A DNA stretch of 64,000 nt from positions 1 to 64,000 of the forward strand of contig CAILNT010000112.1 of the NCBI GenBank assembly GCA_903835655.1, written 5' to 3'. Shown here piece by piece: positions 1 through 64,000 of this stretch (position 1 is its first letter; every line of letters begins with the position of its first letter). Source of the DNA: an uncultured Pseudomonadota bacterium. GTDB taxonomy: Bacteria > Pseudomonadota > Gammaproteobacteria > Burkholderiales > Thiobacillaceae. The translations under genes were made by a program, and so were the position numbers. The notes beneath the pieces were generated by a model, which was given only the letters and a program-made list of their open reading frames with translations, did no database searches and was not told where the DNA came from.

Positions 1-1
1 C

Positions 2-1753
2 ACGGGCACGGTGGCGGCCACCCCGACGGCGGGCAGTTTCGTGTTTGGCGACAGCGTCGGCAGCGTCGAATTGAGCAGCAACGCCACCGTCACGACCGGC
101 GCCAACACGGCGGGCCAGTATCTGCGGGCAAGCAGCGGCACCCTGATAGTGGGCAGTGGCAGTGCCAGCGCCGCAGGGGACTACCATGTCAGCTATAGCG
201 ACGGCACGCTGAGCATCGATCGTCGTCCCGTGACGATTTCAGGCCTGAGCGCGCAAGACAAGGGCTACGACAACAGCACGACAGCGAAGCTTGGCTACAC
301 GGATAACCGGGTGTCGGGCGACGACCTGGGTCTGAGCTACCTGGCCAACTACTCGGATGTTCACGCCGGCGCTAATAAGTCGGTCACGGTGACGGGCGGG
401 TACAGCTTGACCGGGTCCGACGCCGGCAACTATTCCCTGATCACCGCCGGCCTGCCTGTGACGTTCACGGCAAGCATCACCCCGGCGGAAAGCGCGGCCT
501 GGACAGGTGCCGGAACATCGGGCAACTGGAGTAATGCCGCCAATTGGGCCGGGAATCTCTTGCCGCAGGCGGGCGACGTCAAGTCGGTCTCCATCCCGGC
601 AGGCGTGAGCGTTGCTTACGACGCCGGGGCGGGTGCCACGAATCTGGAGAGTCTGACGAGCGCGGGAAATCTGATCCTGTCCGCGGGCGCGCTCAGCGTC
701 GGTAGCGCCCTGATGAGCCATGGGGCGGCGCTCACCGTTCAGGGCGGCAGCCACAGCCTGGGCGGCCTGACGCTGGACGGCAGTCTCAACGTCGACGCCG
801 GTTCGCTGCAACTCCAGGGCGGTGGCCACTTTGCGGCCGGCGGCGAGGTCAACGTGGCGGCTCCCGGCAAGCTGCAATTCGCCGGTGGAGTATTCGCCGT
901 CGACTCGGTCGTCAGCAACGCCGGTACGCTCGCTCTCCAATCGGGCACGACCACCTTCTCCGAACGGGTAAGCAATAGCGGCCTGTTTGCCGTGCAGTTG
1001 GGGAGCGCAGTCTTCCAGGCCGGCTACCTTCAGACTGCCGGCAGTTTGACGCTGGGGACGAGCGACGTGTCCGGCGTGAATCTGGCCGTGGGTGATGCCG
1101 GACTGCGTGTCGACGGCGGTGTATTCAATGGCACCGGCACGATCCGTGGCGATGTGCAGATCGGCGCGGCCACCCTCGCGCCCGGCTTCTCGCCCGGCAG
1201 ACTGGATATCTACGGCAACCTCGACCTGACTTCGAGCAGCACCACCGATATCGAACTGTGGGGCAAGAATCTCGGCCAATACGATGTGCTCAACGTGGTT
1301 GGGACGGCGCACCTGGACGGCGTGTTGAACGTGAGTACGGGGAATGGGTATGTTCCGGTGGCGGGAGACGGCCTTGCCTTCATGAATTTCTCGGGCGGCA
1401 GCACGGGGGGCTTTGCGCGCATGAACGTGCCGACGGGCGTGTCGATGACGTTCGGCCCCAACGGACTGAGCGCGGCCACGCAAGCCGCTGGTGTTAAACA
1501 GATCGTGGTCTACACCAACACTCAACTGTCGCTGGGCATCGTCAATCAGGACACCCCGACGCAACTGGCCGATACGTTCACGGTAACGGTCTTGCCGCTC
1601 GGCGGGTACTCTGTTGGCGAAATACTCGATGCCGCCAACAACGGAACTACACCGCCTGATGTGATCGCCATCGTCAAGATCGATGGCGAGATCAAGCAAC
1701 TCCTCGATGATTCAGCCGACCATGACAAAGATCACCGCCTGGTCTGCCACTAG
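2..1753 (+). CDS. Large secreted adhesin, filamentous-haemagglutinin-like, C-terminal part
   Basis: The reading frame is open to the left edge, so only the C-terminal part (about 584 residues) is visible. Near the start lies an MBG/YDG-type repeat: a YSDGTLSI strand, then VTISGLSAQDKGYDNST and a closing GSDAGNYSL motif. This repeat is typical of long TpsA or haemagglutinin-like exoproteins. The rest is Gly/Ala/Ser/Thr-rich short beta repeats starting at WTGAGTSGNWSNAANW, as in a right-handed beta-helix passenger. There is no autotransporter barrel, so secretion by a two-partner TpsB-type pore encoded elsewhere is likely. A FecR-domain gene overlaps its 3' end, a frequent neighbour of such adhesins. 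The exact ligand cannot be told. Confidence 0.8.
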   Translation, partial: TGTVAATPTAGSFVFGDSVGSVELSSNATVTTGANTAGQYLRASSGTLIVGSGSASAAGDYHVSYSDGTLSIDRRPVTISGLSAQDKGYDNSTTAKLGYTDNRVSGDDLGLSYLANYSDVHAGANKSVTVTGGYSLTGSDAGNYSLITAGLPVTFTASITPAESAAWTGAGTSGNWSNAANWAGNLLPQAGDVKSVSIPAGVSVAYDAGAGATNLESLTSAGNLILSAGALSVGSALMSHGAALTVQGGSHSLGGLTLDGSLNVDAGSLQLQGGGHFAAGGEVNVAAPGKLQFAGGVFAVDSVVSNAGTLALQSGTTTFSERVSNSGLFAVQLGSAVFQAGYLQTAGSLTLGTSDVSGVNLAVGDAGLRVDGGVFNGTGTIRGDVQIGAATLAPGFSPGRLDIYGNLDLTSSSTTDIELWGKNLGQYDVLNVVGTAHLDGVLNVSTGNGYVPVAGDGLAFMNFSGGSTGGFARMNVPTGVSMTFGPNGLSAATQAAGVKQIVVYTNTQLSLGIVNQDTPTQLADTFTVTVLPLGGYSVGEILDAANNGTTPPDVIAIVKIDGEIKQLLDDSADHDKDHRLVCH

Positions 1754-2471
1754 ACTCTTCGTACTCGGCTTCTTCTGGTCGCTCGCCCAGAGTGCCTGGG
1801 CTGTCGGGGAGGCCGCCTCGGTCACGGCTGTCGTCGGCACGGTCTCGGCACAATCCCCGGATGGAAAGATGCGCATCCTGGCCAAGGGCTCCCTGGTGAT
1901 GCCAGGCGAGATCGTCATGACCGAAAAGGGCAGCACGGCACGCCTGGCCTTTTCGGATGGCGGCCAGGCCACGCTGAGCTCCGCCAGCCGGCTGGCCATC
2001 GAGTCCTATCATTACGTCCCCGCCGAGCCCGGACAGGACAACGCGGTGGTCAATCTGATCAAGGGCGGCATGCGCTCGCTCTCCGGCGCGGTGGGCAAGC
2101 GCGGGAACCAGGACGCCTACCAGGCCAGGACCCGGGTGGGCACGATCGGTATACGCGGCACCGATTTTGCCCTGATGTTGTGCGAGCCGGGCGGCGGTTG
2201 CACGAAACTCGAACTGCCCAAGGATTTACAGGCGGGAGGCGCGGCCGTGGACGGGCTTTATTTCTTCGTGTTCGAGGGGGCGATACAGTATTCCAACGCT
2301 GTCTCGCAAGCTACTTTCCCTGCGGGGTCGGGCGGATATGCACACGATGCGCACAGTCGCTGGATCGATTTGCCTCATGGCGACCCAGGCTTGGGTCGGC
2401 ATATACCGGCCCCGGGCACGCACGCCTCCACACACAAGCCCACGCACGACAGTGCTTGTCTGGTACGCTGA
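1722..2471 (+). CDS. FecR-domain exported protein
   Basis: The protein is 249 residues from the ATG at 1722. That start directly precedes a signal peptide (MTKITAW, a hydrophobic stretch, then SAWA cleavage). Two in-frame ATGs further upstream (1683, 1707) lie deeper inside the adhesin gene and are less likely. The FecR fold is visible as VVGTVSAQSPDG, an 'RLAFSDGGQATLSSASRL' stretch and a TRVGTIGIRGTDF motif at the end of the beta-sandwich. The C-terminal 50 residues are His/Pro-rich and of low complexity. It overlaps the adhesin gene by 32 nt, so the two are probably translated together. FecR-domain proteins of this class are periplasmic or surface proteins rather than iron regulators; the role here is inferred only from the neighbour. 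Confidence 0.8.
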   Translation: MTKITAWSATRLFVLGFFWSLAQSAWAVGEAASVTAVVGTVSAQSPDGKMRILAKGSLVMPGEIVMTEKGSTARLAFSDGGQATLSSASRLAIESYHYVPAEPGQDNAVVNLIKGGMRSLSGAVGKRGNQDAYQARTRVGTIGIRGTDFALMLCEPGGGCTKLELPKDLQAGGAAVDGLYFFVFEGAIQYSNAVSQATFPAGSGGYAHDAHSRWIDLPHGDPGLGRHIPAPGTHASTHKPTHDSACLVR

Positions 2472-2507
2472 GGCTCATACGGTGGGTGCGCGGTTGCGCG
2501 CACCGCG

Positions 2508-2702
2508 CTATTTCCCTGAACTTCCCGATCCGGTAACCGATTTGACGCCGGCCGCGGCCACGTCGACTCCCGCGCCGACCACATCCGCGCCAACCTTGAC
2601 CGCGGTGGCGGTTACCGAGACCACGGCATCGGCCACGGAGACCACCGAGCAGCCTTGAAGGCAGCAAGCCGCGCATACGAGTGAAAACAGGGTGAGTTTC
2701 AT
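2508..2702 (-). CDS. Small lipoprotein (64 aa)
   Basis: A short minus-strand ORF begins MKLTLFSLVCAACCLQGC, a clear type II signal peptide with lipobox LQGC cleaved before Cys18. The mature part is Val/Ala/Gly-rich (VVSVADAVVSVTATAVKV and VVGAGVDVAAAGVKS). It resembles the short NF038104-type lipoproteins of Proteobacteria, which have an Ala/Val amphipathic tail. It is convergent with the FecR-domain gene and divergent from the flavoprotein gene to its right. No function is known; lipid anchoring is the only firm inference. Confidence 0.65.
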   Translation of the reverse strand: MKLTLFSLVCAACCLQGCSVVSVADAVVSVTATAVKVGADVVGAGVDVAAAGVKSVTGSGSSGK

Positions 2703-2898
2703 GTCAGGTGGGAAGTAAAGGTTGTGTTCCTATCGGAACGGGCGGAATTGCCGGGGCAAGCGTCCGGTATCCTCTGGCATTCTCGCACGGGGGAAGGGTC
2801 GCAAGGCGATCCGGTCGACGGTGACCCTTTGCTCTTGCGCGACCCACACGCACCGGGCTTACCGCTACACTCGGGTTCCCTCAGCCCCTCCCGGTGTC

Positions 2899-4068
2899 GT
2901 GAAACGCCATCATCAAGTCCTCATCATCGGCGCCGGCCCCGCGGGCTCCGCTGCGGCGCATACGCTGGCGCGGGGTGGGGTCGATGTCGCCCTGGTGGAC
3001 AAGGCTCGTTTTCCCCGCGACAAACTCTGTGGCGGCCTGCTGACCTTGCGTTGCAGGAAGGTCTACCGGAGCATATTCGATGCCCCCTGGGAAGAAGTTA
3101 TCGGCCATGTCTCGACGGGCGTGAAATTCCTGCACGGGGGCCGCGTGCTCAACGAGGTTCGGGGGGCCAGCCAGTTATTCTTCACCCGGCGGCTGAATTT
3201 CGATCATTTTCTGCTGGAACAGGCCGTCGCTCGCGGTGCGGTGACGTATCTGGGCGCGGCGATCGTCGATCTGGATCTGTCCGTAAAATCCTGCCGCCTG
3301 GATTCCGGCCTGGAGATCGGTTTCGATGCATTGATCGGCGCCGATGGCGTCAACAGCCTGGTCGCGAAGTGTCTGTTCGGCCGATCATTCGATCCTGAGC
3401 GTGTCGCCTTCGCGCTGGAGATGGAAGTGGACCCGGCTCGGAGTGCCGCGCGCGTCGATGATCCGGAAATCCATTTCGGCCTGGCACGCTGGGGTTACGC
3501 CTGGGTGTTTCCCAAGAAGGACACGCTCACCGTGGGGATCGGCGGCCTGCTTGCGCGCAATCCGGACCTGAAGACCACATTCCGGCGCTTTCATCTGGAA
3601 CGCTTCGGCGTCGAAGCGCAAGGCAGGATACGGGGACACCACCTGCCCTTCGGCGACTATCGCAGCATACCCGGACGGGGTAACGTGTTGCTCTGTGGCG
3701 ACGCGGCCGGGTTGGTGGAGCCGATCACCGGGGAGGGTATCGCCTTTGCCCTGCACAGTGGGCGACTCGCGGCCGAGGCCTTGATCGAGGCGGGTGCCGG
3801 GGCCGTGGCACTGGCGGGCTACCGGGCACGCTATCGGGAAATCGCGGCCGACTTCGATCATGCCCGGCGCTTACGCTATCTGCTGTTTCCCGATTTGAGT
3901 GAACGCTTGTTCCTCAAGGCCTTGCACGGGGCCAAGAGTCTGCCGCGGAAGCACCTGGAATTGATGGCGGATGAAATCGGTTACGGGGAATATTTCCGTT
4001 ACCTGTTAGCCAGTGCGGCCAGGCATCCTGGCAGGCTGTTTCATCTCCTGGCCAGAAGAGGACAATAG
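2899..4068 (+). CDS. Geranylgeranyl-reductase-family FAD oxidoreductase
   Basis: The protein is 389 residues if translation starts at the GTG at 2899, chosen because the Rossmann motif VLIIGAGPAGSAA then lies at residues 8-20, as is normal for the family. The open frame continues upstream to 2722 but that part looks non-coding. Other family marks are DKARFPRDKLCGGLL (substrate-side Cys), a central DALIGADGVNS and the FAD-binding NVLLCGDAAGLVEPITGEG. The family includes bacterial GGR and FixC-like dehydrogenases that reduce isoprenoid chains or oxidise quinone-linked substrates. The actual substrate cannot be fixed from sequence. A HicA-like gene follows after 26 nt. Confidence 0.85.
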   Translation: MKRHHQVLIIGAGPAGSAAAHTLARGGVDVALVDKARFPRDKLCGGLLTLRCRKVYRSIFDAPWEEVIGHVSTGVKFLHGGRVLNEVRGASQLFFTRRLNFDHFLLEQAVARGAVTYLGAAIVDLDLSVKSCRLDSGLEIGFDALIGADGVNSLVAKCLFGRSFDPERVAFALEMEVDPARSAARVDDPEIHFGLARWGYAWVFPKKDTLTVGIGGLLARNPDLKTTFRRFHLERFGVEAQGRIRGHHLPFGDYRSIPGRGNVLLCGDAAGLVEPITGEGIAFALHSGRLAAEALIEAGAGAVALAGYRARYREIAADFDHARRLRYLLFPDLSERLFLKALHGAKSLPRKHLELMADEIGYGEYFRYLLASAARHPGRLFHLLARRGQ

Positions 4069-4094
4069 CCGCCATTGCTTGAGGAGTCTTCGTG

Positions 4095-4376
4095 ATGAGC
4101 CATAAACACGAAAACCTGATCCGCGCGATCTTCCAGGATCCGATCAGCGGCAACATCCACTGGCGTGAGATCGAATCCCTCCTGCACCATCTGGGTGCGA
4201 GCGTGGAGCCGATCCAGGGCGCGCGTTACCGCGTCGTGCTCAACGGCATCGAAGGTATCCTGCACCACCCGCATCACAGCAGTGTGTTCGGCAAACAGGA
4301 CATCAAGAACCTGCGCCTGTACCTGGCCTCCGCCCGGGTGACGCCCTCCCTCTATGAAGAGGGCAGCAGGGGGTGA
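4095..4376 (+). CDS. HicA-like protein, no HicB partner beside it
   Basis: This 93-residue protein has the HicA dsRBD-like pattern: IHWREIESLLHHLGA helix, VEPIQGARYRVVLNG strands with the basic GARYR segment, then the ILHHPHHSSVFGKQDIKNL segment carrying the His-rich stretch usual for this group. The ATG at 4095 is preceded by GAGGAG at 4081-4086 with good spacing; a GTG at 4092 is a poorer start. HicA toxins are mRNA interferases controlled by a neighbouring HicB. Here the next gene is an unrelated lipoprotein and the previous one a flavoprotein, so it is either an orphan or a domesticated relative. Confidence 0.7.
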   Translation: MSHKHENLIRAIFQDPISGNIHWREIESLLHHLGASVEPIQGARYRVVLNGIEGILHHPHHSSVFGKQDIKNLRLYLASARVTPSLYEEGSRG

Positions 4377-4475
4377 GTGAGGCAGCGGGGGCAGCCCGCA
4401 CCGGTATCGCATGCGGGTCATTAAATTGAAACCTGCTGCCGTTACCTTGTGGCTCCCATTTCAGGAGGTTTCATG

Positions 4476-6008
4476 ATGAATATTCGACCCACAACGGGTG
4501 CATGGTCCGTGCAATCCCGTCGGCTGGCCTGGACGCTCCTGTTGAGCCCCATCTCGTTGCTGTCCGGTTGCGGCAATGGTGATTCAGCCGCACCAGCTGC
4601 GTTTTCCAGCGGCAACCTGATCGTTAGCCGCACCGTGTACGCGGGTACTGCATCCACCGTGGCCAAAGGTCAAACGCTTCCGGGTGGCGGCGTGGCCATC
4701 GCTGACGGCAGTTTCCCCAACGTTTTTACAAATGAAACGCCTGATCCTTCCTTCGGTGTGAGCTCGCCTATCTACCTGGATCAACTCAAATCGGACGGCA
4801 CTCTGGTCAACATCACGGTGGTCGATCCCACAATGATGACCTCCAGTTTCGCCTCCAAGTCCGAATTGGCGTTGAATGTGTCGAGCGATAATTCCGCGGT
4901 GACCTTCATGGGCTACAAAGCGGCCATCAACGCGCTGGATGTCTCCAACTCGAACACCGCAGCCTTTGTCGATACGACCAATCCGGTGACCACAACCTAT
5001 GCGCGGGCTGTGGGTCAGATCAACCTTGCCAGCGGCAACCTGACTGTGACTCCGGTCAATGCCTACAGTGGCAACAATGGCCGTGCCGTCATTCTGACGA
5101 ACGGTACGTACTACATGGTGGGTAATGCGGGGAACGGAAGCGCGCTCGGCCCAGGCTTGAGTTCATTGAGCGACAACACCGGTGTACAGATGATTTCCGC
5201 GAGCGACACCACGGGCGTGACAAAGCCGGTTGGCGTGGCGCTTGGCACCTTCGGCAGCCTCACCGGCTATCAACGCGGGTTTTCACTTTCGCAGCTACCT
5301 AACCTCGCCACCCCCGCGGCCAACTACGCGGATGACAAGACGGGCAAGGACGACAACTTCCGCGGTATGACGGTTTTCAATAACACGCTATATGTCAGCA
5401 AGGGCAGCGGCAGCAATGGAGTCAACACCGTCTACCAAGTCGGTGCTGCCGGTGCGTTCGCGAACGGTGCCAACCTCAGCAATGCCCCCATTGCGATCCT
5501 GCCGGGATTCAACGCACTCTCGGAAAAGGTGGCCGAAACCAAGGCTACTTTGACTGCCACGCCGCATCCCTTTGGTCTGTGGTTCGCCAATGCCACGACA
5601 CTTTTCGTCGCGGATGAAGGCGATGGCGTTCGTATCGGCGTGGCCGGCAAGGTCACCACCTACGCCGGTCTGGCCGAGTACAAACTTGTCAACGGGGTCT
5701 GGAATCTGGTCGCAACTTTCCAGAAGGGCCTTCTGGATCAAGCCACCTACACGGCGGGGTTGTCCTGGAACATCCAGACAGACGGCTTGCGTAATTTGAC
5801 GGGTAAGGTCAACGCGGATGGATCGTTTACGCTGTACGCGACCACTTCCACCGTTAGTGACGAGACGACCCATGACCTGGGTGCGGATCCAAATGAACTG
5901 GTCTCGATCACCGTCGCTGCCGCTTCGACGCCGGCCACCACGTCATTCAAGGTTCTTCAGACCGCATCATACGGTGCTCGTTTGGGTGGTGTAACCCTGG
6001 TTCCATAA
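4476..6008 (+). CDS. Secreted lipoprotein of unknown function, predicted beta-rich
   Basis: The protein is 510 residues. AGGAGG at 4463-4468 precedes tandem ATGs at 4473 and 4476; 4476 has the better spacing. The N-terminus carries a hydrophobic signal and the lipobox LLSGC. The mature protein is rich in Ser, Thr, Asn and Gly with repeated strand-like segments (for example DQLKSDGTLVNITVVDPT, FRGMTVFNNTLYVSKGSG and LWFANATTLFVADEGDGVR), which suggests a beta-propeller-like repeat structure. It is codon-normal for the window and stands alone. Similar conserved hypothetical lipoproteins occur in other Betaproteobacteria; no enzymatic motif was found. Confidence 0.75.
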   Translation: MNIRPTTGAWSVQSRRLAWTLLLSPISLLSGCGNGDSAAPAAFSSGNLIVSRTVYAGTASTVAKGQTLPGGGVAIADGSFPNVFTNETPDPSFGVSSPIYLDQLKSDGTLVNITVVDPTMMTSSFASKSELALNVSSDNSAVTFMGYKAAINALDVSNSNTAAFVDTTNPVTTTYARAVGQINLASGNLTVTPVNAYSGNNGRAVILTNGTYYMVGNAGNGSALGPGLSSLSDNTGVQMISASDTTGVTKPVGVALGTFGSLTGYQRGFSLSQLPNLATPAANYADDKTGKDDNFRGMTVFNNTLYVSKGSGSNGVNTVYQVGAAGAFANGANLSNAPIAILPGFNALSEKVAETKATLTATPHPFGLWFANATTLFVADEGDGVRIGVAGKVTTYAGLAEYKLVNGVWNLVATFQKGLLDQATYTAGLSWNIQTDGLRNLTGKVNADGSFTLYATTSTVSDETTHDLGADPNELVSITVAAASTPATTSFKVLQTASYGARLGGVTLVP

Positions 6009-6248
6009 GGTCTTGGGAAAAAAGGGGGCATCGGTCATGGGCGTGTCATCGCTGGAACGCGGCCGCTGCCTCACCCAAACCCTGGCGGTCGTGACTGGGA
6101 CTCCACCGCGATTTGAAAGTCGTGGGATGCAGTGAACAGTGACCCGTGTCGGGCAGGGTATATCCCAGCGCCATGCCCTTCACCCTCCTTCCGGGTTTGT
6201 TCGGATGAACTAGGCGATGTTTTTATCGGCGTTGCCCATGCTGCATTG

Positions 6249-8090
6249 CTACCAATGCAATGCCCTCAAGCGAGCGGATTTCTTGTGCTGGTGGGCACGC
6301 ATGCGGCAGGCGATGTCATCCAGCATCGCGATTGCATCCAACACGAACGGGCCCTTGTTCAACATGACGCATTCGGCGCGTTCCGACATGGCAGCGTCGG
6401 TCATCTCCGCGCGCGAAGGCAGGTTTTCCTTGATCAGTTGCTCGAACACCTGGGTGGCCCAGACCACGGGCACGTGGGCCGCTTCCGCCAGCCACAGGAT
6501 CTCTTCCTGAATTTCAGCAAGCCGGCCCCAGCCGATTTCCACGGCCAGGTCGCCGCGCGCGATCATCAGTCCGAACGGCCCGCGCGTGGCGCCGTGGACG
6601 ATGATCTCGGGCAGATTGGCAACCGCATTGCGGGTTTCGATCTTGGCGATACGGCCCTTTCCACCGGCGCCGCGGGCTTCCAGTTCGTCCGCCAGGCGAT
6701 CCATGTCCGCCCCTGATTGCACGAAGGAATAGCCTACGATATCGGCCTCGCGCGCCACGAAATCGAGATCGAGCAGATCCTTTTCCACCAGGGCGGGAAG
6801 TTGCAACTGGCTGTCCGGGAAATTGAGTCCCTTGGCCGGGCGGATCTTGTCGCCTTCGGGCCGGGCGCGGGAGATGCGCAACCAGGCACCCTCCGCATCC
6901 AGACGATCGACCTCCGCACCGATGGAACCATCGTCGATGAACACCCGTTCGCCCACACGAAGGCTATCCAGCACTTCCGGCTGCGCACAGGGGATGCGTC
7001 CGGCGTAGCCCTCTGTATTTCCAAGCTCGCCAGGGGTGGGATCCCGCGACAGGAGGATACGGTCGCCGATGTGCACCACCAGCACTTCCGGACTGCTTTC
7101 CAGTGCGCCCACCTGGGCGCTGCGTTGTTTGCCGTCGCCGCCGAGATGTTTCAGGGCGCAGCCTTGTTCCAGCCAGACCGAATCGGCAGTACAGGCGAGC
7201 TGGTGAGCTTCACCCATGCGGTCGAGCACGTTGAGGATGCGCTTCTTGCCACGTGTATCGGTAGCTTCCACCAGGTCGCCCGGGCGCAGCCGGGCCAACC
7301 AGTCGCGCGCCACGCTGACCCGGGGATAGCCGGCCAGGCCGGTGGCGCCGCGCAATCCGGCGCCGCCGGGTTCGCCGCTGGCGTCGAAGAGGAAATACGC
7401 CGGCGCGCGGGTGTCGCCGCGCTCGTCGCGTTTCGGTTTCAAACGCAGTCGGCCGGGCGAGGCTGCCATATCGCCGGTACGTAGCTTCGGTCCGGCCAGA
7501 TCCATGTGGATCAGACATGTCCGCCCGGTCGCATCGGCGGCGGAACGGACGTTGTCTATCATCGCCTGCCAGGTGGCTGCGTCGTCATGGGCGCAGTTGA
7601 TCCGGGCGATGTCCATGCCGCGCTCGATCAGGTCGCGGACGAAGCCGATTTCGCCGGCTGCCGCGGTGGGCAGGGTGACCATGATGCGCACCCGCCGCCG
7701 CTTCGGCTCGCGGCCGAGCAGGCGCTGAGTACTTTGTTTCAGTCGGTTGTCGCCCTGGCGATTGGCGCGGGTCGCGGCCCCCAACGTGCCTTCACTGGTC
7801 GGGCAGGTGCCGGCCAGCGCATTCAGGGCCAGCGCCACGGCATCCAGCGTGGCGATGACATGGCCTTCGCAACGACCGAGGGAGGACAGACCGAGTTCCG
7901 AGAGGCGCTCCTGCAATTTGCGCAGGTCCTCCCGGCGAAAGGCGATATAGGCGGCTAGGTTGGCGGCACCCTGGGGGTAGCCGGAACCGGTCAGACAGGG
8001 TTGCCATTCCGCCATCAAGACCTTCTGGCCGAGGGATACACGCTCCCGCAGTTGGGTGAGTTCGCTTTGTATTGCTGAGAGGGTTCTCAC
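6249..8090 (-). CDS. Divergent pyruvate kinase homologue with long N-terminal extension
   Basis: The protein is 613 residues starting at a GTG. Residues about 1-130 form a helical, Arg/Leu-rich extension not found in ordinary pyruvate kinases. The barrel follows: VRIMVTLPTAA, MDIARINCAHDD, HMDLAGPKLRTG, GRIAKIETRNAV, LMIARGDLAVEIGW and VVWATQVFEQLIKENLPSRAEMTD split over the usual positions. Several catalytic signatures are changed: the usual NxSHG is NCAHD, and the MLSGETA segment is MLNKGPF. The C-terminal allosteric domain is missing; the protein ends soon after the barrel. It may be a genuine but atypical kinase or a barrel with another role. No neighbouring glycolysis gene supports either choice. 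Confidence 0.8.
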   Translation of the reverse strand: MRTLSAIQSELTQLRERVSLGQKVLMAEWQPCLTGSGYPQGAANLAAYIAFRREDLRKLQERLSELGLSSLGRCEGHVIATLDAVALALNALAGTCPTSEGTLGAATRANRQGDNRLKQSTQRLLGREPKRRRVRIMVTLPTAAAGEIGFVRDLIERGMDIARINCAHDDAATWQAMIDNVRSAADATGRTCLIHMDLAGPKLRTGDMAASPGRLRLKPKRDERGDTRAPAYFLFDASGEPGGAGLRGATGLAGYPRVSVARDWLARLRPGDLVEATDTRGKKRILNVLDRMGEAHQLACTADSVWLEQGCALKHLGGDGKQRSAQVGALESSPEVLVVHIGDRILLSRDPTPGELGNTEGYAGRIPCAQPEVLDSLRVGERVFIDDGSIGAEVDRLDAEGAWLRISRARPEGDKIRPAKGLNFPDSQLQLPALVEKDLLDLDFVAREADIVGYSFVQSGADMDRLADELEARGAGGKGRIAKIETRNAVANLPEIIVHGATRGPFGLMIARGDLAVEIGWGRLAEIQEEILWLAEAAHVPVVWATQVFEQLIKENLPSRAEMTDAAMSERAECVMLNKGPFVLDAIAMLDDIACRMRAHQHKKSARLRALHW

Positions 8091-8432
8091 GGCTTGGGGG
8101 TGACTTGGTCCATTTTGCAGGGCATACGATACAAAACCGAGGTGACACGGTGATTACAGAAATGTGACCGCGCATCTGGACGTCTCGATAGATCATCAGA
8201 CAATAGCAGCCGGTCGGACCTTGTGCGTCGATAGGACTACGTCACTTGGCCCACGAAATATTTCCGTCATGACAGGGTATTAATCTTGCAATCAGTCAGT
8301 AATAACGCCGTCCGCCATGAATGCGCCAGAAATCCACTGCCATAGCGCGCCAGCGTTCTCTGGTGCCTGCTGTGCGGCCAGCCCGCAAGCCTTCTGCGCG
8401 CGGGTGCGACATGCCTTGGGCCTGACCTCGGA
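8091..8432. other. Intergenic region without a recognisable gene
   Basis: This 342-nt divergent spacer separates the pyruvate kinase homologue from the chalcone-isomerase-fold gene. Short open frames on the minus strand overlap the next gene and show no family signature. The left part (about 8105-8170) is relatively AT-rich and probably carries the promoters of both flanking genes, but no convincing -35/-10 pair, hairpin or operator was found. Confidence 0.5.
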
Positions 8433-9008
8433 ATGATTGTGCGAAATGCGCTTATGCTGCTGCTCATGGCTGCCTTCATTCCCTCTGTCGCGCCGGCCTC
8501 CGGCCGACAGATGGCGGGAATCGAGATCGCCGACGGGCAATTACGTCTCAATGGCACCGGCGTACGCAGGATGTTCGGCTTCCGCGTCTACGTAGCCGCG
8601 TTATATCTGCCGGAACCGGCACACTGTGCCAGCCAGGTACTGGAACGCGACCAGCCGCGCCGCCTGCAGATCACCCTGTTGCGCGACACCAGCACAGAAC
8701 AGAATATCGACGCACTCAAGGGTGGTTTGATCGACAACAACAGCGAGGCGGAACTGGACGCCATCCAGAACGAAGTCAGTCACTTTCTGGCATCGCTCCA
8801 TCAGGTTCACGAAGTGCCGACCGGGACCGTGATCCAGATTGATTACCTGCCCGGTAAGGGCACCCACACCCGAGTCGGTCGCCACGATCTGGGCCTGGTT
8901 CCCGGCGAGCGCTTCAACCGCGCCCTGCTCAAGATATGGTTGGGCGAAAACCCGATCCAGCACAGCCTGAAGCAATCGCTCCTGGGCATGGAAAGCCCGG
9001 CGCTGTAA
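8433..9008 (+). CDS. Chalcone-isomerase-fold exported protein
   Basis: The protein is 191 residues with an N-terminal signal peptide (LMLLLMAAFIPSVAPASG). The core carries hallmarks of the bacterial chalcone-isomerase-like family: LRLNGTGVRRMFGFRVYVAALYL at the start, the DYLPGKGTHT strand and a C-terminal FNRALLKIWLGENPI. These proteins are periplasmic, and the bacterial members are not thought to act on flavonoids; lipid or fatty-acid binding is proposed for relatives. It is followed after 39 nt by an M14 peptidase gene on the same strand, so the three genes from here to 10927 may form one transcription unit. Confidence 0.85.
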   Translation: MIVRNALMLLLMAAFIPSVAPASGRQMAGIEIADGQLRLNGTGVRRMFGFRVYVAALYLPEPAHCASQVLERDQPRRLQITLLRDTSTEQNIDALKGGLIDNNSEAELDAIQNEVSHFLASLHQVHEVPTGTVIQIDYLPGKGTHTRVGRHDLGLVPGERFNRALLKIWLGENPIQHSLKQSLLGMESPAL

Positions 9009-9047
9009 ATCGGGCTTTGTCACCAGCGGCCCCGCTCCCTGAACACG

Positions 9048-10079
9048 ATGAGACAACGCCTTCCCGAACTGATCGAAATCAACCGCCTTCTCGACGCGGC
9101 ACCGACCGCGCTTTCCGTGCGCATCGCGGACACGGTCGAAATCGACGGCACTGTATTGCCGATCCATGTCCTGACCTTGGGCAACCCCGACCCTGGTCTG
9201 CCGGCGATCGGCTACTTCGGCGGGGTGCACGGCCTGGAGCGCATCGGTAGCCAGGTCTTGCTGGTATTTCTAAGTGGACTGTTGAACCGCCTGAAGTGGG
9301 ATCCCCTGCTGCACCGGCAACTGGAAACCCTGCGCATGGTGTTCGTGCCCTTGGCCAATCCCGGCGGCATGTGGCGCGGCACACGCTGCAACCCCTCCGG
9401 CGTCGATCTCATGCGCAATGCACCGCTCGACTCTCTGGAACGCGTCCACTTTTTGCTTGGCGGCCAACGCCTCAGTAACCGCCTGCCCTGGTATCGCGGC
9501 CCGATCGGAGCGCCCATGCAGCCGGAAAGCCAGGTGTTGGAACGGGTGGTGGCGGAGGAATTGGGGCTGCGCCGATTCAGCGTGGCGCTAGACTGCCACT
9601 CCGGCTTCGGCCTGCGCGACCGCATCTGGTTTCCCTATGCGCACACCGCCAAACCGTTCCCGCATCTGCCGGAAATCCACGCACTGAAAGACTTGTTCGA
9701 GCAGACCTACCCCACCCACAACTACCTGGTCGAGCCGCAGAGCCGGCAATACCTGGCGCATGGCGACCTCTGGGACCATTTTTACCTGCGGGCGCGGGCG
9801 GATGGCGGCGCGGAACGGGTGTTCCTGCCGCTCACCCTGGAAATGGGCTCCTGGTTGTGGGTGAAGAAGAACCCGCAGCAACTGTTTTCGCGCCAGGGGC
9901 TGTTCAACCCGCGACCCGGCCACCGCCTCCACCGCATCCTGCGGCGCCACCTGATCTGGCTGGATTTCCTCGCCCGCGCCACCTGCGCCTGGGACAACTG
10001 GCTGCCGCGCGGACAGGCGCGGCTGCGACACAAGAAGCTGGCCATGGCCGAGTGGTACGGCTGGCATCGCCACACATGA
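9048..10079 (+). CDS. M14-family zinc carboxypeptidase-like protein
   Basis: The protein is 343 residues. Zinc ligands are visible as the HxxE pair in GVHGLERIG and the later His in LDCHSGFG; a conserved Asn/Arg segment NPSGVDLMRNAP matches the substrate-carboxylate site. A late LTLEMGSW supplies the probable catalytic Glu. This set places it in the M14 superfamily (DUF2817 or succinylglutamate-desuccinylase side). There is no signal peptide, so it is probably cytoplasmic. Its TGA overlaps the ATG of the following hydrolase (ATGA at 10076-10079), which implies translational coupling and a shared pathway, perhaps processing of a small peptide or amide. Confidence 0.85.
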   Translation: MRQRLPELIEINRLLDAAPTALSVRIADTVEIDGTVLPIHVLTLGNPDPGLPAIGYFGGVHGLERIGSQVLLVFLSGLLNRLKWDPLLHRQLETLRMVFVPLANPGGMWRGTRCNPSGVDLMRNAPLDSLERVHFLLGGQRLSNRLPWYRGPIGAPMQPESQVLERVVAEELGLRRFSVALDCHSGFGLRDRIWFPYAHTAKPFPHLPEIHALKDLFEQTYPTHNYLVEPQSRQYLAHGDLWDHFYLRARADGGAERVFLPLTLEMGSWLWVKKNPQQLFSRQGLFNPRPGHRLHRILRRHLIWLDFLARATCAWDNWLPRGQARLRHKKLAMAEWYGWHRHT

Positions 10080-10927
10080 GCACCTGGGTATTTCTCCGTG
10101 GACTGACCCGCGAGGCTCGGCACTGGGGCGATTTTCCGGCGACTTTTCGTGCTGCGTTCGCGAGCGAACTGGGTGTGGGCGACATCCTCACTCCCGACCT
10201 GCCCGGCAACGGTCGCCGCTTTGCCGAATCCAGCCCGCTGCGTGTGGAGGAAATGATGGAAGCCTGCCGCCGCGAGTTGCGCGAGCAGGGCCGGCCGCCG
10301 CCCTACCACCTGCTGGCCTTCTCGCTGGGCGCCATGGTGGCTGTGGCCTGGGCGCGGCGCTATCCCGAGGAATGCCGGGTGGCGGTATTGCTCAACACCA
10401 GTCTGCGCCCGCACAGCCCGTTCCATCAGCGCCTGCGTCCGGGCGCCTGGCCGGCGCTGCTGCGCCTGCTGTTCGCCAGCGGCCTGGCGCGGGAACGGGC
10501 CATCCTGGAACTCACCTGCGCGCGAGCGGAGGAACTGGCGGCGCTGCTGCCGCAATGGTCCATTTATGCCAGCGATTGCCCGGTCTCTCGTGCCAACGCT
10601 CTGCGCCAGTTGCTTGCCGCGACACGTTTCACCGCCTTGGAGAAACCCGCTGTGCCGGTACTGATCCTTTCCGGAATGCAAGACCGCATGGTCGATCCGC
10701 GCTGCTCGCGGCAACTGGCACGAACCTGGTCCTGCGCCTACGCTCGCCATCCCGACGCCGGCCATGACCTGCCGCTGGATGCCGGGGTCTGGGTGGCGCG
10801 CGAGGTGCGGGATTGGCTGGAGAAAGGCGCAGCCGACAAGTCCTGGTTCGTGCAGGAATCAGCGACAAATCCCACCGTTGCAGATAAAGGAGGGGTACAG
10901 AGCCTTGAGGTGGCAAGGGCGGAATAG
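10076..10927 (+). CDS. Alpha/beta-fold hydrolase
   Basis: The protein is 283 residues. The ATG at 10076 overlaps the previous stop as ATGA; the frame is open further upstream but only as an overlap of the peptidase gene. The fold is shown by the oxyanion strand VFLRGLTREARHWGDF, the lid-side DLPGNGRR, the nucleophile elbow AFSLGAM (Ala replaces the first Gly of GxSxG), an acid region LILSGMQDRMVDPRCS and the catalytic His in PDAGHDLPLD. It resembles the small esterase or thioesterase group (BioH/MenH-like). The last 30 residues form a hydrophilic tail of unclear value. The substrate is unknown. Confidence 0.85.
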   Translation: MSTWVFLRGLTREARHWGDFPATFRAAFASELGVGDILTPDLPGNGRRFAESSPLRVEEMMEACRRELREQGRPPPYHLLAFSLGAMVAVAWARRYPEECRVAVLLNTSLRPHSPFHQRLRPGAWPALLRLLFASGLARERAILELTCARAEELAALLPQWSIYASDCPVSRANALRQLLAATRFTALEKPAVPVLILSGMQDRMVDPRCSRQLARTWSCAYARHPDAGHDLPLDAGVWVAREVRDWLEKGAADKSWFVQESATNPTVADKGGVQSLEVARAE

Positions 10928-11105
10928 CGGTTTTTCGCGCCTTCTGCCAGATGTTTGGTATTCGGCGGATAACGCCGGCAAGAAGCCACCGGCTTATCCG
11001 CCCTACGCGGGCTATTTCTACCCCAGGCGCAGGATTTTCAGGACGAGCCAGTTGAAGTAAGGAAACCTGGTCCGGGGCTTTGCTCCCCGTTGTGCATATT
11101 AAATA

Positions 11106-11135
11106 ATCGTATAAACTGTTTACACGATATGTGTA
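11106..11135. promoter_or_regulatory. Overlapping palindromic operators upstream of the basic DNA-binding protein
   Basis: Positions 11106-11128 form a 23-bp near-perfect palindrome (ATCGTATAAAC, central T, GTTTACACGAT) with one mismatched pair. Positions 11121-11135 form a second perfect inverted repeat, TACAC-GATAT-GTGTA. They lie in an AT-rich island 17-46 bp before the start of a gene for a probable DNA-binding protein, and TATAAA at 11110-11115 could serve as a -10 element. This arrangement fits autoregulation. Confidence 0.6.
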
Positions 11136-11151
11136 AAAAGGGGCGATATTC

Positions 11152-11658
11152 ATGACCGAAGCTGCATCCAGGGCGGGCCGTAAAACTTCGAAGAAGGACA
11201 AGGAGGGCGTGGTGATCACTGGGGGGGATCATCCCTCGCAAGAGGTGGAATCAGCGACGGATAAGGCTGGCTTGCTGGAACGTTCGGAGGCCGTCGCCGA
11301 GACGGTTCCCACTGCTGCAAGTTCGCTTCCGGTATCACTTCCGTCTACCAGAAAGTCACGGGCCAAGAAGGCCGAAGCTGAAAGGCTCGTTGTGGACGTT
11401 GTCCCCGATGTGCCCGCGGAAGCCAAGACGAAAAAAATCCGGTTGGTGCGCGACAGCTTCACCATGCCGGAATCGGAATATGCGGCCGTCGCGGCACTCA
11501 AGGCGCGCTGCCTGAATTCGGGCGTTGCCACCAGGAAAAGCGAGATTCTGCGCGCGGCGATAGCCGGGCTTGTAAGGCTGAGTGATACGGATTTGGTGGA
11601 GGCGATCCAGTCCCTCGCCGCGATCAAGACCGGTCGGCCGGCGAAGGGGAGCAAATAA
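11152..11658 (+). CDS. Basic Ala/Lys-rich DNA-binding protein with ribbon-helix-helix-like C-terminus
   Basis: The protein is 168 residues. The first 100 residues are low-complexity and charged (GRKTSKKDKEG, STRKSRAKKAEAER), like histone-H1-type tails. The last 70 are compact: KKIRLVRDSFTMPESEY, a helix with LKARCLNSGVATRKSEIL and LRAAIAGLVRLSDTDL, ending in AIKTGRPAKG. A strand (RDSFTMP) followed by two helices suits a ribbon-helix-helix dimer, and relatives with the same VRDSFTMP/KSEILRA core are widespread and undescribed in Betaproteobacteria. The palindromes just upstream are candidate binding sites. A nucleoid-associated or autoregulatory role is inference. Confidence 0.8.
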   Translation: MTEAASRAGRKTSKKDKEGVVITGGDHPSQEVESATDKAGLLERSEAVAETVPTAASSLPVSLPSTRKSRAKKAEAERLVVDVVPDVPAEAKTKKIRLVRDSFTMPESEYAAVAALKARCLNSGVATRKSEILRAAIAGLVRLSDTDLVEAIQSLAAIKTGRPAKGSK

Positions 11659-11688
11659 GCGCAAGTACGCCGCATCCACCCGAGAAGT

Positions 11689-11724
11689 GAAACGCCATCC
11701 TTTGCGGGGATGGCGTTTTCGTTT
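11689..11724 (+). terminator. Rho-independent terminator
   Basis: An 11-bp perfect stem (AAACGCCATCC at 11690-11700 pairing with GGATGGCGTTT at 11708-11718) encloses a 7-nt loop and is followed by a T-rich stretch interrupted by C and G. It lies 31 bp after the stop of the basic DNA-binding protein gene and would end its single-gene transcript. Confidence 0.75.
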
Positions 11725-11803
11725 GTGCCAAGCGCAGACTAGCCGTTCCGTAACACAGTTCACCTAAGCTGTGCCACCCAAGCCTTCAACGAGGTACCAG
11801 GTG

Positions 11804-12121
11804 ATGGACAGACATCCAGCAGGAAACCGATTCTGGAGCGTTCTGCGCATCCGCCGTAGTGTGAGCCTGATGATGCTCGCGGTGCTGGCGCCAACCTCAC
11901 CGGTGGCACTGTTCGCGGTGGCGTATTCCCTCATGCGGCTCGATGTCGTATCTGGTGCCTTCGGCGTATTCATCGACCGTGGCCAGGCTCGGATGCAGGC
12001 TTATATCGACAGCATGGCCCGCGACAATCATCGCTCCGTGCTCGGCACGTCTCAGGCGGTGGAGCAGACCAAGTCGTTGGTACGACAGTCCAACCGGGCT
12101 TTCGCCAAGTTTCAGACCTGA
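11804..12121 (+). CDS. Small membrane protein of unknown function
   Basis: The protein is 105 residues from the ATG at 11804, which has GAGG at 11791-11794 in front; a GTG at 11771 is an alternative. One hydrophobic segment (VSLMMLAVLAPTSPVALFAV) is followed by a soluble, mostly helical tail (ARMQAYIDSMARDNHRSVL and AVEQTKSLVRQSNRAF). Codon use on this strand looks coding. The next gene, a CBS-GGDEF-EAL protein, begins only 6 nt after its stop, so the two are probably cotranscribed and this could be a membrane partner of that signalling enzyme. No family was recognised. Confidence 0.55.
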   Translation: MDRHPAGNRFWSVLRIRRSVSLMMLAVLAPTSPVALFAVAYSLMRLDVVSGAFGVFIDRGQARMQAYIDSMARDNHRSVLGTSQAVEQTKSLVRQSNRAFAKFQT

Positions 12122-12127
12122 GGGGGC

Positions 12128-13981
12128 ATGGATATCTACCACCCTTCCATAATCGGCCTGGACACGGCCGTCCCCGCGCCACCCGGGGTTCCCGTTTCGT
12201 CCGCCTGTCTTACCGTATCCAGTTTGTTGCGTCTGGCACCGTCCTTGCCGCGCCTGGCTTCGTGCGAGCAGGCGCATGAAACCTTCCTTGCCGATGCATC
12301 GCTAATCGCACTGCCGGTGCTGGACGAGAAGGAAATGCCCTGCGCGATCATCGATCGCCACCCTTTCCTGGAATTCTTCAGCCGCAGTTACCGGCGTGAA
12401 TTGTTCGGCAAGCGTAGCCTGGGCCATTTCCTGGATGAACACCCGGAAATCAATCCGATGCGGAGGCCGCTCATGGTGGAAGCCGATGCCTCCCTGGATG
12501 ACGCAGCGCGCGTGCTCATGGCAGCACACCCCCAGCATATGATCAGCGCCTTGATCGTGATGCGTGAACATCGCTATCTCGGTATCACCAGCAGTCACGA
12601 ACTGTTCAACGAACTCACCCGACGCAAGCAAGAGGAACTGTATTTCCTGGCGCATTACGACGCACTCACGCAGATTCCCAACCGCATGCTGTTTACCGAT
12701 CGCCTCGGTCAGGCTTGCCGCGAGGCGCTACGCAGCGGGAGAGATGTCGCGCTGCTGTTCATCGACGTGGACCGTTTCAAGCAGGTGAATGACTCCATGG
12801 GCCATGCTTTCGGCGACGAACTGCTCTGTGCCATTGCGCGGCGCATGCTGGCCTGTGCGCGTGAGAGCGATACCGTTGCGCGCCTGGGCGGTGACGAATT
12901 CGCCATCCTCATGGACGGGGTGCGCGGACGGGAAGACCCGGAGTCGCTGGCGCTGCGTCTGGTCGAGTCGATGCGCGAGCCGGTGCGGATTCTCGATCGG
13001 GAGGTGAGCGTCAGCCTGAGTATCGGCATCGCCCTTTTTCCGCGCGACGATCGCGATGCGGAAACGCTCCTGTCCAAGGCCGACGCGGCGATGTACGAAG
13101 TGAAAACCAGTGGACGAAACGGTTACCGTCACTTCGAGGCAGGTTTTTCCACCTACAGCAGCGAGCGCTCCTCCCTGGAGTCGGAACTGAAACAGGCCCT
13201 GGATCACGGTGATTTCACGTTGTACTACCAACCGCAGATCGACCTCAGTAGCGGTGCCGTGGTGGGTGCGGAGGCGCTGATTCGCTGGAACCACCCCGAG
13301 CGAGGCTTGCTCGCTCCCGGCTGCTTCATCGAGATCGCGGAGGAGAGTGGTTTGATCGTACCCATCGGCGACTGGATCCTGGCCGAGGCCTGTCGTCAGC
13401 ACCGCGAGTGGATGCACCAGGGACTGCCGTCCTTGTGTCTGGGCATCAATATCTCGGCGTTGCAGTTCCACCAGCCGGACTTTGTAAAACGGGTCAAGCA
13501 CTTGCTGTCGCAGCCCGGTGTCGATCCCCATTTCCTGGAGTTCGAACTGACCGAGAGTATGGTCATGCGCAAGGCCTCAGCGGTGCTCGACATGCTCCAT
13601 GAACTTAAGGCGGCGGGCGTGAAGCTGTCGCTGGATGATTTCGGTACTGGATATTCCAGTCTGGGCTATCTCAGCCGTTTCCCCATCGATCGGCTGAAGG
13701 TCGACCAATCCTTCGTGCGCGGGGTCGATCGACTACCGGTCAATGCTGCGATCCTGCGGGCCATCACAGCCCTGGCTAAGAGTCTATCGCTCCATGTCGT
13801 CGCGGAGGGGGTGGAAACCGAGGCGGAACTTGCCATGGTCCGAGAATGCGGTTGCGATGAGTCCCAAGGCTATCTGCATTCTCGGCCCGTGCCCGCGGAG
13901 CGGTTTACAACTTGCTTGCAGGAAGTTGATCGTTTCCATCAGGCTTTGTTCGCCACGGCGGGTCTGCACGGCGCAGGCTGA
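12128..13981 (+). CDS. CBS-domain diguanylate cyclase/phosphodiesterase (GGDEF-EAL)
   Basis: The protein is 617 residues, with no membrane segment. Residues about 25-165 look like a CBS pair (LPVLDEKEMPCAIIDR, ISALIVMREHRYLGITSS). The GGDEF domain follows with DALTQIPNRML, an intact RLGGDEFAI site at residues 252-260 and a preceding RESD inhibitory I-site. The EAL domain has EALIRWNHPERG (EAL at 382-384), ELTESMVMR, DDFGTGYSSLGYL and a VAEGVETEAEL loop, so both catalytic sites appear intact. It would make and break c-di-GMP in response to a ligand of the CBS pair, perhaps an adenine nucleotide. GAGGGGG just before the ATG is the ribosome binding site. Confidence 0.92.
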   Translation: MDIYHPSIIGLDTAVPAPPGVPVSSACLTVSSLLRLAPSLPRLASCEQAHETFLADASLIALPVLDEKEMPCAIIDRHPFLEFFSRSYRRELFGKRSLGHFLDEHPEINPMRRPLMVEADASLDDAARVLMAAHPQHMISALIVMREHRYLGITSSHELFNELTRRKQEELYFLAHYDALTQIPNRMLFTDRLGQACREALRSGRDVALLFIDVDRFKQVNDSMGHAFGDELLCAIARRMLACARESDTVARLGGDEFAILMDGVRGREDPESLALRLVESMREPVRILDREVSVSLSIGIALFPRDDRDAETLLSKADAAMYEVKTSGRNGYRHFEAGFSTYSSERSSLESELKQALDHGDFTLYYQPQIDLSSGAVVGAEALIRWNHPERGLLAPGCFIEIAEESGLIVPIGDWILAEACRQHREWMHQGLPSLCLGINISALQFHQPDFVKRVKHLLSQPGVDPHFLEFELTESMVMRKASAVLDMLHELKAAGVKLSLDDFGTGYSSLGYLSRFPIDRLKVDQSFVRGVDRLPVNAAILRAITALAKSLSLHVVAEGVETEAELAMVRECGCDESQGYLHSRPVPAERFTTCLQEVDRFHQALFATAGLHGAG

Positions 13982-14040
13982 CCAAGTTTGGACGGGCTTA
14001 GACGACCAGCCGCGAGGGGGCGTGTATCGACTCGCTTTTT

Positions 14041-15597
14041 TCAGGGGTGGGTCGCGTCTGGCAATGCGCCATCGATCTTGGCCAGGAGAATGATCTCGTC
14101 GAAGTCGCCGCGGCGGAAAAGTTCGAGGAAGGCGGTTACCACGGTGGGGTCGAACTGGATGCCCGACCCTTGCGCGATTTCCTCGGCCGCGACTTGCGGC
14201 TCCCAGGGCTCCTTGTAGGGACGGCGGCTGACCAGTGCGTCGAAGACGTCGACCACGGTGACGATACGCGTGGCCAGATGGAACTCTCGCGACGGCCGGC
14301 CTTCCGGGTAGCCCTTGCCGTCCCAGCGCTCGTGGTGATGCAGGGCGACCTCGCAGGCAACGTCAAGAAAATGGTCGTGTCCGAGGATGTTGCCGCCTAT
14401 TCGGGTATGCGTGCGCACGATCTCCATTTCGGCGGCGTCGAGTTTGCCGGGCTTGCGCAGAATGGCGTCGGCGATACCGATTTTGCCGACATCGTGGAGG
14501 CGGCTCGCCTTGCCGTACAAAACCGCCTCGTCCTCCGGTACGCCCAGTTCCTGAGCGACCAGTTGGGTGTAGCGGTCGATACGCGTGATATGGCTGCCGG
14601 TCGTGCGATCCTTGAACTCGGCCACCTTGGCCAGCATGTCGATCATGTGGTCGTAGGAGTGTGCAAGATCGATGTGCAGGCGCAGATTTTCCAGGGCGCT
14701 CGAACACTGTTGGGCGACCACGGTTATCAGGTTGCGGTCATCTTCGTTGAGATCCTGCGTCGGTTCGATGTAGATGAAGCCCACGGGTTTGCGCTGGACC
14801 AGTAAAGGCACGACGTAAGAGTCCTTGCGCAGTCCCGAGGGCATGATTCCAGTCAGGACGGCTTCGGCGCATTGGCTGCGTATGCGCGTGAATCGATCCT
14901 GGTTGGCGATGTCTCCGGTGCTGGCTTGTACCGTGATGTCGCGTTCGTCGAAGGTGGCGATGACCCCGTCTATGGTGGAAATGAAGCTCGATTCGGAAAG
15001 ATTGCACAGGCCGACGATCTGGGTCAGAACGCCCTGAAAGAATTGATTGAGCGAGCGATTGCTGATCCGGTAGATGTCGGGGGCCGCCTTCAGCACGCGG
15101 GACAGACCGACCCGGTTCAGATCGATCGTGCGCAGATCGCGGTAGGACTTGATCGCCGCACGGACGGCGGTATACAGGCGACTGGCGGTGAGTTCGGTCT
15201 TGTCCTTGTAGTCGTCGATGTCGTAGTGGTCGATGACGTAACGCTCCGGCGCCATGCCTGGCTGGCCGGTACGGATGATGAGCCGCATCATCCGATTCTT
15301 CAGGTCGGTGCGGATGTACTCGACCAGGCGCAGGCCGGCATCATCGGTTTCCATGACGACATCCACCAGGACCACCGCGATGTCGTCATGGTGGCGCAGG
15401 ATTTCGCGCGCCTCGTAGGCCGACGCGGCCCCGAGGATTTCCAGATCCCGGTCGGCAAAGCGGAAGCCCTTGAGATTCAGCCGGGTCAGTTGGTGCACGT
15501 CCGGTTCGTCGTCGACGATCAGCAGCTTCCAGGTGTGGCGCGGACCGGTGCCGTCAGTAGAGGCTGGCGGCTCGCTTCGGGTACGGATGAGTTTCAT
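14041..15597 (-). CDS. Response regulator with DUF3369 and HD-GYP phosphodiesterase domains
   Basis: The protein is 518 residues. The receiver begins KLLIVDDEPDVHQLTRLNL and has VVLVDVVMETDD as phospho-acceptor strand and DDYKDKTEL at the end. A middle domain of about 150 residues matches the DUF3369 type usual in this architecture. The HD-GYP domain shows TGSHITRIDRYTQLVA, SRLHDVGKIGIADAIL (the HD pair) and HHHERWDGKGYPEG (a GKGYP variant of GYP). It probably degrades c-di-GMP on phosphorylation. Its ATG overlaps the stop of a decayed histidine kinase fragment (15594-15597), which would have been its cognate sensor. Confidence 0.92.
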   Translation of the reverse strand: MKLIRTRSEPPASTDGTGPRHTWKLLIVDDEPDVHQLTRLNLKGFRFADRDLEILGAASAYEAREILRHHDDIAVVLVDVVMETDDAGLRLVEYIRTDLKNRMMRLIIRTGQPGMAPERYVIDHYDIDDYKDKTELTASRLYTAVRAAIKSYRDLRTIDLNRVGLSRVLKAAPDIYRISNRSLNQFFQGVLTQIVGLCNLSESSFISTIDGVIATFDERDITVQASTGDIANQDRFTRIRSQCAEAVLTGIMPSGLRKDSYVVPLLVQRKPVGFIYIEPTQDLNEDDRNLITVVAQQCSSALENLRLHIDLAHSYDHMIDMLAKVAEFKDRTTGSHITRIDRYTQLVAQELGVPEDEAVLYGKASRLHDVGKIGIADAILRKPGKLDAAEMEIVRTHTRIGGNILGHDHFLDVACEVALHHHERWDGKGYPEGRPSREFHLATRIVTVVDVFDALVSRRPYKEPWEPQVAAEEIAQGSGIQFDPTVVTAFLELFRRGDFDEIILLAKIDGALPDATHP

Positions 15598-15790
15598 GGT
15601 TTACTTCCTTCGCCAGCTTCGCTGAGTTGTGCCGGGAAGGGGATGTCGAAGCGACACCCGGTGCCCGGGGCGACTTGCACTGGATCGTCCCGCCGGATGG
15701 TACGGCGGCGATGTTGTAACAGAGGTAGCGGCCGAGCCCGGAGTCGCGCGGGCACTGGAGGGTGCCGCCAGACGCCGATCGATCGTACCA
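15594..15790 (-). pseudogene. Frameshifted C-terminal remnant of a sensor histidine kinase
   Basis: Read on the minus strand, one frame encodes DSGLGRYLCYNI followed by PSGGTIQ, the G2 box and next strand of a histidine kinase ATPase domain. The neighbouring frame then continues VQVAPGTGCRFDIPFPAQL, the last strand of the same domain. The switch falls near 15675-15690. Nothing upstream resembles the rest of a kinase; dmeF ends at 15811. The last frame stops with a TGA overlapping the ATG of the HD-GYP response regulator, the usual coupling for a kinase-regulator pair. The kinase was therefore probably lost by truncation plus frameshift. Confidence 0.6.
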
Positions 15791-15810
15791 TGACCGAGTC
15801 GGCGATAGGG

Positions 15811-16770
15811 TCAGGGGGTGGCTGTGGCATCGCCCGAATAGGGCTGGATTTCTATCGTCAGATGCGCGATCTCTTCATGGATGGCCAGCCGTTCACGCAC
15901 TTCATCCGCGGTCAGGCCACGGTCTTGAGTGACCAGGCTGAGTGCGCAGGAATAGGATTGCTTGCCCACCCGCCAGACGTGGAGGTCGGTGATGCGGGTT
16001 TTTCCGATTTCGATGGCTGTGCGGATTTCTTCCACCACGGGGTGATCCATCTCGCGGTCCAGGAGCACCTTTCCGGTTTCCAGGATGAGATTTTTGGCCC
16101 AGACGGCCACGACCACCGCACCGACGATGCCGATCACCGGGTCGAGCCAGGACCAGCCATAGAGCCAACCTCCCGCCAGGGCTGCGATCGCCAGAACCGA
16201 GGTGGCGGCATCGGCCAGGACGTGGACATAGGCGGATTTCAGGTTCAGGTCGTGGTGGTGCGGGGCATGCCCATGTTCGCCGGCGTGCTCATGGTCGCCA
16301 TGGTGATGGTGCTCATGGGCGCCCCCCAGGATCAGGGCGCAGACTATATTGACCAGCAGGCCGAGCGTGGCGATCACCATGGCCTCCAGGTAGTGGATAG
16401 GCTGGGGTGCGAATATGCGCTCGACCGAGCCGGTCACCATCAGCACGGCGACGCCGATGAGGAAGAGGGCGCTCGCGAACCCGGCGAGCACCTCTATCTT
16501 CCATGTGCCGAAGGCGAAACGGGGATCACGCGCGTAGCGACGTGCCGCGGCGTAGGCAAATGCGGACAGGCCGATGGCGACCGTGTGCGAACTCATGTGC
16601 CAGCCGTCGGCCAGCAAGGCCATGGAATTGAACCACCAGCCGGCGGCGATCTCGATCATCATCATGATGGCGGTGATCCAGGTGACGATGCGGGTGCCCC
16701 GTTCGGCGGCATGGCTGCCGCTGTCGAAGACGTGATCGTGGGTCCATGCGGACAGGTCTTGGGTTTGCAT
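15811..16770 (-). CDS. dmeF: DmeF-type cation diffusion facilitator (Co/Ni/Cd efflux)
   Basis: The protein is 319 residues from the ATG at 16770; the frame is open further but that part overlaps the regulator gene. Six membrane segments are visible, with the metal site ALLADGWHMSSH in TM2 and the paired YVHVLADAATSVL in TM5. Between TM4 and TM5 lies a His-rich loop with several HxH clusters (HEHHHHGDHEHAGEHGHAP), a mark of the DmeF branch. The cytoplasmic tail has DLHVWRVGKQSYSCAL. The regulator gene dmeR lies 13 nt upstream, forming the usual dmeR-dmeF operon for cobalt and nickel tolerance. Confidence 0.92.
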   Translation of the reverse strand: MQTQDLSAWTHDHVFDSGSHAAERGTRIVTWITAIMMMIEIAAGWWFNSMALLADGWHMSSHTVAIGLSAFAYAAARRYARDPRFAFGTWKIEVLAGFASALFLIGVAVLMVTGSVERIFAPQPIHYLEAMVIATLGLLVNIVCALILGGAHEHHHHGDHEHAGEHGHAPHHHDLNLKSAYVHVLADAATSVLAIAALAGGWLYGWSWLDPVIGIVGAVVVAVWAKNLILETGKVLLDREMDHPVVEEIRTAIEIGKTRITDLHVWRVGKQSYSCALSLVTQDRGLTADEVRERLAIHEEIAHLTIEIQPYSGDATATP

Positions 16771-16783
16771 AGCGGTGTGTCGG

Positions 16784-17050
16784 TTAGAGGTATTTGGTGA
16801 TTTCCTTGAACTCGCGGATGGCTTCAGCCGTCGAGACGGGTTCCCCCCGAATGCTGTGTTCGAGGCAATGGTCGATGTGCTCGTGTACCAGGGTTTTTTT
16901 TGCGTTGCCGATCGCGTGCTCGACGGCTTGCAGTTGCTGGGCGATTTCGATGCAGCCACGCCCCTCTTCCAGCATGGTGAGGATGCTCTTGAGGTGGCCC
17001 TGCGCGCGTTGCAGTCGCTTCAGGATATCGGGGTGGGTCGTGTGCGCCAT
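16784..17050 (-). CDS. dmeR: DmeR/RcnR-family metal-sensing repressor
   Basis: The protein is 88 residues of the CsoR/RcnR (DUF156) four-helix fold: RLQRAQGHLKSI, then EEGRGCIEIAQQLQAVEHAI and KTLVHEHIDHCLEHSI. Candidate metal ligands are His3, Cys33, His58 and His61, which match the RcnR/DmeR rather than the Cu-specific CsoR pattern. It sits directly upstream of dmeF. A G6-centred inverted repeat lies 10 bp before its start and is its likely operator, so cobalt or nickel binding would release repression of dmeRF. Confidence 0.92.
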   Translation of the reverse strand: MAHTTHPDILKRLQRAQGHLKSILTMLEEGRGCIEIAQQLQAVEHAIGNAKKTLVHEHIDHCLEHSIRGEPVSTAEAIREFKEITKYL

Positions 17051-17059
17051 CGTCCTCGC

Positions 17060-17081
17060 ATCCTATCCCCCCGGACAGGAT
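17060..17081. promoter_or_regulatory. Candidate DmeR operator
   Basis: The sequence reads ATCCTATCCCCCC then GGACAGGAT on the plus strand. It is an inverted repeat (ATCCT/AGGAT) around a run of six C, which is a G6 tract on the other strand. RcnR-type repressors bind G-tracts flanked by inverted repeats. The site lies between dmeR and the divergent CDF gene at 17156, so it could control both. Confidence 0.65.
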
Positions 17082-17155
17082 GTTGCTAGCCGCGGGTGGA
17101 GTCGTTATATTGCCGCGCACGCAGGGCGTGCCTGTACGATGAGCGACGAGACGTG

Positions 17156-18070
17156 ATGGAAACTTCGGAACGACAGGCTGCGGCCAAGCGCAGTACCCTG
17201 GTCAGCGTGGCGGTCAACCTTCTGCTCACCGGCTCACAGGTCATGGCCGGACTGGTTTCCGGCTCGCAAGGCCTGATCGCCGACGGCATCCATTCGCTGT
17301 CCGACCTGCTCGCCGACTTCGTGGTGCTGGTGGCGAACCATTTCAGCGGGCTGGCCCCGGATGAGGACCATCACTATGGCCATATGCGCTACGAGACGGC
17401 CGCCTCGCTGGTGCTGGGCATCCTGCTCGTGGTCGTGGGCGCGGGCATCCTGTGGAGTTCCATAGGCAAGTTGCAGCATCCCGAGCACATCGCCCAGGTG
17501 CATATCCTGGCCTTGTGGGTGGCGCTGGGCGCCCTGGCAGCCAAGGAGGCCTTGTTCCGCTATATGCTGGCCGTGGGATTGCGGGTCGGGTCGACCATGC
17601 TCGTGGCCAATGCCTGGCATGCCCGATCCGACGCGGCGTCTTCCCTGGTCGTGGGCGTGGGCATCGTCGGCAATCTCATGGGCTTGCCGCTGCTCGATCC
17701 CATCGCCGCCCTGGTCGTCGGCATCATGGTCGGCAAGATGGGTTGGTCGTTTGCCTGGCAGGCACTGGGCGATCTGATGGATCGCTCTGCTTCCGAGGAG
17801 CAACATGCGCTCATCCGCGAGGCGCTGGCCGCGACTCCGGGTGTGCTCGGGTTTCACGACCTGCGCTCGCGCAAGATGGGCGACCAGATACTGCTCGATG
17901 TGCATCTCGAGGTCAGGGAAGACCTCAGCGTGCGCGAAGGTCACGACATCACCGTGGAGGCACGGCGGCGTATCCGGGAGGTGGTCCCGGTGCTCAATGT
18001 CATGACCCACCTCGATCCGGTCGAGGCCACGCGGGCGGATGCGGGACTGGGCTATTCAGCCCGCGAATGA
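17156..18070 (+). CDS. CDF-family cation efflux protein (FieF/MamM-like)
   Basis: The protein is 304 residues from the ATG at 17156; the frame is open back to 17096 but the METSERQAAAKR start matches the family. TM2 carries GLIADGIHSLSDLLADFVV (DxxxD site) with HHYGHMRYETA after it; TM5 carries NAWHARSDAASSL. The tail has GFHDLRSRKMGDQILLDVHL, typical of Fe/Zn-type CDF pumps. There is no His-rich loop, in contrast to dmeF. It is divergent from dmeRF across a putative DmeR operator. Metal specificity (Fe, Zn or Mn) is not fixed by sequence alone. Its 3' end overlaps the convergent Crp-family gene by 15 nt. Confidence 0.9.
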   Translation: METSERQAAAKRSTLVSVAVNLLLTGSQVMAGLVSGSQGLIADGIHSLSDLLADFVVLVANHFSGLAPDEDHHYGHMRYETAASLVLGILLVVVGAGILWSSIGKLQHPEHIAQVHILALWVALGALAAKEALFRYMLAVGLRVGSTMLVANAWHARSDAASSLVVGVGIVGNLMGLPLLDPIAALVVGIMVGKMGWSFAWQALGDLMDRSASEEQHALIREALAATPGVLGFHDLRSRKMGDQILLDVHLEVREDLSVREGHDITVEARRRIREVVPVLNVMTHLDPVEATRADAGLGYSARE

Positions 18071-18742
18071 CCGCAGGGAATCCAGGTCGTTCAGTGTGAT
18101 GGTGCGGCCCTTCATGTCGATCAGGCCATCCCTGGAGAGGCGGCCCAGCACGCGCGAGAAAGTTTCCGGGGCGAGGTTGAGCTGCGAGGCGATGCAGGAT
18201 TTGTTCATGTCCAGCTCCAGTGCGTAGCTACTGGCCTGTTTCGGTGCTCGCTGGCTGAGAAAGCGCGCGACGCGCTGCGCGCTGCTGCGTTGCAAACAGG
18301 TTTCCAGACTTTCGATCAATTGGCACATGCGCTCGGCCATGCGTCCCATGAGCACGCCAGCAAGCGCCGGGTTCGCGCGCATCACCGCCTGTAGCGCGGG
18401 CCTGGCCAGAACCAGCAGCAGGCTATCCTTGCTGGCCTGCGCACAGACCGGGGAGTGACGTTCCGGGAATAGGGCTTCCTCGGAAAAGGTGTCGCCCGGA
18501 TCGACCATCAGGATGATTTTTTCCAGCCCCTCCGCGCTGGGCAGGGTCAGTTTGATCTGCCCGGAGATCACCAGATGCATGCCCTGAGGCACCTCGCCTT
18601 TCCGGTAGACGCAGCTTTGCCTGGCGATGCGGCGCTCGTGCGCACCCTGTGCCAGGAGCTTGAACTCCCCACCGGCAAGGCAACGGAACAACGCCTGGTG
18701 CGAGAGCATTTCCGGAATGCAGTGCTGTCTAGCCATGGCCAT
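18056..18742 (-). CDS. Crp/Fnr-family transcriptional regulator
   Basis: The protein is 228 residues. GGAG seven bases before the ATG at 18742 supports this start. The cNMP-binding-like domain has LAQGAHERRIARQSCVYRKGE and MHLVISGQIKLTLPSAEG; the C-terminal helix-turn-helix is around SCIASQLNLAPETFSRVLGRL with the ETFSR recognition helix. The N-terminal four-Cys [4Fe-4S] set of true FNR is not present, so it belongs with the Dnr/NNR or Crp-like branches, which may bind haem. Divergence from a nitrate-sensing NarX/NarL pair suggests a role in anaerobic or nitrogen-oxide control. Confidence 0.9.
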   Translation of the reverse strand: MAMARQHCIPEMLSHQALFRCLAGGEFKLLAQGAHERRIARQSCVYRKGEVPQGMHLVISGQIKLTLPSAEGLEKIILMVDPGDTFSEEALFPERHSPVCAQASKDSLLLVLARPALQAVMRANPALAGVLMGRMAERMCQLIESLETCLQRSSAQRVARFLSQRAPKQASSYALELDMNKSCIASQLNLAPETFSRVLGRLSRDGLIDMKGRTITLNDLDSLRSFAG

Positions 18743-18830
18743 CGTCGAGCTCCAATGTTGATTGCAAGCCAGTCTAGGGCCGCTGCCATGGGCGAAGAAG
18801 GTGGTCGATACACGGGTAACATGCGTCGGA

Positions 18831-18846
18831 TACCACCATGGTGGTA
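18831..18846. promoter_or_regulatory. Perfect 7-2-7 palindrome, candidate NarL site
   Basis: TACCACC-AT-GGTGGTA is a perfect 16-bp palindrome in the spacer between the Crp-family gene and the narX-like gene. NarL dimers bind two heptamers of consensus TACYNMT arranged as inverted repeats with a 2-bp gap. Both half-sites here match at six of seven positions, with the last base C rather than T. Confidence 0.6.
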
Positions 18847-18977
18847 GGGGGGGTACCCGGCAAGCCATTGCCGCATAAGGCCATGTGTGCCTGATAGGAG
18901 GGGACGAAGCCCCCGCCCGGGGCAATGGAGGTATGCCCGAATCCCTGTGGTATATCTTCGTGGCTTGGGAGAAAGGC

Positions 18978-20870
18978 ATGCAGAGGATCTGGAACGACCT
19001 GTTCGAACGCTCCATTATGTTGTGGCTGGCTGTGGCCCTGTCCGCGGTTGCGGCCATCGGCATCGGCGGCATGGCCTTGTCGGTGATCGTGGCCGAACGC
19101 GTTCAGGGCAGCGGCAGCGCCATCAACGTAGCGGGCAGCCTGCGGCGCCTGAGCCATCGCATGGGCAGCATCGTCTTGTCCGATGCCGAGAATGGCGGTG
19201 GCGAACACGAGCGTCTGCGCGAGGCGGTGGTGTCCTTCGAGTCCACACTGAATCACGACGCCTTGGCCACGATGCTGGAGCGACAAGGGGACGGCGCCTT
19301 CGCGGCCAGCTATCGGCGAGTACGGGAATCCTGGTCCGCGCGCTTGAAACCGCTCCTGGTCGAAGAGTTGCAGGCGCCCCCGGCACCGGCACTGGCCAGA
19401 CATAACCGCCTGTTGTCGCGGATCGACGAGTTCGTCGAGCAGCTCAATATCATGGTCGCGCAGTTGGAGGCCGATACCGAGCAGCGCATCCGCCAGTTGC
19501 GCGCGATCCTCTGGGGCGCCCTGCTGCTTACTGTGGTGGTGCTTCTGAGCGCCCTACAGGCCATCTACCGGCGTGTGCTGATTCCGCTGGAAGCCCTGTT
19601 GGGCAGCGCCTCGCGCATCGCCCAGGGCGACTTCGACGCGCGTACCTCGCATGTCACGGGTGATGAACTGGGGCGCCTGGGGCAGGCCTTCAACACCATG
19701 GCCGAGGCGGTATCCCGGTCACACCGCGAATTGGAAGGCCGGGTGGAGGAGAAGACCGCGGAGCTCACCCGCAGCAACCGCAGCCTGGCCCTGCTCTATA
19801 ACGCCATCGCCTTGCTGCATCACGCGCCCATCGCGCCGGAAACCTACCGCGCCATGCTGTGCGACCTTGAATCCCTGCTCGAACTGAAGGGCAGCCTGGT
19901 CTGCCTGCAATCCCGGCAGGGCGAGCCGGCCAGCCTGCTGGCGTCCAGCCTGCCAGCGTGCACCGAGCGCGGTGCTCAGGGGTGCGGCGCATGTCTGGGG
20001 CTCGTGGGCGTGGAGGGCGGCCGCTACCAGGATCAGGGCGATACCACGCTGCTGAGCCTGCCGCTGCGCGACAAGGACGGGCTCTATGGGGTGATGCGCC
20101 TGGGCTTGCCTGGCGGCGCCCGCCTGGAATCCTGGCAGGACGATCTGCTCAAGGCTTTGATCCGACATGTCGGCATCGCCTTGGGGATGAGTCATAAAGC
20201 CGAACAGGAGCGTCTGCTGGCCTTGCAGGAGGAACGTTCCATCATCGCCCGTGAATTGCACGACTCCATCGCGCAATCGCTGTCCTATATGAAGATCCAG
20301 GCCAGCCTGCTACAGCAGGCGCTCTCCGATCCCGCGCGCTACGGGGAAGCGGAAAGCGCGCTGCGCGACCTGCGCGAGGGCATCACGGCGGCCTACCGGC
20401 AATTGCGCGAGTTGCTGGTCACCTTCCGCCTGAAAATGCAGGGGAGCTTCCCCGCGCTGCTCGCAGCGGCCGTGGAAGAGTATGCCGCGCGTGGCGGGTT
20501 GCCCATACACCTGAAAACCAGTCTCGATGCCTGTCATCTGACCCCTAACCAGGAAATCCACATCCTGCAGATCGTGCGCGAGGCGCTCTCCAATGTGTTG
20601 CGCCATGCGCACGCCAGCGCGGCCTGGGTCGAGGTGAGGCCGCAGGCGGGTGGCGAACTGCAAGTCAGCATCGAGGACGATGGCATCGGCATCGGACGGA
20701 TGGACGAGACGCAGGGCGACGACACCTTCCATTACGGGTTCGCCATCATGCGCGAGCGTACCCGCGGCCTGCGTGGCCGATTTGATGTCCGGGAGCGTCC
20801 TCAAGGCGGTACGCTGCTGACCCTGCGCTTCTTTCCCGCACCCGAAACGAACCCGCATTCCAGCACATGA
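18978..20870 (+). CDS. narX: NarX-type nitrate/nitrite sensor histidine kinase
   Basis: The protein is 630 residues from the ATG at 18978 (GGAG six bases before); in-frame ATGs at 18885 and 18933 are less well placed. A first membrane segment lies at about residues 13-38. The periplasmic domain opens with INVAGSLRRLSHRM, the NarX/NarQ P-box that binds nitrate or nitrite. A second membrane segment precedes a HAMP domain (RIAQGDFDARTSHVTGDELG) and a GAF-like region with several Cys. The kinase core is HisKA_3: IARELHDSIAQSLSYMKIQ with the phospho-His, then REALSNVLRHAHA and EDDGIGIG of the ATPase. It overlaps the narL-like gene by 4 nt (ATGA). Confidence 0.88.
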   Translation: MQRIWNDLFERSIMLWLAVALSAVAAIGIGGMALSVIVAERVQGSGSAINVAGSLRRLSHRMGSIVLSDAENGGGEHERLREAVVSFESTLNHDALATMLERQGDGAFAASYRRVRESWSARLKPLLVEELQAPPAPALARHNRLLSRIDEFVEQLNIMVAQLEADTEQRIRQLRAILWGALLLTVVVLLSALQAIYRRVLIPLEALLGSASRIAQGDFDARTSHVTGDELGRLGQAFNTMAEAVSRSHRELEGRVEEKTAELTRSNRSLALLYNAIALLHHAPIAPETYRAMLCDLESLLELKGSLVCLQSRQGEPASLLASSLPACTERGAQGCGACLGLVGVEGGRYQDQGDTTLLSLPLRDKDGLYGVMRLGLPGGARLESWQDDLLKALIRHVGIALGMSHKAEQERLLALQEERSIIARELHDSIAQSLSYMKIQASLLQQALSDPARYGEAESALRDLREGITAAYRQLRELLVTFRLKMQGSFPALLAAAVEEYAARGGLPIHLKTSLDACHLTPNQEIHILQIVREALSNVLRHAHASAAWVEVRPQAGGELQVSIEDDGIGIGRMDETQGDDTFHYGFAIMRERTRGLRGRFDVRERPQGGTLLTLRFFPAPETNPHSST

Positions 20871-21520
20871 CCACCACCAGTGTCGTTATCGTCGATGACC
20901 ATCCCCTGTTCCGCCGCGGCCTGGCCCAGTTGCTGCACACCCGCGCCAGCCTGCGCCTGGTCGGCGAGGCCGCCAGCGGCCGCGACGGGATCGATCTGGT
21001 GAAGCGCCTGCACCCCGACCTTCTCCTGCTCGATCTCAATATGAGGGACCTGAGCGGCCTGGATGTGCTCAAGGCCATCAAGGCTTGCGACCTGGAGACC
21101 CGGGTCGTCATGGTGACCGTCTCCGACCAGGCCGAGGACCTGGTGGCGGCGCTGCGTGGCGGTGCCGACGGCTATCTCCTGAAGGACATGGAGCCGGAAC
21201 AGATGCTGGAAAGCGTGGAAGCCGCAGCCGCCGGTCGCGTCATCGTATCGGAAGCTCTCACCCACCTCCTCGCGGCGGCGATCCGCCAACACAATCGACC
21301 GGATGGCGCCGGTGCGGCCGGGCTTACCGACCAGGAGACCCGCATCCTCGAACTCATTGCTGCGGGCCTGAGTAACAAGGTCATTGCCAAGACGCTGGAG
21401 ATCGCCGAAGGGACGGTCAAGGTCCATGTCAAACACATCCTGCGCAAATTGGGCATGCGCTCCAGGGTGGAGGCGGCCGTCTGGGCGGCCGAACATCTGG
21501 TCCGGGCCAAAATCGCGTGA
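20867..21520 (+). CDS. narL: NarL/FixJ-family response regulator, NarX partner
   Basis: The protein is 217 residues. The receiver begins [18 protein letters not shown], with Asp56 in [17 protein letters not shown] as the phosphorylation site and [10 protein letters not shown] carrying the conserved Lys. The C-terminal LuxR-type helix-turn-helix has [19 protein letters not shown] and [18 protein letters not shown]. Its ATG overlaps the TGA of the narX-like gene, so the pair is cotranslated. The 7-2-7 palindrome upstream is a good target. No nitrate reductase operon is in the window, so the regulated genes lie elsewhere. Confidence 0.9.
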
Positions 21521-21656
21521 GCCCGGCGGCCACGCAGCCGGGGCTGTCGTGTGGAGTCGCCGCAGCGACCCGGACGCCGATCTTGCACCTCATGAATTGC
21601 TTGAGGAATTTCCGCGCGCACGGGTAAAATGCGCGTTTTTCGTTGGAGCAGCCTAC

Positions 21657-21926
21657 ATGGCCATCACTACCCCTCAGAAAGCGCAGATCGTCCAGGATTA
21701 TCAGCGCGCCGCCGCCGACACCGGCTCCCCGGAAGTCCAGGTCGCCCTGCTTACCGCGCGCATCAATGACCTGACGGGTCATTTCAAGACCCATGCCAAG
21801 GACCATCACTCCCGCCGTGGTCTGCTCAAGATGGTCAGCCGTCGCCGCCGTCTGCTGGACTATCTCAAGTCCCAGGACGCCGATGGTTACACCAATCTGA
21901 TCAAACGCCTCAGCTTGCGCAAATAA
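21657..21926 (+). CDS. rpsO: 30S ribosomal protein S15
   Basis: The protein is 89 residues, the normal S15 length. It shows the family pattern: [56 protein letters not shown] and ending [13 protein letters not shown] at 21645-21648 precedes the ATG. It binds the three-way junction of 16S rRNA and in many bacteria represses its own mRNA. It lies upstream of pnp, the conserved rpsO-pnp order. Confidence 0.98.
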
Positions 21927-22028
21927 TCTTGCATTCGTGCGTCCGTGTGCGTCTGCGCGCGTCTGCGTAAGCAGGCGGTTCGCCGGACGAACAGCATCCA
22001 GAACAGGCAATTATAGGAAGAAGTCAGC

Positions 22029-24167
<2,139 letters not shown>

Positions 24168-24182
24168 TCTCACCCGGCCAGG

Positions 24183-24210
24183 AAAAAAGCGGCCCGCGGG
24201 CCGCTTTTTT
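24183..24210. terminator. Rho-independent terminator after pnp
   Basis: A6-GCGGCCCG-CGGGCCGC-T6 forms a perfect 28-bp palindrome with a U-tract on both strands. It lies 16 bp after the pnp stop and 49 bp before the end of the convergent gene at 24259, so it can act in both directions. Confidence 0.95.
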
Positions 24211-24222
24211 CTGGAGTTTATT

Positions 24223-24250
24223 CGGCATTCCCACGTTCGCGGGAATGCCG
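24223..24250. repeat. REP-like palindrome
   Basis: CGGCATTCCC and GGGAATGCCG form a perfect 10-bp inverted repeat around an 8-nt loop (ACGTTCGC). Repeats with a core of this kind are common between genes in Beta- and Gammaproteobacteria. It sits between two convergent genes next to the terminator. Confidence 0.6.
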
Positions 24251-24258
24251 GATGCAGT

Positions 24259-24723
24259 TCAGCTTGCCCCGATCAAGTCCAGGAAGCCCTGCCACCAGCG
24301 CCTGCGGTTCTGCGGAACCAGGTGGCTGGGTGAGAGGTCGGGCGGCGGCAGCTTCGACATGACCCAGCCGGGCAGGATACGGTGTTTGCTGGAACCGCAG
24401 GAGGTTCCCAGATGGTTGGGGTCGTAGATCTTGATCAGGCTGGGGGTGTCGAGGTCATCGGCATAGACAATGCCGCAATAATCCTCGTGGTGTTCGCGGT
24501 GCAGCAGGGCGTCGATCTCGCGGGTGAAAGCCGCGACATGGTTCGCGTCGGCGGGTTCGCCTGGGCAGGTTTCGCCCAGTGCGTAGAGGTACCAACCGGC
24601 CGCGGGGTCCAGGCGAGCCCAGAAGGCGGTAAGCTGTTTCCAGGACAGCAAGCTGTAGAGCGTGCCGTCGAACAAGCGTTCGAATTCGGAGGGTGGGGCA
24701 GTGGGCAAGGTGCTGGCCTGCAT
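24259..24723 (-). CDS. Conserved protein of unknown function (154 aa)
   Basis: The protein is 154 residues with an ATG start. It is rich in Trp and aromatic residues (LYSLLSWKQLTAFWARLD, AGWYLYALGETCPG) and has a central HREHHEDYCGIVYADDLDTP and a C-terminal NRRRWWQGFLDLIG. There is no signal peptide and no known catalytic motif. It reads as a real gene because codon use is normal and it fills the space between pnp and a HAD phosphatase. Relatives seem limited to Betaproteobacteria, but no function is recalled. Confidence 0.75.
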   Translation of the reverse strand: MQASTLPTAPPSEFERLFDGTLYSLLSWKQLTAFWARLDPAAGWYLYALGETCPGEPADANHVAAFTREIDALLHREHHEDYCGIVYADDLDTPSLIKIYDPNHLGTSCGSSKHRILPGWVMSKLPPPDLSPSHLVPQNRRRWWQGFLDLIGAS

Positions 24724-24803
24724 GGGACGCCCTCAGGCTGACTAGGAAGGCCGATTGTAACGGCCACTTCATTTTGAAACACGCGTAAATACAAGGAATT
24801 GCC

Positions 24804-25562
24804 ATGCTCAAAGCACTCTTGTTCGATGTCGATGGAACCCTGGCCGATACCGAGCGCGACGGTCATCGCCCGGCCTTTAACGCGGCTTTTCGCGAGTTCG
24901 GCCTGGATTGGGATTGGGACGTCGCGCGCTACGGCGAATTGCTGGCGGTGACCGGCGGCAAGGAGCGCATGCGCTACTACGTCGAGCGCTTTCGCCCCGA
25001 CTATTCCAAGCCCAGCGATTTCGAGGATCTGATCGTCGCATTGCACAAGGCCAAGACCCGGCACTACACCGAACTCCTGGCGGGGGGGGGCATCCCGCTG
25101 CGTCCCGGGGTCGAGCGCCTGTTGCGGGAAGCGCGCACGGCGGGGCTGATCCTGGGTGTGGCCACCACCACGACGCCGGAAAACGTGACTGCCTTACTGC
25201 GCCACAGCCTGGCCGAAGATGGCGGCGACTGGTTCGCGGTGATCGCGGCCGGCGACATCGTCCCAGCCAAGAAGCCGGCGCCAGACATCTATGTCTGGGC
25301 GATGCGCCAACTGGGGCTGCGTCCCGAGGAATGCCTGGCTTTCGAGGATTCCGAAAATGGCCTGCGCGCTTCCCTGGGAGCGGGCATCCAGACCGTGGTG
25401 ACGATCAACGACTATACCCGCGACCATGACTTCAGCGGAGCTCTGGCTGTGTTGAGCGATCTGGGCGGGGAGGGCGCGCCCTACCAGCGCCTGGATGCCG
25501 CGGGTGCGGGTGAACGAGGCCTGGTCGACGTGGCGTGCCTGCGAGCCTGGCACCGGAGATGA
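24804..25562 (+). CDS. cbbY: CbbY-like HAD-family sugar phosphatase
   Basis: The protein is 252 residues of the HAD IA branch. Motif I is LLFDVDGTLADTERDGHRPAF with the nucleophile and acid Asp pair; the cap carries YGELLAVTGGKERMRYY; motif II is LGVATTTTPENV, motif III Lys in DIVPAKKPAPDIY, and motif IV CLAFEDSENGLRAS. The GGKERMRYY cap signature is that of CbbY, which removes xylulose-1,5-bisphosphate, an inhibitor of RuBisCO. It suggests an organism with the Calvin cycle, although no cbb gene is nearby. AAGGA precedes the ATG. Confidence 0.88.
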   Translation: MLKALLFDVDGTLADTERDGHRPAFNAAFREFGLDWDWDVARYGELLAVTGGKERMRYYVERFRPDYSKPSDFEDLIVALHKAKTRHYTELLAGGGIPLRPGVERLLREARTAGLILGVATTTTPENVTALLRHSLAEDGGDWFAVIAAGDIVPAKKPAPDIYVWAMRQLGLRPEECLAFEDSENGLRASLGAGIQTVVTINDYTRDHDFSGALAVLSDLGGEGAPYQRLDAAGAGERGLVDVACLRAWHRR

Positions 25563-25626
25563 CGCCGAAATTCAGGGGTTTCATGGAGGCTATCTTTCCT
25601 GGTGTGCAACCCTGACAATCCCTGTC

Positions 25627-27705
25627 ATGCAGACCCCCTCCAGGAACCCGCCTCCCATGGTCTCCGGCCCTCGCCCGACGATCGGTTTCAGGACACTGGC
25701 CGACCTTGTCCTGGGCGTGTACATCCTGCTGTATTCCGGGTTGGCGCCGGCAGCGGAGAGCGTGGTTTTGCAACTGCGCTGGCTGCACCAGTTTCAGTTC
25801 GCCGGCTATTACGCGGCGCTAGAACGTGGTTACTACGCACGCGAGGGTTTGAACGTCGAATTGCGTGAGGCTGGCCCTGGTCGGCCCGCCTCGCTCGATG
25901 AGGTGCTGCATGGTCATGCCCAGTACGGCGTCGGCAATTCCGGCCTGGTGGTGGCCTACGAACAAGGCAAGCCGGTGGTGGCGCTGGCGGCCTTGTTCCA
26001 GCGCTCTCCCAACGTCTGGTTGACCCTGGCTGGTAACCATCTCCATACGCCCCAGGACCTGCTGGGCAAGCGTCTGATGATGACCCGTGGTGTGGAGAAC
26101 GCGGAACTCCTGGTACCGTTTCCCAGCGAAGGAATACGGGTCGATCGTCTGAACATCAGCCCAAGCAGTTTCAGCGTCCAGGATCTAATCGATGGCAAGA
26201 CCGATGCCTATAACGCCTACTCCACGAACGAACCTTACCTCCTGAAGTTGCGCGGCATTCCCTATCGGGTCATCGACCCGCACGATTATGGCGTCGACTT
26301 CTACAGCGATGTGCTGTTCACCAGCCAGGAGGAACTCCGCCTGCACCCACAGCGGGTGGCGGCTTTCCGCCGTGCCAGCCTGGCCGGTTGGGAATACGCA
26401 CTGGCGCACCCGGCGGAAGTCGCCGATCTCATATTGCGTCGCTACAGCCGGGCAAAGTCCCGCGAGCACCTGCTGTTCGAGGCGCAAGGTATCCAGGCGA
26501 TCATGCATCCCGACCTGATCGAGATCGGTCACATGAATCCCGTGCGCTGGCGACGCATCGAGGCCGCGTATGCCAGTCTAGGCATGGGCCAGACTCAGCG
26601 AGATCTGGGCGATTTCCTCTACCGGCCGCCGCAGGTTCGAGACCGCGCCTGGCTGAACTGGGTGGTCTGGGGATTGGCGCTGACCACCCTGTTGGCCGGC
26701 TTGATCGCAGCCCTGCTGCGTCGCTTCAACGGAAAACTGAAACGGGAAATGGCCGACAAGGAAATCGCCCGCGCGGCGCTCAACGAGGCGAATCAGATCT
26801 TCCTCAACGTGCTCGAAGGCGTCGATGTCGCGCTCTATGTGTTCGATGCCGCCAGTCTGCTTATCCTGTTTGCCAACGGCAGCGCACGCAGGCAGTTCGG
26901 CGACATGCTGGGACTGTCCTGTCATCAGACGTTGCTGGACCGCGCCGAAGCCTGCGCGGGCTGCGTTCCCGAGGCACAGACCCCGTTGTGCGAGGCATTG
27001 CGCACCCCGCCTCCGTGCGCCGTGCATGACTTCGATTTCCTCCACCCCGACAGCGGTCGTTGGTACCACGCCACACATCGGGAAGTCCTTTGGTTGGATG
27101 GGCGGGCCGTCCTGGTGGGGGCCGCCGTGGATGTCACCAGCCGCAAGCAGCGCGAAGACGAAAAGGAATGGCTGGCCAGCCACGACACCCTCACCGGCTT
27201 GCCCAACCGCTACATGCTGGCGGATCGCCTGAAAACCACGCTGGCGCTGGCGCGTCGCGCGCAGCAGATGGTGGCGGTACTGTTCCTCGATCTGGATGGT
27301 TTCAAACCAGTCAATGACCACTATGGTCATGAAACGGGGGACGAATTGCTGACCTGCCTGGCGCGGCGCCTCGAGGGCCGCTTGCGCGAGAGCGATACCC
27401 TGGCCAGGCTGGGCGGCGACGAGTTCGTGATGGTGATTCCGCTCGCGCACGCAGAAGAGTTGCAGGAGATCGTCAAGCGCCTGGCCGAGGATTTGCGTGC
27501 GCCCTTCCTCTTGAACAAGGGTACGGTTCAAATCGACGGCAGCATAGGCATCGCACTCTTCCCGCGCGACGGGGATACGGCCGATGCCTTGCTGCGTCTG
27601 GCCGACGGGGCCATGTACGCGGTCAAACAAGCCGGTCGTGGCGGTTATGCCCAGCGTGTAACTCCGGCTTCCCCCTTGACGGTCACGCATTGGGCGTCGA
27701 TGTAG
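25627..27705 (+). CDS. Periplasmic NMT1/THI5-like sensor fused to PAS and GGDEF
   Basis: The protein is 692 residues from the ATG at 25627 (25657 is an alternative). A signal anchor (LVLGVYILLYSGLAPAAES) leads into an NMT1/THI5-type substrate-binding domain: QLRWLHQFQFAGYYAALERGYY, the GVGNSGLVVAYEQGKPVV loop and YNAYSTNEPYLLK. A membrane segment (VVWGLALTTLLAGLIAALL) follows, then a PAS domain with several Cys (LSCHQTLLDRAEACAGC) and a GGDEF domain with SHDTLTGLPNRYM and an intact RLGGDEFVM site preceded by RESD. It probably senses a pyrimidine or other small molecule in the periplasm and makes c-di-GMP. No EAL domain is present. Confidence 0.88.
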   Translation: MQTPSRNPPPMVSGPRPTIGFRTLADLVLGVYILLYSGLAPAAESVVLQLRWLHQFQFAGYYAALERGYYAREGLNVELREAGPGRPASLDEVLHGHAQYGVGNSGLVVAYEQGKPVVALAALFQRSPNVWLTLAGNHLHTPQDLLGKRLMMTRGVENAELLVPFPSEGIRVDRLNISPSSFSVQDLIDGKTDAYNAYSTNEPYLLKLRGIPYRVIDPHDYGVDFYSDVLFTSQEELRLHPQRVAAFRRASLAGWEYALAHPAEVADLILRRYSRAKSREHLLFEAQGIQAIMHPDLIEIGHMNPVRWRRIEAAYASLGMGQTQRDLGDFLYRPPQVRDRAWLNWVVWGLALTTLLAGLIAALLRRFNGKLKREMADKEIARAALNEANQIFLNVLEGVDVALYVFDAASLLILFANGSARRQFGDMLGLSCHQTLLDRAEACAGCVPEAQTPLCEALRTPPPCAVHDFDFLHPDSGRWYHATHREVLWLDGRAVLVGAAVDVTSRKQREDEKEWLASHDTLTGLPNRYMLADRLKTTLALARRAQQMVAVLFLDLDGFKPVNDHYGHETGDELLTCLARRLEGRLRESDTLARLGGDEFVMVIPLAHAEELQEIVKRLAEDLRAPFLLNKGTVQIDGSIGIALFPRDGDTADALLRLADGAMYAVKQAGRGGYAQRVTPASPLTVTHWASM

Positions 27706-27766
27706 CCATCGTCGCGGCGCGCGGCTTTCACGGTAAGGTGAGACGCACGGGCGTCGATGCTATATA

Positions 27767-27780
27767 TTAGCGATTGCTAA
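27767..27780. promoter_or_regulatory. Palindrome upstream of the C_GCAxxG_C_C gene
   Basis: TTAGC-GATT-GCTAA is a perfect inverted repeat directly after a TATATAT stretch at 27761-27766 and 18 bp before the ATG at 27799. Symmetrical AT-rich sites of this size next to a -10 region are typical targets of small winged-helix repressors such as the ArsR family. No regulator gene is adjacent. Confidence 0.5.
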
Positions 27781-27798
27781 TCTTACCTGGGGCTTTGC

Positions 27799-28281
27799 AT
27801 GAACACCGACGATAAACCCGATCTGGCGCAGCAGGCCTACGACAAGGCCCTGAAATACGAACTGGATTACGGCTGCTGCCCGCAGTGCGTGCTGGTCGCG
27901 GTTCAGGAAACCGTGGGTGTGATCGAAGATAGCGTGATCAAGGCGAGCCATGGCTTGTCCGGTGGCGGCGGACTCACTGGCGTGGGCGCCTGCGGCGCGC
28001 TCACTGGCGGCCTGATGGCGCTTTCGGCGCGGCGCGGCCGCGACCGCGACAAACTGGATCGCGGTCGTTTCATCAACAACTTCAAGAAGGGCAACGAACT
28101 GGTCGAGCGCTTTCGTGATGAATTTGGCGGCGTCACCTGCCAGGAGTTGCAACAGCAGTTCACCGGAAAGACCTACGACATGTGGAACCCAGAGGAATAC
28201 AAGGCCTTCGATCAGGCGCGTGGCGAACAATGCGCCCGCGCCACGGCGACGGTCACCAAGTGGGTGGTGGAGATGATGTAG
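27799..28281 (+). CDS. C_GCAxxG_C_C-family redox-type protein
   Basis: The protein is 160 residues, cytosolic, with the family's cysteine pattern: [14 protein letters not shown] near the N-terminus, [15 protein letters not shown] in the centre (the GxCGAxxGG motif), [10 protein letters not shown] and a C-terminal [15 protein letters not shown]. Members are thought to bind a metal or redox cofactor through the Cys set but have no settled function. It is a single gene with a palindromic promoter region and could be induced by metal or sulfur species. Confidence 0.85.
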
Positions 28282-28433
28282 CTTCGCCCCGCGCTCACGC
28301 CTGGGTCAGACCCGGTGGGGGAGGCTTCGACGAGTCGCCCACGCGGCTCGCAGGGTACGAAAGTGGAGCGTGGGACTGGCTTACTTCCTTCAGCGGAACG
28401 ACAATCCATCCGGTTTCACATTTCGGCATCGAT

Positions 28434-29528
28434 ATGACCCTGAGCATAGGCATTCTCACTTCCGGCGGCGATACGCCCGGCCTCAACGCGGCGATACGTG
28501 GTGTCGGCAAGGCCTGTCTGTCGCATTACGGCATGCATATCGTCGGCATCCGCGATGGTTTTCGCGGCCTCATGGAGAATCGCAGCATGGCCCTCGATGG
28601 CGAGGCGCTCTCCGGTATCCTCACCCTGGGGGGCACCATCCTTGGCACCAGCCGCGACAAGCCGCACAAGATGCCGGTGCATGGCAAGATTCAGGACATG
28701 ACCGAGACCATCGTCGCCAATTACCACGCAAACGGCCTCGATTGCCTGGTGTGCCTGGGCGGTGGCGGCACCATGAAGAACGCGCTGCGCCTGGCCGGGG
28801 CCGGGCTCAACGTGGTGACCCTGCCCAAGACGATAGACAACGATGTGGCGCTGACCGATACCACCTTCGGCTTCGATACCGCCTTGGGGATCGCCACCGA
28901 CGCCATCGATCGCCTGCATAGCACCGCGCATAGCCATCACCGCATCATCGTGGTCGAGATCATGGGCCACCGGGCCGGCTGGCTGGCACTGGGCGCGGGC
29001 ATCAGCGGCGGTGCCGATGTGATCCTGATTCCGGAGATACCCTACGATGTGACGGTGGTGGCCGACGCGATCAAGGCGCGCAAGCGCAAGGGTAAGCCGT
29101 TCTCCATCGTCGCCGTGGCGGAAGGCGCGATCTCGCGCCAGGAATTTACGGAGCAGCAGGAAAGTGTCGCCAAGAAGAAGGACAGGCGGGTAGTGGCGCT
29201 GGAACCCGAACTGGTCTACGCCGAGCGCACCCTGAAGCTGGCCCGGCAACTCGAACAGCTCACCGGCCTGGAAGCTCGCCCGACCATCTTGGGTCACCTG
29301 CAACGCGGCGGCACACCTTCCGCCGCCGACCGCCTGCTCGCCACCCGCTTAGGGACCGCTGCCGCCGACCTGATCGCACAGCGCCAGTTCGGTTTCATGG
29401 TGGCCGCACACGGGGAATCCAGCGTTCCGGTTCGCCTGGAAGAGGTTGCGGGTCAGGTCAAGACCGTGCCTTCCGACCACCCCTGGGTGGCCAGCGCGCG
29501 CAGAGTAGGGACGAGTTTCGGGGATTGA
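28434..29528 (+). CDS. pfp: 6-phosphofructokinase, probably PPi-dependent
   Basis: The protein is 364 residues from the ATG at 28434. N-terminal [18 protein letters not shown] is the PFK signature. The catalytic loop [16 protein letters not shown] has Lys132 in the position that is Lys in PPi-using enzymes and Gly in ATP enzymes. The phosphate-donor loop reads GGGGTMKNA (109-117) where ATP enzymes have GGDGS and typical PPi enzymes GGDDT, so the Asp is missing. [12 protein letters not shown] and [13 protein letters not shown] complete the fold. PPi-type PFK is reversible and common in chemolithotrophs and methylotrophs. The donor is therefore likely, but not certainly, pyrophosphate. Confidence 0.88.
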
Positions 29529-29569
29529 CCGAGAGGGGGAGCTTCGAGCATCACTGCGCGATGTCCACG

Positions 29570-30391
29570 CTATTCGCCGAACAGCCGTGCCAGTTCCGCG
29601 CCGGGGTCGGGGGCTTTCATGAAGGCCTCGCCGACCAGGAAGGTCTCGACTTTGTGCGCGCGCATCAGGGCGACATCGGCTTGCGTGAGGATGCCGCTCT
29701 CGGTGATGACGATGCGCTCAGGTGGGACCACCTTCATCAATTCCAGGGTGGTGTCCAGTCGGGTCTCGAACGTGCGCAGGTCGCGGTTGTTGATACCGAT
29801 CAGCGGGGTTTGTAGTCGCAGCGCCATGTCCAGTTCTTCACCGTCGTGGCTTTCCACCAGGACCGCCATGCCTAACGCATGGGCGAGGGCTTCCAGTTCC
29901 TGCATCTGAGAAATCCCCCCCCGCCCCCCTTTTTCAGAGGGGGGGGTAAAGGCCCCAACGATGAGCAGGATGCAGTCGGCGCCCATCGCTCGGGCCTCGT
30001 AGACCTGGTACGGGTCGATCATGAAATCCTTGCGCAACACCGGCAGTGCGCAGGCATTGCGTGCCGCTTTCAGGTATGCCGGCGCACCCTGGAAATACGC
30101 CCGGTCGGTGAGCACCGACAGGCAGGCAGCGCCGCCTTGCGCATAACTGGCGGCGATTTCTGCCGGCTGGAAGTCGGCGCGGATGACGCCCTTGCTGGGA
30201 CTGGCCTTCTTGATTTCGGCGATGACCGCGGCGTGGTTCGCCCCGATCTTCCCGCGTAAAGCGGCGACGAAATCGCGCGCGGGCGGAGCCCATTCCGCGG
30301 CCGCACGAACCACCTCCAGCGGTTCGATCCGTTTCGCCGCGGCGATTTCCTCGCGCTTGGTGGCGAGAATTTTGTTCAGGATGTCGGACAT
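29570..30391 (-). CDS. trpC: Indole-3-glycerol phosphate synthase with in-frame repeat insertion
   Basis: The protein is 273 residues of the TrpC barrel: [66 protein letters not shown], and [14 protein letters not shown], all catalytic strands being present. It closes the indole ring of tryptophan biosynthesis. Between IVGAF and SQMQEL an extra stretch ([12 protein letters not shown], residues 149-160) is encoded by a palindromic C-rich/G-rich repeat at 29912-29947; ordinary TrpC has only one or two residues there. It lies on the surface loop after beta-strand five, so activity is probably kept. alr lies 11 nt upstream. Confidence 0.95.
29912..29947. repeat. Palindromic repeat inside trpC
   Basis: The plus strand reads a run of C (interrupted by one G), TTTTTCAGA and then a run of eight G. 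The arms pair as a C-tract/G-tract hairpin. Repeats that translate as [10 protein letters not shown] or similar are seen between genes in many proteobacteria; here one is inside a coding region and keeps the frame (36 nt). Confidence 0.7.
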
Positions 30392-30402
30392 GTTCTCTTC
30401 CT

Positions 30403-31593
30403 TCAGATTTCCACCACCCGCACGCGCGGTGCCAGGGCGGTGAGCAGTTCATAGGCTATGGTGCCGGCGTGAGCGGCGACTCGTTCCGCCGGTAGATCGG
30501 CACCCCAGAGGGTGACCGGGCTGCCGACATGGGCGTGGGGCACGGGGGTAAGATCGACGCTCAACATATCCATCGACACCCGGCCCAGGGTGCGCGTGAG
30601 ATGGCCTTCGACCAGGATGGGCGTGCCGCTGTCGGCATGGCGTGGATAGCCGTCGGCATAGCCGCAGGCGACCACGCCCACACTCAGGTCGCGCTCGGCG
30701 ACAAAACATGCGCCATAGCCGACCGCCTCGCCGCGTCGGATACGCTGCACGGCGATGAGCCGTGATTCCAGCGTCATGACCGGGAGCAGGCCGAGGTCGG
30801 CGCCGATTTGCCCCGGGAAAGGCGATATGCCGTAGAGCATGATGCCGGGACGAACCCAGTCGCCATGGGTGTCCGGGTAGCGCAGGACGGCGGCGGAGTT
30901 GGCGAGGCAGATGGGGTAGGCACCTTCTCCCTTTGGGAGAGGGTTGGGGTGAGGGAGCTCGGCCCCTGTGATGGAACTACCAAGCATTCGACTTGGCTGC
31001 CCAACTTCGGCAGCCAAGTCGCTGCTTGTCCCGCTAGCAGGCGGGGGGAGACAGGTGTGAAACACGGCCAGTTGATCCGCCACACCCACGGTCGGATCGT
31101 CGGCGCAGGCGAAATGGCTCATCAAGGTGATGCTGGCGACATGGGGGGACGCGCGCAAGGCGGCCAGGGCTCCCGCTACGTTGGCCGGGCGCAGCCCCAG
31201 GCGGTGCATGCCGGTATCGATCTTGAGCAGGACATCGATGCGGTGTTCGAGGCGCGCGCGCACCAGTGTTTCGATCTGATCCTGGCGGTGGAGCACCGGG
31301 CGCAGATGCAGGCGGGCGACTTCGGGCAGTTCGTCGGAGTGGAAAAATCCCTCCAGCAGGACGATGGGGTGGCTATAGCCCTCGCTGCGCAACCGCGCGG
31401 CTTCTTCCAGTGCCAGCACGGCGTAGCCATCCGCCGCGCGCAAGGCACGTGCCACGCGGCCGAGGCCGTGGCCATAGCCGTTGGCCTTGACCACGGCGAG
31501 TACGCGGGAATTTGGTGCGGCGACCCTGGCCACTCCCAGGTTGTGGGAGAGGGCGGCGAGGTCGATGTGGGCGATCAGGGGGCGGGTCATCAC
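30403..31593 (-). CDS. alr: Alanine racemase with in-frame repeat insertion
   Basis: The protein is 396 residues, about 35-40 longer than usual. The PLP lysine is in [10 protein letters not shown] (Lys37), with RLGLRP and the catalytic Tyr in EAVGYGACF of the second subunit side; SLANSAA is here [13 protein letters not shown], followed by [13 protein letters not shown]. It makes D-alanine for peptidoglycan. An extra block at residues about 183-227 lies between the LAVFHTC helix and CLANSAA; it is encoded by two palindromic elements at 30913-31047 and includes the tell-tale [12 protein letters not shown]. All catalytic residues are retained. The gene is 11 nt upstream of trpC and probably cotranscribed. 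Confidence 0.95.
30913..31047. repeat. Two palindromic elements inside alr
   Basis: The first element (30920-30961) contains CTCCCTTTGGGAG and translates as [11 protein letters not shown] on the minus strand, a repeat found between genes in many Proteobacteria. The second (30989-31021) is a perfect 13-bp hairpin: CGACTTGGCTGCC, loop CAACTTC, GGCAGCCAAGTCG. Together they add about 45 codons without a frameshift. Confidence 0.7.
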
Positions 31594-31598
31594 TTTGT

Positions 31599-31644
31599 GT
31601 AGCGCCGGCGCCTCGCCGGCCTGCAGGCTGGAAGCCTGCGCTAC
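31599..31644. repeat. GTAGCG-bounded repeat between alr and dnaB
   Basis: The element begins GTAGCGCCGGC and ends GCCTGCGCTAC, with internal inverted repeats (GCCGGCGCCTCGCCGGC and CTGCAGGCTGGAAGCCTGC). The ends are inverted copies of GTAGCG. Its right end supplies the TAG stop of dnaB at 31641-31643. A related element with the same ends occurs inside nifJ at 42087-42183. Confidence 0.75.
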
Positions 31645-33011
31645 ATCCCCCCCGCGAAGCTCTCGAACCGGGTGTATTCGCCCAGGAAGGTCAGGCGCAC
31701 GGTGCCGATGGGGCCGTTACGTTGTTTGCCGATGATGATTTCCGCCGTGCCCTTGTCCGGCGTATCGGGGTTGTAGACCTCGTCGCGGTAGATGAACAGG
31801 ATCACGTCCGCGTCCTGCTCGATGGCGCCGGATTCGCGCAGGTCGGACATCACCGGGCGTTTGTTGGGGCGCTGTTCCAGGGAGCGGTTGAGCTGCGACA
31901 GGGCGATCACCGGCACTTTCAGTTCCTTGGCCAGGCTTTTCAGGGAACGGGAAATTTCCGATATTTCCGTGGCGCGGTTCTCGCCCTGGCCATTGCCGGA
32001 CATGAGCTGCAAGTAATCCAGCACGATCAACCCGAGCTGGCCGCCCTCGCACTGCCGCGCCAGGCGGCGGGCGCGGGCGCGAACTTCCATGGCGGTGAGA
32101 CCGGGTGTCTCGTCGATGAACATCTTGGCTTCGTTGAGACTGCCCAGGGCATGGGTCAGGCGTGGCCAGTCGTCGTCGGTGATGCGGCCGGTGCGCAGCT
32201 TGTGCTGATCGAGGCGGCCGACTGAGCCCAGCATCCGCATCACCAGTTGTGATGCGCCCATTTCCATGCTGAACACGGCCACCGGCAGATTGGAATCCAG
32301 GGCCACGTTTTCCGCAATGTTCAGGCTGAAAGCGGTCTTTCCCATACTCGGCCGGCCGGCGACGATGATCAGGTCGCCCGGTTGCAGGCCGGAGGTCTTG
32401 GTGTCCAGGTCGCCGTAGCCGGTCGGCACACCGGTGACTTCGCTGGGGTTGTCGCGGTTGTAGAGTTCGTCGATGCGGGTGACGACTTCCTTCAGCAACG
32501 GCTGTAACGGCAAAAATCCCTGTGTGGCCTTGGCCCCGGCTTCCTTGATGTCGAATACCTTTTTTTCCGCCTCGTCGAGAATCTCGATCGCGGAACGGCC
32601 GTTGGGGTTGAACGCGGCAGTGCTGATTTCGCCGCCCACCTCGACCAGCCGCCGCAATACCGAGCGTTCCCGCACGATCTCGGCGTAGCGGCGGATATTG
32701 GCTGCGGAAGGGGTGTTCTGCGCCAGCGCCGCCAGGTAGGCCAGGCCACCGACATCGTCGAGGCGGTTGAGCGATTCCAGGGCCTCGGCCACCGTCACCA
32801 CGTCGGCTGGCTTGTTCTCGTCGACCAGGCGGACGATCTGCTTCCAGATGTGGCGGTGATCGGCGCGATAGAAATCCTGCTCGTTGATCAGATCCGCCAC
32901 CCGTTCCCAGGCGTGGTTCTCCAGCAGCAGCCCGCCCAGCACGGATTGCTCCGCCTCGACCGAATGCGGCGGCAGTTTCAGGGCGGCGAGTTCTGGATCG
33001 AAGACGTTCAT
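31641..33011 (-). CDS. dnaB: Replicative DNA helicase
   Basis: The protein is 456 residues from the ATG at 33011 (MNVFDPELAALKLPPHSVEAEQ is the family start); an ATG at 33035 would add eight residues. The N-terminal dimerisation domain has SVLGGLLLENHAWERV. The RecA-like motor has the Walker A GRPSMGKTAFSLNIAE, EMGASQLVMRMLGSVG, Walker B LIVLDYLQLM and the H4 region LSQLNRSLEQRPNKRPVMSDLRESG, read in pieces. It unwinds the fork on the lagging strand. Its TAG stop lies inside a GTAGCG-type repeat, and ubiC lies upstream on the same strand. Confidence 0.97.
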   Translation of the reverse strand: MNVFDPELAALKLPPHSVEAEQSVLGGLLLENHAWERVADLINEQDFYRADHRHIWKQIVRLVDENKPADVVTVAEALESLNRLDDVGGLAYLAALAQNTPSAANIRRYAEIVRERSVLRRLVEVGGEISTAAFNPNGRSAIEILDEAEKKVFDIKEAGAKATQGFLPLQPLLKEVVTRIDELYNRDNPSEVTGVPTGYGDLDTKTSGLQPGDLIIVAGRPSMGKTAFSLNIAENVALDSNLPVAVFSMEMGASQLVMRMLGSVGRLDQHKLRTGRITDDDWPRLTHALGSLNEAKMFIDETPGLTAMEVRARARRLARQCEGGQLGLIVLDYLQLMSGNGQGENRATEISEISRSLKSLAKELKVPVIALSQLNRSLEQRPNKRPVMSDLRESGAIEQDADVILFIYRDEVYNPDTPDKGTAEIIIGKQRNGPIGTVRLTFLGEYTRFESFAGGM

Positions 33012-33097
33012 GAGCGGGCTCGAAGAAGGCTGCATTGTAGTTGTACAGCGCGATTCAGCCTATTTGGCCGGCATGCACGGGCCGCAGGACGGCAGCC

Positions 33098-33643
33098 TTA
33101 CCTCAGGCGCTGCGAGTCGGGCGCGGGGTAGGCCATCAAGGCGGGGAGAAAGACTTCGGTCACCAGAAGGGGGTGGCCGGTTAGCGCAAATTGTGAGCGC
33201 CGCATCCAGAGACGGCGTGGCGCCACGGCGAGATGGGCCACCGCGGGGAGATAGAGCGGGTGGCGGACATCGACTTGGCGGTATTCGAGGGGGAAACGGC
33301 GAACACGCGGGTCCGCGAACAGGGTTTCGCCCAGGGGGCGGTTGCCGAGGCGGGAGAGGGCGACCCAGGGGCCGTCGAGACCGGGCAGGGGAACGACGCT
33401 GTGGGCGAAGACCAGGGGCGTGTCGCCACAGATCAGGAGGACTTCGCGGATCAGGGCGCGCTGGCCACGGCGCAAGCCTAGCGTGGCATATTCGTCCGGG
33501 TTCGGGCGGGCGATGCGCTGCCCCAGGCGCTGCACCCGAAGCTGCGGGCAGATCGCTCGCAGGCGGCGGGTGAGCGAGCCGTGATCGCAGAGCCAGCCAC
33601 GCCAGCCTCCGGCGCACCAGGCCGGCGTGTTCCAGGATTGCAT
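33098..33643 (-). CDS. ubiC: Chorismate--pyruvate lyase
   Basis: The protein is 181 residues, matching UbiC (about 165-190). It shows WLCDHGSLTRRLRAICPQLRV near the N-terminus, IREVLLICGDTPLVFAHSVVP with the active-site Arg, GNRPLGETLFADPRVRRFPLEY and a C-terminal RRSQFALTGHPLLVTEVFLP, whose Glu is catalytic. It converts chorismate to 4-hydroxybenzoate for ubiquinone. A lipoprotein gene ends 6 nt upstream on the same strand, but UbiC is functionally separate from the MCE group. Confidence 0.92.
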   Translation of the reverse strand: MQSWNTPAWCAGGWRGWLCDHGSLTRRLRAICPQLRVQRLGQRIARPNPDEYATLGLRRGQRALIREVLLICGDTPLVFAHSVVPLPGLDGPWVALSRLGNRPLGETLFADPRVRRFPLEYRQVDVRHPLYLPAVAHLAVAPRRLWMRRSQFALTGHPLLVTEVFLPALMAYPAPDSQRLR

Positions 33644-33649
33644 GGCTGG

Positions 33650-34327
33650 CTAATCGCTTGCGGGCGTGCTGCGGATCAGATCGATACGGTCTTGCAGACG
33701 GGCCACGGCGTGCGTGTCTCCAGCTGTCTGAGCGCGCAGCGATAGCACCTGCAACCACGCCAGTAGGGGACGGCGCCAGCCGCGTTCCGAGGCGGTGTCG
33801 ACGGCGTCGGCGACGGTGGCGGGCGAGGCGGTCCCGCGCTCGAACAGGAGGGCGGCGGCTATCAGGCGCGGCAGGGGTTCCCGGATCGCGGCGGCGGCGC
33901 GGTTGGCGGCCTCCGCGTCGCGCGCGCCGACGAGATCGGTGTAGTGTGAGGGCAGGGCCTTGGCGTCCAGGCCGCTCCATTCGCCCGCGAGGAAATGGGC
34001 ATAGGCCGCGTCCCTTGCGCCGGCTTCCGCGCTCAGTTTCTGGTACGCCACACAGGGCGAAAAATCGAGCGCGGCGGCGCGGGTGGCGCAGGCCGCCAAT
34101 TCGGCACGCGCGACGAGGTCGATGCGCCCGCTCCTGGCGATTTCGCCGCGCGCCTTGCCCAGGGCGAGGCTGGCGGTCTTGCCGTCGCCTTGCAACCAAC
34201 TCTCCTGGAAATGCTCGATCAGACCGACCGCGTTCATTTTCCAGTCCGGCGGCGGCGGGGCACTGGAGCAGGCCGACAGAAACAAACACATCGCCAATGC
34301 CCGGCTACTCGCCACTCGCTTCCTCAT
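33650..34327 (-). CDS. Lipoprotein of the MCE operon
   Basis: The protein is 225 residues from the ATG at 34327, which overlaps the stop of the MCE gene (ATGA). The N-terminus is a lipoprotein signal (LAMCLFLSACSS). The mature protein is Ala/Arg-rich and helical (SLALGKARGEIARSGRIDLVAR; EAANRAAAAIREPLPRL), with no catalytic motif. Similar small lipoproteins follow the MlaD-like gene in other betaproteobacterial operons, so it may bridge the MCE ring to the outer membrane. It is followed by ubiC after 6 nt. Confidence 0.75.
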   Translation of the reverse strand: MRKRVASSRALAMCLFLSACSSAPPPPDWKMNAVGLIEHFQESWLQGDGKTASLALGKARGEIARSGRIDLVARAELAACATRAAALDFSPCVAYQKLSAEAGARDAAYAHFLAGEWSGLDAKALPSHYTDLVGARDAEAANRAAAAIREPLPRLIAAALLFERGTASPATVADAVDTASERGWRRPLLAWLQVLSLRAQTAGDTHAVARLQDRIDLIRSTPASD

Positions 34328-35328
34328 GGTGTCTTGATCTCCACGTCGCGGGCGAAGGGCCATTTCTTGTTGATCTCGTTGATGAGGTGGTCGACCTTGC
34401 GCACGCTGTCGTCGACCTCCAGACGCAGCGTGACCATGTCGGCGCTGGCCGCGGCGACGTTGCCGCTGATCTTCGTGACGTCCGCGCTGGCGGTCTGGGC
34501 ATTGGCGAGGATGGCGTCGGCTTTATTCAGGCTCACGCGCACGTCGCCCAGAATTGCGTTGACACGCGTGACCGCGCCCTGCGCCTGGTCCATCACTCCG
34601 TTCTGGCCGAACAAACGGCTATCCGTTTTCGCCAGCACGCTGTCCACCTTGAGAGAGACGCCGTTGAGCGAGGCGAGCAGGGTATTTGCCTGCTCCAGGG
34701 TTCGCACCACCTGCCGCGCCTTGTCCGGACTGCCCAGGATGCCCTGTAGCAGGCCATAGTCGCCGGCCATGCGTTCGGTGACGGTCTCGACATGGCCCAG
34801 CGTGCGGTTGATCGGGGCGCCAGACTTCGTCATGTTGTCGACATTGGCAAGAATGCTTTTCACTTTTTCCAGTAATTCCGGGATGTCCTTGGTGGCATCA
34901 CCGGTATAGAGCGGGCGCACGGCACCGTCTTCCAGGGGCGGATCTTGCAGATTACTGGAGTGGGCCTTGATCTTGGCGCCGCCGACGAGTGACTTCTCCA
35001 GGGTGAACACGCTGCTCTTGCGCAGCCAGCGCGCGTCTTCCCTGGGTATGGCGAGTTCGACACGAACCTGTCCGTCGTCCATCAGGCGCAGGCGGCTGAC
35101 CTGGCCGATGGGAAAACCGGAGAAGGAAATGGGCATGCCGACGTTCACGCCTTCCACGTCCTCGGTCGTGAGCACCAGCGCACGGGTTTCCTGGAAAGCG
35201 CCGCGCGCGTGCAAGGCATAGAGAATGAAAGCTCCTCCCAGCAGCGCGGTCACTGCCAGCAGTACGCCGATCTTGAACTCCAGGTTCCTGATCAGCGGCG
35301 CGCCGGGGGGTAGAGGGGCTCGTTCCAT
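34324..35328 (-). CDS. MlaD/PqiB-type MCE-domain lipid transport protein
   Basis: The protein is 334 residues from the ATG at 35328. One N-terminal membrane segment (IGVLLAVTALLGGAFILYAL) anchors it in the inner membrane. The single MCE domain follows with ALVLTTEDVEGVNVGMPISFSGFPIGQV, the hallmark GxPVxFxGxxIG pattern, and SLVGGAKIKA. About 170 residues of helical coiled-coil-like sequence (VESVLAKTDSRLFGQNGVM; ASADVTKISGNVAAASAD) form the needle-like C-terminus. Such rings carry phospholipids between membranes. The start overlaps the end of the ATPase-like gene by 37 nt. Confidence 0.88.
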   Translation of the reverse strand: MERAPLPPGAPLIRNLEFKIGVLLAVTALLGGAFILYALHARGAFQETRALVLTTEDVEGVNVGMPISFSGFPIGQVSRLRLMDDGQVRVELAIPREDARWLRKSSVFTLEKSLVGGAKIKAHSSNLQDPPLEDGAVRPLYTGDATKDIPELLEKVKSILANVDNMTKSGAPINRTLGHVETVTERMAGDYGLLQGILGSPDKARQVVRTLEQANTLLASLNGVSLKVDSVLAKTDSRLFGQNGVMDQAQGAVTRVNAILGDVRVSLNKADAILANAQTASADVTKISGNVAAASADMVTLRLEVDDSVRKVDHLINEINKKWPFARDVEIKTP

Positions 35329-35753
35329 TGATAATCCAGTATCCAGCAGTCGTTGAGGTGGTCGGACAGACGTTCCAGGAGGTCGAAGAGAAAGGGCGGG
35401 TAGTGGATGTCCGGCAGAAGCAGGGCGGGACGGTCGATCAGGATTATAGTCGGCTGCTCGATCGCGGCTCGCAGCAGCTTGGCGACGAAGCGTTCCACTG
35501 CGTTGAGCTGCGGGTCGCGTTTCAGGGCTGCGTCTTCCTGGCCGGTCTGGAGCAGGAGGTGCCAGGCCAGGGTGGAGGCGGCTTCGTAGTCCAGGTTGTG
35601 GCGGAATTGGGGAATCAGGGCGATATTGTCGAGCAGCGACAGATTGGCGCGCAAGGGCATTTCCGCCGACACCAGCGTGGCGGACGGCTGCTGGGCGAGT
35701 AGTTCGCGCCGGTGGGCGTCGTCGCGCAGCCATTTCAGTTGTGTCTGGAACAT
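35292..35753 (-). CDS. Reduced ABC-ATPase-like protein without a P-loop
   Basis: The protein is 153 residues. A MlaF-like middle part is visible: MPLRANLSLLDNIALIPQF resembles the Q-loop/NVxxPL region, LNAVERFVAKLLRAAIEQP corresponds to the signature-helix region but has no LSGGQ, and TIILIDRPALLLPDI is a Walker B-like strand with Arg in place of the Glu. No Walker A GxxGxGKST is found, and the N-terminal part of a normal ATPase is missing. It is unlikely to hydrolyse ATP. It overlaps the MCE gene by 37 nt, so translation is coupled. No permease gene is adjacent. Confidence 0.7.
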   Translation of the reverse strand: MFQTQLKWLRDDAHRRELLAQQPSATLVSAEMPLRANLSLLDNIALIPQFRHNLDYEAASTLAWHLLLQTGQEDAALKRDPQLNAVERFVAKLLRAAIEQPTIILIDRPALLLPDIHYPPFLFDLLERLSDHLNDCWILDYQWNEPLYPPARR

Positions 35754-35849
35754 ATACGCCTGCCAAACCCTCGAATGCCGGGCTGGCAGTGTATACGAGT
35801 ACGATGCCGGAGGGCATCTGGGGGCGGCGTTGCCACCCCCGTTGCAGAT

Positions 35850-36623
35850 TTAGAAGCGTACCGCCGGTGTTTCGATCTTGAGCCCGTTCCCGTGCGCGTT
35901 CGCATAGAGTTCAAGCAGCGTGTATTCCTCGCTGCCGAAGGGATACGGCTTGGCGCGGAAGGCATCGAAACATTGGTTGAAGCGGGTCTGGGTGCCAGTC
36001 AGCTTGCCGGTAGCCAGGCGATACAGAGGAAAGCCGTTGGTCTGGCCTTGGGAAAGGACCTGGGCCCTGAGCTTCTCGCCGGGATGGTTGTCATGACACA
36101 GACTACACGCCATGTTGAGCTGGCCGGAACGGGTTTCGTACAGCTTCTTGCCCGCTTCGTAGAAAGGCGTCATCGCGCCGTCGGTCTGTACATTCACTTC
36201 CTGGCCGCGTGCGATGTTGCGCACAAAGGCCTCCAGCGACAGGGCGTCGTCGCTCTCGTACTTGAGCGTCGAAATCCCGAGGCGCTCGCTCGATTCATTG
36301 ATGACGCGTTGCTGTAGGGTGATGGGACGCTTGCTCTTGGCATCCAGAACGGGGTACTGGGCGATGCGCTTCGCACTGAGCTTCTTGCCGTCGGCGCCGT
36401 GGCAGCTGGCACAGGAGACGCCCTTGGCGTTGGGCGTGGTGAACATCGCCGCCCCTCTGGCCAGCGCACCCATTCCAGGATTCATGAAGTCATCGTCCTG
36501 CATGTCCTTTGTCTCCTGCCTGAGCAGGGTGTAGCCGGAGTACACCTCGGCGGAAAATGCGTCGGCGTAGGTGCACAGCGCGCCGAACCCGGCGCCCAGG
36601 GCTAGGGCTGTCTTCAATTTCAT
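35850..36623 (-). CDS. soxA: SoxA, thiosulfate-oxidising cytochrome c subunit
   Basis: The protein is 257 residues from the ATG at 36623 (AAGGA eight bases before). It has a signal peptide, then two CxxCH haem sites: SCASCHGADG and ACSLCHDNHPG, and a third Cys in FNQCFDAFRAKPYPFGSEEY, the position of the active-site Cys persulfide. With SoxX it forms the SoxXA complex that joins thiosulfate to SoxY in the periplasm. This is the diheme form. The gene follows soxX after 11 nt on the minus strand. Confidence 0.95.
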   Translation of the reverse strand: MKLKTALALGAGFGALCTYADAFSAEVYSGYTLLRQETKDMQDDDFMNPGMGALARGAAMFTTPNAKGVSCASCHGADGKKLSAKRIAQYPVLDAKSKRPITLQQRVINESSERLGISTLKYESDDALSLEAFVRNIARGQEVNVQTDGAMTPFYEAGKKLYETRSGQLNMACSLCHDNHPGEKLRAQVLSQGQTNGFPLYRLATGKLTGTQTRFNQCFDAFRAKPYPFGSEEYTLLELYANAHGNGLKIETPAVRF

Positions 36624-36634
36624 GATCGTCATCC

Positions 36635-37120
36635 TTATTTAAGCGTCGTCAGATAGGCCACCACATCCTCCACTTCCTGGGCGGTCAGGACCGTGCGTCC
36701 CTGGTATTTCTCGACAACTCGATTCAGCTTGTCGGGTTTCATGTAGAAGGGGGGCATCAGGCTGTCGGCCAGGACTTCCTGGATGTTGACGATGCGCATC
36801 CTGAGTTTTCCCTCGTTGTATTTCTTCCCGATTTTTCCCAGGGCCGGCCCCAATTCACCGTGAAATTCCTCTTCCTGGATGGGCATGACGTGGCAGGCCA
36901 GGCAATTGCCCTTGCTGCGGTCTATGGCGATCTTGCGGCCATTGGCCGCGTTCCCCTTGAGCCCGCCCAGCGGCTCCTGAATGGCATAAGCCACTGCCTT
37001 CCAGGGTTGGTAGGCCTCGGGTTGGTCCACCTTGGGTGCGGGCGTTCCCGGGATCGAATCTGCCGCCGCGGCGAATAGGGGCAGGCAGGCGCACATGACG
37101 CCCAATAAAACCTTGCTCAT
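36635..37120 (-). CDS. soxX: SoxX, monohaem cytochrome c subunit
   Basis: The protein is 161 residues from the ATG at 37120, with AGGAG before it. A signal peptide (LLGVMCACLPLFAAAADS) is followed by a haem site NCLACHVMPI and a distal Met in LMPPFYMK; the C-terminus GRTVLTAQEVEDVVAYL is typical of class I cytochromes. It is the small subunit of SoxXA and accepts electrons from thiosulfate coupling. It is the first gene of the minus-strand soxXA pair, divergent from soxB. Confidence 0.95.
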   Translation of the reverse strand: MSKVLLGVMCACLPLFAAAADSIPGTPAPKVDQPEAYQPWKAVAYAIQEPLGGLKGNAANGRKIAIDRSKGNCLACHVMPIQEEEFHGELGPALGKIGKKYNEGKLRMRIVNIQEVLADSLMPPFYMKPDKLNRVVEKYQGRTVLTAQEVEDVVAYLTTLK

Positions 37121-37203
37121 CGTCTTCTCCTGTTCAGTTTGAATGAATCGACCCTGGCTGGAATCGGTCGGTTTCATCCGGCAAGTGTGTCGCGCTGCCT
37201 CCC

Positions 37204-37245
37204 GGTTTGACCATGGTTAATCAGTACTGTAGGTACAGTCAAACC
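37204..37245. promoter_or_regulatory. Nested inverted repeats between soxX and soxB
   Basis: An outer perfect 8-bp repeat (GGTTTGAC at 37204-37211 and GTCAAACC at 37238-37245) encloses an inner perfect palindrome ACTGTA-GG-TACAGT at 37226-37239. The cluster lies 84 bp upstream of soxX and 142 bp upstream of soxB, in the divergent spacer, and is a candidate operator for a sulfur-responsive regulator. Confidence 0.6.
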
Positions 37246-37386
37246 AGACATGGTGGGGCTGGCGGGTGTTTTTCGGGGGCGAGGTTGGCGATTACCACAT
37301 TGCGGACTAACCCATTTCTACCATTTACCCGCGGCGCTGTCGCCGCAAGAATCCGCCACCTCCCTCCCTCCCAGGAACCCCCTGCC

Positions 37387-39108
37387 ATGTCCATGAATCG
37401 CCGCGAATTTCTGCAAATTCTTGCCGCTGCCGCCGCAGCCGGCTTTGCTCTGGATAGCCGATCGGTCCTGGCCGGCAATGCGCCGGCGCATTATTACGAT
37501 CTGCCGACCTTCGGCAATGTGTCGTTGATGCACATGACCGACTGCCACGCGCAGTTGCAACCGATCTATTTCCGCGAGCCCAACGTGAACCTGGGCGTCG
37601 GCGCTTCGGTGGGCCGCGTGCCGCACCTGGTGGGCGAGCATCTGTTGAAGGCCTACAACATCAAGGCTGGCAGCATCGACGCACACGCTTTCAGCTATCT
37701 CGATTTCACCGCCGCCGCCCGCACTTACGGCAAGGTGGGCGGCTTCGCGCACCTGAAGACCCTGGTCGACCAGGTGCGCGCTTCGCGCCCGGGCTCCCTG
37801 CTGCTCGATGGCGGCGACACCTGGCAAGGCTCCGCCACGGCCTTGTGGACCAATGCCCAGGACATGGTCGATGCGTGTATCGCGCTGGGCGTGAACGTCA
37901 TGACACCGCACTGGGAGATGACCTACGGCGCCGCGCGCGTCCAGGAAATCGTCAACGGCGACTTCAAGAAAGCGGGCATCGACTTCGTCGCCCAGAACGT
38001 GGTCACCAACGACTTCGGCGACCAGGTGTTCAAGCCCTACGTCATCCGCGAGATCAACGGTGTCCAGGTGGCCATCATCGGCCAGGCCTTCCCCTATACG
38101 CCGATCGCCAACCCGCGCTGGATGATGCCGGACTGGTCCTTCGGCATACGCGACGATTCCATGCAGAAATTCGTCGACGAAGCCCGCGGTCGCGGCGCCC
38201 AGGTAGTCGTGGTGCTGTCGCACAATGGCATGGACGTGGACCTGAAGCTGGCCAGCCGCGTCACCGGCATCGACGCCATCTTCGGCGGCCACACCCACGA
38301 TGGCGTGCCGCAGCCGATCCAGGTGAAGAACGCCGGCGGCATGACCCTGGTGACCAACGCCGGCTCCAACGGAAAATTTTTGGGCGTCATGGACTTCGAG
38401 GTCAAGGGGGGGCGGGTGGCTGGCTGGAAGTACCGCTTGGTGCCGGTGTTCTCCAACATGCTCAGTCCCGACCCGAAGATGGAGGCGCTGATTACCCGGA
38501 TACGCGCGCCCTTCGAGCACAAACTGAACGAAAAGCTGGCGGTGACCGAAGACCTGCTCTACCGCCGCGGTAATTTCAACGGGACCTATGACCAGCTGAT
38601 CTGCGACGCCCTGATGCATGTGAAGGGAGCGGAAGCGGCCTTCTCGCCGGGCTTCCGCTGGGGGACGAGTCTGCTGCCGGGCGATGTCATCACCATGGAG
38701 AAGTTGATGGACCAGGTCGCCATCACCTACCCCGCGACCACGCTCAACACCCTGACCGGAGCCGGCATCAAGACCATCATGGAAGATGTCTGCGACAACC
38801 TGTTCAACGCCGATCCTTACTACCAGCAAGGCGGCGACATGGTACGGGTGGGTGGGGTGCGCTACAGCGTCACCCCCAATGCGGGCATCGGTCACCGCAT
38901 CAACGACATGACGCTCAATGGCCAGGCGATCGACCCCAACAAGAAGTACAAGGTCGCCGGCTGGGCGCCGGTGGGGGAAGGCGTGAAAGGCGCGCCCATT
39001 TGGGACGTGGTCGCCGAGTACCTGCGCGAGGTGAAAGTCATCAAACAGGTCAAACTCAACCAGCCCAAGGTCATCGGCATGGGCAACAACCCCGGCATGG
39101 TGCTGTAA
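37387..39108 (+). CDS. soxB: SoxB, thiosulfohydrolase
   Basis: The protein is 573 residues from the ATG at 37387, chosen because MSMNRREFLQILAAAAAAG is a Tat signal. The metallophosphatase fold supplies the dimanganese ligands: LMHMTDCHAQLQP, LLLDGGDTWQGSA, VVVLSHNGMDVD and IFGGHTHDGVP. The C-terminal 5'-nucleotidase-like domain has NFNGTYDQLICDAL and FRWGTSLLPGDVI. It removes sulfate from SoxY-bound thiosulfate. soxYZ and soxCD are not in the window, so the rest of the pathway lies elsewhere. Confidence 0.97.
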   Translation: MSMNRREFLQILAAAAAAGFALDSRSVLAGNAPAHYYDLPTFGNVSLMHMTDCHAQLQPIYFREPNVNLGVGASVGRVPHLVGEHLLKAYNIKAGSIDAHAFSYLDFTAAARTYGKVGGFAHLKTLVDQVRASRPGSLLLDGGDTWQGSATALWTNAQDMVDACIALGVNVMTPHWEMTYGAARVQEIVNGDFKKAGIDFVAQNVVTNDFGDQVFKPYVIREINGVQVAIIGQAFPYTPIANPRWMMPDWSFGIRDDSMQKFVDEARGRGAQVVVVLSHNGMDVDLKLASRVTGIDAIFGGHTHDGVPQPIQVKNAGGMTLVTNAGSNGKFLGVMDFEVKGGRVAGWKYRLVPVFSNMLSPDPKMEALITRIRAPFEHKLNEKLAVTEDLLYRRGNFNGTYDQLICDALMHVKGAEAAFSPGFRWGTSLLPGDVITMEKLMDQVAITYPATTLNTLTGAGIKTIMEDVCDNLFNADPYYQQGGDMVRVGGVRYSVTPNAGIGHRINDMTLNGQAIDPNKKYKVAGWAPVGEGVKGAPIWDVVAEYLREVKVIKQVKLNQPKVIGMGNNPGMVL

Positions 39109-39164
39109 AGCCGGGGAGTGCAGAAGCCTCAGGCGCGGGCGCGACCTTCCCCCCGCGCCGGGGT

Positions 39165-39338
39165 CTACGCGCCCACCATCACCAGACCGATGGCCAGCAG
39201 GCCCATGGCCGCGAAGCTCCTGGCCAGGCTGGACAGTACGGTGGTCGCGCCAAAGTCGCCAAAGATCATCCCTCCCAAGGCTGTGGACAGAATGACCCAG
39301 CCGGCAACTTTGCGCACGTTCATGGGCCGGTCAGACAT
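39165..39338 (-). CDS. Small membrane protein (57 aa)
   Basis: The protein is 57 residues from the ATG at 39338, overlapping the stop of the dihydroorotate-dehydrogenase-like gene by 8 nt. It has two hydrophobic segments (VAGWVILSTALGGMIFGDFG and FAAMGLLAIGLVMVG) joined by a short Ser/Arg stretch. Its position at the end of the nifJ-DHOD-like group suggests a small membrane protein expressed with them, but no family was recognised. Confidence 0.5.
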   Translation of the reverse strand: MSDRPMNVRKVAGWVILSTALGGMIFGDFGATTVLSSLARSFAAMGLLAIGLVMVGA

Positions 39339-40341
39339 CGCCCGGCGTCGGCGTATACCCGCCCAATACACGTAAATAGCTGGCGCGCTCGACACTGCTG
39401 GGGTCGGGCAGGTTTTTCTGGCTCATGCTGCCTTTCAGCTGCGAAACCGAGTCATATTCGCGCTCGTTCATCCAGTTATTCATGTCGGCCAGGATCTGCG
39501 AGAGCCTCTCCGGCCCGTAGCGCAGCAGGACAGACGCCAGGTGCACCACGTCGGCGCCCGCCAGGAGTAGTTTCATCGCTTCCTCGAAGCCGTGCACGCC
39601 ACCGCTGGCGGCCAGGCTGAGGTGAGTGCGGCCGTGCAGGATGGCGATCCAGCGTATCCGCAACAGAGCCTCCTCCGGTGTGGATAGATGCAGGCTATCC
39701 ACCATCTTCAGGGTCTCCAGGTCGATGTCCGGCTGGTAGAAGCGGTTGAACAGCGACACGCCGCGCGCGCCGGCCTTTTCCAGTTGTTTGACGAGGTGCG
39801 GCAACGAGGAGAAGAAGGGCGACAGCTTCATGGTGATGGGCAACTTCACCGCGTCATGCAACCCGCTCAGCAGGCTGACATAGCGCGCTTCCACCGCTTC
39901 GCCGGAATAGTGGGTGTCGGCGGCCACATGGTAGACGTTGAGTTCCAGTGCGTCCGCTCCAGCACGCTGGATTTCCCGGCCGAGTTCCACCCAGCCGGAT
40001 AGCGATACCCCGTTGAGGCTGGCGATGACCGGGATGGAGAGGCGCGATTTGAGTTTCTCGAGGTGTTCCAGATAGCGGTCCAGCTGGCTTCGATACTCGT
40101 CGTGGTCCGGCAGGAAACCATCGGCCTCGCCGTGTCCCAGTCCGGCGTTGAGCAGGAAGCGGTCGGCCATACGCGCTTCCAGGTTCAGTTCCTCCTCGAA
40201 CAGCGAGTGCATCACCAGGGCCCCCGCCCCCGCGTCTTCCAGCTTCAGCGCGGAATCGAGGTGTTTGGACAGGGGGGAGGAAGACGGTACCAGCGGATTC
40301 TTCAGCCTCAGACCCAGATAGGTGGTGGAGAGGTCGGTCAT
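39331..40341 (-). CDS. Dihydroorotate dehydrogenase-like flavoprotein
   Basis: The protein is 336 residues of the FMN barrel type: TTYLGLRLKNPLVPSSSPLS at the start, VIASLNGVSLSGW, DALELNVYHVAADTHYSGE, LPITMKLSPFFSSLPHLV and SLAASGGVHGFEEAMKLLL with a closing GADVVHLASVLLRYG. It is a member of the branch found beside pyruvate:ferredoxin oxidoreductase genes rather than the pyrimidine enzyme PyrD; its substrate is unknown. It follows nifJ on the minus strand, with a repeat element in the 78-nt spacer. Confidence 0.85.
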   Translation of the reverse strand: MTDLSTTYLGLRLKNPLVPSSSPLSKHLDSALKLEDAGAGALVMHSLFEEELNLEARMADRFLLNAGLGHGEADGFLPDHDEYRSQLDRYLEHLEKLKSRLSIPVIASLNGVSLSGWVELGREIQRAGADALELNVYHVAADTHYSGEAVEARYVSLLSGLHDAVKLPITMKLSPFFSSLPHLVKQLEKAGARGVSLFNRFYQPDIDLETLKMVDSLHLSTPEEALLRIRWIAILHGRTHLSLAASGGVHGFEEAMKLLLAGADVVHLASVLLRYGPERLSQILADMNNWMNEREYDSVSQLKGSMSQKNLPDPSSVERASYLRVLGGYTPTPGDV

Positions 40342-40348
40342 GTCAGTT

Positions 40349-40419
40349 CCGCACGGCCGTTCTGAAGGCCTTCCCCTCGTGGGGGAAACGAGCGTAGCGA
40401 GTGAGGGGATAGTTTCATT
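40349..40419. repeat. REP-like element between nifJ and the DHOD-like gene
   Basis: The spacer reads CCCCTCGTGGGGGAAACG, then a GCGTAGCGAGTGAGGGG arm, so CCCCTC/GAGGGG and CGTTTC-type arms can pair; it also includes GGCCGTTCTGAAGGCC. Similar sequences are dispersed in proteobacterial genomes. It does not resemble a terminator because it lacks a T-tract. Confidence 0.45.
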
Positions 40420-43400
40420 TCAGTCTCCTGCCTTGGGTTCGCCGGGTTTGGCCGTGCCTGCCTGAGCGAGCGCCAGATAGCTTTGATAGCGGCGGTCGGC
40501 CTCTTTTTGCGCCTGGGCCTGGAAGCGTTCGGCGGCTTCCGGGTGGCTGCGGCCCAGCATGGCGAAGCGGGTCTCGCTTTCCATGAATTCGCGTATCGGG
40601 CGGCTAGGGGCCGCGGAATCGAGCTTGAAGGGATTGCCGCCGGCATCGAACACGCGCGGGTCGAAGCGGAACAGCGGCCAGTGCCCGCTCTTCACCGCCG
40701 CGTCCTGCTGGCGCAGGTTGTGGAGTAGATCCACGCCATGGGCGATGCAGGGGCTGTAGGCGACCATCAGTGCCGGACCGTCGAAACTTTCCGCTTCGTG
40801 GAATACACGCAGGGTCTGGGTATCCTTGGCGCCATAGGCCAGGGTGGCGACGTAGACATGGCCATAATCCGAGGCGAGCTTCGCCAGGTCCTTCTTGCCC
40901 GTGGCCTTGCCGCCGGCGGAGAACTTGGCGACCGCGCCTATGGGAGTGGACTTGGAGGTCTGGCCGCCGGTGTTGGAATAGACCTCGGTGTCCAGCACCA
41001 GGATGTTGACGTCGTAGGGCAGGGCGAGGACATGGTCGAGACCGCCGTAGCCGATGTCATAGGCCCAGCCATCGCCGCCGATGATCCATACCGAGCGGCG
41101 GATCAGCCATTCGGCCAGCGTCGCCAGTTCGCGCACACGGGCCTGTTGCGGCGTGTGGCTCAGCTGCTCCAGGAGTGCGCCCACCCGAGCCCGCTGCGCG
41201 CGGATGCCAGCTTCCGTGCGCTGTTCCGCGGCCACCAGCGCGGCCGCCAGATCGCCACCGATGTCGCCGGCCAGCTCTCGCACCAGGGTCTGGGCGTGGG
41301 CCATTAGCCGGTCGGACGCCAGGCGCATCCCTAGGCCGAATTCGGCGTTGTCCTCGAACAGTGAGTTGGACCAGGCCGGTCCTCGGCCTTCCGAGTTGGT
41401 GGTGTACGGGGTGGTGGGCAGGTTGCCGCCGTAGATCGAGGAGCAGCCGGTGGCGTTGGCGATCAGCATGCGGTCGCCGAACAGTTGCGTGGCCAGGCGG
41501 ATGTAGGGCGTCTCGCCGCATCCGGAACAGGCGCCGGAGAATTCGAACAGCGGGTCGAGCAGCATGGCGCCGGGAATGGTGGTGTGCTTGACGGCGTCGC
41601 GGTCGAACTCTGGCAGGGCCAGAAAGAAGTCCAGGTTGTCGCGTTCGGGCGCGCGCAGCGGCGCGATCCCGGCCATGTTCAGGGCCTTGTGCGAGACGTT
41701 GGACTTGTCGCGGATGGGGCAGGCTTCGACGCAATCGCCGCAGCCGGTACAGTCTTCGGGCGCCACCTGATAGCTCATGCGCGTGCCGGCGGGGTAATCC
41801 TTGCTCTTGGCGGGCACGTGCTTGAAGGTCGCAGGCGCCCCCACCGCGTGCTCGATAGGGAAGAGCCGGGCGCGGATGGCAGAATGCGGGCAGACGAAGA
41901 CGCACTTGCCGCATTGGGTGCAGAGCGCTTCGTCCCAGACCGGGATTTCCAGGGCGATGTTGCGCTTCTCGAACTTCGCCGTGCCCACCGGCCAGGTGCC
42001 ATCGGCCGGCATTGCCGACACAGGAAGGCGGTCGCCCAGGCCGGCGTATATCGGCAAGGTGACGTCGCGGACGAAGGCGGGCAACCGTAGCGCAGGCATC
42101 CCTGCCTGCTTCACCGTGCTGCTTTCAAGGCCCAGGCTGGCCCTGGAGGCTACCGTCCCCGCGGGCGATAAAGTCCGCGCTACATCCACCTGGTGCAGAT
42201 GCGCCAGCGTCATGTCGATCGCCCGGTGGTTCAGTTCGACCAAGCGACGGCTCTTCCTGCCGTAGGTTTTTTCCACCGCCTTCTTGATCGCGGCGATGGC
42301 CTGGTCGTGCGGCAGGATGCCGGAGATGGCGAAGAAGCAGGTCTGCATGATGGTGTTGATGCGCCGCCCCATTTCCGCGGCGGCGGCCACCTTGTAGGCA
42401 TCGATCACCCAGAAGGAAAGCTTCTTCTCGACGATCTGGCGGCTCAGGTTTTCCGGCAGCTGATCCAGGGCGGCTTCCGCGGCCACGGCGGTGTTGAGCA
42501 GGAACACGCCCCCGGGTTTCGCCTGCTTCAGGACGTCGTAGCGTTCGGTGAATATGGTCTGGTGGCAGGCGACGAAGCCGGCGTCGTTCTCGTCCACGAG
42601 ATAGGCGGAACGGATGGGCGAGTCGCCGAAGCGCAGGTGCGAGACGGTGACCGCACCGGACTTCTTCGAGTCGTAGACGAAATAGCCCTGGGCGAAGAGC
42701 GAGGTGTCCTCGCCGATGATCTTGATCGAATTCTTGTTGGCCGATACCGTGCCGTCGGCGCCCAGCCCCCAGAACACGGCGTGTTGCAGGGCGAGGCAGG
42801 CGTCGGAGCGGAAGTCCGCGTCCCAGGGGAGAGACAGGTGGGTGAGGTCGTCGTGGATGCCCAAAGTGAACTGACGGCCGAGTTCTTCTCCACGGCCCTC
42901 TCCCGCCCGCGGGCGTGGGAGCAGGGCGTCGAACACCGCTTTCACCATGCCCGGAGTGAATTCTTTGGAACCCAGGCCATAGCGTCCGCCCTTGATGCGC
43001 GGCATTGCCCGCCCGGCATCGGCAGCGGCGGTTGCGAAGGCGACCAGCACGTCCTTGTAGAGCGGTTCACCGTCGGAACCCGGCTCCTTGCAACGGTCGA
43101 GCACGGCGATTGCGCGTACGCTCTTAGGGATCGCCGCGACGAGTGCCGCGGGGGCGAAGGGGCGATAGAGGCGCACCTTGAGCATGCCGACTTTTTCGCC
43201 GTGCGCGCACAGGTGCTCCACGGTTTCGTGCGTGGTTTCCGCGCCCGAGCCCATCACCACGATCACCCGATCGGCGTCTGGATCGCCCACATAATCGAAC
43301 ACCCGGTAGGCGCGTCCGGTGAGGCCGGCGAAACGGTCAAACGCCGCCTGGACGATATCGGGAAAGGCGTCGTAATAGGGATTGGCGCGTTCGCGTGACT

Positions 43401-44082
43401 GGAAGAATACGTCCGGGTTCTGCGACGTGCCACGCAGGACCGGGCGTTCGGGCGAGAGGGCACGGGCGCGGTGCGCGGCGACCTGGCCGTCGTCGATCAT
43501 CGCCCGCAGCGTGTCACGCTCGATTTCGACGATCTTGGCGACCTCGTGCGAAGTGCGAAAACCATCGAAAAAATGCAGCACCGGAATCCGCCCCGAGAGG
43601 CTGGCGGCCTGGGCGATCAGGGCGAAGTCGTGTGCCTCCTGGACGCTGCCGGCGGCGAGCAACGCAAATCCGGTACCCCGGCAGGCCATGACATCGGAGT
43701 GGTCGCCAAAGATCGACAGGGCGTGGGTGGCCAGGGCGCGGGCGGCGACATGCAGCACGAAAGGCGTCAATTCACCCGCGATCTTGTACATGTTGGGGAT
43801 CATCAAGAGCAGGCCCTGGCTGGCGGTGAAACTGGTTGCCAGGGCTCCCGCAGTGAGGGCGCCGTGCAGGGCGCCGGCAGCGCCCCCTTCGGATTGCATC
43901 TCGATGACTTTGGGATGCGCGCCCCAGAGATTGGGGCGCTGCTGCGAAGCCCATTCGTCGGCCCATTCGCCCATATTGGACGAGGGCGTGATGGGATAGA
44001 TGGCGATGACTTCGTTGCACAGATAGGCGATGTGCGCGGCCGCTTCGTTGCCGTCTATCGTCAGGGTGCGGGTTTGGTGCAT
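40420..44082 (-). CDS. nifJ: Pyruvate:ferredoxin (flavodoxin) oxidoreductase, single chain
   Basis: The protein is 1220 residues from the ATG at 44082, which has AAGGAG nine bases before. Domain I has AYLCNEVIAIYPITPSSNMGE. The ferredoxin-like domain has two 4Fe-4S motifs: LCTQCGKCVFVCPH and DCTGCGDCVEACPI. The TPP domain has SGACSGCGETPYIRL and GGDGWAYDIGYGGLDHVL, and the C-terminal region YSNTGGQTSKSTPIGAVAKF is typical. It oxidises pyruvate to acetyl-CoA with low-potential electrons, or runs in reverse for CO2 fixation. Two palindromic repeats are inserted in frame (42087-42183 and 42890-42925). A DHOD-like gene follows. Confidence 0.95.
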   Translation of the reverse strand: MHQTRTLTIDGNEAAAHIAYLCNEVIAIYPITPSSNMGEWADEWASQQRPNLWGAHPKVIEMQSEGGAAGALHGALTAGALATSFTASQGLLLMIPNMYKIAGELTPFVLHVAARALATHALSIFGDHSDVMACRGTGFALLAAGSVQEAHDFALIAQAASLSGRIPVLHFFDGFRTSHEVAKIVEIERDTLRAMIDDGQVAAHRARALSPERPVLRGTSQNPDVFFQSRERANPYYDAFPDIVQAAFDRFAGLTGRAYRVFDYVGDPDADRVIVVMGSGAETTHETVEHLCAHGEKVGMLKVRLYRPFAPAALVAAIPKSVRAIAVLDRCKEPGSDGEPLYKDVLVAFATAAADAGRAMPRIKGGRYGLGSKEFTPGMVKAVFDALLPRPRAGEGRGEELGRQFTLGIHDDLTHLSLPWDADFRSDACLALQHAVFWGLGADGTVSANKNSIKIIGEDTSLFAQGYFVYDSKKSGAVTVSHLRFGDSPIRSAYLVDENDAGFVACHQTIFTERYDVLKQAKPGGVFLLNTAVAAEAALDQLPENLSRQIVEKKLSFWVIDAYKVAAAAEMGRRINTIMQTCFFAISGILPHDQAIAAIKKAVEKTYGRKSRRLVELNHRAIDMTLAHLHQVDVARTLSPAGTVASRASLGLESSTVKQAGMPALRLPAFVRDVTLPIYAGLGDRLPVSAMPADGTWPVGTAKFEKRNIALEIPVWDEALCTQCGKCVFVCPHSAIRARLFPIEHAVGAPATFKHVPAKSKDYPAGTRMSYQVAPEDCTGCGDCVEACPIRDKSNVSHKALNMAGIAPLRAPERDNLDFFLALPEFDRDAVKHTTIPGAMLLDPLFEFSGACSGCGETPYIRLATQLFGDRMLIANATGCSSIYGGNLPTTPYTTNSEGRGPAWSNSLFEDNAEFGLGMRLASDRLMAHAQTLVRELAGDIGGDLAAALVAAEQRTEAGIRAQRARVGALLEQLSHTPQQARVRELATLAEWLIRRSVWIIGGDGWAYDIGYGGLDHVLALPYDVNILVLDTEVYSNTGGQTSKSTPIGAVAKFSAGGKATGKKDLAKLASDYGHVYVATLAYGAKDTQTLRVFHEAESFDGPALMVAYSPCIAHGVDLLHNLRQQDAAVKSGHWPLFRFDPRVFDAGGNPFKLDSAAPSRPIREFMESETRFAMLGRSHPEAAERFQAQAQKEADRRYQSYLALAQAGTAKPGEPKAGD
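42087..42183. repeat. GTAGCG-bounded repeat inside nifJ
   Basis: The element starts GTAGCGCAGGCATCCCTGCC and ends GATAAAGTCCGCGCTAC, with inverted GTAGCG ends and internal CAGGC/GCCTG and CGGGC arms. It encodes the extra VDVARTLSPAGTVASRASL segment and onward to ALRLPAF in the linker between the pyruvate-binding and ferredoxin-like domains. It is related to the element between alr and dnaB. Confidence 0.7.
42890..42925. repeat. Short palindromic repeat inside nifJ
   Basis: CTCTCCCGCCCGCGGGCGTGGGAG forms an inverted repeat (CTCCC-type arm with GGGAG) and translates on the minus strand as PRPRAGEGRGE, a peptide often produced by intergenic repeats of this type. It falls between FDALL and the GRQFTLGIHDD strand, where the family is variable. 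Confidence 0.6.
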
Positions 44083-44199
44083 GGGGGGTACTCCTTGGCT
44101 TATCCGTGGCCGGCCTGGCAACCGGACGACTATTGTGGCGCGACCTCCCCGTCGGCTGGAGCCCGTTTTTCTGCCGATCGGAAAAGCCCGGCGCGGCAG

Positions 44200-45456
44200 T
44201 CAGCCGGGAAGCTTGATCTGACCGTCCCTGCTGTATTGGTAGTCGTGGAACACATGTTCGGCGGAGAGCAGGGCATAGTCCCCGTCCGCCTGTCTCACCG
44301 AGGTATCCTTGAGCCGGTAAGTGGTGTGGCCGCAGGTCCACAGGTCGAAGTCGCGCATGTGGGTGCACAAACAGGTCTTGTCGTACACCCTGATCTTCTT
44401 TTCACCCGGATGTGCGGCAACCTCGCGGTTATAGGCGTCGATGTAGGAACAGCGGCCGTTGGCGTCGAGGATGTACCCGAAGGATTCGCAGTTGGGATGG
44501 GTGCCGGCGCCGATGGCCGGGCTGCTCTTGATCATGCGCATCGGGTAGCCGGTAGGCGAGATGCCATTGACCACGATATCGGACTCGGAAGCCTTGTAGT
44601 ACTCCTGCTTGATCGGGTCGGGCAGGCCGCATTCGCGGCTCACGGTGAAACGGGTGGCGACCTGCACGGCAGCCGCGCCCGCCTCCAGGAAGGCGGTGGC
44701 GTCGGAGCCAGTGAAGATGCCCCCGGCCGGGATGAGTGGAATGTCGATCTGCTCGGCGTCGAGCCAGGTCCGGATTTCGGCGACGATGCGGGCCAGGTCG
44801 TATTCCGCCCAGTCCATGCCGAACCCCAGGTGGCCGCCGGCGAGTGGCCCTTCCACCACGACATAGTCGGGCAGGCGCTTGCTGCGGCTGCTCTTGCGCA
44901 GGAACAACTGCAAGGCGCGCAGGGAGGAGACGATGATGCCCAGCCGGGCGTCGCGGAAACGCGGATGCTCCTCGATCATGCCGAAGGAACCCAGGTGCAG
45001 GCCCGCGGCCAGGGTGATGCCGTCGATGCCGGCGTCGAGCGCGGCGGTGAGCCTCACCTTGAGCGTCTCACGGGGCGCGTTCATGGTGAGTTTTTCCATG
45101 CAGTTGATGAACACCAGGCCGTCGCCCTGCTTGGCATCCATCGCCCGGCGCACATGCAGACGGGTGGCTTCCTCGAGTTCGCCCAGATGGAACTTGACCG
45201 TGCTCTTGTCGTCCAGGTTGGTCACGTTGGACTTGTACAGCTTCAACTTGTCCTTGACGTAGCGGGTCTTCAGGTGACGGTCGATGACGGTGGGCACCAT
45301 TGCATCGGAAATGTGGCCGATACCGCCCAGGCGCGCGGCTTCCAGCGCCAGTTCGACTGTGGAGATGTCCACGCCCATGCCGCCGATCATGATCGGCACG
45401 AGTTCCTTGTCGCCGAGGTGGAGGCGGAAATCATCCACGCATTTCAGGGTTGTCAT
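44200..45456 (-). CDS. Nitronate monooxygenase-like flavoprotein with Cys-rich tail
   Basis: The protein is 418 residues from the ATG at 45456. The 2-nitropropane-dioxygenase-like barrel is visible as VPIMIGGMGVDISTVELA, GIGHISDAM, DGITLAAGLHLGSFGM, YVVVEGPLAGGHLGFG and IPLIPAGGIFTGSDATAFL. The last 100 residues hold five Cys in NCES, GRCSYID, KTCLCTH and DLWTCGHTT, which the usual enzymes lack, so a metal or Fe-S role is possible. Family members also include enzymes acting on enoyl-ACP and propionate-3-nitronate. It is on the minus strand, 117 nt upstream of nifJ. Confidence 0.8.
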   Translation of the reverse strand: MTTLKCVDDFRLHLGDKELVPIMIGGMGVDISTVELALEAARLGGIGHISDAMVPTVIDRHLKTRYVKDKLKLYKSNVTNLDDKSTVKFHLGELEEATRLHVRRAMDAKQGDGLVFINCMEKLTMNAPRETLKVRLTAALDAGIDGITLAAGLHLGSFGMIEEHPRFRDARLGIIVSSLRALQLFLRKSSRSKRLPDYVVVEGPLAGGHLGFGMDWAEYDLARIVAEIRTWLDAEQIDIPLIPAGGIFTGSDATAFLEAGAAAVQVATRFTVSRECGLPDPIKQEYYKASESDIVVNGISPTGYPMRMIKSSPAIGAGTHPNCESFGYILDANGRCSYIDAYNREVAAHPGEKKIRVYDKTCLCTHMRDFDLWTCGHTTYRLKDTSVRQADGDYALLSAEHVFHDYQYSRDGQIKLPG

Positions 45457-45587
45457 CTTCAGGAAGGGAAAAGTTGAGCGAGCCAGCGCCGGTCCGCCAT
45501 GATAAGCCTTGCCGCGTCCGGCAGCCAGCCGTTGCCGGCAGAGGCGGCGCCATTTGCCTGTCCGCATGGTTGCCGTTATAAGTCAGC

Positions 45588-46940
45588 ATGGCCAAATCCA
45601 CGACGACCTTTATCTGTTCCCAGTGCGGCGGGCAGACCAGCAAATGGCAGGGACAGTGTCCGCACTGCCTGGCATGGAACACTCTTGCCGAATCCCTGCA
45701 GGAAACCAAGCCCAGTCGTTTCCAGGCGCTCGCCGCCAGCGGCCAGGTGGTGCGCCTGTCCACCGTGCAGGCGGTCGATACCCCGCGCATGGCGACGGGT
45801 TTGCCGGAGTTCGACCGGGTGCTGGGCGGCGGCCTGGTCGGCGGCGGCGTGGTGCTGATCGGCGGCGACCCCGGCATCGGCAAGTCCACGCTGTTGCTAC
45901 AGGCGCTGGCGGAAATCAGCACGCGGGTGAAGACCCTGTATGTCAGCGGCGAGGAATCCGCGGCCCAGATCGCCTTGCGCAGCCGCCGTCTGGGGCTGTC
46001 CGCCGACATCCCGCTACTGACCGAAATCCGTCTGGAATCCATCTTCGCCACCCTGAAGGCCGAACAGCCGCAGGTGGCGGTGATTGACTCGATCCAGACC
46101 GTGTACACGGAGCAACTGCAATCCGCGCCGGGCAGCGTGGCCCAGGTGCGCGAATGCGCGCAGGAACTCACCCGCCACGCCAAGCAGGCCGGCATCACCA
46201 TCCTCCTGGTCGGCCACGTCACCAAGGAAGGCACGCTCGCGGGCCCCCGTGTACTGGAGCACATCGTCGATACCGTGCTGTATTTCGAGGGCGATACCGG
46301 TTCCAGCTTTCGCCTGATCCGCGCCTTCAAGAATCGCTATGGTGCGGTCAATGAGCTGGGCGTGTTTGCCATGACCGACAAGGGCCTCAAGGGCGTGAAC
46401 AACCCCTCCGCCCTGTTTCTCAACCGCGATGAACGCGAAGCGCCCGGTTCCTGTGTGGTGGTGGCGCTGGAAGGCACGCGCCCCCTGCTGGTGGAAATCC
46501 AGGCACTGCTCGACTCCACACATAGCCCCAGCCCGCGCCGCCTCACCGTCGGCCTGGACGGCAACCGCCTGGCCATGCTGCTGGCGGTGCTGCACCGCCA
46601 CGGCGGCATACCCTGCTACGACCAGGACGTGTTCGTCAATGCCGTGGGCGGCGTCAGGATCAGCGAACCGGCGGTGGACCTGGCGGTGGCCCTGGCCGTG
46701 GTTTCCTCGCTGCGCAACAAGTCGATCCCGCACAAGCTGGCGGTATTCGGCGAGATCGGCCTGGCCGGCGAGATTCGCCCGGTACAGCGCGGTCAGGAAC
46801 GCCTGAAGGAAGCCGCCAAGCTGGGCTTCACCCTGGCCTTGTGCCCGAAGGCCAATCTGCCCCGGGGCAAGATCGCGGGCATGGAAGTGCGCGGCGCGGG
46901 CAGCCTGGCCGAGGCGCTGGAGTACTTCCGCGGGCTATGA
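45588..46940 (+). CDS. radA: DNA repair protein RadA (Sms)
   Basis: The protein is 450 residues. The N-terminal zinc finger is FICSQCGGQTSKWQGQCPHC. The RecA-like core has Walker A GGDPGIGKSTLL, the RadA-specific FKNRYGAVNELGVF, and Walker B VAVIDSIQTVY. The Lon-like C-terminal domain has RLTVGLDGNRLAMLLAVLHRH and SIPHKLAVFGEIGLAGEIRPV. It processes recombination intermediates and extends branch migration. The gene is divergent from the nitronate monooxygenase-like gene. Confidence 0.97.
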   Translation: MAKSTTTFICSQCGGQTSKWQGQCPHCLAWNTLAESLQETKPSRFQALAASGQVVRLSTVQAVDTPRMATGLPEFDRVLGGGLVGGGVVLIGGDPGIGKSTLLLQALAEISTRVKTLYVSGEESAAQIALRSRRLGLSADIPLLTEIRLESIFATLKAEQPQVAVIDSIQTVYTEQLQSAPGSVAQVRECAQELTRHAKQAGITILLVGHVTKEGTLAGPRVLEHIVDTVLYFEGDTGSSFRLIRAFKNRYGAVNELGVFAMTDKGLKGVNNPSALFLNRDEREAPGSCVVVALEGTRPLLVEIQALLDSTHSPSPRRLTVGLDGNRLAMLLAVLHRHGGIPCYDQDVFVNAVGGVRISEPAVDLAVALAVVSSLRNKSIPHKLAVFGEIGLAGEIRPVQRGQERLKEAAKLGFTLALCPKANLPRGKIAGMEVRGAGSLAEALEYFRGL

Positions 46941-46972
46941 TTATGATGTATGGCCCCGCACAGTACGTGGCA

Positions 46973-47023
46973 GCGGGCTTGCCCGCGACGGCTGCTGGCC
47001 CATTTCACTTGCATGAAATGGCC
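46973..47023. repeat. REP-like region after radA
   Basis: The spacer holds GCGGGCTTGCCCGC (46973-46986), a perfect stem of the kind found in dispersed REP sequences, and a second hairpin GGCCCATTTCA with TGAAATGGCC (46997-47022) with one bulged C. A comparable core, GCGGGCAAGCCCGC, occurs at 61915-61928. Confidence 0.55.
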
Positions 47024-47129
47024 AGCGGGCTCCCCTCGGGGGGATATTCCTTCGCCGCCAGAAGATCGTCCTTTCGTTTTTCATCGCGCCTGCCGACAAT
47101 CCCCCCACTTTCCTTTCGAGCCACAGACC

Positions 47130-47969
47130 ATGGTGCAATCGCTCTGGTATCTCCGCCACGCCGGCAGTACCCTCGGACCCTATCCGCCGCCCCAGGTCGA
47201 CGAATTGCTGCGTGCCGGGGCGATAACCGAGGATTGGGAAATCAGTCTGGATGAGCAGAACTGGCTGCCGCTCAAGGAAAGCGGCCGTTTCCCCGTTCAG
47301 GGATCCGCCTCGCAGGGGGAGGCCGGGGCCGGGCAGTCGGCCTGGGTCGAGGAACGCCAGCGCGCGCGCGCGCGCTGGAGCGACGGCGAGGCTCCTCTGC
47401 CACATGACGAGCAGCTCAACGAGACGCGACGCCTGGCGCTCGGTCACGACCAACTTCGCACCGAGCATCTCGTGGCCGAGGCCAGAAAACGCCGCCCGTC
47501 ATTCCTGATCGGGCTGCTGGCTCTGTTTGCGCTCGCGGCCATCGGCCTGAGCGTGTGGTGGGGGCAGCGGCCTATCCTGGCCTCGCTGGATCAGGCCGTG
47601 AACTGTGCCTCTCCCGCGGGGGAAAGCGTCAACTGGGGTGGCTGCGACAAGCGTGGCGCGGCCCTGGCCGGCGCCCTCCTGCGCAATGCGCGCCTGGAGC
47701 GCACGCGCCTGGAGGATGCCCATCTCGCCGGTGCGATCATGGAGTATGCCAGCGCCAAGGGTGCGAACCTGCGCAATGCCGATCTGCATGGGGCGAAGCT
47801 GGTTGCGGCCGATCTGACCGGGGCGGACCTCTCCGGGGCGGATCTCTCCGGCGCGAACCTGCGTTACGCCGTCTTCGCGGATACCCTTCTGGCCGGCACC
47901 CGCCTGGATCATGCGGTCTGGAGCGATGGCCGCACCTGTGCGCCCGGCTCGGTCGGGGCCTGTCTTTGA
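47130..47969 (+). CDS. GYF-like domain, membrane and pentapeptide-repeat protein
   Basis: The protein is 279 residues from the ATG at 47130. The first 50 residues match the GYF_2/DUF4339 fold: SLWYLRHAGSTLGPYPPPQV and EISLDEQNWLPLKE. A charged helical linker precedes one membrane segment (FLIGLLALFALAAIGLSVWW). The outer part has pentapeptide repeats with A(N/D)LXX periodicity (GAIMEYASAKGANLRNADL, GADLSGADLSGANLRYAVF). Such fusions are known but unassigned; pentapeptide coils often bind proteins. The stop is only one nucleotide from a TTG that could start the next gene. Confidence 0.7.
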   Translation: MVQSLWYLRHAGSTLGPYPPPQVDELLRAGAITEDWEISLDEQNWLPLKESGRFPVQGSASQGEAGAGQSAWVEERQRARARWSDGEAPLPHDEQLNETRRLALGHDQLRTEHLVAEARKRRPSFLIGLLALFALAAIGLSVWWGQRPILASLDQAVNCASPAGESVNWGGCDKRGAALAGALLRNARLERTRLEDAHLAGAIMEYASAKGANLRNADLHGAKLVAADLTGADLSGADLSGANLRYAVFADTLLAGTRLDHAVWSDGRTCAPGSVGACL

Positions 47970-48001
47970 CTACCCATGATTTTCCTGCATCTTCTGCGAT
48001 C

Positions 48002-48790
48002 GTGGTCACTTCGCGTGACAATGCGCGTTATCAGGCGCTGCGTGGCCTGGCCTCGGAGCGGCGCGCGCGGCGCCAGGCTGGCGCCACCCTGATCGACGGC
48101 GAGCATCTGATCGAGTCCGCACTGGCCGCGGGCATTACACCGCGCCGCCTGGTGTTCTCCGCCAGTTCGCAGGCAAACCGGGTGGCCGGGTGGCAAGCGC
48201 GCCTGCCCCGGGTTCCCTTGCTACACCTGTCCGATGAGCTGTTCGCCACGCTCTCTCCGGTCGACTCGCCCACGGGCGTGCTCGCGGAAATCGCCATCCC
48301 CACGCGGGTCGACACCACGGCGCGGTTCGTGGTGCTGCTGGAGGATATCCAGGATCCAGGCAACCTGGGCGCGCTGCTGCGGACAGCCGCCGCCGCCGGA
48401 GTGGAGCAGGCGTATCTCTCGACCGCCTGCGCCGACGTCTGGTCGCCCAAAGTCCTGCGCGGTGGCCAGGGCGCGCACTTTCGCCTGGGGTTGGAGGAGC
48501 GTGCCGACCTGCTGGCGGTGGCGCGGGATTTCCCCGGCAGCCTTCACGCTGCAGTGCTGGGCGCGGGCGTCTCCCTGTTCGACCTGAATTTGCGCGATCC
48601 GGTGGCCTTCGCCTTCGGCAACGAGGGTGCGGGCCTGTCCGAGGCGCTGCGTGCCCTGGCCCGACCGTTCAGCATCCCCATGAGCGACCAGGTGGAATCG
48701 CTGAACGTGGCCGCGGCGGCCGCGGTATGCCTGTTCGAACGGGTCAGGCAGCAGGGCTTGCTGACTGGGACGGCTTCAGTGACTGCTTGA
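48002..48790 (+). CDS. SpoU/TrmH-family RNA 2'-O-methyltransferase
   Basis: The protein is 262 residues from the GTG at 48002 (MVTSRDNARYQALRGL fits the family start); a TTG at 47966 overlapping the previous stop would add twelve residues. The substrate-binding N-terminal domain has ATLIDGEHLIESALAAG. The SPOUT knot has LLEDIQDPGNLGALLRTAAAAG (motif 1), FAFGNEGAGLSEALR (motif 2) and IPMSDQVESLNVAAAAAVCLFE (motif 3). It methylates a ribose in rRNA or tRNA; which base is unknown. Its 3' end overlaps ppsR by 47 nt in convergent orientation. Confidence 0.9.
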   Translation: MVTSRDNARYQALRGLASERRARRQAGATLIDGEHLIESALAAGITPRRLVFSASSQANRVAGWQARLPRVPLLHLSDELFATLSPVDSPTGVLAEIAIPTRVDTTARFVVLLEDIQDPGNLGALLRTAAAAGVEQAYLSTACADVWSPKVLRGGQGAHFRLGLEERADLLAVARDFPGSLHAAVLGAGVSLFDLNLRDPVAFAFGNEGAGLSEALRALARPFSIPMSDQVESLNVAAAAAVCLFERVRQQGLLTGTASVTA

Positions 48791-49592
48791 TCAGTGCGGC
48801 GATCTCTTCCACCGAGCGGGTGGAAGAGTCGACGATGGGCACGCCCGCATCCGTCAGCATCTTTTCCGCCAGCCGCAGTTCCTCGCGGCAGGTCTTCAGA
48901 GAAGAGTAGACACTGTTGGGACGCCGTTCGCTGCGGATCTGCGCCAGCCTCTCGGGCGCCAGTGTCAGGCCGCGCAGCTTCGCCTTGTGCGGCAGCAGCG
49001 ATTGCGGCAGACCGGGCGCAATCCCCGAGGAGGAGTCGAAATTCTCCGGGGTGAGCGGGTAGTTGGCCACGTTCAAGCCGTACTGCATGGCCATGTACAG
49101 CGAGGTGGGCGTCTTGCCGCTGCGGGAGACGCCCACCAGGATGAGGTCCGCGCGCTGGTATTTCTCGACGGAGAGACCATCGTCCGCGGCAAGCGCGAAA
49201 TTCACCGCATTGATCCGCAAGTAGTAGTCGCTTTGCCCGCCCATGCTATGAAAACGGCCGCGCAGAGGCTCGGGCGGGTAGCCGATCTCGCCCACCATCA
49301 TGCCCAGGAATTGACCGTAGATGTCCATCACCAGAGCGCCGCAGGCCGCCAGGGCCGAGCGCGCCCCGGGATCGGTGAGCGTGGAATAGACCAGAGGTTT
49401 CAGGCCGCAGTCGCTCCAGGCCAGGCGGACTTGCTGCGCCGCGAGTTCCGCTTTTTCCTGACTGTCGATGAAAGGTAGACTGATGGTCGCGAATGCCTCG
49501 TCGGGGAATTGCGAGAGCAGGCTTTTGCCGATGATTTCGGCGGTGATGCCAGTGTGGTCGGAGATGAAGAAAACCGGGCGTGCGGGGGTCAT
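48744..49592 (-). CDS. ppsR: PEP synthase regulatory protein (kinase/pyrophosphorylase)
   Basis: The protein is 282 residues of the DUF299/PSRP family: [20 protein letters not shown] at the N-terminus, [20 protein letters not shown] as the P-loop, and [11 protein letters not shown]-like [12 protein letters not shown] after it. It switches PEP synthase by ADP-dependent phosphorylation and Pi-dependent dephosphorylation. It is divergent from ppsA across 37 nt, the standard arrangement. Confidence 0.95.
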
Positions 49593-49629
49593 GGGGATGG
49601 ATAGTTTGAACGTTCAGAGGACTCGGAAA

Positions 49630-52038
49630 ATGGACCATGCTGGTAGCAACACATTTGACTCTGTATTTGACTACATTGCGCGCTTTGAAACCTTGTCGAT
49701 GCAGGATATCGACAAGGTCGGGGGCAAGAACGCTTCCCTGGGCGAGATGATCCGCAATCTTTCCGACAAGGGGGTGCGCGTCCCCGGCGGTTTCGCAACC
49801 ACCGCCGACGCCTTCCGGGAGTATCTCTCCTGCAACGATCTGGGGGGGCGGATCGCCGCCCGGATGTCCACGCTCGATGTCGATGACACGCAGGCCCTGG
49901 CCCTGGCCGGGCGCGAGATTCGCGGCTGGATGCTGGCGGCCCCCCTGCCCGCCGGCCTGGAAGCGGGCATCCGCCACGACCACCGCCTGATGTGCGCGGA
50001 GGCCGGGGAAGCCTTGTTGTTTGCGGTACGGTCCTCCGCCACCGCCGAGGACCTGCCGGATGCCTCCTTCGCCGGGCAGCAAGAGACCTACCTCAACATC
50101 CAGGGCGCGGAAAATCTGATCGACGCGGTCAAGCGCTGTTTCGCTTCCCTCTACAACGACCGCGCCATCGCCTACCGCGTGCACAACCGTTTCGAACATG
50201 CCGATGTGGCCTTATCTGCGGGCATCCAGCGCATGGTGCGCTCCGATCTGGGCGCGGCCGGCGTCATGTTCACCATGGACACCGAGTCGGGTTTCCGCGA
50301 CGTGGTCTTCATCAACGCCTCCTACGGCCTGGGCGAGACGGTAGTGCAGGGCTCGGTGAATCCGGACGAGTATTACGTGCACAAGCCCATGTTGCGCCAG
50401 GGTAAACGCGCCGTGGTGCGCAAAAAACTGGGCGAGAAGGCCATTCGCATGGTCTTCTCCAGGGAATCCGTGGCCGAGCGTTCCACTCTGGTGGAGGAGG
50501 TGCCCGTGGGATTGCGCCACCGCTTCGCCCTGGAAGACGACGAATTGCTGGAACTCGCCCGCTACGCCCTCATCATCGAGGACCACTATGGCCGCCCGAT
50601 GGACATCGAGTGGGGGCGCGACGGCATCGATGGCAAGCTGTACATCCTGCAAGCCCGGCCTGAAACCGTGAAATCGCGCGATGGCAACGTCCAGGTCCGG
50701 TTCAAGATGCTGGAAAAGGGCCGCGTTCTCGCCCACGGCCGCGCCATCGGCGGCAAGGTCGGCCAGGGGCGCGCGCGCTTGATCCAGTCCCTGGCCCAGA
50801 TGCATGAAGTCCAGCCCGGGGACGTCCTGGTCGCGGACATGACCGATCCGGATTGGGAACCCGTGATGAAGCGTGCCGCAGCCATCGTCACCAACCGTGG
50901 CGGGCGCACCTGCCACGCCGCCATCATCGCGCGCGAACTCGGGGTGCCGGCGGTGGTGGGCACGGGCGACGCCACGAAAACCCTGCGGGACGGCCAGGAA
51001 ATCACCGTCTCCTGTGCCGAAGGCGAGGATGGCTACGTCTACGAGGGCCTGCTCAAGTTCGAGAGGACCGAGCGGGCCACGCAAACCATGCCCGAGATTC
51101 CGGTCAAGATCATGATGAACGTCGGCAACCCGGAGCAGGCCTTCCATTTCGCCACCTTGCCCCACGAAGGCGTAGGCCTGGCGCGCCTGGAGTTCATCAT
51201 CAGCAACGCCATCGGTATCCACCCGAACGCCGCGCTGGAATACCGCAGGATGCCCGATGCGGTGAAAACCGCGATCGATGCCAAGATCCAGGGGTACGGC
51301 GATCCGGTCAATTTCTATGTGGAGAAGCTGGTGGAAGGTATCGCCACCATCGCCTGCGCGTTCTGGCCCAAGCGCGTGATCGTGCGCACGTCGGATTTCA
51401 AGTCCAACGAGTACGCCAGCCTGACCGGCGGCGCGCAGTTCGAACCGCATGAGGAGAACCCCATGCTTGGCTTCCGCGGCGCCGGCCGCTATGCCAGCCC
51501 GCAGTTCCAGCGTGCCTTTCAGCTCGAGTGCCGCGCCATCAAGCGCGTGCGCGACGAGATGGGGCTCACCAACGTGGAAATCATGCTGCCCTTCGTGCGC
51601 ACCCTGGGGGACGCCGACGCGGCGCTGGCGGTGCTGGCGGAGAACGGACTGGAGCGCGGCAGCGGCAAGGACGGCCTCAAGATCATCATGATGTGCGAGA
51701 TTCCCGCCAATGTCCTGATGGCCGACGAGTTCTTGCAGCGTTTCGACGGTTTCTCCATAGGCTCCAACGACCTCACCCAGCTGACACTGGGTGTGGACCG
51801 CGACTCCAGCCTGGTGGCGGCGGCCTTCGACGAGCGCAATCCGGCGGTGAAGAAACTGTTGTCCGAAGCCATCGCCGCCTGCAAGCGCCACGGCAAGTAC
51901 GTCGGCATCTGCGGTCAGGGACCCTCCGATCACCCCGACCTGGCCGAATGGCTGGTGGATCAGGGCATCGACTCGCTCTCGCTCAACCCGGACACGGTGG
52001 TGAGCACCTGGCTGCGCCTGGGCGCGCGCGGGAAATAG
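49630..52038 (+). CDS. ppsA: Phosphoenolpyruvate synthase
   Basis: The protein is 802 residues from the ATG at 49630 ([20 protein letters not shown]); the frame is open upstream through the ppsR promoter. The ATP-grasp domain has [38 protein letters not shown] and [17 protein letters not shown]. The phospho-His is in [20 protein letters not shown]. The PEP domain has [18 protein letters not shown] and [19 protein letters not shown]. It converts pyruvate to PEP for gluconeogenesis, which with PFOR and reversible PFK fits autotrophic or low-sugar metabolism. Confidence 0.97.
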
Positions 52039-52072
52039 GGCTACGCGGGGGGCGGTCCGTGGGCTTACGGGC

Positions 52073-52489
52073 TCATAGTGGGCCGCATTCCCTGCGGTAT
52101 TTCCGCCGCTCGCTGGCCAGCGTGACCTTCTGGCTCCTGCTCGGTTTTTCCCGCTCGCGTGCGGCTTCGATCTTGTCGAGCAGACGCTCGCAGGCGAGTT
52201 CCTGTTTTCGTGCCGCGGCGCGTTTTTTTTCCAGTGCCCTGGCAGCGATTTCTTCGCGCTTCCTGAGCGCTTCGGCAGCGGCGATGTCCCGGTTGGCGCA
52301 GGTGCGTGCCGCCTCGACTTCGTGGACGTTGAGCGGCGGGGGCGGCGACGGCGGCGCCAGGGTCTGGCTGGCCTCGGGGCAGGGCGCCTCCTGGTAGATC
52401 ACCCGCTCGCCCTGGTGGCATTTATGAATTTCCGCATGGGCTGGCGCACTCGCCAGAGCGAAGGCGGTGAACAAGATGCGAACGAACAT
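52073..52489 (-). CDS. DUF4124-domain periplasmic protein
   Basis: The protein is 138 residues. A signal peptide (ILFTAFALASAPAHA) is followed by the DUF4124 pattern EIHKCHQGERVIYQEAPCPE (Cys pair). A Pro-rich linker (LAPPSPPPPLN) and a charged helix (RKREEIAARALEKKRAAARK) make up the rest. Such proteins are small periplasmic factors of unknown function. It is the last gene of the minus-strand run that begins with the SQR-like gene. Confidence 0.75.
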   Translation of the reverse strand: MFVRILFTAFALASAPAHAEIHKCHQGERVIYQEAPCPEASQTLAPPSPPPPLNVHEVEAARTCANRDIAAAEALRKREEIAARALEKKRAAARKQELACERLLDKIEAAREREKPSRSQKVTLASERRKYRRECGPL

Positions 52490-52573
52490 GGAAGCCTCCC
52501 GAGCGTTTGATCGTCAGATACAAACAATATGTCATCGCGGCCGAGTCGGGGTGCCCGACCGCGATGCGAGCCG

Positions 52574-53158
52574 CTATCTGCCCATCGTGACCTTGTTCTG
52601 GTCGATGTTGTAGCCCCAGGGCAGGCCGGCATTCTTCCAGCCATTCAGCGTGCGTTTGCCCTTGTTCGGCCCATCCTTGGCGAGATCGCCTTCGAAGCCG
52701 TCCACCACCGACCACACGTTCGTATAGCCGTAGCGCGACAGCAAGTCGGCGGACATGGCACTGCGGTCTCCGGAGCGGCAGATCAGGACGACGGGGTCGT
52801 TCTTGTCGACGCCCTTCTCCAGCGCGAAGGCCTCGAACTGGGAGAGGAAGTCGGGGTTGGGATTGCGCGGGAAAGTGTTCTTTTCCTTGTCCCACTTGTC
52901 GTAATGCATGATGCCGAAGGAGGCCTGCCCGTCGAGTCCGTCGGGGGAGCCGACGAACAGCACTTCCTCGAGGGTGCGCACGTCCACGAACAACACCTTG
53001 GGCGCATGGGCCTTGAGAAATTCCGGCACCTCACGGGCCTCCAGATACAGGCCCAGCTTGCTGACCTTGATCTTGGGCAGGCTGGCCGGGTCGACCGCGG
53101 CGGCATCGAGGGCGCAGAGGGATAGCAGGAACGTCACCATCAGAATCAGGAATCGCAT
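52574..53158 (-). CDS. Exported rhodanese-domain protein
   Basis: The protein is 194 residues from the ATG at 53158 (AAGGAG before it). A signal peptide (FLILMVTFLLSLCALDAAA) is followed by one rhodanese domain: KVLFVDVRTLEEVLFVG and the active loop VVLICRSGDRSAMSADLLSRYG with the catalytic Cys. It is periplasmic and could transfer or accept sulfane sulfur. Its position after DUF302, haemoglobin and an SQR-like flavoprotein fits a sulfide-handling group. Confidence 0.85.
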   Translation of the reverse strand: MRFLILMVTFLLSLCALDAAAVDPASLPKIKVSKLGLYLEAREVPEFLKAHAPKVLFVDVRTLEEVLFVGSPDGLDGQASFGIMHYDKWDKEKNTFPRNPNPDFLSQFEAFALEKGVDKNDPVVLICRSGDRSAMSADLLSRYGYTNVWSVVDGFEGDLAKDGPNKGKRTLNGWKNAGLPWGYNIDQNKVTMGR

Positions 53159-53193
53159 GTCGGTCTCCTTGTGTGCGAGGGTGGTCGCCTGGA

Positions 53194-53583
53194 TCAGGCG
53201 CGCAGTTTGGCGAGGACTTCCGCCAGGTGGGATTGCGCTTCCGCCATAGCCGAGCTGATGTCCGGATGCCCGGCGCTGGCGGCGACCACGCCGGGATCCT
53301 GCAAGGCGATGCGGGTCACGCCCGGCGCGATTTCGTAAGCGCAGCAGCCGCAGGGCAGCAGGGCGCCGGCGTCGCGATCGGCCTCCAGGACGCGCCTGGC
53401 GATGCCTGGGGCGCACACGCCGAGCAGGCGGTAGGGCGGGATGTCGTGGTCCAGCTTGGCTTTCATGATGGCCTGGACGTCGACATCCGAGACGATGCCC
53501 ATCCTGGATTCGGCCAACGTGGATTTGAGCCTGGCGATGGCCTGGTCGATGGGCAGAGCGAGTTCAACAGTGTGTGCGTACAT
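53194..53583 (-). CDS. DUF302-family protein
   Basis: The protein is 129 residues, cytosolic. The DUF302 fold is visible: PIDQAIARLKSTLAESRMGI, VQAIMKAKLDHDIPPYRLLG and VCAPGIARRVLEADRDAG, with GALLPCGCCAYEIAPGVTRI. The C-terminal segment DPGVVAASAGHPDISSAMAE is also conserved. DUF302 proteins often occur with sulfide- and thiosulfate-oxidation genes, but no enzymatic role is known. It lies 33 nt after the haemoglobin gene. Confidence 0.85.
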   Translation of the reverse strand: MYAHTVELALPIDQAIARLKSTLAESRMGIVSDVDVQAIMKAKLDHDIPPYRLLGVCAPGIARRVLEADRDAGALLPCGCCAYEIAPGVTRIALQDPGVVAASAGHPDISSAMAEAQSHLAEVLAKLRA

Positions 53584-53616
53584 GGGTTCCCTCGGTTCAG
53601 AAAGGTTGAGACCCGT

Positions 53617-54057
53617 CTAGCCTACCTGAGCTTGCGGCTGCATGCCATTCGCCGGCTGGTTGCGCATGTGGTCGCCGACCTTGACGATGGCCCGGTAGAG
53701 CTCCGCGCGCAGCCCGGCGTCCGCCACGGTTTCTTCCAGCGCCAGGTGCATGCAGTGCAGCCACTGGTCGCGCTCGGTATCGCCGATGGAGAAATGCAAA
53801 TGGCGGCGGCGCAGCATGGGGTGGCCGTGTTTTTCTACGTACAACTGCGGCCCGCCCAGCCAGCCGCAAAGGAAGTCATACAGTTTCTGGCGCGAGCCGG
53901 AGAGATCCTGCGCATGCATCTTGCGGATGCCATAGGCCTCCGGCAGCTCGTCCATGTGGTCATAGAAACGATCCACCAGTTGCCTCACCCCGGTTGCGCC
54001 ACCGATGCGCTCGTAATGGGTTTGCGGGTCGATGGGGGGGCGGGTCGTCGAAATCAT
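53617..54057 (-). CDS. Group II truncated haemoglobin
   Basis: The protein is 146 residues with the 2/2 globin pattern: ERIGGATGVRQLVDRFYDHM, LYDFLCGWLGGPQLYVEKHG, the proximal His region HPMLRRRHLHFSIG and the G-helix DQWLHCMHLALEE with the group II Trp. It can bind O2, NO or sulfide; group II members usually scavenge oxygen or NO. Its ATG overlaps the stop of the SQR-like gene (ATGA), which makes cotranslation with a flavoprotein likely and suggests a reductant partner. Confidence 0.92.
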   Translation of the reverse strand: MISTTRPPIDPQTHYERIGGATGVRQLVDRFYDHMDELPEAYGIRKMHAQDLSGSRQKLYDFLCGWLGGPQLYVEKHGHPMLRRRHLHFSIGDTERDQWLHCMHLALEETVADAGLRAELYRAIVKVGDHMRNQPANGMQPQAQVG

Positions 54058-55187
54058 GTCCGGAGTGCCTTCAGGTAATGCCGTTCAAAAATGCGCTTGG
54101 CCCAGTGGAACAGCCTCAGGGGGGGGAGGAGGAAGGCGCGTTTCTCGTCGCGGTAGACCAGGATGCCCCGGTTTCCGGTGTCGACGATGCAGATCAGCTC
54201 TACCTTGAAGCGCGCCGTCGGCGCCTTGCCGTGCACTGCCAGGAGCAGGTTTTCCGCCGCGGCACGGGCTTGCAGGTCGGCGATGTGCGCCTGCTTCGGC
54301 ATCCAGTCCGGGCCGGGAAAGCTGCCGGCGTCGCCCGCCACGAAGACGCGCTCTGCGCCTTCCACCCGACAATGGACGTCGGCCTTGAAGAAGCCCCCGG
54401 GAGTCAACGGCAGGCCGGCATCCGCGGCCCAGGCCGGCCCGGTCAGTCCGGGCATGAACAGGATCAGGTCGGCGTCGATGTGGCCACCCTCGGTGGCCAC
54501 GCCTTTTCCCGAAAAACTCAGGAGCTTGTGGCCCAGATGGGTGTCGATGCGGCGCTTGGCCATTTCCGACATCAGGCCGGAAACCGCCCTTTCGCCGAGA
54601 CGCTTGCCCGGTTCGGCGGCTGCATTGAAGAAGGTCAGCTCGATTTCGTCGCGCTTGCCGCGTTGGCGCAGCAGCGTATCCAGGCCGAACAGCAATTCGA
54701 ACATCGGGCCGCCGCGCACGGCAGAGGGTTCGTTGGGGTTGCCGCCAAAGCCCAAGGCGATGCGTCCTCGGCGCAGGGCCGCGACGCGGTCGCGGATCGC
54801 TTCCGCCGACGCCACGCCCTCGCACAGCGTCAGCGCATGCTCGATGCCGGGCAGTTTCTTGATGAAGCGCCCGCCACTGGCGATGAGCAGAAAATCGTTT
54901 TCCACCGGTCCATGGTCGGTCTGCACGGTACGGCCGCCGTTGCCGAGGCCGGTGACGCGGCCGGCGATGAACTCGACGGCGTGGTCCTTGAAAAAACGTT
55001 CGAGCGGGAGTGTCAGGTCGCTTCCCCTGCGTAACCCGGAAGGAATCCAGATCAGGCTGGGCAGGAAGACGAACTCGGCTTTGGGCGCGATCACGGTGAT
55101 CCGGGCGCTGGGTGCGCGGCGGCGCAGTTCGCGCACGGCGGTGAGCGCGGCAAATCCGGCGCCGAGGATGACGATGCGGGGAGTCAT
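54054..55187 (-). CDS. Sulfide:quinone oxidoreductase-like FAD protein
   Basis: The protein is 377 residues from the ATG at 55187. FAD motif PRIVILGAGFAALTAVRELR, second LLIASGGRFIKKLPGIE and a late AERVFVAGDAGSFPGPDWMPKQ identify the SQR/NDH-2 superfamily. Cys122 (TLCEGV) and Cys333 (LICIVDTGN) correspond to two of the three SQR cysteines; the middle one, normally near residue 160, is missing (NEPSAVRGG). It may be an atypical SQR or another quinone-linked flavoprotein. It heads the group with haemoglobin, DUF302 and rhodanese. Confidence 0.82.
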   Translation of the reverse strand: MTPRIVILGAGFAALTAVRELRRRAPSARITVIAPKAEFVFLPSLIWIPSGLRRGSDLTLPLERFFKDHAVEFIAGRVTGLGNGGRTVQTDHGPVENDFLLIASGGRFIKKLPGIEHALTLCEGVASAEAIRDRVAALRRGRIALGFGGNPNEPSAVRGGPMFELLFGLDTLLRQRGKRDEIELTFFNAAAEPGKRLGERAVSGLMSEMAKRRIDTHLGHKLLSFSGKGVATEGGHIDADLILFMPGLTGPAWAADAGLPLTPGGFFKADVHCRVEGAERVFVAGDAGSFPGPDWMPKQAHIADLQARAAAENLLLAVHGKAPTARFKVELICIVDTGNRGILVYRDEKRAFLLPPLRLFHWAKRIFERHYLKALRT

Positions 55188-55433
55188 GGCAGTCCTGGTT
55201 GAGAATAGTCTGATAGTCTTATTTCCCGGACATTCTACCGTTGGGCGCCGCAATTCCGAAGCAGGCCGCGGCTGCGGGCATGTGGGATACTCTCGAGTGC
55301 GCGGGCGCCGCCGGCATCCCCCTCGGGCACGGGCGGCGTGCTGGCGCGGCCAGCGTATTGCGTCCACGGGATTTTTCTCCCCCCTCGGCGGTAAGGCTTG
55401 GGGGTGGATTCGCCACCTAACTGGAACTACACC

Positions 55434-56441
55434 ATGAAAGTCTTGGTTACCGGCGCGGCCGGTTTCATCGGCATGCATGTCGCGGAAATCCTGCTCAAGC
55501 GAGGCGACGAGGTCGTCGGCATCGACAACCTCAACGACTACTATGACCCGAACCTGAAGCTGGCGCGATTGGAGCGGCTCAAGCCCTATCCCGGGTTCAA
55601 GTTCGTGCGCGGCGACATCGCCGACCGGGTGACGGTCGAGGACCTGTTCGCCGCCGAGAAATTCAATCGCGTCATCAACCTCGCCGCCCAGCCGGGCGTG
55701 CGCTACTCGCTGAAGAATCCCTACGTCTACATCCAGACCAATCTGGTCGGTTTCGGCAACCTGCTCGAAGGCTGCCGCCACAACGCCGTGGAGCACTTTG
55801 TCTACGCGAGTTCCTCCAGCGTCTACGGCGCCAATACGCACATGCCGTTCTCGGTGCACGACAACGTCGACCACCCGGTCAGCCTCTACGCTGCCAGCAA
55901 GAAGGCCAACGAGCTGATGGCCCACACCTACAGCCATCTCTACGGCCTGCCGACCACGGGTTTGCGCTACTTCACCGTCTATGGCCCCTGGGGTCGCCCC
56001 GACATGTCGCCCTGGCTGTTCACTTCCGCCATCCTGGAAGGCCGCAGCATCGATGTCTTCAACATGGGCCGGATGCAGCGCGACTTCACCTATATCGACG
56101 ACATCGCCGCGGGCACGGTGCGCATCCTCGACCGCATCGCCACGCCCGACCCCGCATTCAGCACCGACGCCCCCGACCCAGGCACCAGCTACGCGCCCTA
56201 CCGCGTCTACAACATCGGCAACCACCAGCCGGTAGAGTTGATGACCTTCATCAAGACCATCGAAGACGCCCTGGGCCAGGAAGCGAAAAAGAACTACCTG
56301 CCGATGCAGCCGGGCGACGTGGTGGCGACCTATGCCAACGTCGACGATCTGAAGCGCGAGATCGGCTTCGAACCCAAGACCGAGCTGGCTACGGGCATTG
56401 CCAACTGGGCCGCGTGGTATCGGGCCTACACGGGCCAGTAA
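55434..56441 (+). CDS. NAD-dependent epimerase, UDP-glucuronate 4-epimerase type
   Basis: The protein is 335 residues from the ATG at 55434. The Rossmann start is MKVLVTGAAGFIGMHVAEIL; the active site is in YASSSSVYGANTHMPFS and YAASKKANELMAHTYSHLYG (YxxxK). The RDFTYIDDIAAGTVRILDRI and NIGNHQPVELMTFI segments match the LspL/WcaG-like UDP-glucuronate 4-epimerase group. It makes UDP-galacturonate for cell-surface polysaccharide. No other sugar gene is adjacent. Confidence 0.92.
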   Translation: MKVLVTGAAGFIGMHVAEILLKRGDEVVGIDNLNDYYDPNLKLARLERLKPYPGFKFVRGDIADRVTVEDLFAAEKFNRVINLAAQPGVRYSLKNPYVYIQTNLVGFGNLLEGCRHNAVEHFVYASSSSVYGANTHMPFSVHDNVDHPVSLYAASKKANELMAHTYSHLYGLPTTGLRYFTVYGPWGRPDMSPWLFTSAILEGRSIDVFNMGRMQRDFTYIDDIAAGTVRILDRIATPDPAFSTDAPDPGTSYAPYRVYNIGNHQPVELMTFIKTIEDALGQEAKKNYLPMQPGDVVATYANVDDLKREIGFEPKTELATGIANWAAWYRAYTGQ

Positions 56442-56736
56442 GCCCTATCCCGCGCTGGGGCCAGGCCGCGGGTTCCCGCCCGCGCGCCATGCCACGGCTG
56501 TGGTGCGATCGCCCGGAAGGGTCGATCTGCTACACTGCCGCCGCGCTCGCCTGCCTGGATACCCTGAGTCTCACGTACTGTATCCGCACGGCGACCGGTC
56601 GCGGCCGTGTTCCAGATCAGCCTGGGCTGTTCCCGGCGAAGTCGCGCTGGGCCAAGCTTTACCAGGTCGAGCGGACGGGGTGTACGGCCGCGCCAACCAG
56701 CCATGCCCGTTAATCGATCTTTAACCTGGAGACTGT

Positions 56737-57462
56737 ATGTCCACGCTGCTTTTTTACGGTAACCCCGTTCCCCTGAATTCCGAGCGCCACCGCAACCTGA
56801 AGATCGCACCGTCCAAGGATGGCTTCAGCTTCGCGACCAAGACCAATTCCGTGCCGCTGATGGGGGTGGAATTCATGGAGGCGGCCAAGGAATATCCGGT
56901 CGTCTTCGCCAGTACCGGCGGGTCTTTCGTGCCGGTGGCGCTGGTCGGCCTGCGTAACGAGGAGAATCTGTTCGTGGACGCCGAGGGCAAGTGGGATGCG
57001 CGCTATGTTCCGGCCTTCGCGCGCCGCTATCCTTTCGTGCTCGCCCAAGGCGGCCCGGAAGGCAGCCTGACCGTCTGCATCGACGAGACTTTCCCTGGCT
57101 TCAATGCCGATACCGGCGAGGCACTGTTCGAAATCAACGGCGAACAGAGTGCGCGTCTGAAAGAGATCGTGGCTTTCCTCAACGATTTTCATGGCCAGGC
57201 GCAACGCACCGAACAGTTCGTCCAGCGTTTGCAGCAACAGGGATTGCTGGTGGAACTGACCGCGCGCGCGCGCATGTCCGATGGCAGGGAAATGACCATG
57301 GCGGGCCTCTTTGCCATCGACGAAGCGAAGTTGTTGCAACTGGACGATGCCGTTGCCCTGGAAATGTTCCGCAGCGGCGAGATGGCCCTGGCCTATAGCC
57401 ACCTGGTCTCCTTGTCCAATGTGCAGCGTCTGGTCGATCGATTGGCCAAACTGGCTGCCTGA
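56737..57462 (+). CDS. SapC-family protein
   Basis: The protein is 241 residues, matching the SapC family: LFYGNPVPLNSERHRNLKI at the start, NSVPLMGVEFMEAAKEYPVVF, PVALVGLRNEENLFVDAEG and YVPAFARRYPFVLAQGG. The C-terminal part is helical (LKEIVAFLNDFHGQAQRTEQF). SapC proteins are often next to S-layer or TonB genes; none is near here. No signal peptide was found. It is convergent with the truncated chpA, whose stop is 11 nt away. Confidence 0.85.
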   Translation: MSTLLFYGNPVPLNSERHRNLKIAPSKDGFSFATKTNSVPLMGVEFMEAAKEYPVVFASTGGSFVPVALVGLRNEENLFVDAEGKWDARYVPAFARRYPFVLAQGGPEGSLTVCIDETFPGFNADTGEALFEINGEQSARLKEIVAFLNDFHGQAQRTEQFVQRLQQQGLLVELTARARMSDGREMTMAGLFAIDEAKLLQLDDAVALEMFRSGEMALAYSHLVSLSNVQRLVDRLAKLAA

Positions 57463-57472
57463 CCGGCCGCGC

Positions 57473-60157
57473 CTATGCCAGGGTGAGGGGCAGGAGGAGG
57501 GTGAAGCGGGTGCCGATGCCGGCGTCCGATTCCAGTCGCACACGACCACCGATGTCGGTGATCTCGCTCATCACCACGTCGAGGCCGATGCCGCGCCCGG
57601 CCAGTTGGGTGACTTCCGCCGCGGTGGAGAAGCCGGATTTGAACAGCAGGGCTTCCATCTGTGCGTCGCTGGCCACTGCGTCCGCGGTCAGCCAGCCCAG
57701 CGCCAGGGCGCGTGCACGGATCGCGGCGTGGTCTATGCCCTGGCCGTCATCGCTGATGACGAGTTCGATCTCCTCGCCAACCTGACGGGCGGCCAGGCTG
57801 ATCTGGCCGGATTCGGGCTTGCCGGATGCGGCGCGCACTTCCGGGGCTTCGATGCCATGGGCCACGGCATTGCGCACCAGGTGTTCCAGGGAGGCTGCGA
57901 TCTTGTCCAGCAGGGTGCGGCCGATCTGGGTCTGGCCACCCTCGATCTCCAGTTGCAGGCGGCGCCCGGTTTCCCTCGCGGCCTGGCGGGCGACGCGGTG
58001 CAAACGCTCTTCCAGGCTGCCTATCGGCACCTTGCGGATGTGCCGGAGTGCCTGGTGCAGGTCGCTCGTCGGGCGCTCGGCTTGGTCCGCGCGCGCGGCG
58101 TTTCGTACCCGCTCGTAGTGCTCGATCTTGTTCGCGATCCGGTCATAGCCGGCTTCCAGGACGTCGAGCCGCGCCGCGTCCATGCTCTCGGCCCCGCATG
58201 CTCCGACCTCGCCTTCCAGTGCGTGGATCTCCTCACCCAGGTCCATGGCGCCGGCCATGCGCGCCGCACCCTTGAGATTATGCAGAGCCCGTTTCAGCGC
58301 CTCACACGGCGCGGCCTCCCCAGGGGCCGCGCGCCAGGCGCGCAGCGCCGCGCCGATTCGGGGTAGCAGGTCGGAAGCTTCTTCCAGGAAGAGGGGTAGG
58401 AGTCGGGCGTCGAGGTCGCTGGAAGCGCCGGCAGCCACGGGTGCTGCGACCGGCGAGGCTGCCGGCACGACCGGGACTGCCGGCTCCGGGCCGCCCATGG
58501 GCCGATCCAGCAGTGCCTGTAGGGAGCGGCTGTCATCGCGGCCAAGGCGCAGGGCTTCCAGGTAGATGCCGAGATAGGGCAGCGCTTCGGCAACCCAGTC
58601 GAGCATTTCCGGCGTGATCCGGGCGTCGCTTTCAGAGAAGTAGGCGATGCGCCGGCTCGCTTCGTCCACCAACCGGGCCGCCAGGTTCAGTTGCAGGATG
58701 TTGAGCGCGCCGATGATCTGCTTCATCAGCGCTGGCACCATGGGCAGGTCGCCGCGCTGGTCCGGGTCGTGGAAGAACGGGTCGAGGATGGCCTCGATCT
58801 GGTCGAGATTGGCCTGGATTTCTCGTGTGACCTGGGCCAGTACCAGTTTTCCCTGAGCGGCGCGGGAAAATTCATCGAGCATGGTCACCCGAGGTATGCG
58901 CGACGGGTCGAAGGTCGGGTCGATGGCGGCCTGCAGGCGCATCGCCTGGGCATCGCTTTGTTGCTGGAATTCCGCGCCGAGATGCTCGAAGTGATCGACG
59001 CCGTTTTGCGCCAGCAGCAAGGCGGTGGCCATTTCCAGTTGCAAGGTCTCGTTCTGGGTCGCGTCGGCGGCCCCGTGCAGACGTTTGGCCGCGGACTGGA
59101 CGATGCGGGCGAGCGATTGCATGGCGCCGTTGGGCAGGCGCGCGCTGCTTTCGAACAGGGCCAGGGCCGCGTGCTGGAAGGCTTCCAGACATTCCCCGCC
59201 GCCGGCGCAGAGGCGCACCCAGTTTTCCATGGCGATCGCCAGGCTTTCACGCAGGCTGTTCAGATGCGGCAGATGCGCCGCCGTCGGGTCGGCCACTTTC
59301 TGCCGTGGTGAGTAGCGGTCCAACTGGAACAGCGCGCGCACCGCGGCGACGCGGCCATCGGGGCTGCCGTCCTGGGCGAGGTGGTAGAGCACCTCGCGGA
59401 ACAGGTTTTCGGCGAGTTGGCTCGAGCCTTCCACGAGGCGGCGCATCTGCGCGTCGAGGCGACCACACAGGCGCTTGAGCGCGGCATCGGCGGGGGTGTC
59501 GCGCAGCCGTTCCAGGAGGCCGGCCACGCTCCACCAGAAGGTATAGGTCGGGCCGGGGGCCGCGCGCATGAGCGCCTGCACGGCCTCTTCCATCAGCGCC
59601 AGGCCGGCGCTCGTCCCGCGTTCTTGCAGGAAGAGCAGCAGGCCTTTCTGATACTGCGAGCGTGCACGGCGCAGGGCAAGGCCGCGACCCGCCTCGTCCA
59701 TGGGTAATTCCACCTCGAGGCGCTCCGCCCTGATCTGGATGTCGGGGAAGAACAACGCACTCGGCGGCGGCGCCTCGCCGCCGCGCAGCGTCACGATTTC
59801 CCCGTAGAGGGGGGTGAGTCGCATCTCACTGTCCGCGTCGCCGCTCACGAGTTCATCGAGATAGGCCTGGATCGCGGCAATCGCGCGCAAGGCGGCGGTC
59901 TTGCCCGCTGTGCGCAGTTCCGCGCGCTCGCCCATTTCGGCCAGCAGGCGCTCGGTCTGCGTGGTGAGCAGGGAGAGGCCTTGCAAATCGACGATCTGCA
60001 GGGCGCCGTAGACCTGGTGCAGATGTGCCGCGGCATTGCGCAGCGGCGTGGTTTCTCGGCCGTTCCAGTCCGCCAAGGCCTTTTGCGCGGCCTGGAGTGC
60101 CCCATCTACCTCATCCTTGATCCAGGTGAGCGATCCCAGGTCGGCCATCGTGCTCAT
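57473..60157 (-). CDS. chpA: ChpA/PilL-like chemotaxis kinase, lacking CheW and receiver domains
   Basis: The protein is 894 residues. Four or so helical HPt-like modules occupy the first 640; the catalytic one has LKRALHNLKGAARMAGAMDL with the phospho-His. The dimerisation and ATPase region runs TLLDKIAASLEHLVRNAVAH, LVISDDGQGIDH and QLAGRGIGLDVVMSEITDIG. The protein ends TRFTLLLPLTLA and stop; full ChpA continues at this point into a CheW-like P5 domain and one or more receivers. It would still phosphorylate but lacks its coupling module. It begins with an ATG overlapping the pilG stop (ATGA). Confidence 0.85.
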   Translation of the reverse strand: MSTMADLGSLTWIKDEVDGALQAAQKALADWNGRETTPLRNAAAHLHQVYGALQIVDLQGLSLLTTQTERLLAEMGERAELRTAGKTAALRAIAAIQAYLDELVSGDADSEMRLTPLYGEIVTLRGGEAPPPSALFFPDIQIRAERLEVELPMDEAGRGLALRRARSQYQKGLLLFLQERGTSAGLALMEEAVQALMRAAPGPTYTFWWSVAGLLERLRDTPADAALKRLCGRLDAQMRRLVEGSSQLAENLFREVLYHLAQDGSPDGRVAAVRALFQLDRYSPRQKVADPTAAHLPHLNSLRESLAIAMENWVRLCAGGGECLEAFQHAALALFESSARLPNGAMQSLARIVQSAAKRLHGAADATQNETLQLEMATALLLAQNGVDHFEHLGAEFQQQSDAQAMRLQAAIDPTFDPSRIPRVTMLDEFSRAAQGKLVLAQVTREIQANLDQIEAILDPFFHDPDQRGDLPMVPALMKQIIGALNILQLNLAARLVDEASRRIAYFSESDARITPEMLDWVAEALPYLGIYLEALRLGRDDSRSLQALLDRPMGGPEPAVPVVPAASPVAAPVAAGASSDLDARLLPLFLEEASDLLPRIGAALRAWRAAPGEAAPCEALKRALHNLKGAARMAGAMDLGEEIHALEGEVGACGAESMDAARLDVLEAGYDRIANKIEHYERVRNAARADQAERPTSDLHQALRHIRKVPIGSLEERLHRVARQAARETGRRLQLEIEGGQTQIGRTLLDKIAASLEHLVRNAVAHGIEAPEVRAASGKPESGQISLAARQVGEEIELVISDDGQGIDHAAIRARALALGWLTADAVASDAQMEALLFKSGFSTAAEVTQLAGRGIGLDVVMSEITDIGGRVRLESDAGIGTRFTLLLPLTLA

Positions 60158-60597
60158 CGGGTCGATTCCTTGGCGGGACGGCCGGTGTCGGCCGGGGAGA
60201 GGCCTCCTGCGGGTGGGCGGTGTCGGCGCACGGCGTCGAGCAGTTCGTTCTTGGTGAAGGGTTTGGTCAGGTACTCGTCCGATCCGACGATGCGCCCCCG
60301 TGCCCGATCGAACAGGCCGCCCTTGCTCGAGAGCAGGATCACCGGAATGTCGCGGAAACGGGCGCTGTTCTTGAGCAGCGCGCAGGTCTGGTAGCCGTCG
60401 ATGCGCGGCATCATGACGTCCACAAAGATGACTTCGGGGCGGCGGTCGGCGATCTTGGCGAGGGCATCGAAACCATCGCTCGCCAGGATGACTTCACAGC
60501 CGGCCCGTTGCAGGAAAATTTCGGCGCTACGACGGATGGTGTTGCTGTCGTCGATCAGCATCACCTTGATACCGGCCAGGTCATCGGTCGTGTCCAC
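60154..60597 (-). CDS. pilG: Twitching-motility response regulator PilG
   Basis: The protein is 147 residues from the GTG at 60597; the frame is open upstream to 60678. The receiver core is nearly that of Pseudomonas PilG: IKVMLIDDSNTIRRSAEIFL, ILASDGFDALAKIADRRPEV, FVDVMMPRIDGYQTCALL with the phospho-Asp, and SDEYLTKPFTKNELL. It drives type IV pilus extension. It is coupled to chpA; pilH, pilI and pilJ, which normally lie between them, are missing. Confidence 0.9.
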   Translation of the reverse strand: MDTTDDLAGIKVMLIDDSNTIRRSAEIFLQRAGCEVILASDGFDALAKIADRRPEVIFVDVMMPRIDGYQTCALLKNSARFRDIPVILLSSKGGLFDRARGRIVGSDEYLTKPFTKNELLDAVRRHRPPAGGLSPADTGRPAKESTR

Positions 60598-60739
60598 GCC
60601 GTTCTCCGTGTGGGGTCGGGAAGCGCTCCGCGCCGGACGGCTTCGGCCGGTCGGGAACGATGAGGTGCTGGCCGCCACAGCACGGGTATTCCCTCCATGA
60701 TGACGGTCTCCAGGGAAGAGTATTCTCTACGGAGAAGCC

Positions 60740-60910
60740 TTATATTGAAACCATTTCGAAGTCTTCCTTGCGCGCGCCGCATTCCGGGCAGGTCCAGTTG
60801 GGCGGGACGTCTTCCCAGCGGGTGCCCGCGGGGATGCCCTCGTCCGGGCTGCCCCGTGCCTCGTCGTAGAGGTAACCGCAGAGCAGGCACATCCAGGTTT
60901 GATATTCCAT
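60740..60910 (-). CDS. rubA: Rubredoxin
   Basis: The protein is 56 residues from the ATG at 60910. The iron site is WMCLLCGYLYDEARG and NWTCPECGARKEDFEM, two CxxC knuckles. It transfers single electrons, often to oxygen- or superoxide-handling partners. In many Betaproteobacteria a rubredoxin gene precedes pilG, as here. It is divergent from thiD. Confidence 0.95.
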   Translation of the reverse strand: MEYQTWMCLLCGYLYDEARGSPDEGIPAGTRWEDVPPNWTCPECGARKEDFEMVSI

Positions 60911-60978
60911 AGTCGGGGGCAGCGGGGTGCTTATGTAATAAAATCGCATTCTGCCCCGCCAACTCGATAACGCCAAGC

Positions 60979-61839
60979 ATGTCCACTTTCGTTTCCGCAA
61001 CGCCCCCGCCCATCGTGCTGGTTTTCGCCGGCACCGATCCGACCGGAGGGGCTGGTCTTCAGGCCGATATCCTCACCCTGGCCAGCCTGGGCTGCCATGC
61101 GCTCTCCGTCGTCACGGCCGTCACGGTGCAGGACACCGTGGGCGTCGATGACTTCCTGCCCATGGAAGCCGATTGGATCGCCGATCAGGCGCGCAGCGTC
61201 CTGGAGGACATGCCGGTGGCGGCGATCAAGATCGGCATGATCGGCAGCGTCGAGGCGGTCGCCGCCATCGCCGAGGTGGTTTCCGATTACCCGGATATCC
61301 CGTTGGTGCTCGATCCGGTACTCACTTCGGGGCGCGGCGATACGCTGGCCAACGAGGAATTGATGAGCGCACTGATCGACCTGTTGCTGCCGCAGACCAC
61401 GGTGCTGACCCCCAACAGCATCGAGGCGCGGCGCCTGGCGGAAGATCCGGTCGAGGAGGAAGAGGGCGATGAGCCGGAAGCCGATTCCGGGGCGGTGGCC
61501 GATCTTGCCGCCTGCGCGCGTCAGTTGATCGATCTGGGGTGTGAATTCGTGCTCATCACCGGCGCCCATGAGCAGGGCGCGGAGGTGGTCAACACCCTGT
61601 ATAACACGCGCGGCGTGGTGCATCGCCAGTCCTGGGAGCGCCTGCCCGGCTCCTATCACGGCTCCGGTTGCACGCTGGCCGCGGCCCTCGCCGGCTTCCT
61701 GGCCTTGGGCCAGGATGTGGCCGAGGCGGCCAAGGAAGCCCAGGCCTACACCTGGAAGACCCTGAAACATGCCTACCGGCCTGGCATGGGCCAGTTCATT
61801 CCGGATCGCATGTACTGGGCGCACGAAGATGATGAGTAG
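60979..61839 (+). CDS. thiD: Hydroxymethylpyrimidine/phosphomethylpyrimidine kinase
   Basis: The protein is 286 residues. VFAGTDPTGGAGLQADILTL and HALSVVTAVTVQDTVGV start the ribokinase-like fold; LVLDPVLTSGRGDTLANEEL and GSYHGSGCTLAAALAGFLA close it, with the anion-hole GSGC. An acidic insert (DPVEEEEGDEPEADSG) lies in the middle and is not in most family members. It phosphorylates HMP for thiamine synthesis. thiE follows, separated by a repeat-bearing spacer of 132 nt. Confidence 0.93.
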   Translation: MSTFVSATPPPIVLVFAGTDPTGGAGLQADILTLASLGCHALSVVTAVTVQDTVGVDDFLPMEADWIADQARSVLEDMPVAAIKIGMIGSVEAVAAIAEVVSDYPDIPLVLDPVLTSGRGDTLANEELMSALIDLLLPQTTVLTPNSIEARRLAEDPVEEEEGDEPEADSGAVADLAACARQLIDLGCEFVLITGAHEQGAEVVNTLYNTRGVVHRQSWERLPGSYHGSGCTLAAALAGFLALGQDVAEAAKEAQAYTWKTLKHAYRPGMGQFIPDRMYWAHEDDE

Positions 61840-61910
61840 GCCCGCCGCCAGCGGGGCGAAAGTCTGCTCGGCTTTCCTCACTCCCGGCCCCTCTGACGGA
61901 ACCACCGCTG

Positions 61911-61934
61911 TATCGCGGGCAAGCCCGCTCCCAC
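61911..61934. repeat. REP-like palindrome between thiD and thiE
   Basis: TATCGCGGGCAAGCCCGCTC contains the perfect stem GCGGGC-AA-GCCCGC, followed by CCAC. This exact core is a familiar dispersed REP sequence. A stem with the same arms (GCGGGC-TT-GCCCGC) is at 46973-46986. Confidence 0.65.
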
Positions 61935-61971
61935 GAGCGGTCACACGGGTACACCCAAGCGAGGCTCCGGG

Positions 61972-62583
61972 TTGAAAGGCCTCTACGCCATCACCCCGGA
62001 CTGGGTGGAGACGCCGCGCCTGCTTGCCGCAACCCAGGCCATCCTCGCCGGCGGCTGTCGCATCCTGCAATACCGCAACAAGTCGGCAAGCCTCGCTCTG
62101 CGCCAGGAACAGGCCGTGGCGCTGCGTTTGCTGACGCGGCGCTTCGACGCGCTGCTGATCATCAACGATGAGGTCGATCTGGCTCTGTACGCCGAGGCCG
62201 ATGGCGTGCACCTGGGCGAGGACGACGGCGAACTCGCCGCCGCTCGTACCCGTCTGGGGACCGCGGCCATCCTCGGCGCTTCCTGCTACCACAACCTGGG
62301 CCTGGCCCGGCGCGCCGAGCTCGCCGGGTGCGATTACGTCGCTTTCGGCGGCTTCTTCGCCTCGCCCTCGAAGCCGCAGGCGGGGCGCGGCGATGCCTCG
62401 ATCCTGTCGGCGGCGCGCGCCGCCACGAGCCTGCCGGTTTGCGCCATCGGCGGCATCAGCGTGGAGAACGCTGCCCCGCTGCTGGCCGCTGGGGCGGACA
62501 TGCTGGCGGTGATTTCCGCCCTCTACGCCGCCGCCGACCCCGGGCTGGCCGCGGGGGCATTCATCGAGCTTTTCGGGCGATGA
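61972..62583 (+). CDS. thiE: Thiamine phosphate synthase
   Basis: The protein is 203 residues and starts at TTG (GAGG seven bases upstream of the codon). LYAITPDWVETPRLLAATQ and ILQYRNKSASLALRQEQA begin the barrel; LLIINDEVDLALYAEADGVHLGED carries the diphosphate site, and LAGCDYVAFGGFFASPSKP and VCAIGGISVENAAPLLAAGA complete it. It joins HMP-PP and HET-P. The start has a weak context after thiD. Confidence 0.93.
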   Translation: MKGLYAITPDWVETPRLLAATQAILAGGCRILQYRNKSASLALRQEQAVALRLLTRRFDALLIINDEVDLALYAEADGVHLGEDDGELAAARTRLGTAAILGASCYHNLGLARRAELAGCDYVAFGGFFASPSKPQAGRGDASILSAARAATSLPVCAIGGISVENAAPLLAAGADMLAVISALYAAADPGLAAGAFIELFGR

Positions 62584-62646
62584 AGCCGCCCGCATCGTGG
62601 CCGGGAGGCCGCTCCTGCCCGTTTTTTTCTTACCTGAGGAATATCC

Positions 62647-63933
62647 ATGACTTCCCGCAACGACCAACTCTTCCTGCAATCCCAGAAAGTCATTCCCGGC
62701 GGTGTAAATTCGCCGGTGCGCGCCTTCCGTTCGGTGGGCGGCACACCGCGCTTCTTCGCGAAAGGGCAGGGTAGCCGGGTCTGGGACGCGGATGGCAAGA
62801 TCTATCTCGATTACGTCGGTTCCTGGGGACCGCTGATCCTGGGTCACGCCGACGCGGACGTGGTGCGCGCGGTCCAGGATACGGCCGCACTCGGCCTGTC
62901 TTTCGGCGCGCCCACGGAAATGGAATTGCGCATGGCGGAGAAACTGGTCGCCCTGTTGCCCAGCCTGGAGAAGTTGCGCCTGGTCAGCTCAGGTACCGAG
63001 GCCACCATGAGCGCGATCCGTCTGGCGCGCGGCTACACTGGCCGCTCCACGCTGGTCAAGTTCGAAGGCTGCTACCACGGTCATGCCGACAGCCTGCTGG
63101 TGAAGGCCGGCTCCGGTTTGCTCACCTTCGGCCAGCCCAGTTCCGCCGGCGTGCCCGCCGACTGTTCCGGCCACACCCTGGTGCTTGACTACAACGACAT
63201 CGCCCAGGTGGACGCGCTGTTCGCCGCGAAGGGCGACGAGATCGCTTGCGTCATCGTCGAGGCGGTAGCCGGCAACATGAATCTCATCAAGCCTGAGCCC
63301 GGCTTCCTGGAAGCCTTGCGCGAGAACTGCACGAAACACGGCGCAGTGCTGATTTTCGATGAGGTCATGACCGGCTTTCGCGTCGGCTTGGGGTGCGTTC
63401 AGGGCCTCTATGGCATCACCCCGGACCTGACCACCCTGGGCAAGGTGATCGGCGGTGGCTTGCCGGTGGGCGCCTTCGGGGGCCGCGCCGAGATCATGGA
63501 TCAGTTGGCCCCTCTGGGCCCCGTCTACCAGGCCGGCACCTTGTCGGGCAACCCGGTGGCCGTGGCCGCGGGCCTGGCGACCCTGGAAAAGATTTCCGCG
63601 CCCGGCTTCTTCGAGACGCTCACTGCCAGGACGCAACGCCTGGTGGCCGGGCTCAACGCCGCCGCGCGCGACGCCGGCGTCCTCGCCTGCGCCGATTCGG
63701 TGGGCGGCATGTTCGGACTCTACTTCCGCGCCACGCCACCTGCTTCCTACGCGGAAGTCATGACCTCCGACCGCGAGGCGTTCAACCGTTTCTTCCACTT
63801 GATGCTGCACGAAGGCGTCTACCTCGCACCTTCCGCCTTCGAGGCCGGCTTCGTTTCCGCGGCGCACTCGGACGCCGACATCGACGCCACCGTGGCCGCC
63901 GCCGCCCGTTGCTTCGAGAAACTGGTGGATTAA
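62647..63933 (+). CDS. hemL: Glutamate-1-semialdehyde 2,1-aminomutase
   Basis: The protein is 428 residues. [20 protein letters not shown] and [20 protein letters not shown] start the fold; [20 protein letters not shown] and [19 protein letters not shown] bind PLP; the lysine is in [31 protein letters not shown] carries the Asp. It makes 5-aminolevulinate for tetrapyrroles, including the haems of SoxXA. GAGGA precedes the ATG. It follows thiE by 63 nt. Confidence 0.97.
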
Positions 63934-63938
63934 CGGGC

Positions 63939-64000
63939 ATGGTGAGCAAGCCGCCCGCGGGTGATGGACGCACTGGCCATGCCCTTTCCCCCGAGGACAG
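63939..64000 (+). CDS. Start of a gene cut by the window edge
   Basis: An ATG at 63939 opens a frame (MVSKPPAGDGRTGHALSPED) that reaches the right edge without a stop, 5 nt after the hemL stop. Only 20 residues are visible and no family can be recognised. It could equally be a chance open frame. Confidence 0.3.
   Translation, partial: MVSKPPAGDGRTGHALSPED

Follow-up and report, generated by a model that had tools for sequence, protein, structure and literature searches.

What brings a haemoglobin next to a flavoprotein resembling sulfide:quinone oxidoreductase (SQR), and do these two genes and their neighbours act together? The window, the whole 64,000-nucleotide stretch analysed, carries them on its minus strand with genes for a DUF302 protein, a rhodanese and a small protein. 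The explanation that fits best, with a probability that we put at roughly 60%, is a module that reduces quinone under sulfide stress and has a haem protein for a partner.

The gene run and its products

The run opens with a type VI SQR-like flavoprotein, here SqrF (54054..55187, minus strand; 377 aa; Pfam Pyr_redox_2, 1.1e-17), followed on the same strand by HbO, a group II truncated haemoglobin of the 2-on-2 type (53617..54057; 146 aa), a DUF302 protein carrying PCGCC (53194..53583; 129 aa; Pfam DUF302, 1.1e-18) and a single-domain rhodanese with a CRSGDR loop (52574..53158; 194 aa; Pfam Rhodanese, 4e-9). Pfam thus backs the labels SQR-like flavoprotein, truncated haemoglobin, DUF302 and rhodanese given in the earlier note. 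The coupling it described between flavoprotein and haemoglobin is also there: the stop of SqrF and the start of HbO overlap by 4 bp, ATGA. All five genes do lie on one strand with short spacers, the gaps running from -4 to 84 bp (HbO–DUF302, 33 bp; DUF302–rhodanese, 35 bp; rhodanese–fifth gene, 84 bp). What needs amending is the idea of one five-gene run. SqrF, HbO, DUF302 and rhodanese form a compact co-directional run of four, and the fifth gene (52073..52489, minus strand; 138 aa) comes only after a terminator-like hairpin of 13 pairs (52533..52566, minus strand). The 84-bp gap folds at -35.3 kcal/mol (z -2.3), and the hairpin scan found 4 terminator-like sites against 2.9 expected. With this hairpin in between, the fifth gene may in part be transcribed on its own. 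Its pN/pS was 0.48–0.61, and that of the other four genes 0.09–0.40 (both uncorrected, against up to 8 relatives).

The fifth protein gave no Pfam match at E<=0.1, which leaves its earlier label, DUF4124, unsupported. It recurs behind a SLAC1 channel gene in 6 genus genomes (tblastn, 44–58% identity), the position in which its homologue ends the longer operon of relatives. Its N-terminus and that of the rhodanese are signal-like by eye, and no such stretch was seen by eye in the globin or DUF302; the description of the module as periplasm-linked therefore survives for two of its proteins and not for the other two.

The HbO sequence matches Pfam Bac_globin (PF01152) at 4.2e-40, which makes it a bacterial-like 2-on-2 globin with predicted ligand binding. 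Its best solved relative is 2xyk (E 3.6e-40), with the HbO structure 1ngk at 5.5e-19; solved relatives of the DUF302 protein are 1j3m and 1q9u. To our knowledge, most members of the widespread group II truncated haemoglobins have no assigned job.

The flavoprotein and type VI SQRs

The earlier note had remarked that the middle of the three catalytic cysteines is missing, which would make it an unusual SQR with one catalytic residue too few. The cysteine is indeed absent. Type I SQRs have three catalytic cysteines (128, 160 and 356 in A. ferrooxidans), and the position of C160 is R158 in the window. In an alignment of 81 rows, the window plus the best 80 of at least 583 confirmed SqrF loci (hereafter the best named loci), this arginine was found in all 81, as were C122, C333 and F367; C273 was found in 79. 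As C122, R158 and C333 are invariant in the window and these 80 homologues, the missing middle cysteine is, judged from the alignment, a marker of type and not a defect. We rejected a degenerate or inactive SQR on the strength of the pattern common to the 81 rows and the low pN/pS. The second SQR of the same genome differs, with cysteines at 127, 159 and 353.

The quinone site of TrSqrF comprises V331-C332-I333 and F366, according to the available part of PMC9666304. These residues map to I332-C333-I334 and F367 of the window at a constant offset of +1; across the alignment, position 332 is I or V in 73/81 rows, 333 is C in 81/81 and 334 is I in 79/81. By the same offset C122 occupies the position of TrSqrF C121, whose role is reportedly described in Duzs 2021. 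The position of TrSqrF Trp369, near the quinone tail, is H370 in the window, and a tryptophan is found there in 8/81 rows. The predicted model (pLDDT 93.8) has a single C-terminal helix, 358–376, after the last strand, and type VI SQRs are described in the available text of PMC9666304 as having one such helix rather than two. The closest solved folds were type I SQRs (Z 43.8–44.3), followed by flavocytochrome c (39.7), a YjlD model (39.6), human SQR (38.9) and NDH-2 (38.5); flavocytochrome c and NDH-2, at Z 38–40 against 44, were rejected as the nearest fold. NCBIfam gave the flavoprotein below-cutoff matches only.

By residue pattern and predicted fold, the flavoprotein thus fits a type VI, high-sulfide SQR rather than an odd one. 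It shares the cysteine pattern, quinone-site residues, one C-terminal helix and SQR fold with the type VI enzymes of Thiocapsa roseopersicina (SqrF), Chlorobium and Geitlerinema (sqr2). Its partners set it apart: haemoglobin, DUF302 and rhodanese in the window, and SLAC1 and a haem-c protein in relatives, none of which is named for type VI in the available parts of PMC5061849 and PMC9666304. The Synechocystis sqr plasmid operon provides a likeness from another lineage, with a DUF302 gene linked to SQR, but the SQR there is of another type and haemoglobin goes unmentioned in the available text of PMC5061849.

Recurrence and regulation in relatives

Neighbours were assigned by tblastn with single queries (E<=1e-5) in regions taken around SqrF, HbO or rhodanese matches, most genomes being drafts; one match (57% identity over 68 residues, genome G056) was left out of the orthologues. 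The earlier note had proposed looking for the same order outside this genome, and SqrF–HbO–DUF302 does occur in that order in 9 other genomes of the genus and family; the first of the two outcomes that the note said would refute it, an order confined to this genome, is thus not what is seen. Counting the window genome throughout, 13 of the 20 genomes with SqrF have HbO at most 1.5 kb downstream of it. DUF302 follows HbO by no more than 300 bp in 15 of the 20 genomes of the genus that carry HbO, and 12 of the 23 genomes of the genus have rhodanese behind DUF302; all four genes are present in order in 5 of the 23. The adjacency of SqrF to HbO and of HbO to DUF302 in many genomes, with the pN/pS values, suggests a layout due to more than chance.

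The best named loci partly overlap the genus and family set (for example L052, L056, L059 and L067). HbO was found within 1.5 kb of SqrF in 22/80 and was absent from that range in 58/80. In 19/80 cydB is found upstream of SqrF at no more than 1.5 kb, YbgE comes directly after SqrF in 12/80 (overlaps of SqrF and YbgE at gene starts are edges of tblastn matches), and the order cydB–SqrF–YbgE–HbO occurs in 10/80. At the SqrF loci of Thiothrix and Cocleimonas neither HbO nor cyd was detected as a neighbour. On a tree of 81, a quick method counted at least 10 changes in HbO linkage, 14 of the 80 loci having been set aside from that analysis with a contig end too near, 8 changes in cyd linkage and 9 in activator linkage. 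A plasmid search returned 169 records, every one below 60% identity.

There are two operon layouts, one with SLAC1 and haem-c genes and one with cytochrome bd, and both pair SqrF with HbO. The relatives' operon often extends into a haem-c protein of the Tll0287 type and a SLAC1 channel, a NifX-like protein is among the usual neighbours of this longer operon, and gene content varies through insertions and losses. Beside the window copy the haem-c gene, SLAC1, a regulator and a sigma54 site are all absent, and the five-gene set is a shortened form of the longer operon.

In relatives the operon may adjoin a sigma54 activator (PAS_4, sigma54 AAA and HTH_8 domains) with FisR-like cysteine spacing and a strong sigma54-like site. 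The motif C-x10-C-x6-C is present in 22/23 members of the activator cluster and in the best activator homologue of the window genome, which sits on another contig (C99), and in 0/3 other sigma54 activators checked there. We take the third FisR cysteine to be Cys71. Cupriavidus FisR has a Cys53–Cys64 link, a spacing equal to C-x10-C, in the available text of PMC9495516. As the available text of PMC7315123 describes an Acinetobacter FisR that lacks sensor cysteines, the motif is no general mark of FisR. By our own weighting of the consensus, a sigma54-like site scoring at least 24/28 is present in 26/27 tested activator-adjacent operon fronts, or 23/24 without duplicate genomes, some of them close relatives sharing one site; 2.3% of 3000 random 400-bp pieces reach that score, the fronts differing in length from these controls.

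The resemblance to the FisR operon of Cupriavidus pinatubonensis, as far as its description was available, lies in the relatives' sigma54 activator, whose cysteines are spaced by 11 residues, and in a -24/-12-like site ahead of genes for sulfide oxidation. The window copy differs, with no adjacent activator or sigma54 site: its best upstream score was 17/28, below the shuffled mean of 18.7, and no sigma54-like site of 23 or more was found on the minus strand between 52000 and 56500. We therefore rejected an adjacent sigma54 promoter as the window's own mechanism. No sigma70-like promoter was found for this copy either. The Cupriavidus operon reportedly encodes a persulfide dioxygenase together with a different SQR.

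A proposed sulfide-stress module and its alternatives

The window genome, that of a sulfur oxidiser, has dsrA and soxB, three heme-copper oxidase subunit I genes, and no PF01654 match that would indicate cytochrome bd; having no cydA, it gave us reason to reject a bd oxidase as electron acceptor. At high sulfide SqrF would use FAD and C122/C333 to oxidise HS- to zero-valent (poly)sulfur, handing the electrons to the quinone pool. As no bd oxidase was found, quinol in this genome would have to feed other oxidases, presumably of the heme-copper type, and in some relatives it may reach the operon's own cytochrome bd. HbO, made by translational coupling with SqrF, would at that same moment bind a small ligand, with O2 or H2S the likeliest, and would thereby lessen the clash of sulfide with haem oxidases. 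Rhodanese and DUF302 may handle or trap sulfane sulfur, and in relatives the FisR-like activator would sense sulfane sulfur and switch the operon on. What the sequences show directly is gene content, order and recurrence, the type VI residue pattern, the predicted fold and, in relatives, the regulator motif and sigma54-like sites. We infer that sulfide is substrate and signal, and likewise the globin's ligand and job, the DUF302 and rhodanese roles and the mode of expression of the window copy.

Sulfide-resistant respiration on E. coli cytochrome bd, in the available text of PMC4815019, resembles the arrangement in relatives with SqrF inside a cydAB run, and differs from the window genome, where no bd oxidase was detected. 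The place of SqrF in these cydAB runs means that quinol could reach a sulfide-insensitive oxidase. We know of no SQR beside cytochrome bd in E. coli.

The earlier note had left open a sulfide or an NO module. Truncated haemoglobins have a classical link to NO and O2 chemistry, and the globin might be the point of the operon, answering NO or nitrosative stress, with SqrF incidental to it and its quinol doing no more than entering a common membrane pool. Of 41 genomes lacking SqrF, 29 have HbO; the HbO–DUF302 pair occurs in five SqrF-less genomes (G006, G011, G014, G017 and G020), and in three (G028, G029 and G031) an operon that begins with HbO and has no SqrF lies opposite the FisR-like activator. 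NorR carries a GAF domain, however, whereas the linked activator has PAS_4, sigma54 AAA and HTH_8 domains and the FisR cysteine spacing, and NorR was just one of 25 below-cutoff NCBIfam matches to the window genome's copy. A search of the window genome for one nitrite reductase, the cytochrome cd1 type, gave no match. With the FisR-like spacing in relatives, this makes sulfide likelier than NO as the signal, and we consider the NO reading improbable. Nearly as improbable is a microaerobic module for O2 supply or oxidase support, where high-affinity respiration would draw on O2 delivered or buffered by HbO, with SqrF just one electron donor among several. The cydB neighbours and the cydB–SqrF–YbgE–HbO order among the best named loci speak for it, but the activator motif points to sulfur, and in 8 of the 11 genus genomes with the SqrF–HbO pair, the window's included, no cydA was seen.

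The genes might also have no functional unity, having been joined by rearrangement under separate promoters. Variable gene content, the many changes of HbO linkage on the tree and the hairpin before the fifth gene fit this. So does the nearest relative, G008, which keeps SqrF (91%) and DUF302 (96%) but whose HbO has an internal deletion and whose rhodanese is broken; no second HbO was found in this 84% complete draft, so SqrF does not strictly need HbO. Against it stand the SqrF–HbO–DUF302 order in the nine other genomes, the pairing of SqrF and HbO in both layouts, the ATGA coupling and pN/pS below 0.41, and we regard it as very improbable. A sulfide-to-quinone module with sulfane-sulfur proteins remains the best reading.

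More broadly, and more tentatively, sulfur-oxidising betaproteobacteria may possess a sulfide-induced respiratory defence that combines a type VI SQR with a dedicated haemoglobin, in some with a bd oxidase, under a FisR-like sensor acting through sigma54; we hold this somewhat short of even odds. Our searches of the open-access literature turned up no publication on a SqrF–HbO operon and no description of a group II truncated haemoglobin with such a part in sulfide oxidation. If the reading is true, a group II truncated haemoglobin would be genetically committed to a role in sulfide oxidation, and DUF302 and the SLAC1/Tll0287 pair would be placed in a sulfur context. The pairing of SqrF with HbO, in some relatives under a likely sulfur sensor or beside cytochrome bd, offers a testable role for a haemoglobin: respiration despite the poisoning of haem oxidases by sulfide.

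The operon and its flavoprotein

Five open frames run along the minus strand from 55187 to 52073 and encode a 377-aa flavoprotein (SqrF), a 146-aa group II truncated haemoglobin (HbO), a 129-aa DUF302 protein, a 194-aa rhodanese and a 138-aa protein. The earlier note's observation of a five-gene run on one strand, with the flavoprotein and globin genes coupled by an ATGA overlap, stands. Pfam supports Pyr_redox_2, Bac_globin, DUF302 and Rhodanese in the first four, and gave no confirmation of the DUF4124 label that had been put on the fifth. Spacers of 33 bp and 35 bp separate globin, DUF302 and rhodanese genes in turn, and the 84-bp gap before the fifth gene contains a 13-pair terminator-like hairpin (z -2.3). 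As this hairpin sits ahead of the fifth gene, the true operon probably comprises just the four genes before it. The neighbour at 48744-52038 is an ordinary pair, PEP synthase beside a divergent regulator, PpsR.

The solved relatives nearest to SqrF by sequence are type I SQRs (about 24% identity in a fold alignment). Compared with these, SqrF keeps two of the three SQR cysteines, C122 and C333, but has Arg158 at the middle position, confirming that the middle catalytic cysteine is absent, as first noticed. C122, R158, C333 and F367 are invariant in all 81 rows of an alignment with the best 80 of at least 583 confirmed named homologues, and C273 is kept in 79 of those rows. PMC9666304 gives the quinone site of the Thiocapsa type VI enzyme TrSqrF as V331-C332-I333 plus F366, and a single C-terminal helix as a type VI feature. 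SqrF has I332-C333-I334 and F367, the same site offset by one, and its AlphaFold model (pLDDT 93.8, pTM 0.91) has one terminal helix, 358-376. C122 corresponds to C121 of TrSqrF. In a fold search with the model, type I SQRs score highest (Z 43.8-44.3); below them come flavocytochrome c (39.7), a YjlD model (39.6), human SQR (38.9) and NDH-2 (38.5). The cysteine pattern, quinone-site match and single helix, taken from sequence and predicted structure, lead us to place SqrF with type VI SQR, a known type described as the high-sulfide form in PMC9666304 and PMC5061849.

Recurrence and variation of the gene order

Of 61 genomes, 20 (the window's own among them) carry a full-length SqrF orthologue with at least 58% identity: 14 of 23 in the genus, 4 of 14 further members of the family and 2 of 24 in the order. 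In 11, 2 and 0 of these, respectively, HbO comes after SqrF at a distance of no more than 1.5 kb. The genus misses are one genome with HbO on a different contig from SqrF (G001), one with both genes close to contig ends (G016) and G008, described below. DUF302 lies within 300 bp after HbO in 15 of 20 HbO-bearing genus genomes, and DUF302 then rhodanese is found in 12 of 23. The search for the same order elsewhere, proposed in the earlier note, succeeded: all four genes stand in order in 5 of 23 genus genomes, the window's own, G005, G009, G015 (with a 1.2-kb insert) and G019. Among the regions fetched, rhodanese lies directly ahead of the fifth gene in the window alone. The four operon genes have pN/pS values of 0.09-0.40, and the fifth gene 0.48-0.61.

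In the closest relative, G008 (L031, 1-1821), HbO is internally deleted down to its two ends and the rhodanese frame breaks off a few codons in; SqrF (91% identical to the window's) and DUF302 (96%) are kept. This loss speaks against indispensability of HbO and rhodanese, with assembly error possible in this draft genome.

The next genes downstream in relatives encode a Tll0287-type protein, with CxxCH in all ten checked, and a SLAC1 channel; the fifth gene is placed after SLAC1 in six genus genomes. No SLAC1 was found in the window genome and its Tll0287-type genes are only on contigs C29 and C79, so the pair has probably been lost from this locus.

Regulator and oxidase partners

Among the best 80 of at least 583 named loci, 21 have a sigma54 activator (PAS_4, AAA, HTH_8) in the fetched stretch and 22 have HbO no further than 1.5 kb from SqrF. 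In 19, cydB lies upstream of SqrF at a distance of at most 1.5 kb, and in 12 YbgE comes immediately after SqrF, with match edges overlapping by 19-25 bp. The order cydB-SqrF-YbgE-HbO occurs in 10 of these 80, with the activator in 8 of the 10. A cydA-cydB-SqrF-YbgE-HbO run adjoins a FisR-like activator in L072, L081, L085, L092, L094, L096, L099 and L100; in L096, L099 and L100 the gene immediately 3' of HbO is another SQR-like one, distant in sequence (23-24% identity). Since the bd oxidases of E. coli are resistant to sulfide (PMC4815019), the layout suggests that electrons from sulfide are routed to a sulfide-proof oxidase. No HbO or cyd-type partners were detected at the SqrF loci of Thiothrix, Cocleimonas and the like. 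Of the 23 genus genomes, 19, including that of the window, gave no cydA, and 8 of the 11 with the SqrF-HbO pair belong to these.

The activators carry C-x10-C-x6-C in 22 of 23 cluster members, the remaining one being a different activator; the motif is absent from three further sigma54 activators encoded in the window genome. Its first pair has the spacing of Cys53 and Cys64 of Cupriavidus FisR, which a tetrasulfide links (PMC9495516). The motif backs a sulfur sensor role and is not proof of one, because Acinetobacter FisR is described in PMC7315123 as without such cysteines. Scored out of 28 by our own weighting of the consensus, a -24/-12-like site reaches at least 24 in 26 of 27 activator-adjacent fronts tested (23 of 24 once duplicate genomes are removed); among 3000 random pieces, 2.3% reach this score. 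In G028, G029 and G031 the operon opposite the activator starts with HbO and lacks SqrF, and in G029 and G031 it continues with Tll0287 and SLAC1. At L163, L164 and L165, where the FisR-like activator and such an HbO-first operon are separated by sigma54-like sites of 27, 24 and 28, HbO may be a core target of this regulator.

The window operon has no site of at least 24/28 and no adjoining activator. The FisR-like gene of this genome lies on contig C99 (L187, 7180-11204), divergent from a NifX-like gene (PF02579). A 27/28 site separates the two, a phage integrase follows closely, and this region is possibly the old front end of the operon. With the regulator on C99 and neither site nor activator here, the window copy appears to be the rear portion of an ancestral operon, moved off from its regulator. 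Two strong sigma54-like sites lie elsewhere in the window, at 12233 (+, 26/28) and 31455 (-, 25/28).

Sulfur setting and proposed function

At least one further SQR (contig C109; cysteines at 127, 159 and 353), dsrA and soxB are found in the genome, so the organism is a sulfur oxidiser. SoxB, a thiosulfate-oxidation gene, is inside the window at 37207-39108 (+; TIGR04486, 883 bits, above cutoff), about 13 kb from the operon.

An association of HbO, SqrF and a FisR-like activator, with cytochrome bd in some loci, was not found described in the open-licence literature searched. The earlier reading is borne out in part: family features and context support its sulfide side, and the flavoprotein, taken then for an odd SQR, fits instead the known type VI. 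The mechanism we judge most likely is that SqrF would convert high sulfide to polysulfide and quinol, that rhodanese and DUF302 would catch the sulfane sulfur, and that HbO, produced in step with SqrF, may handle O2 or H2S.
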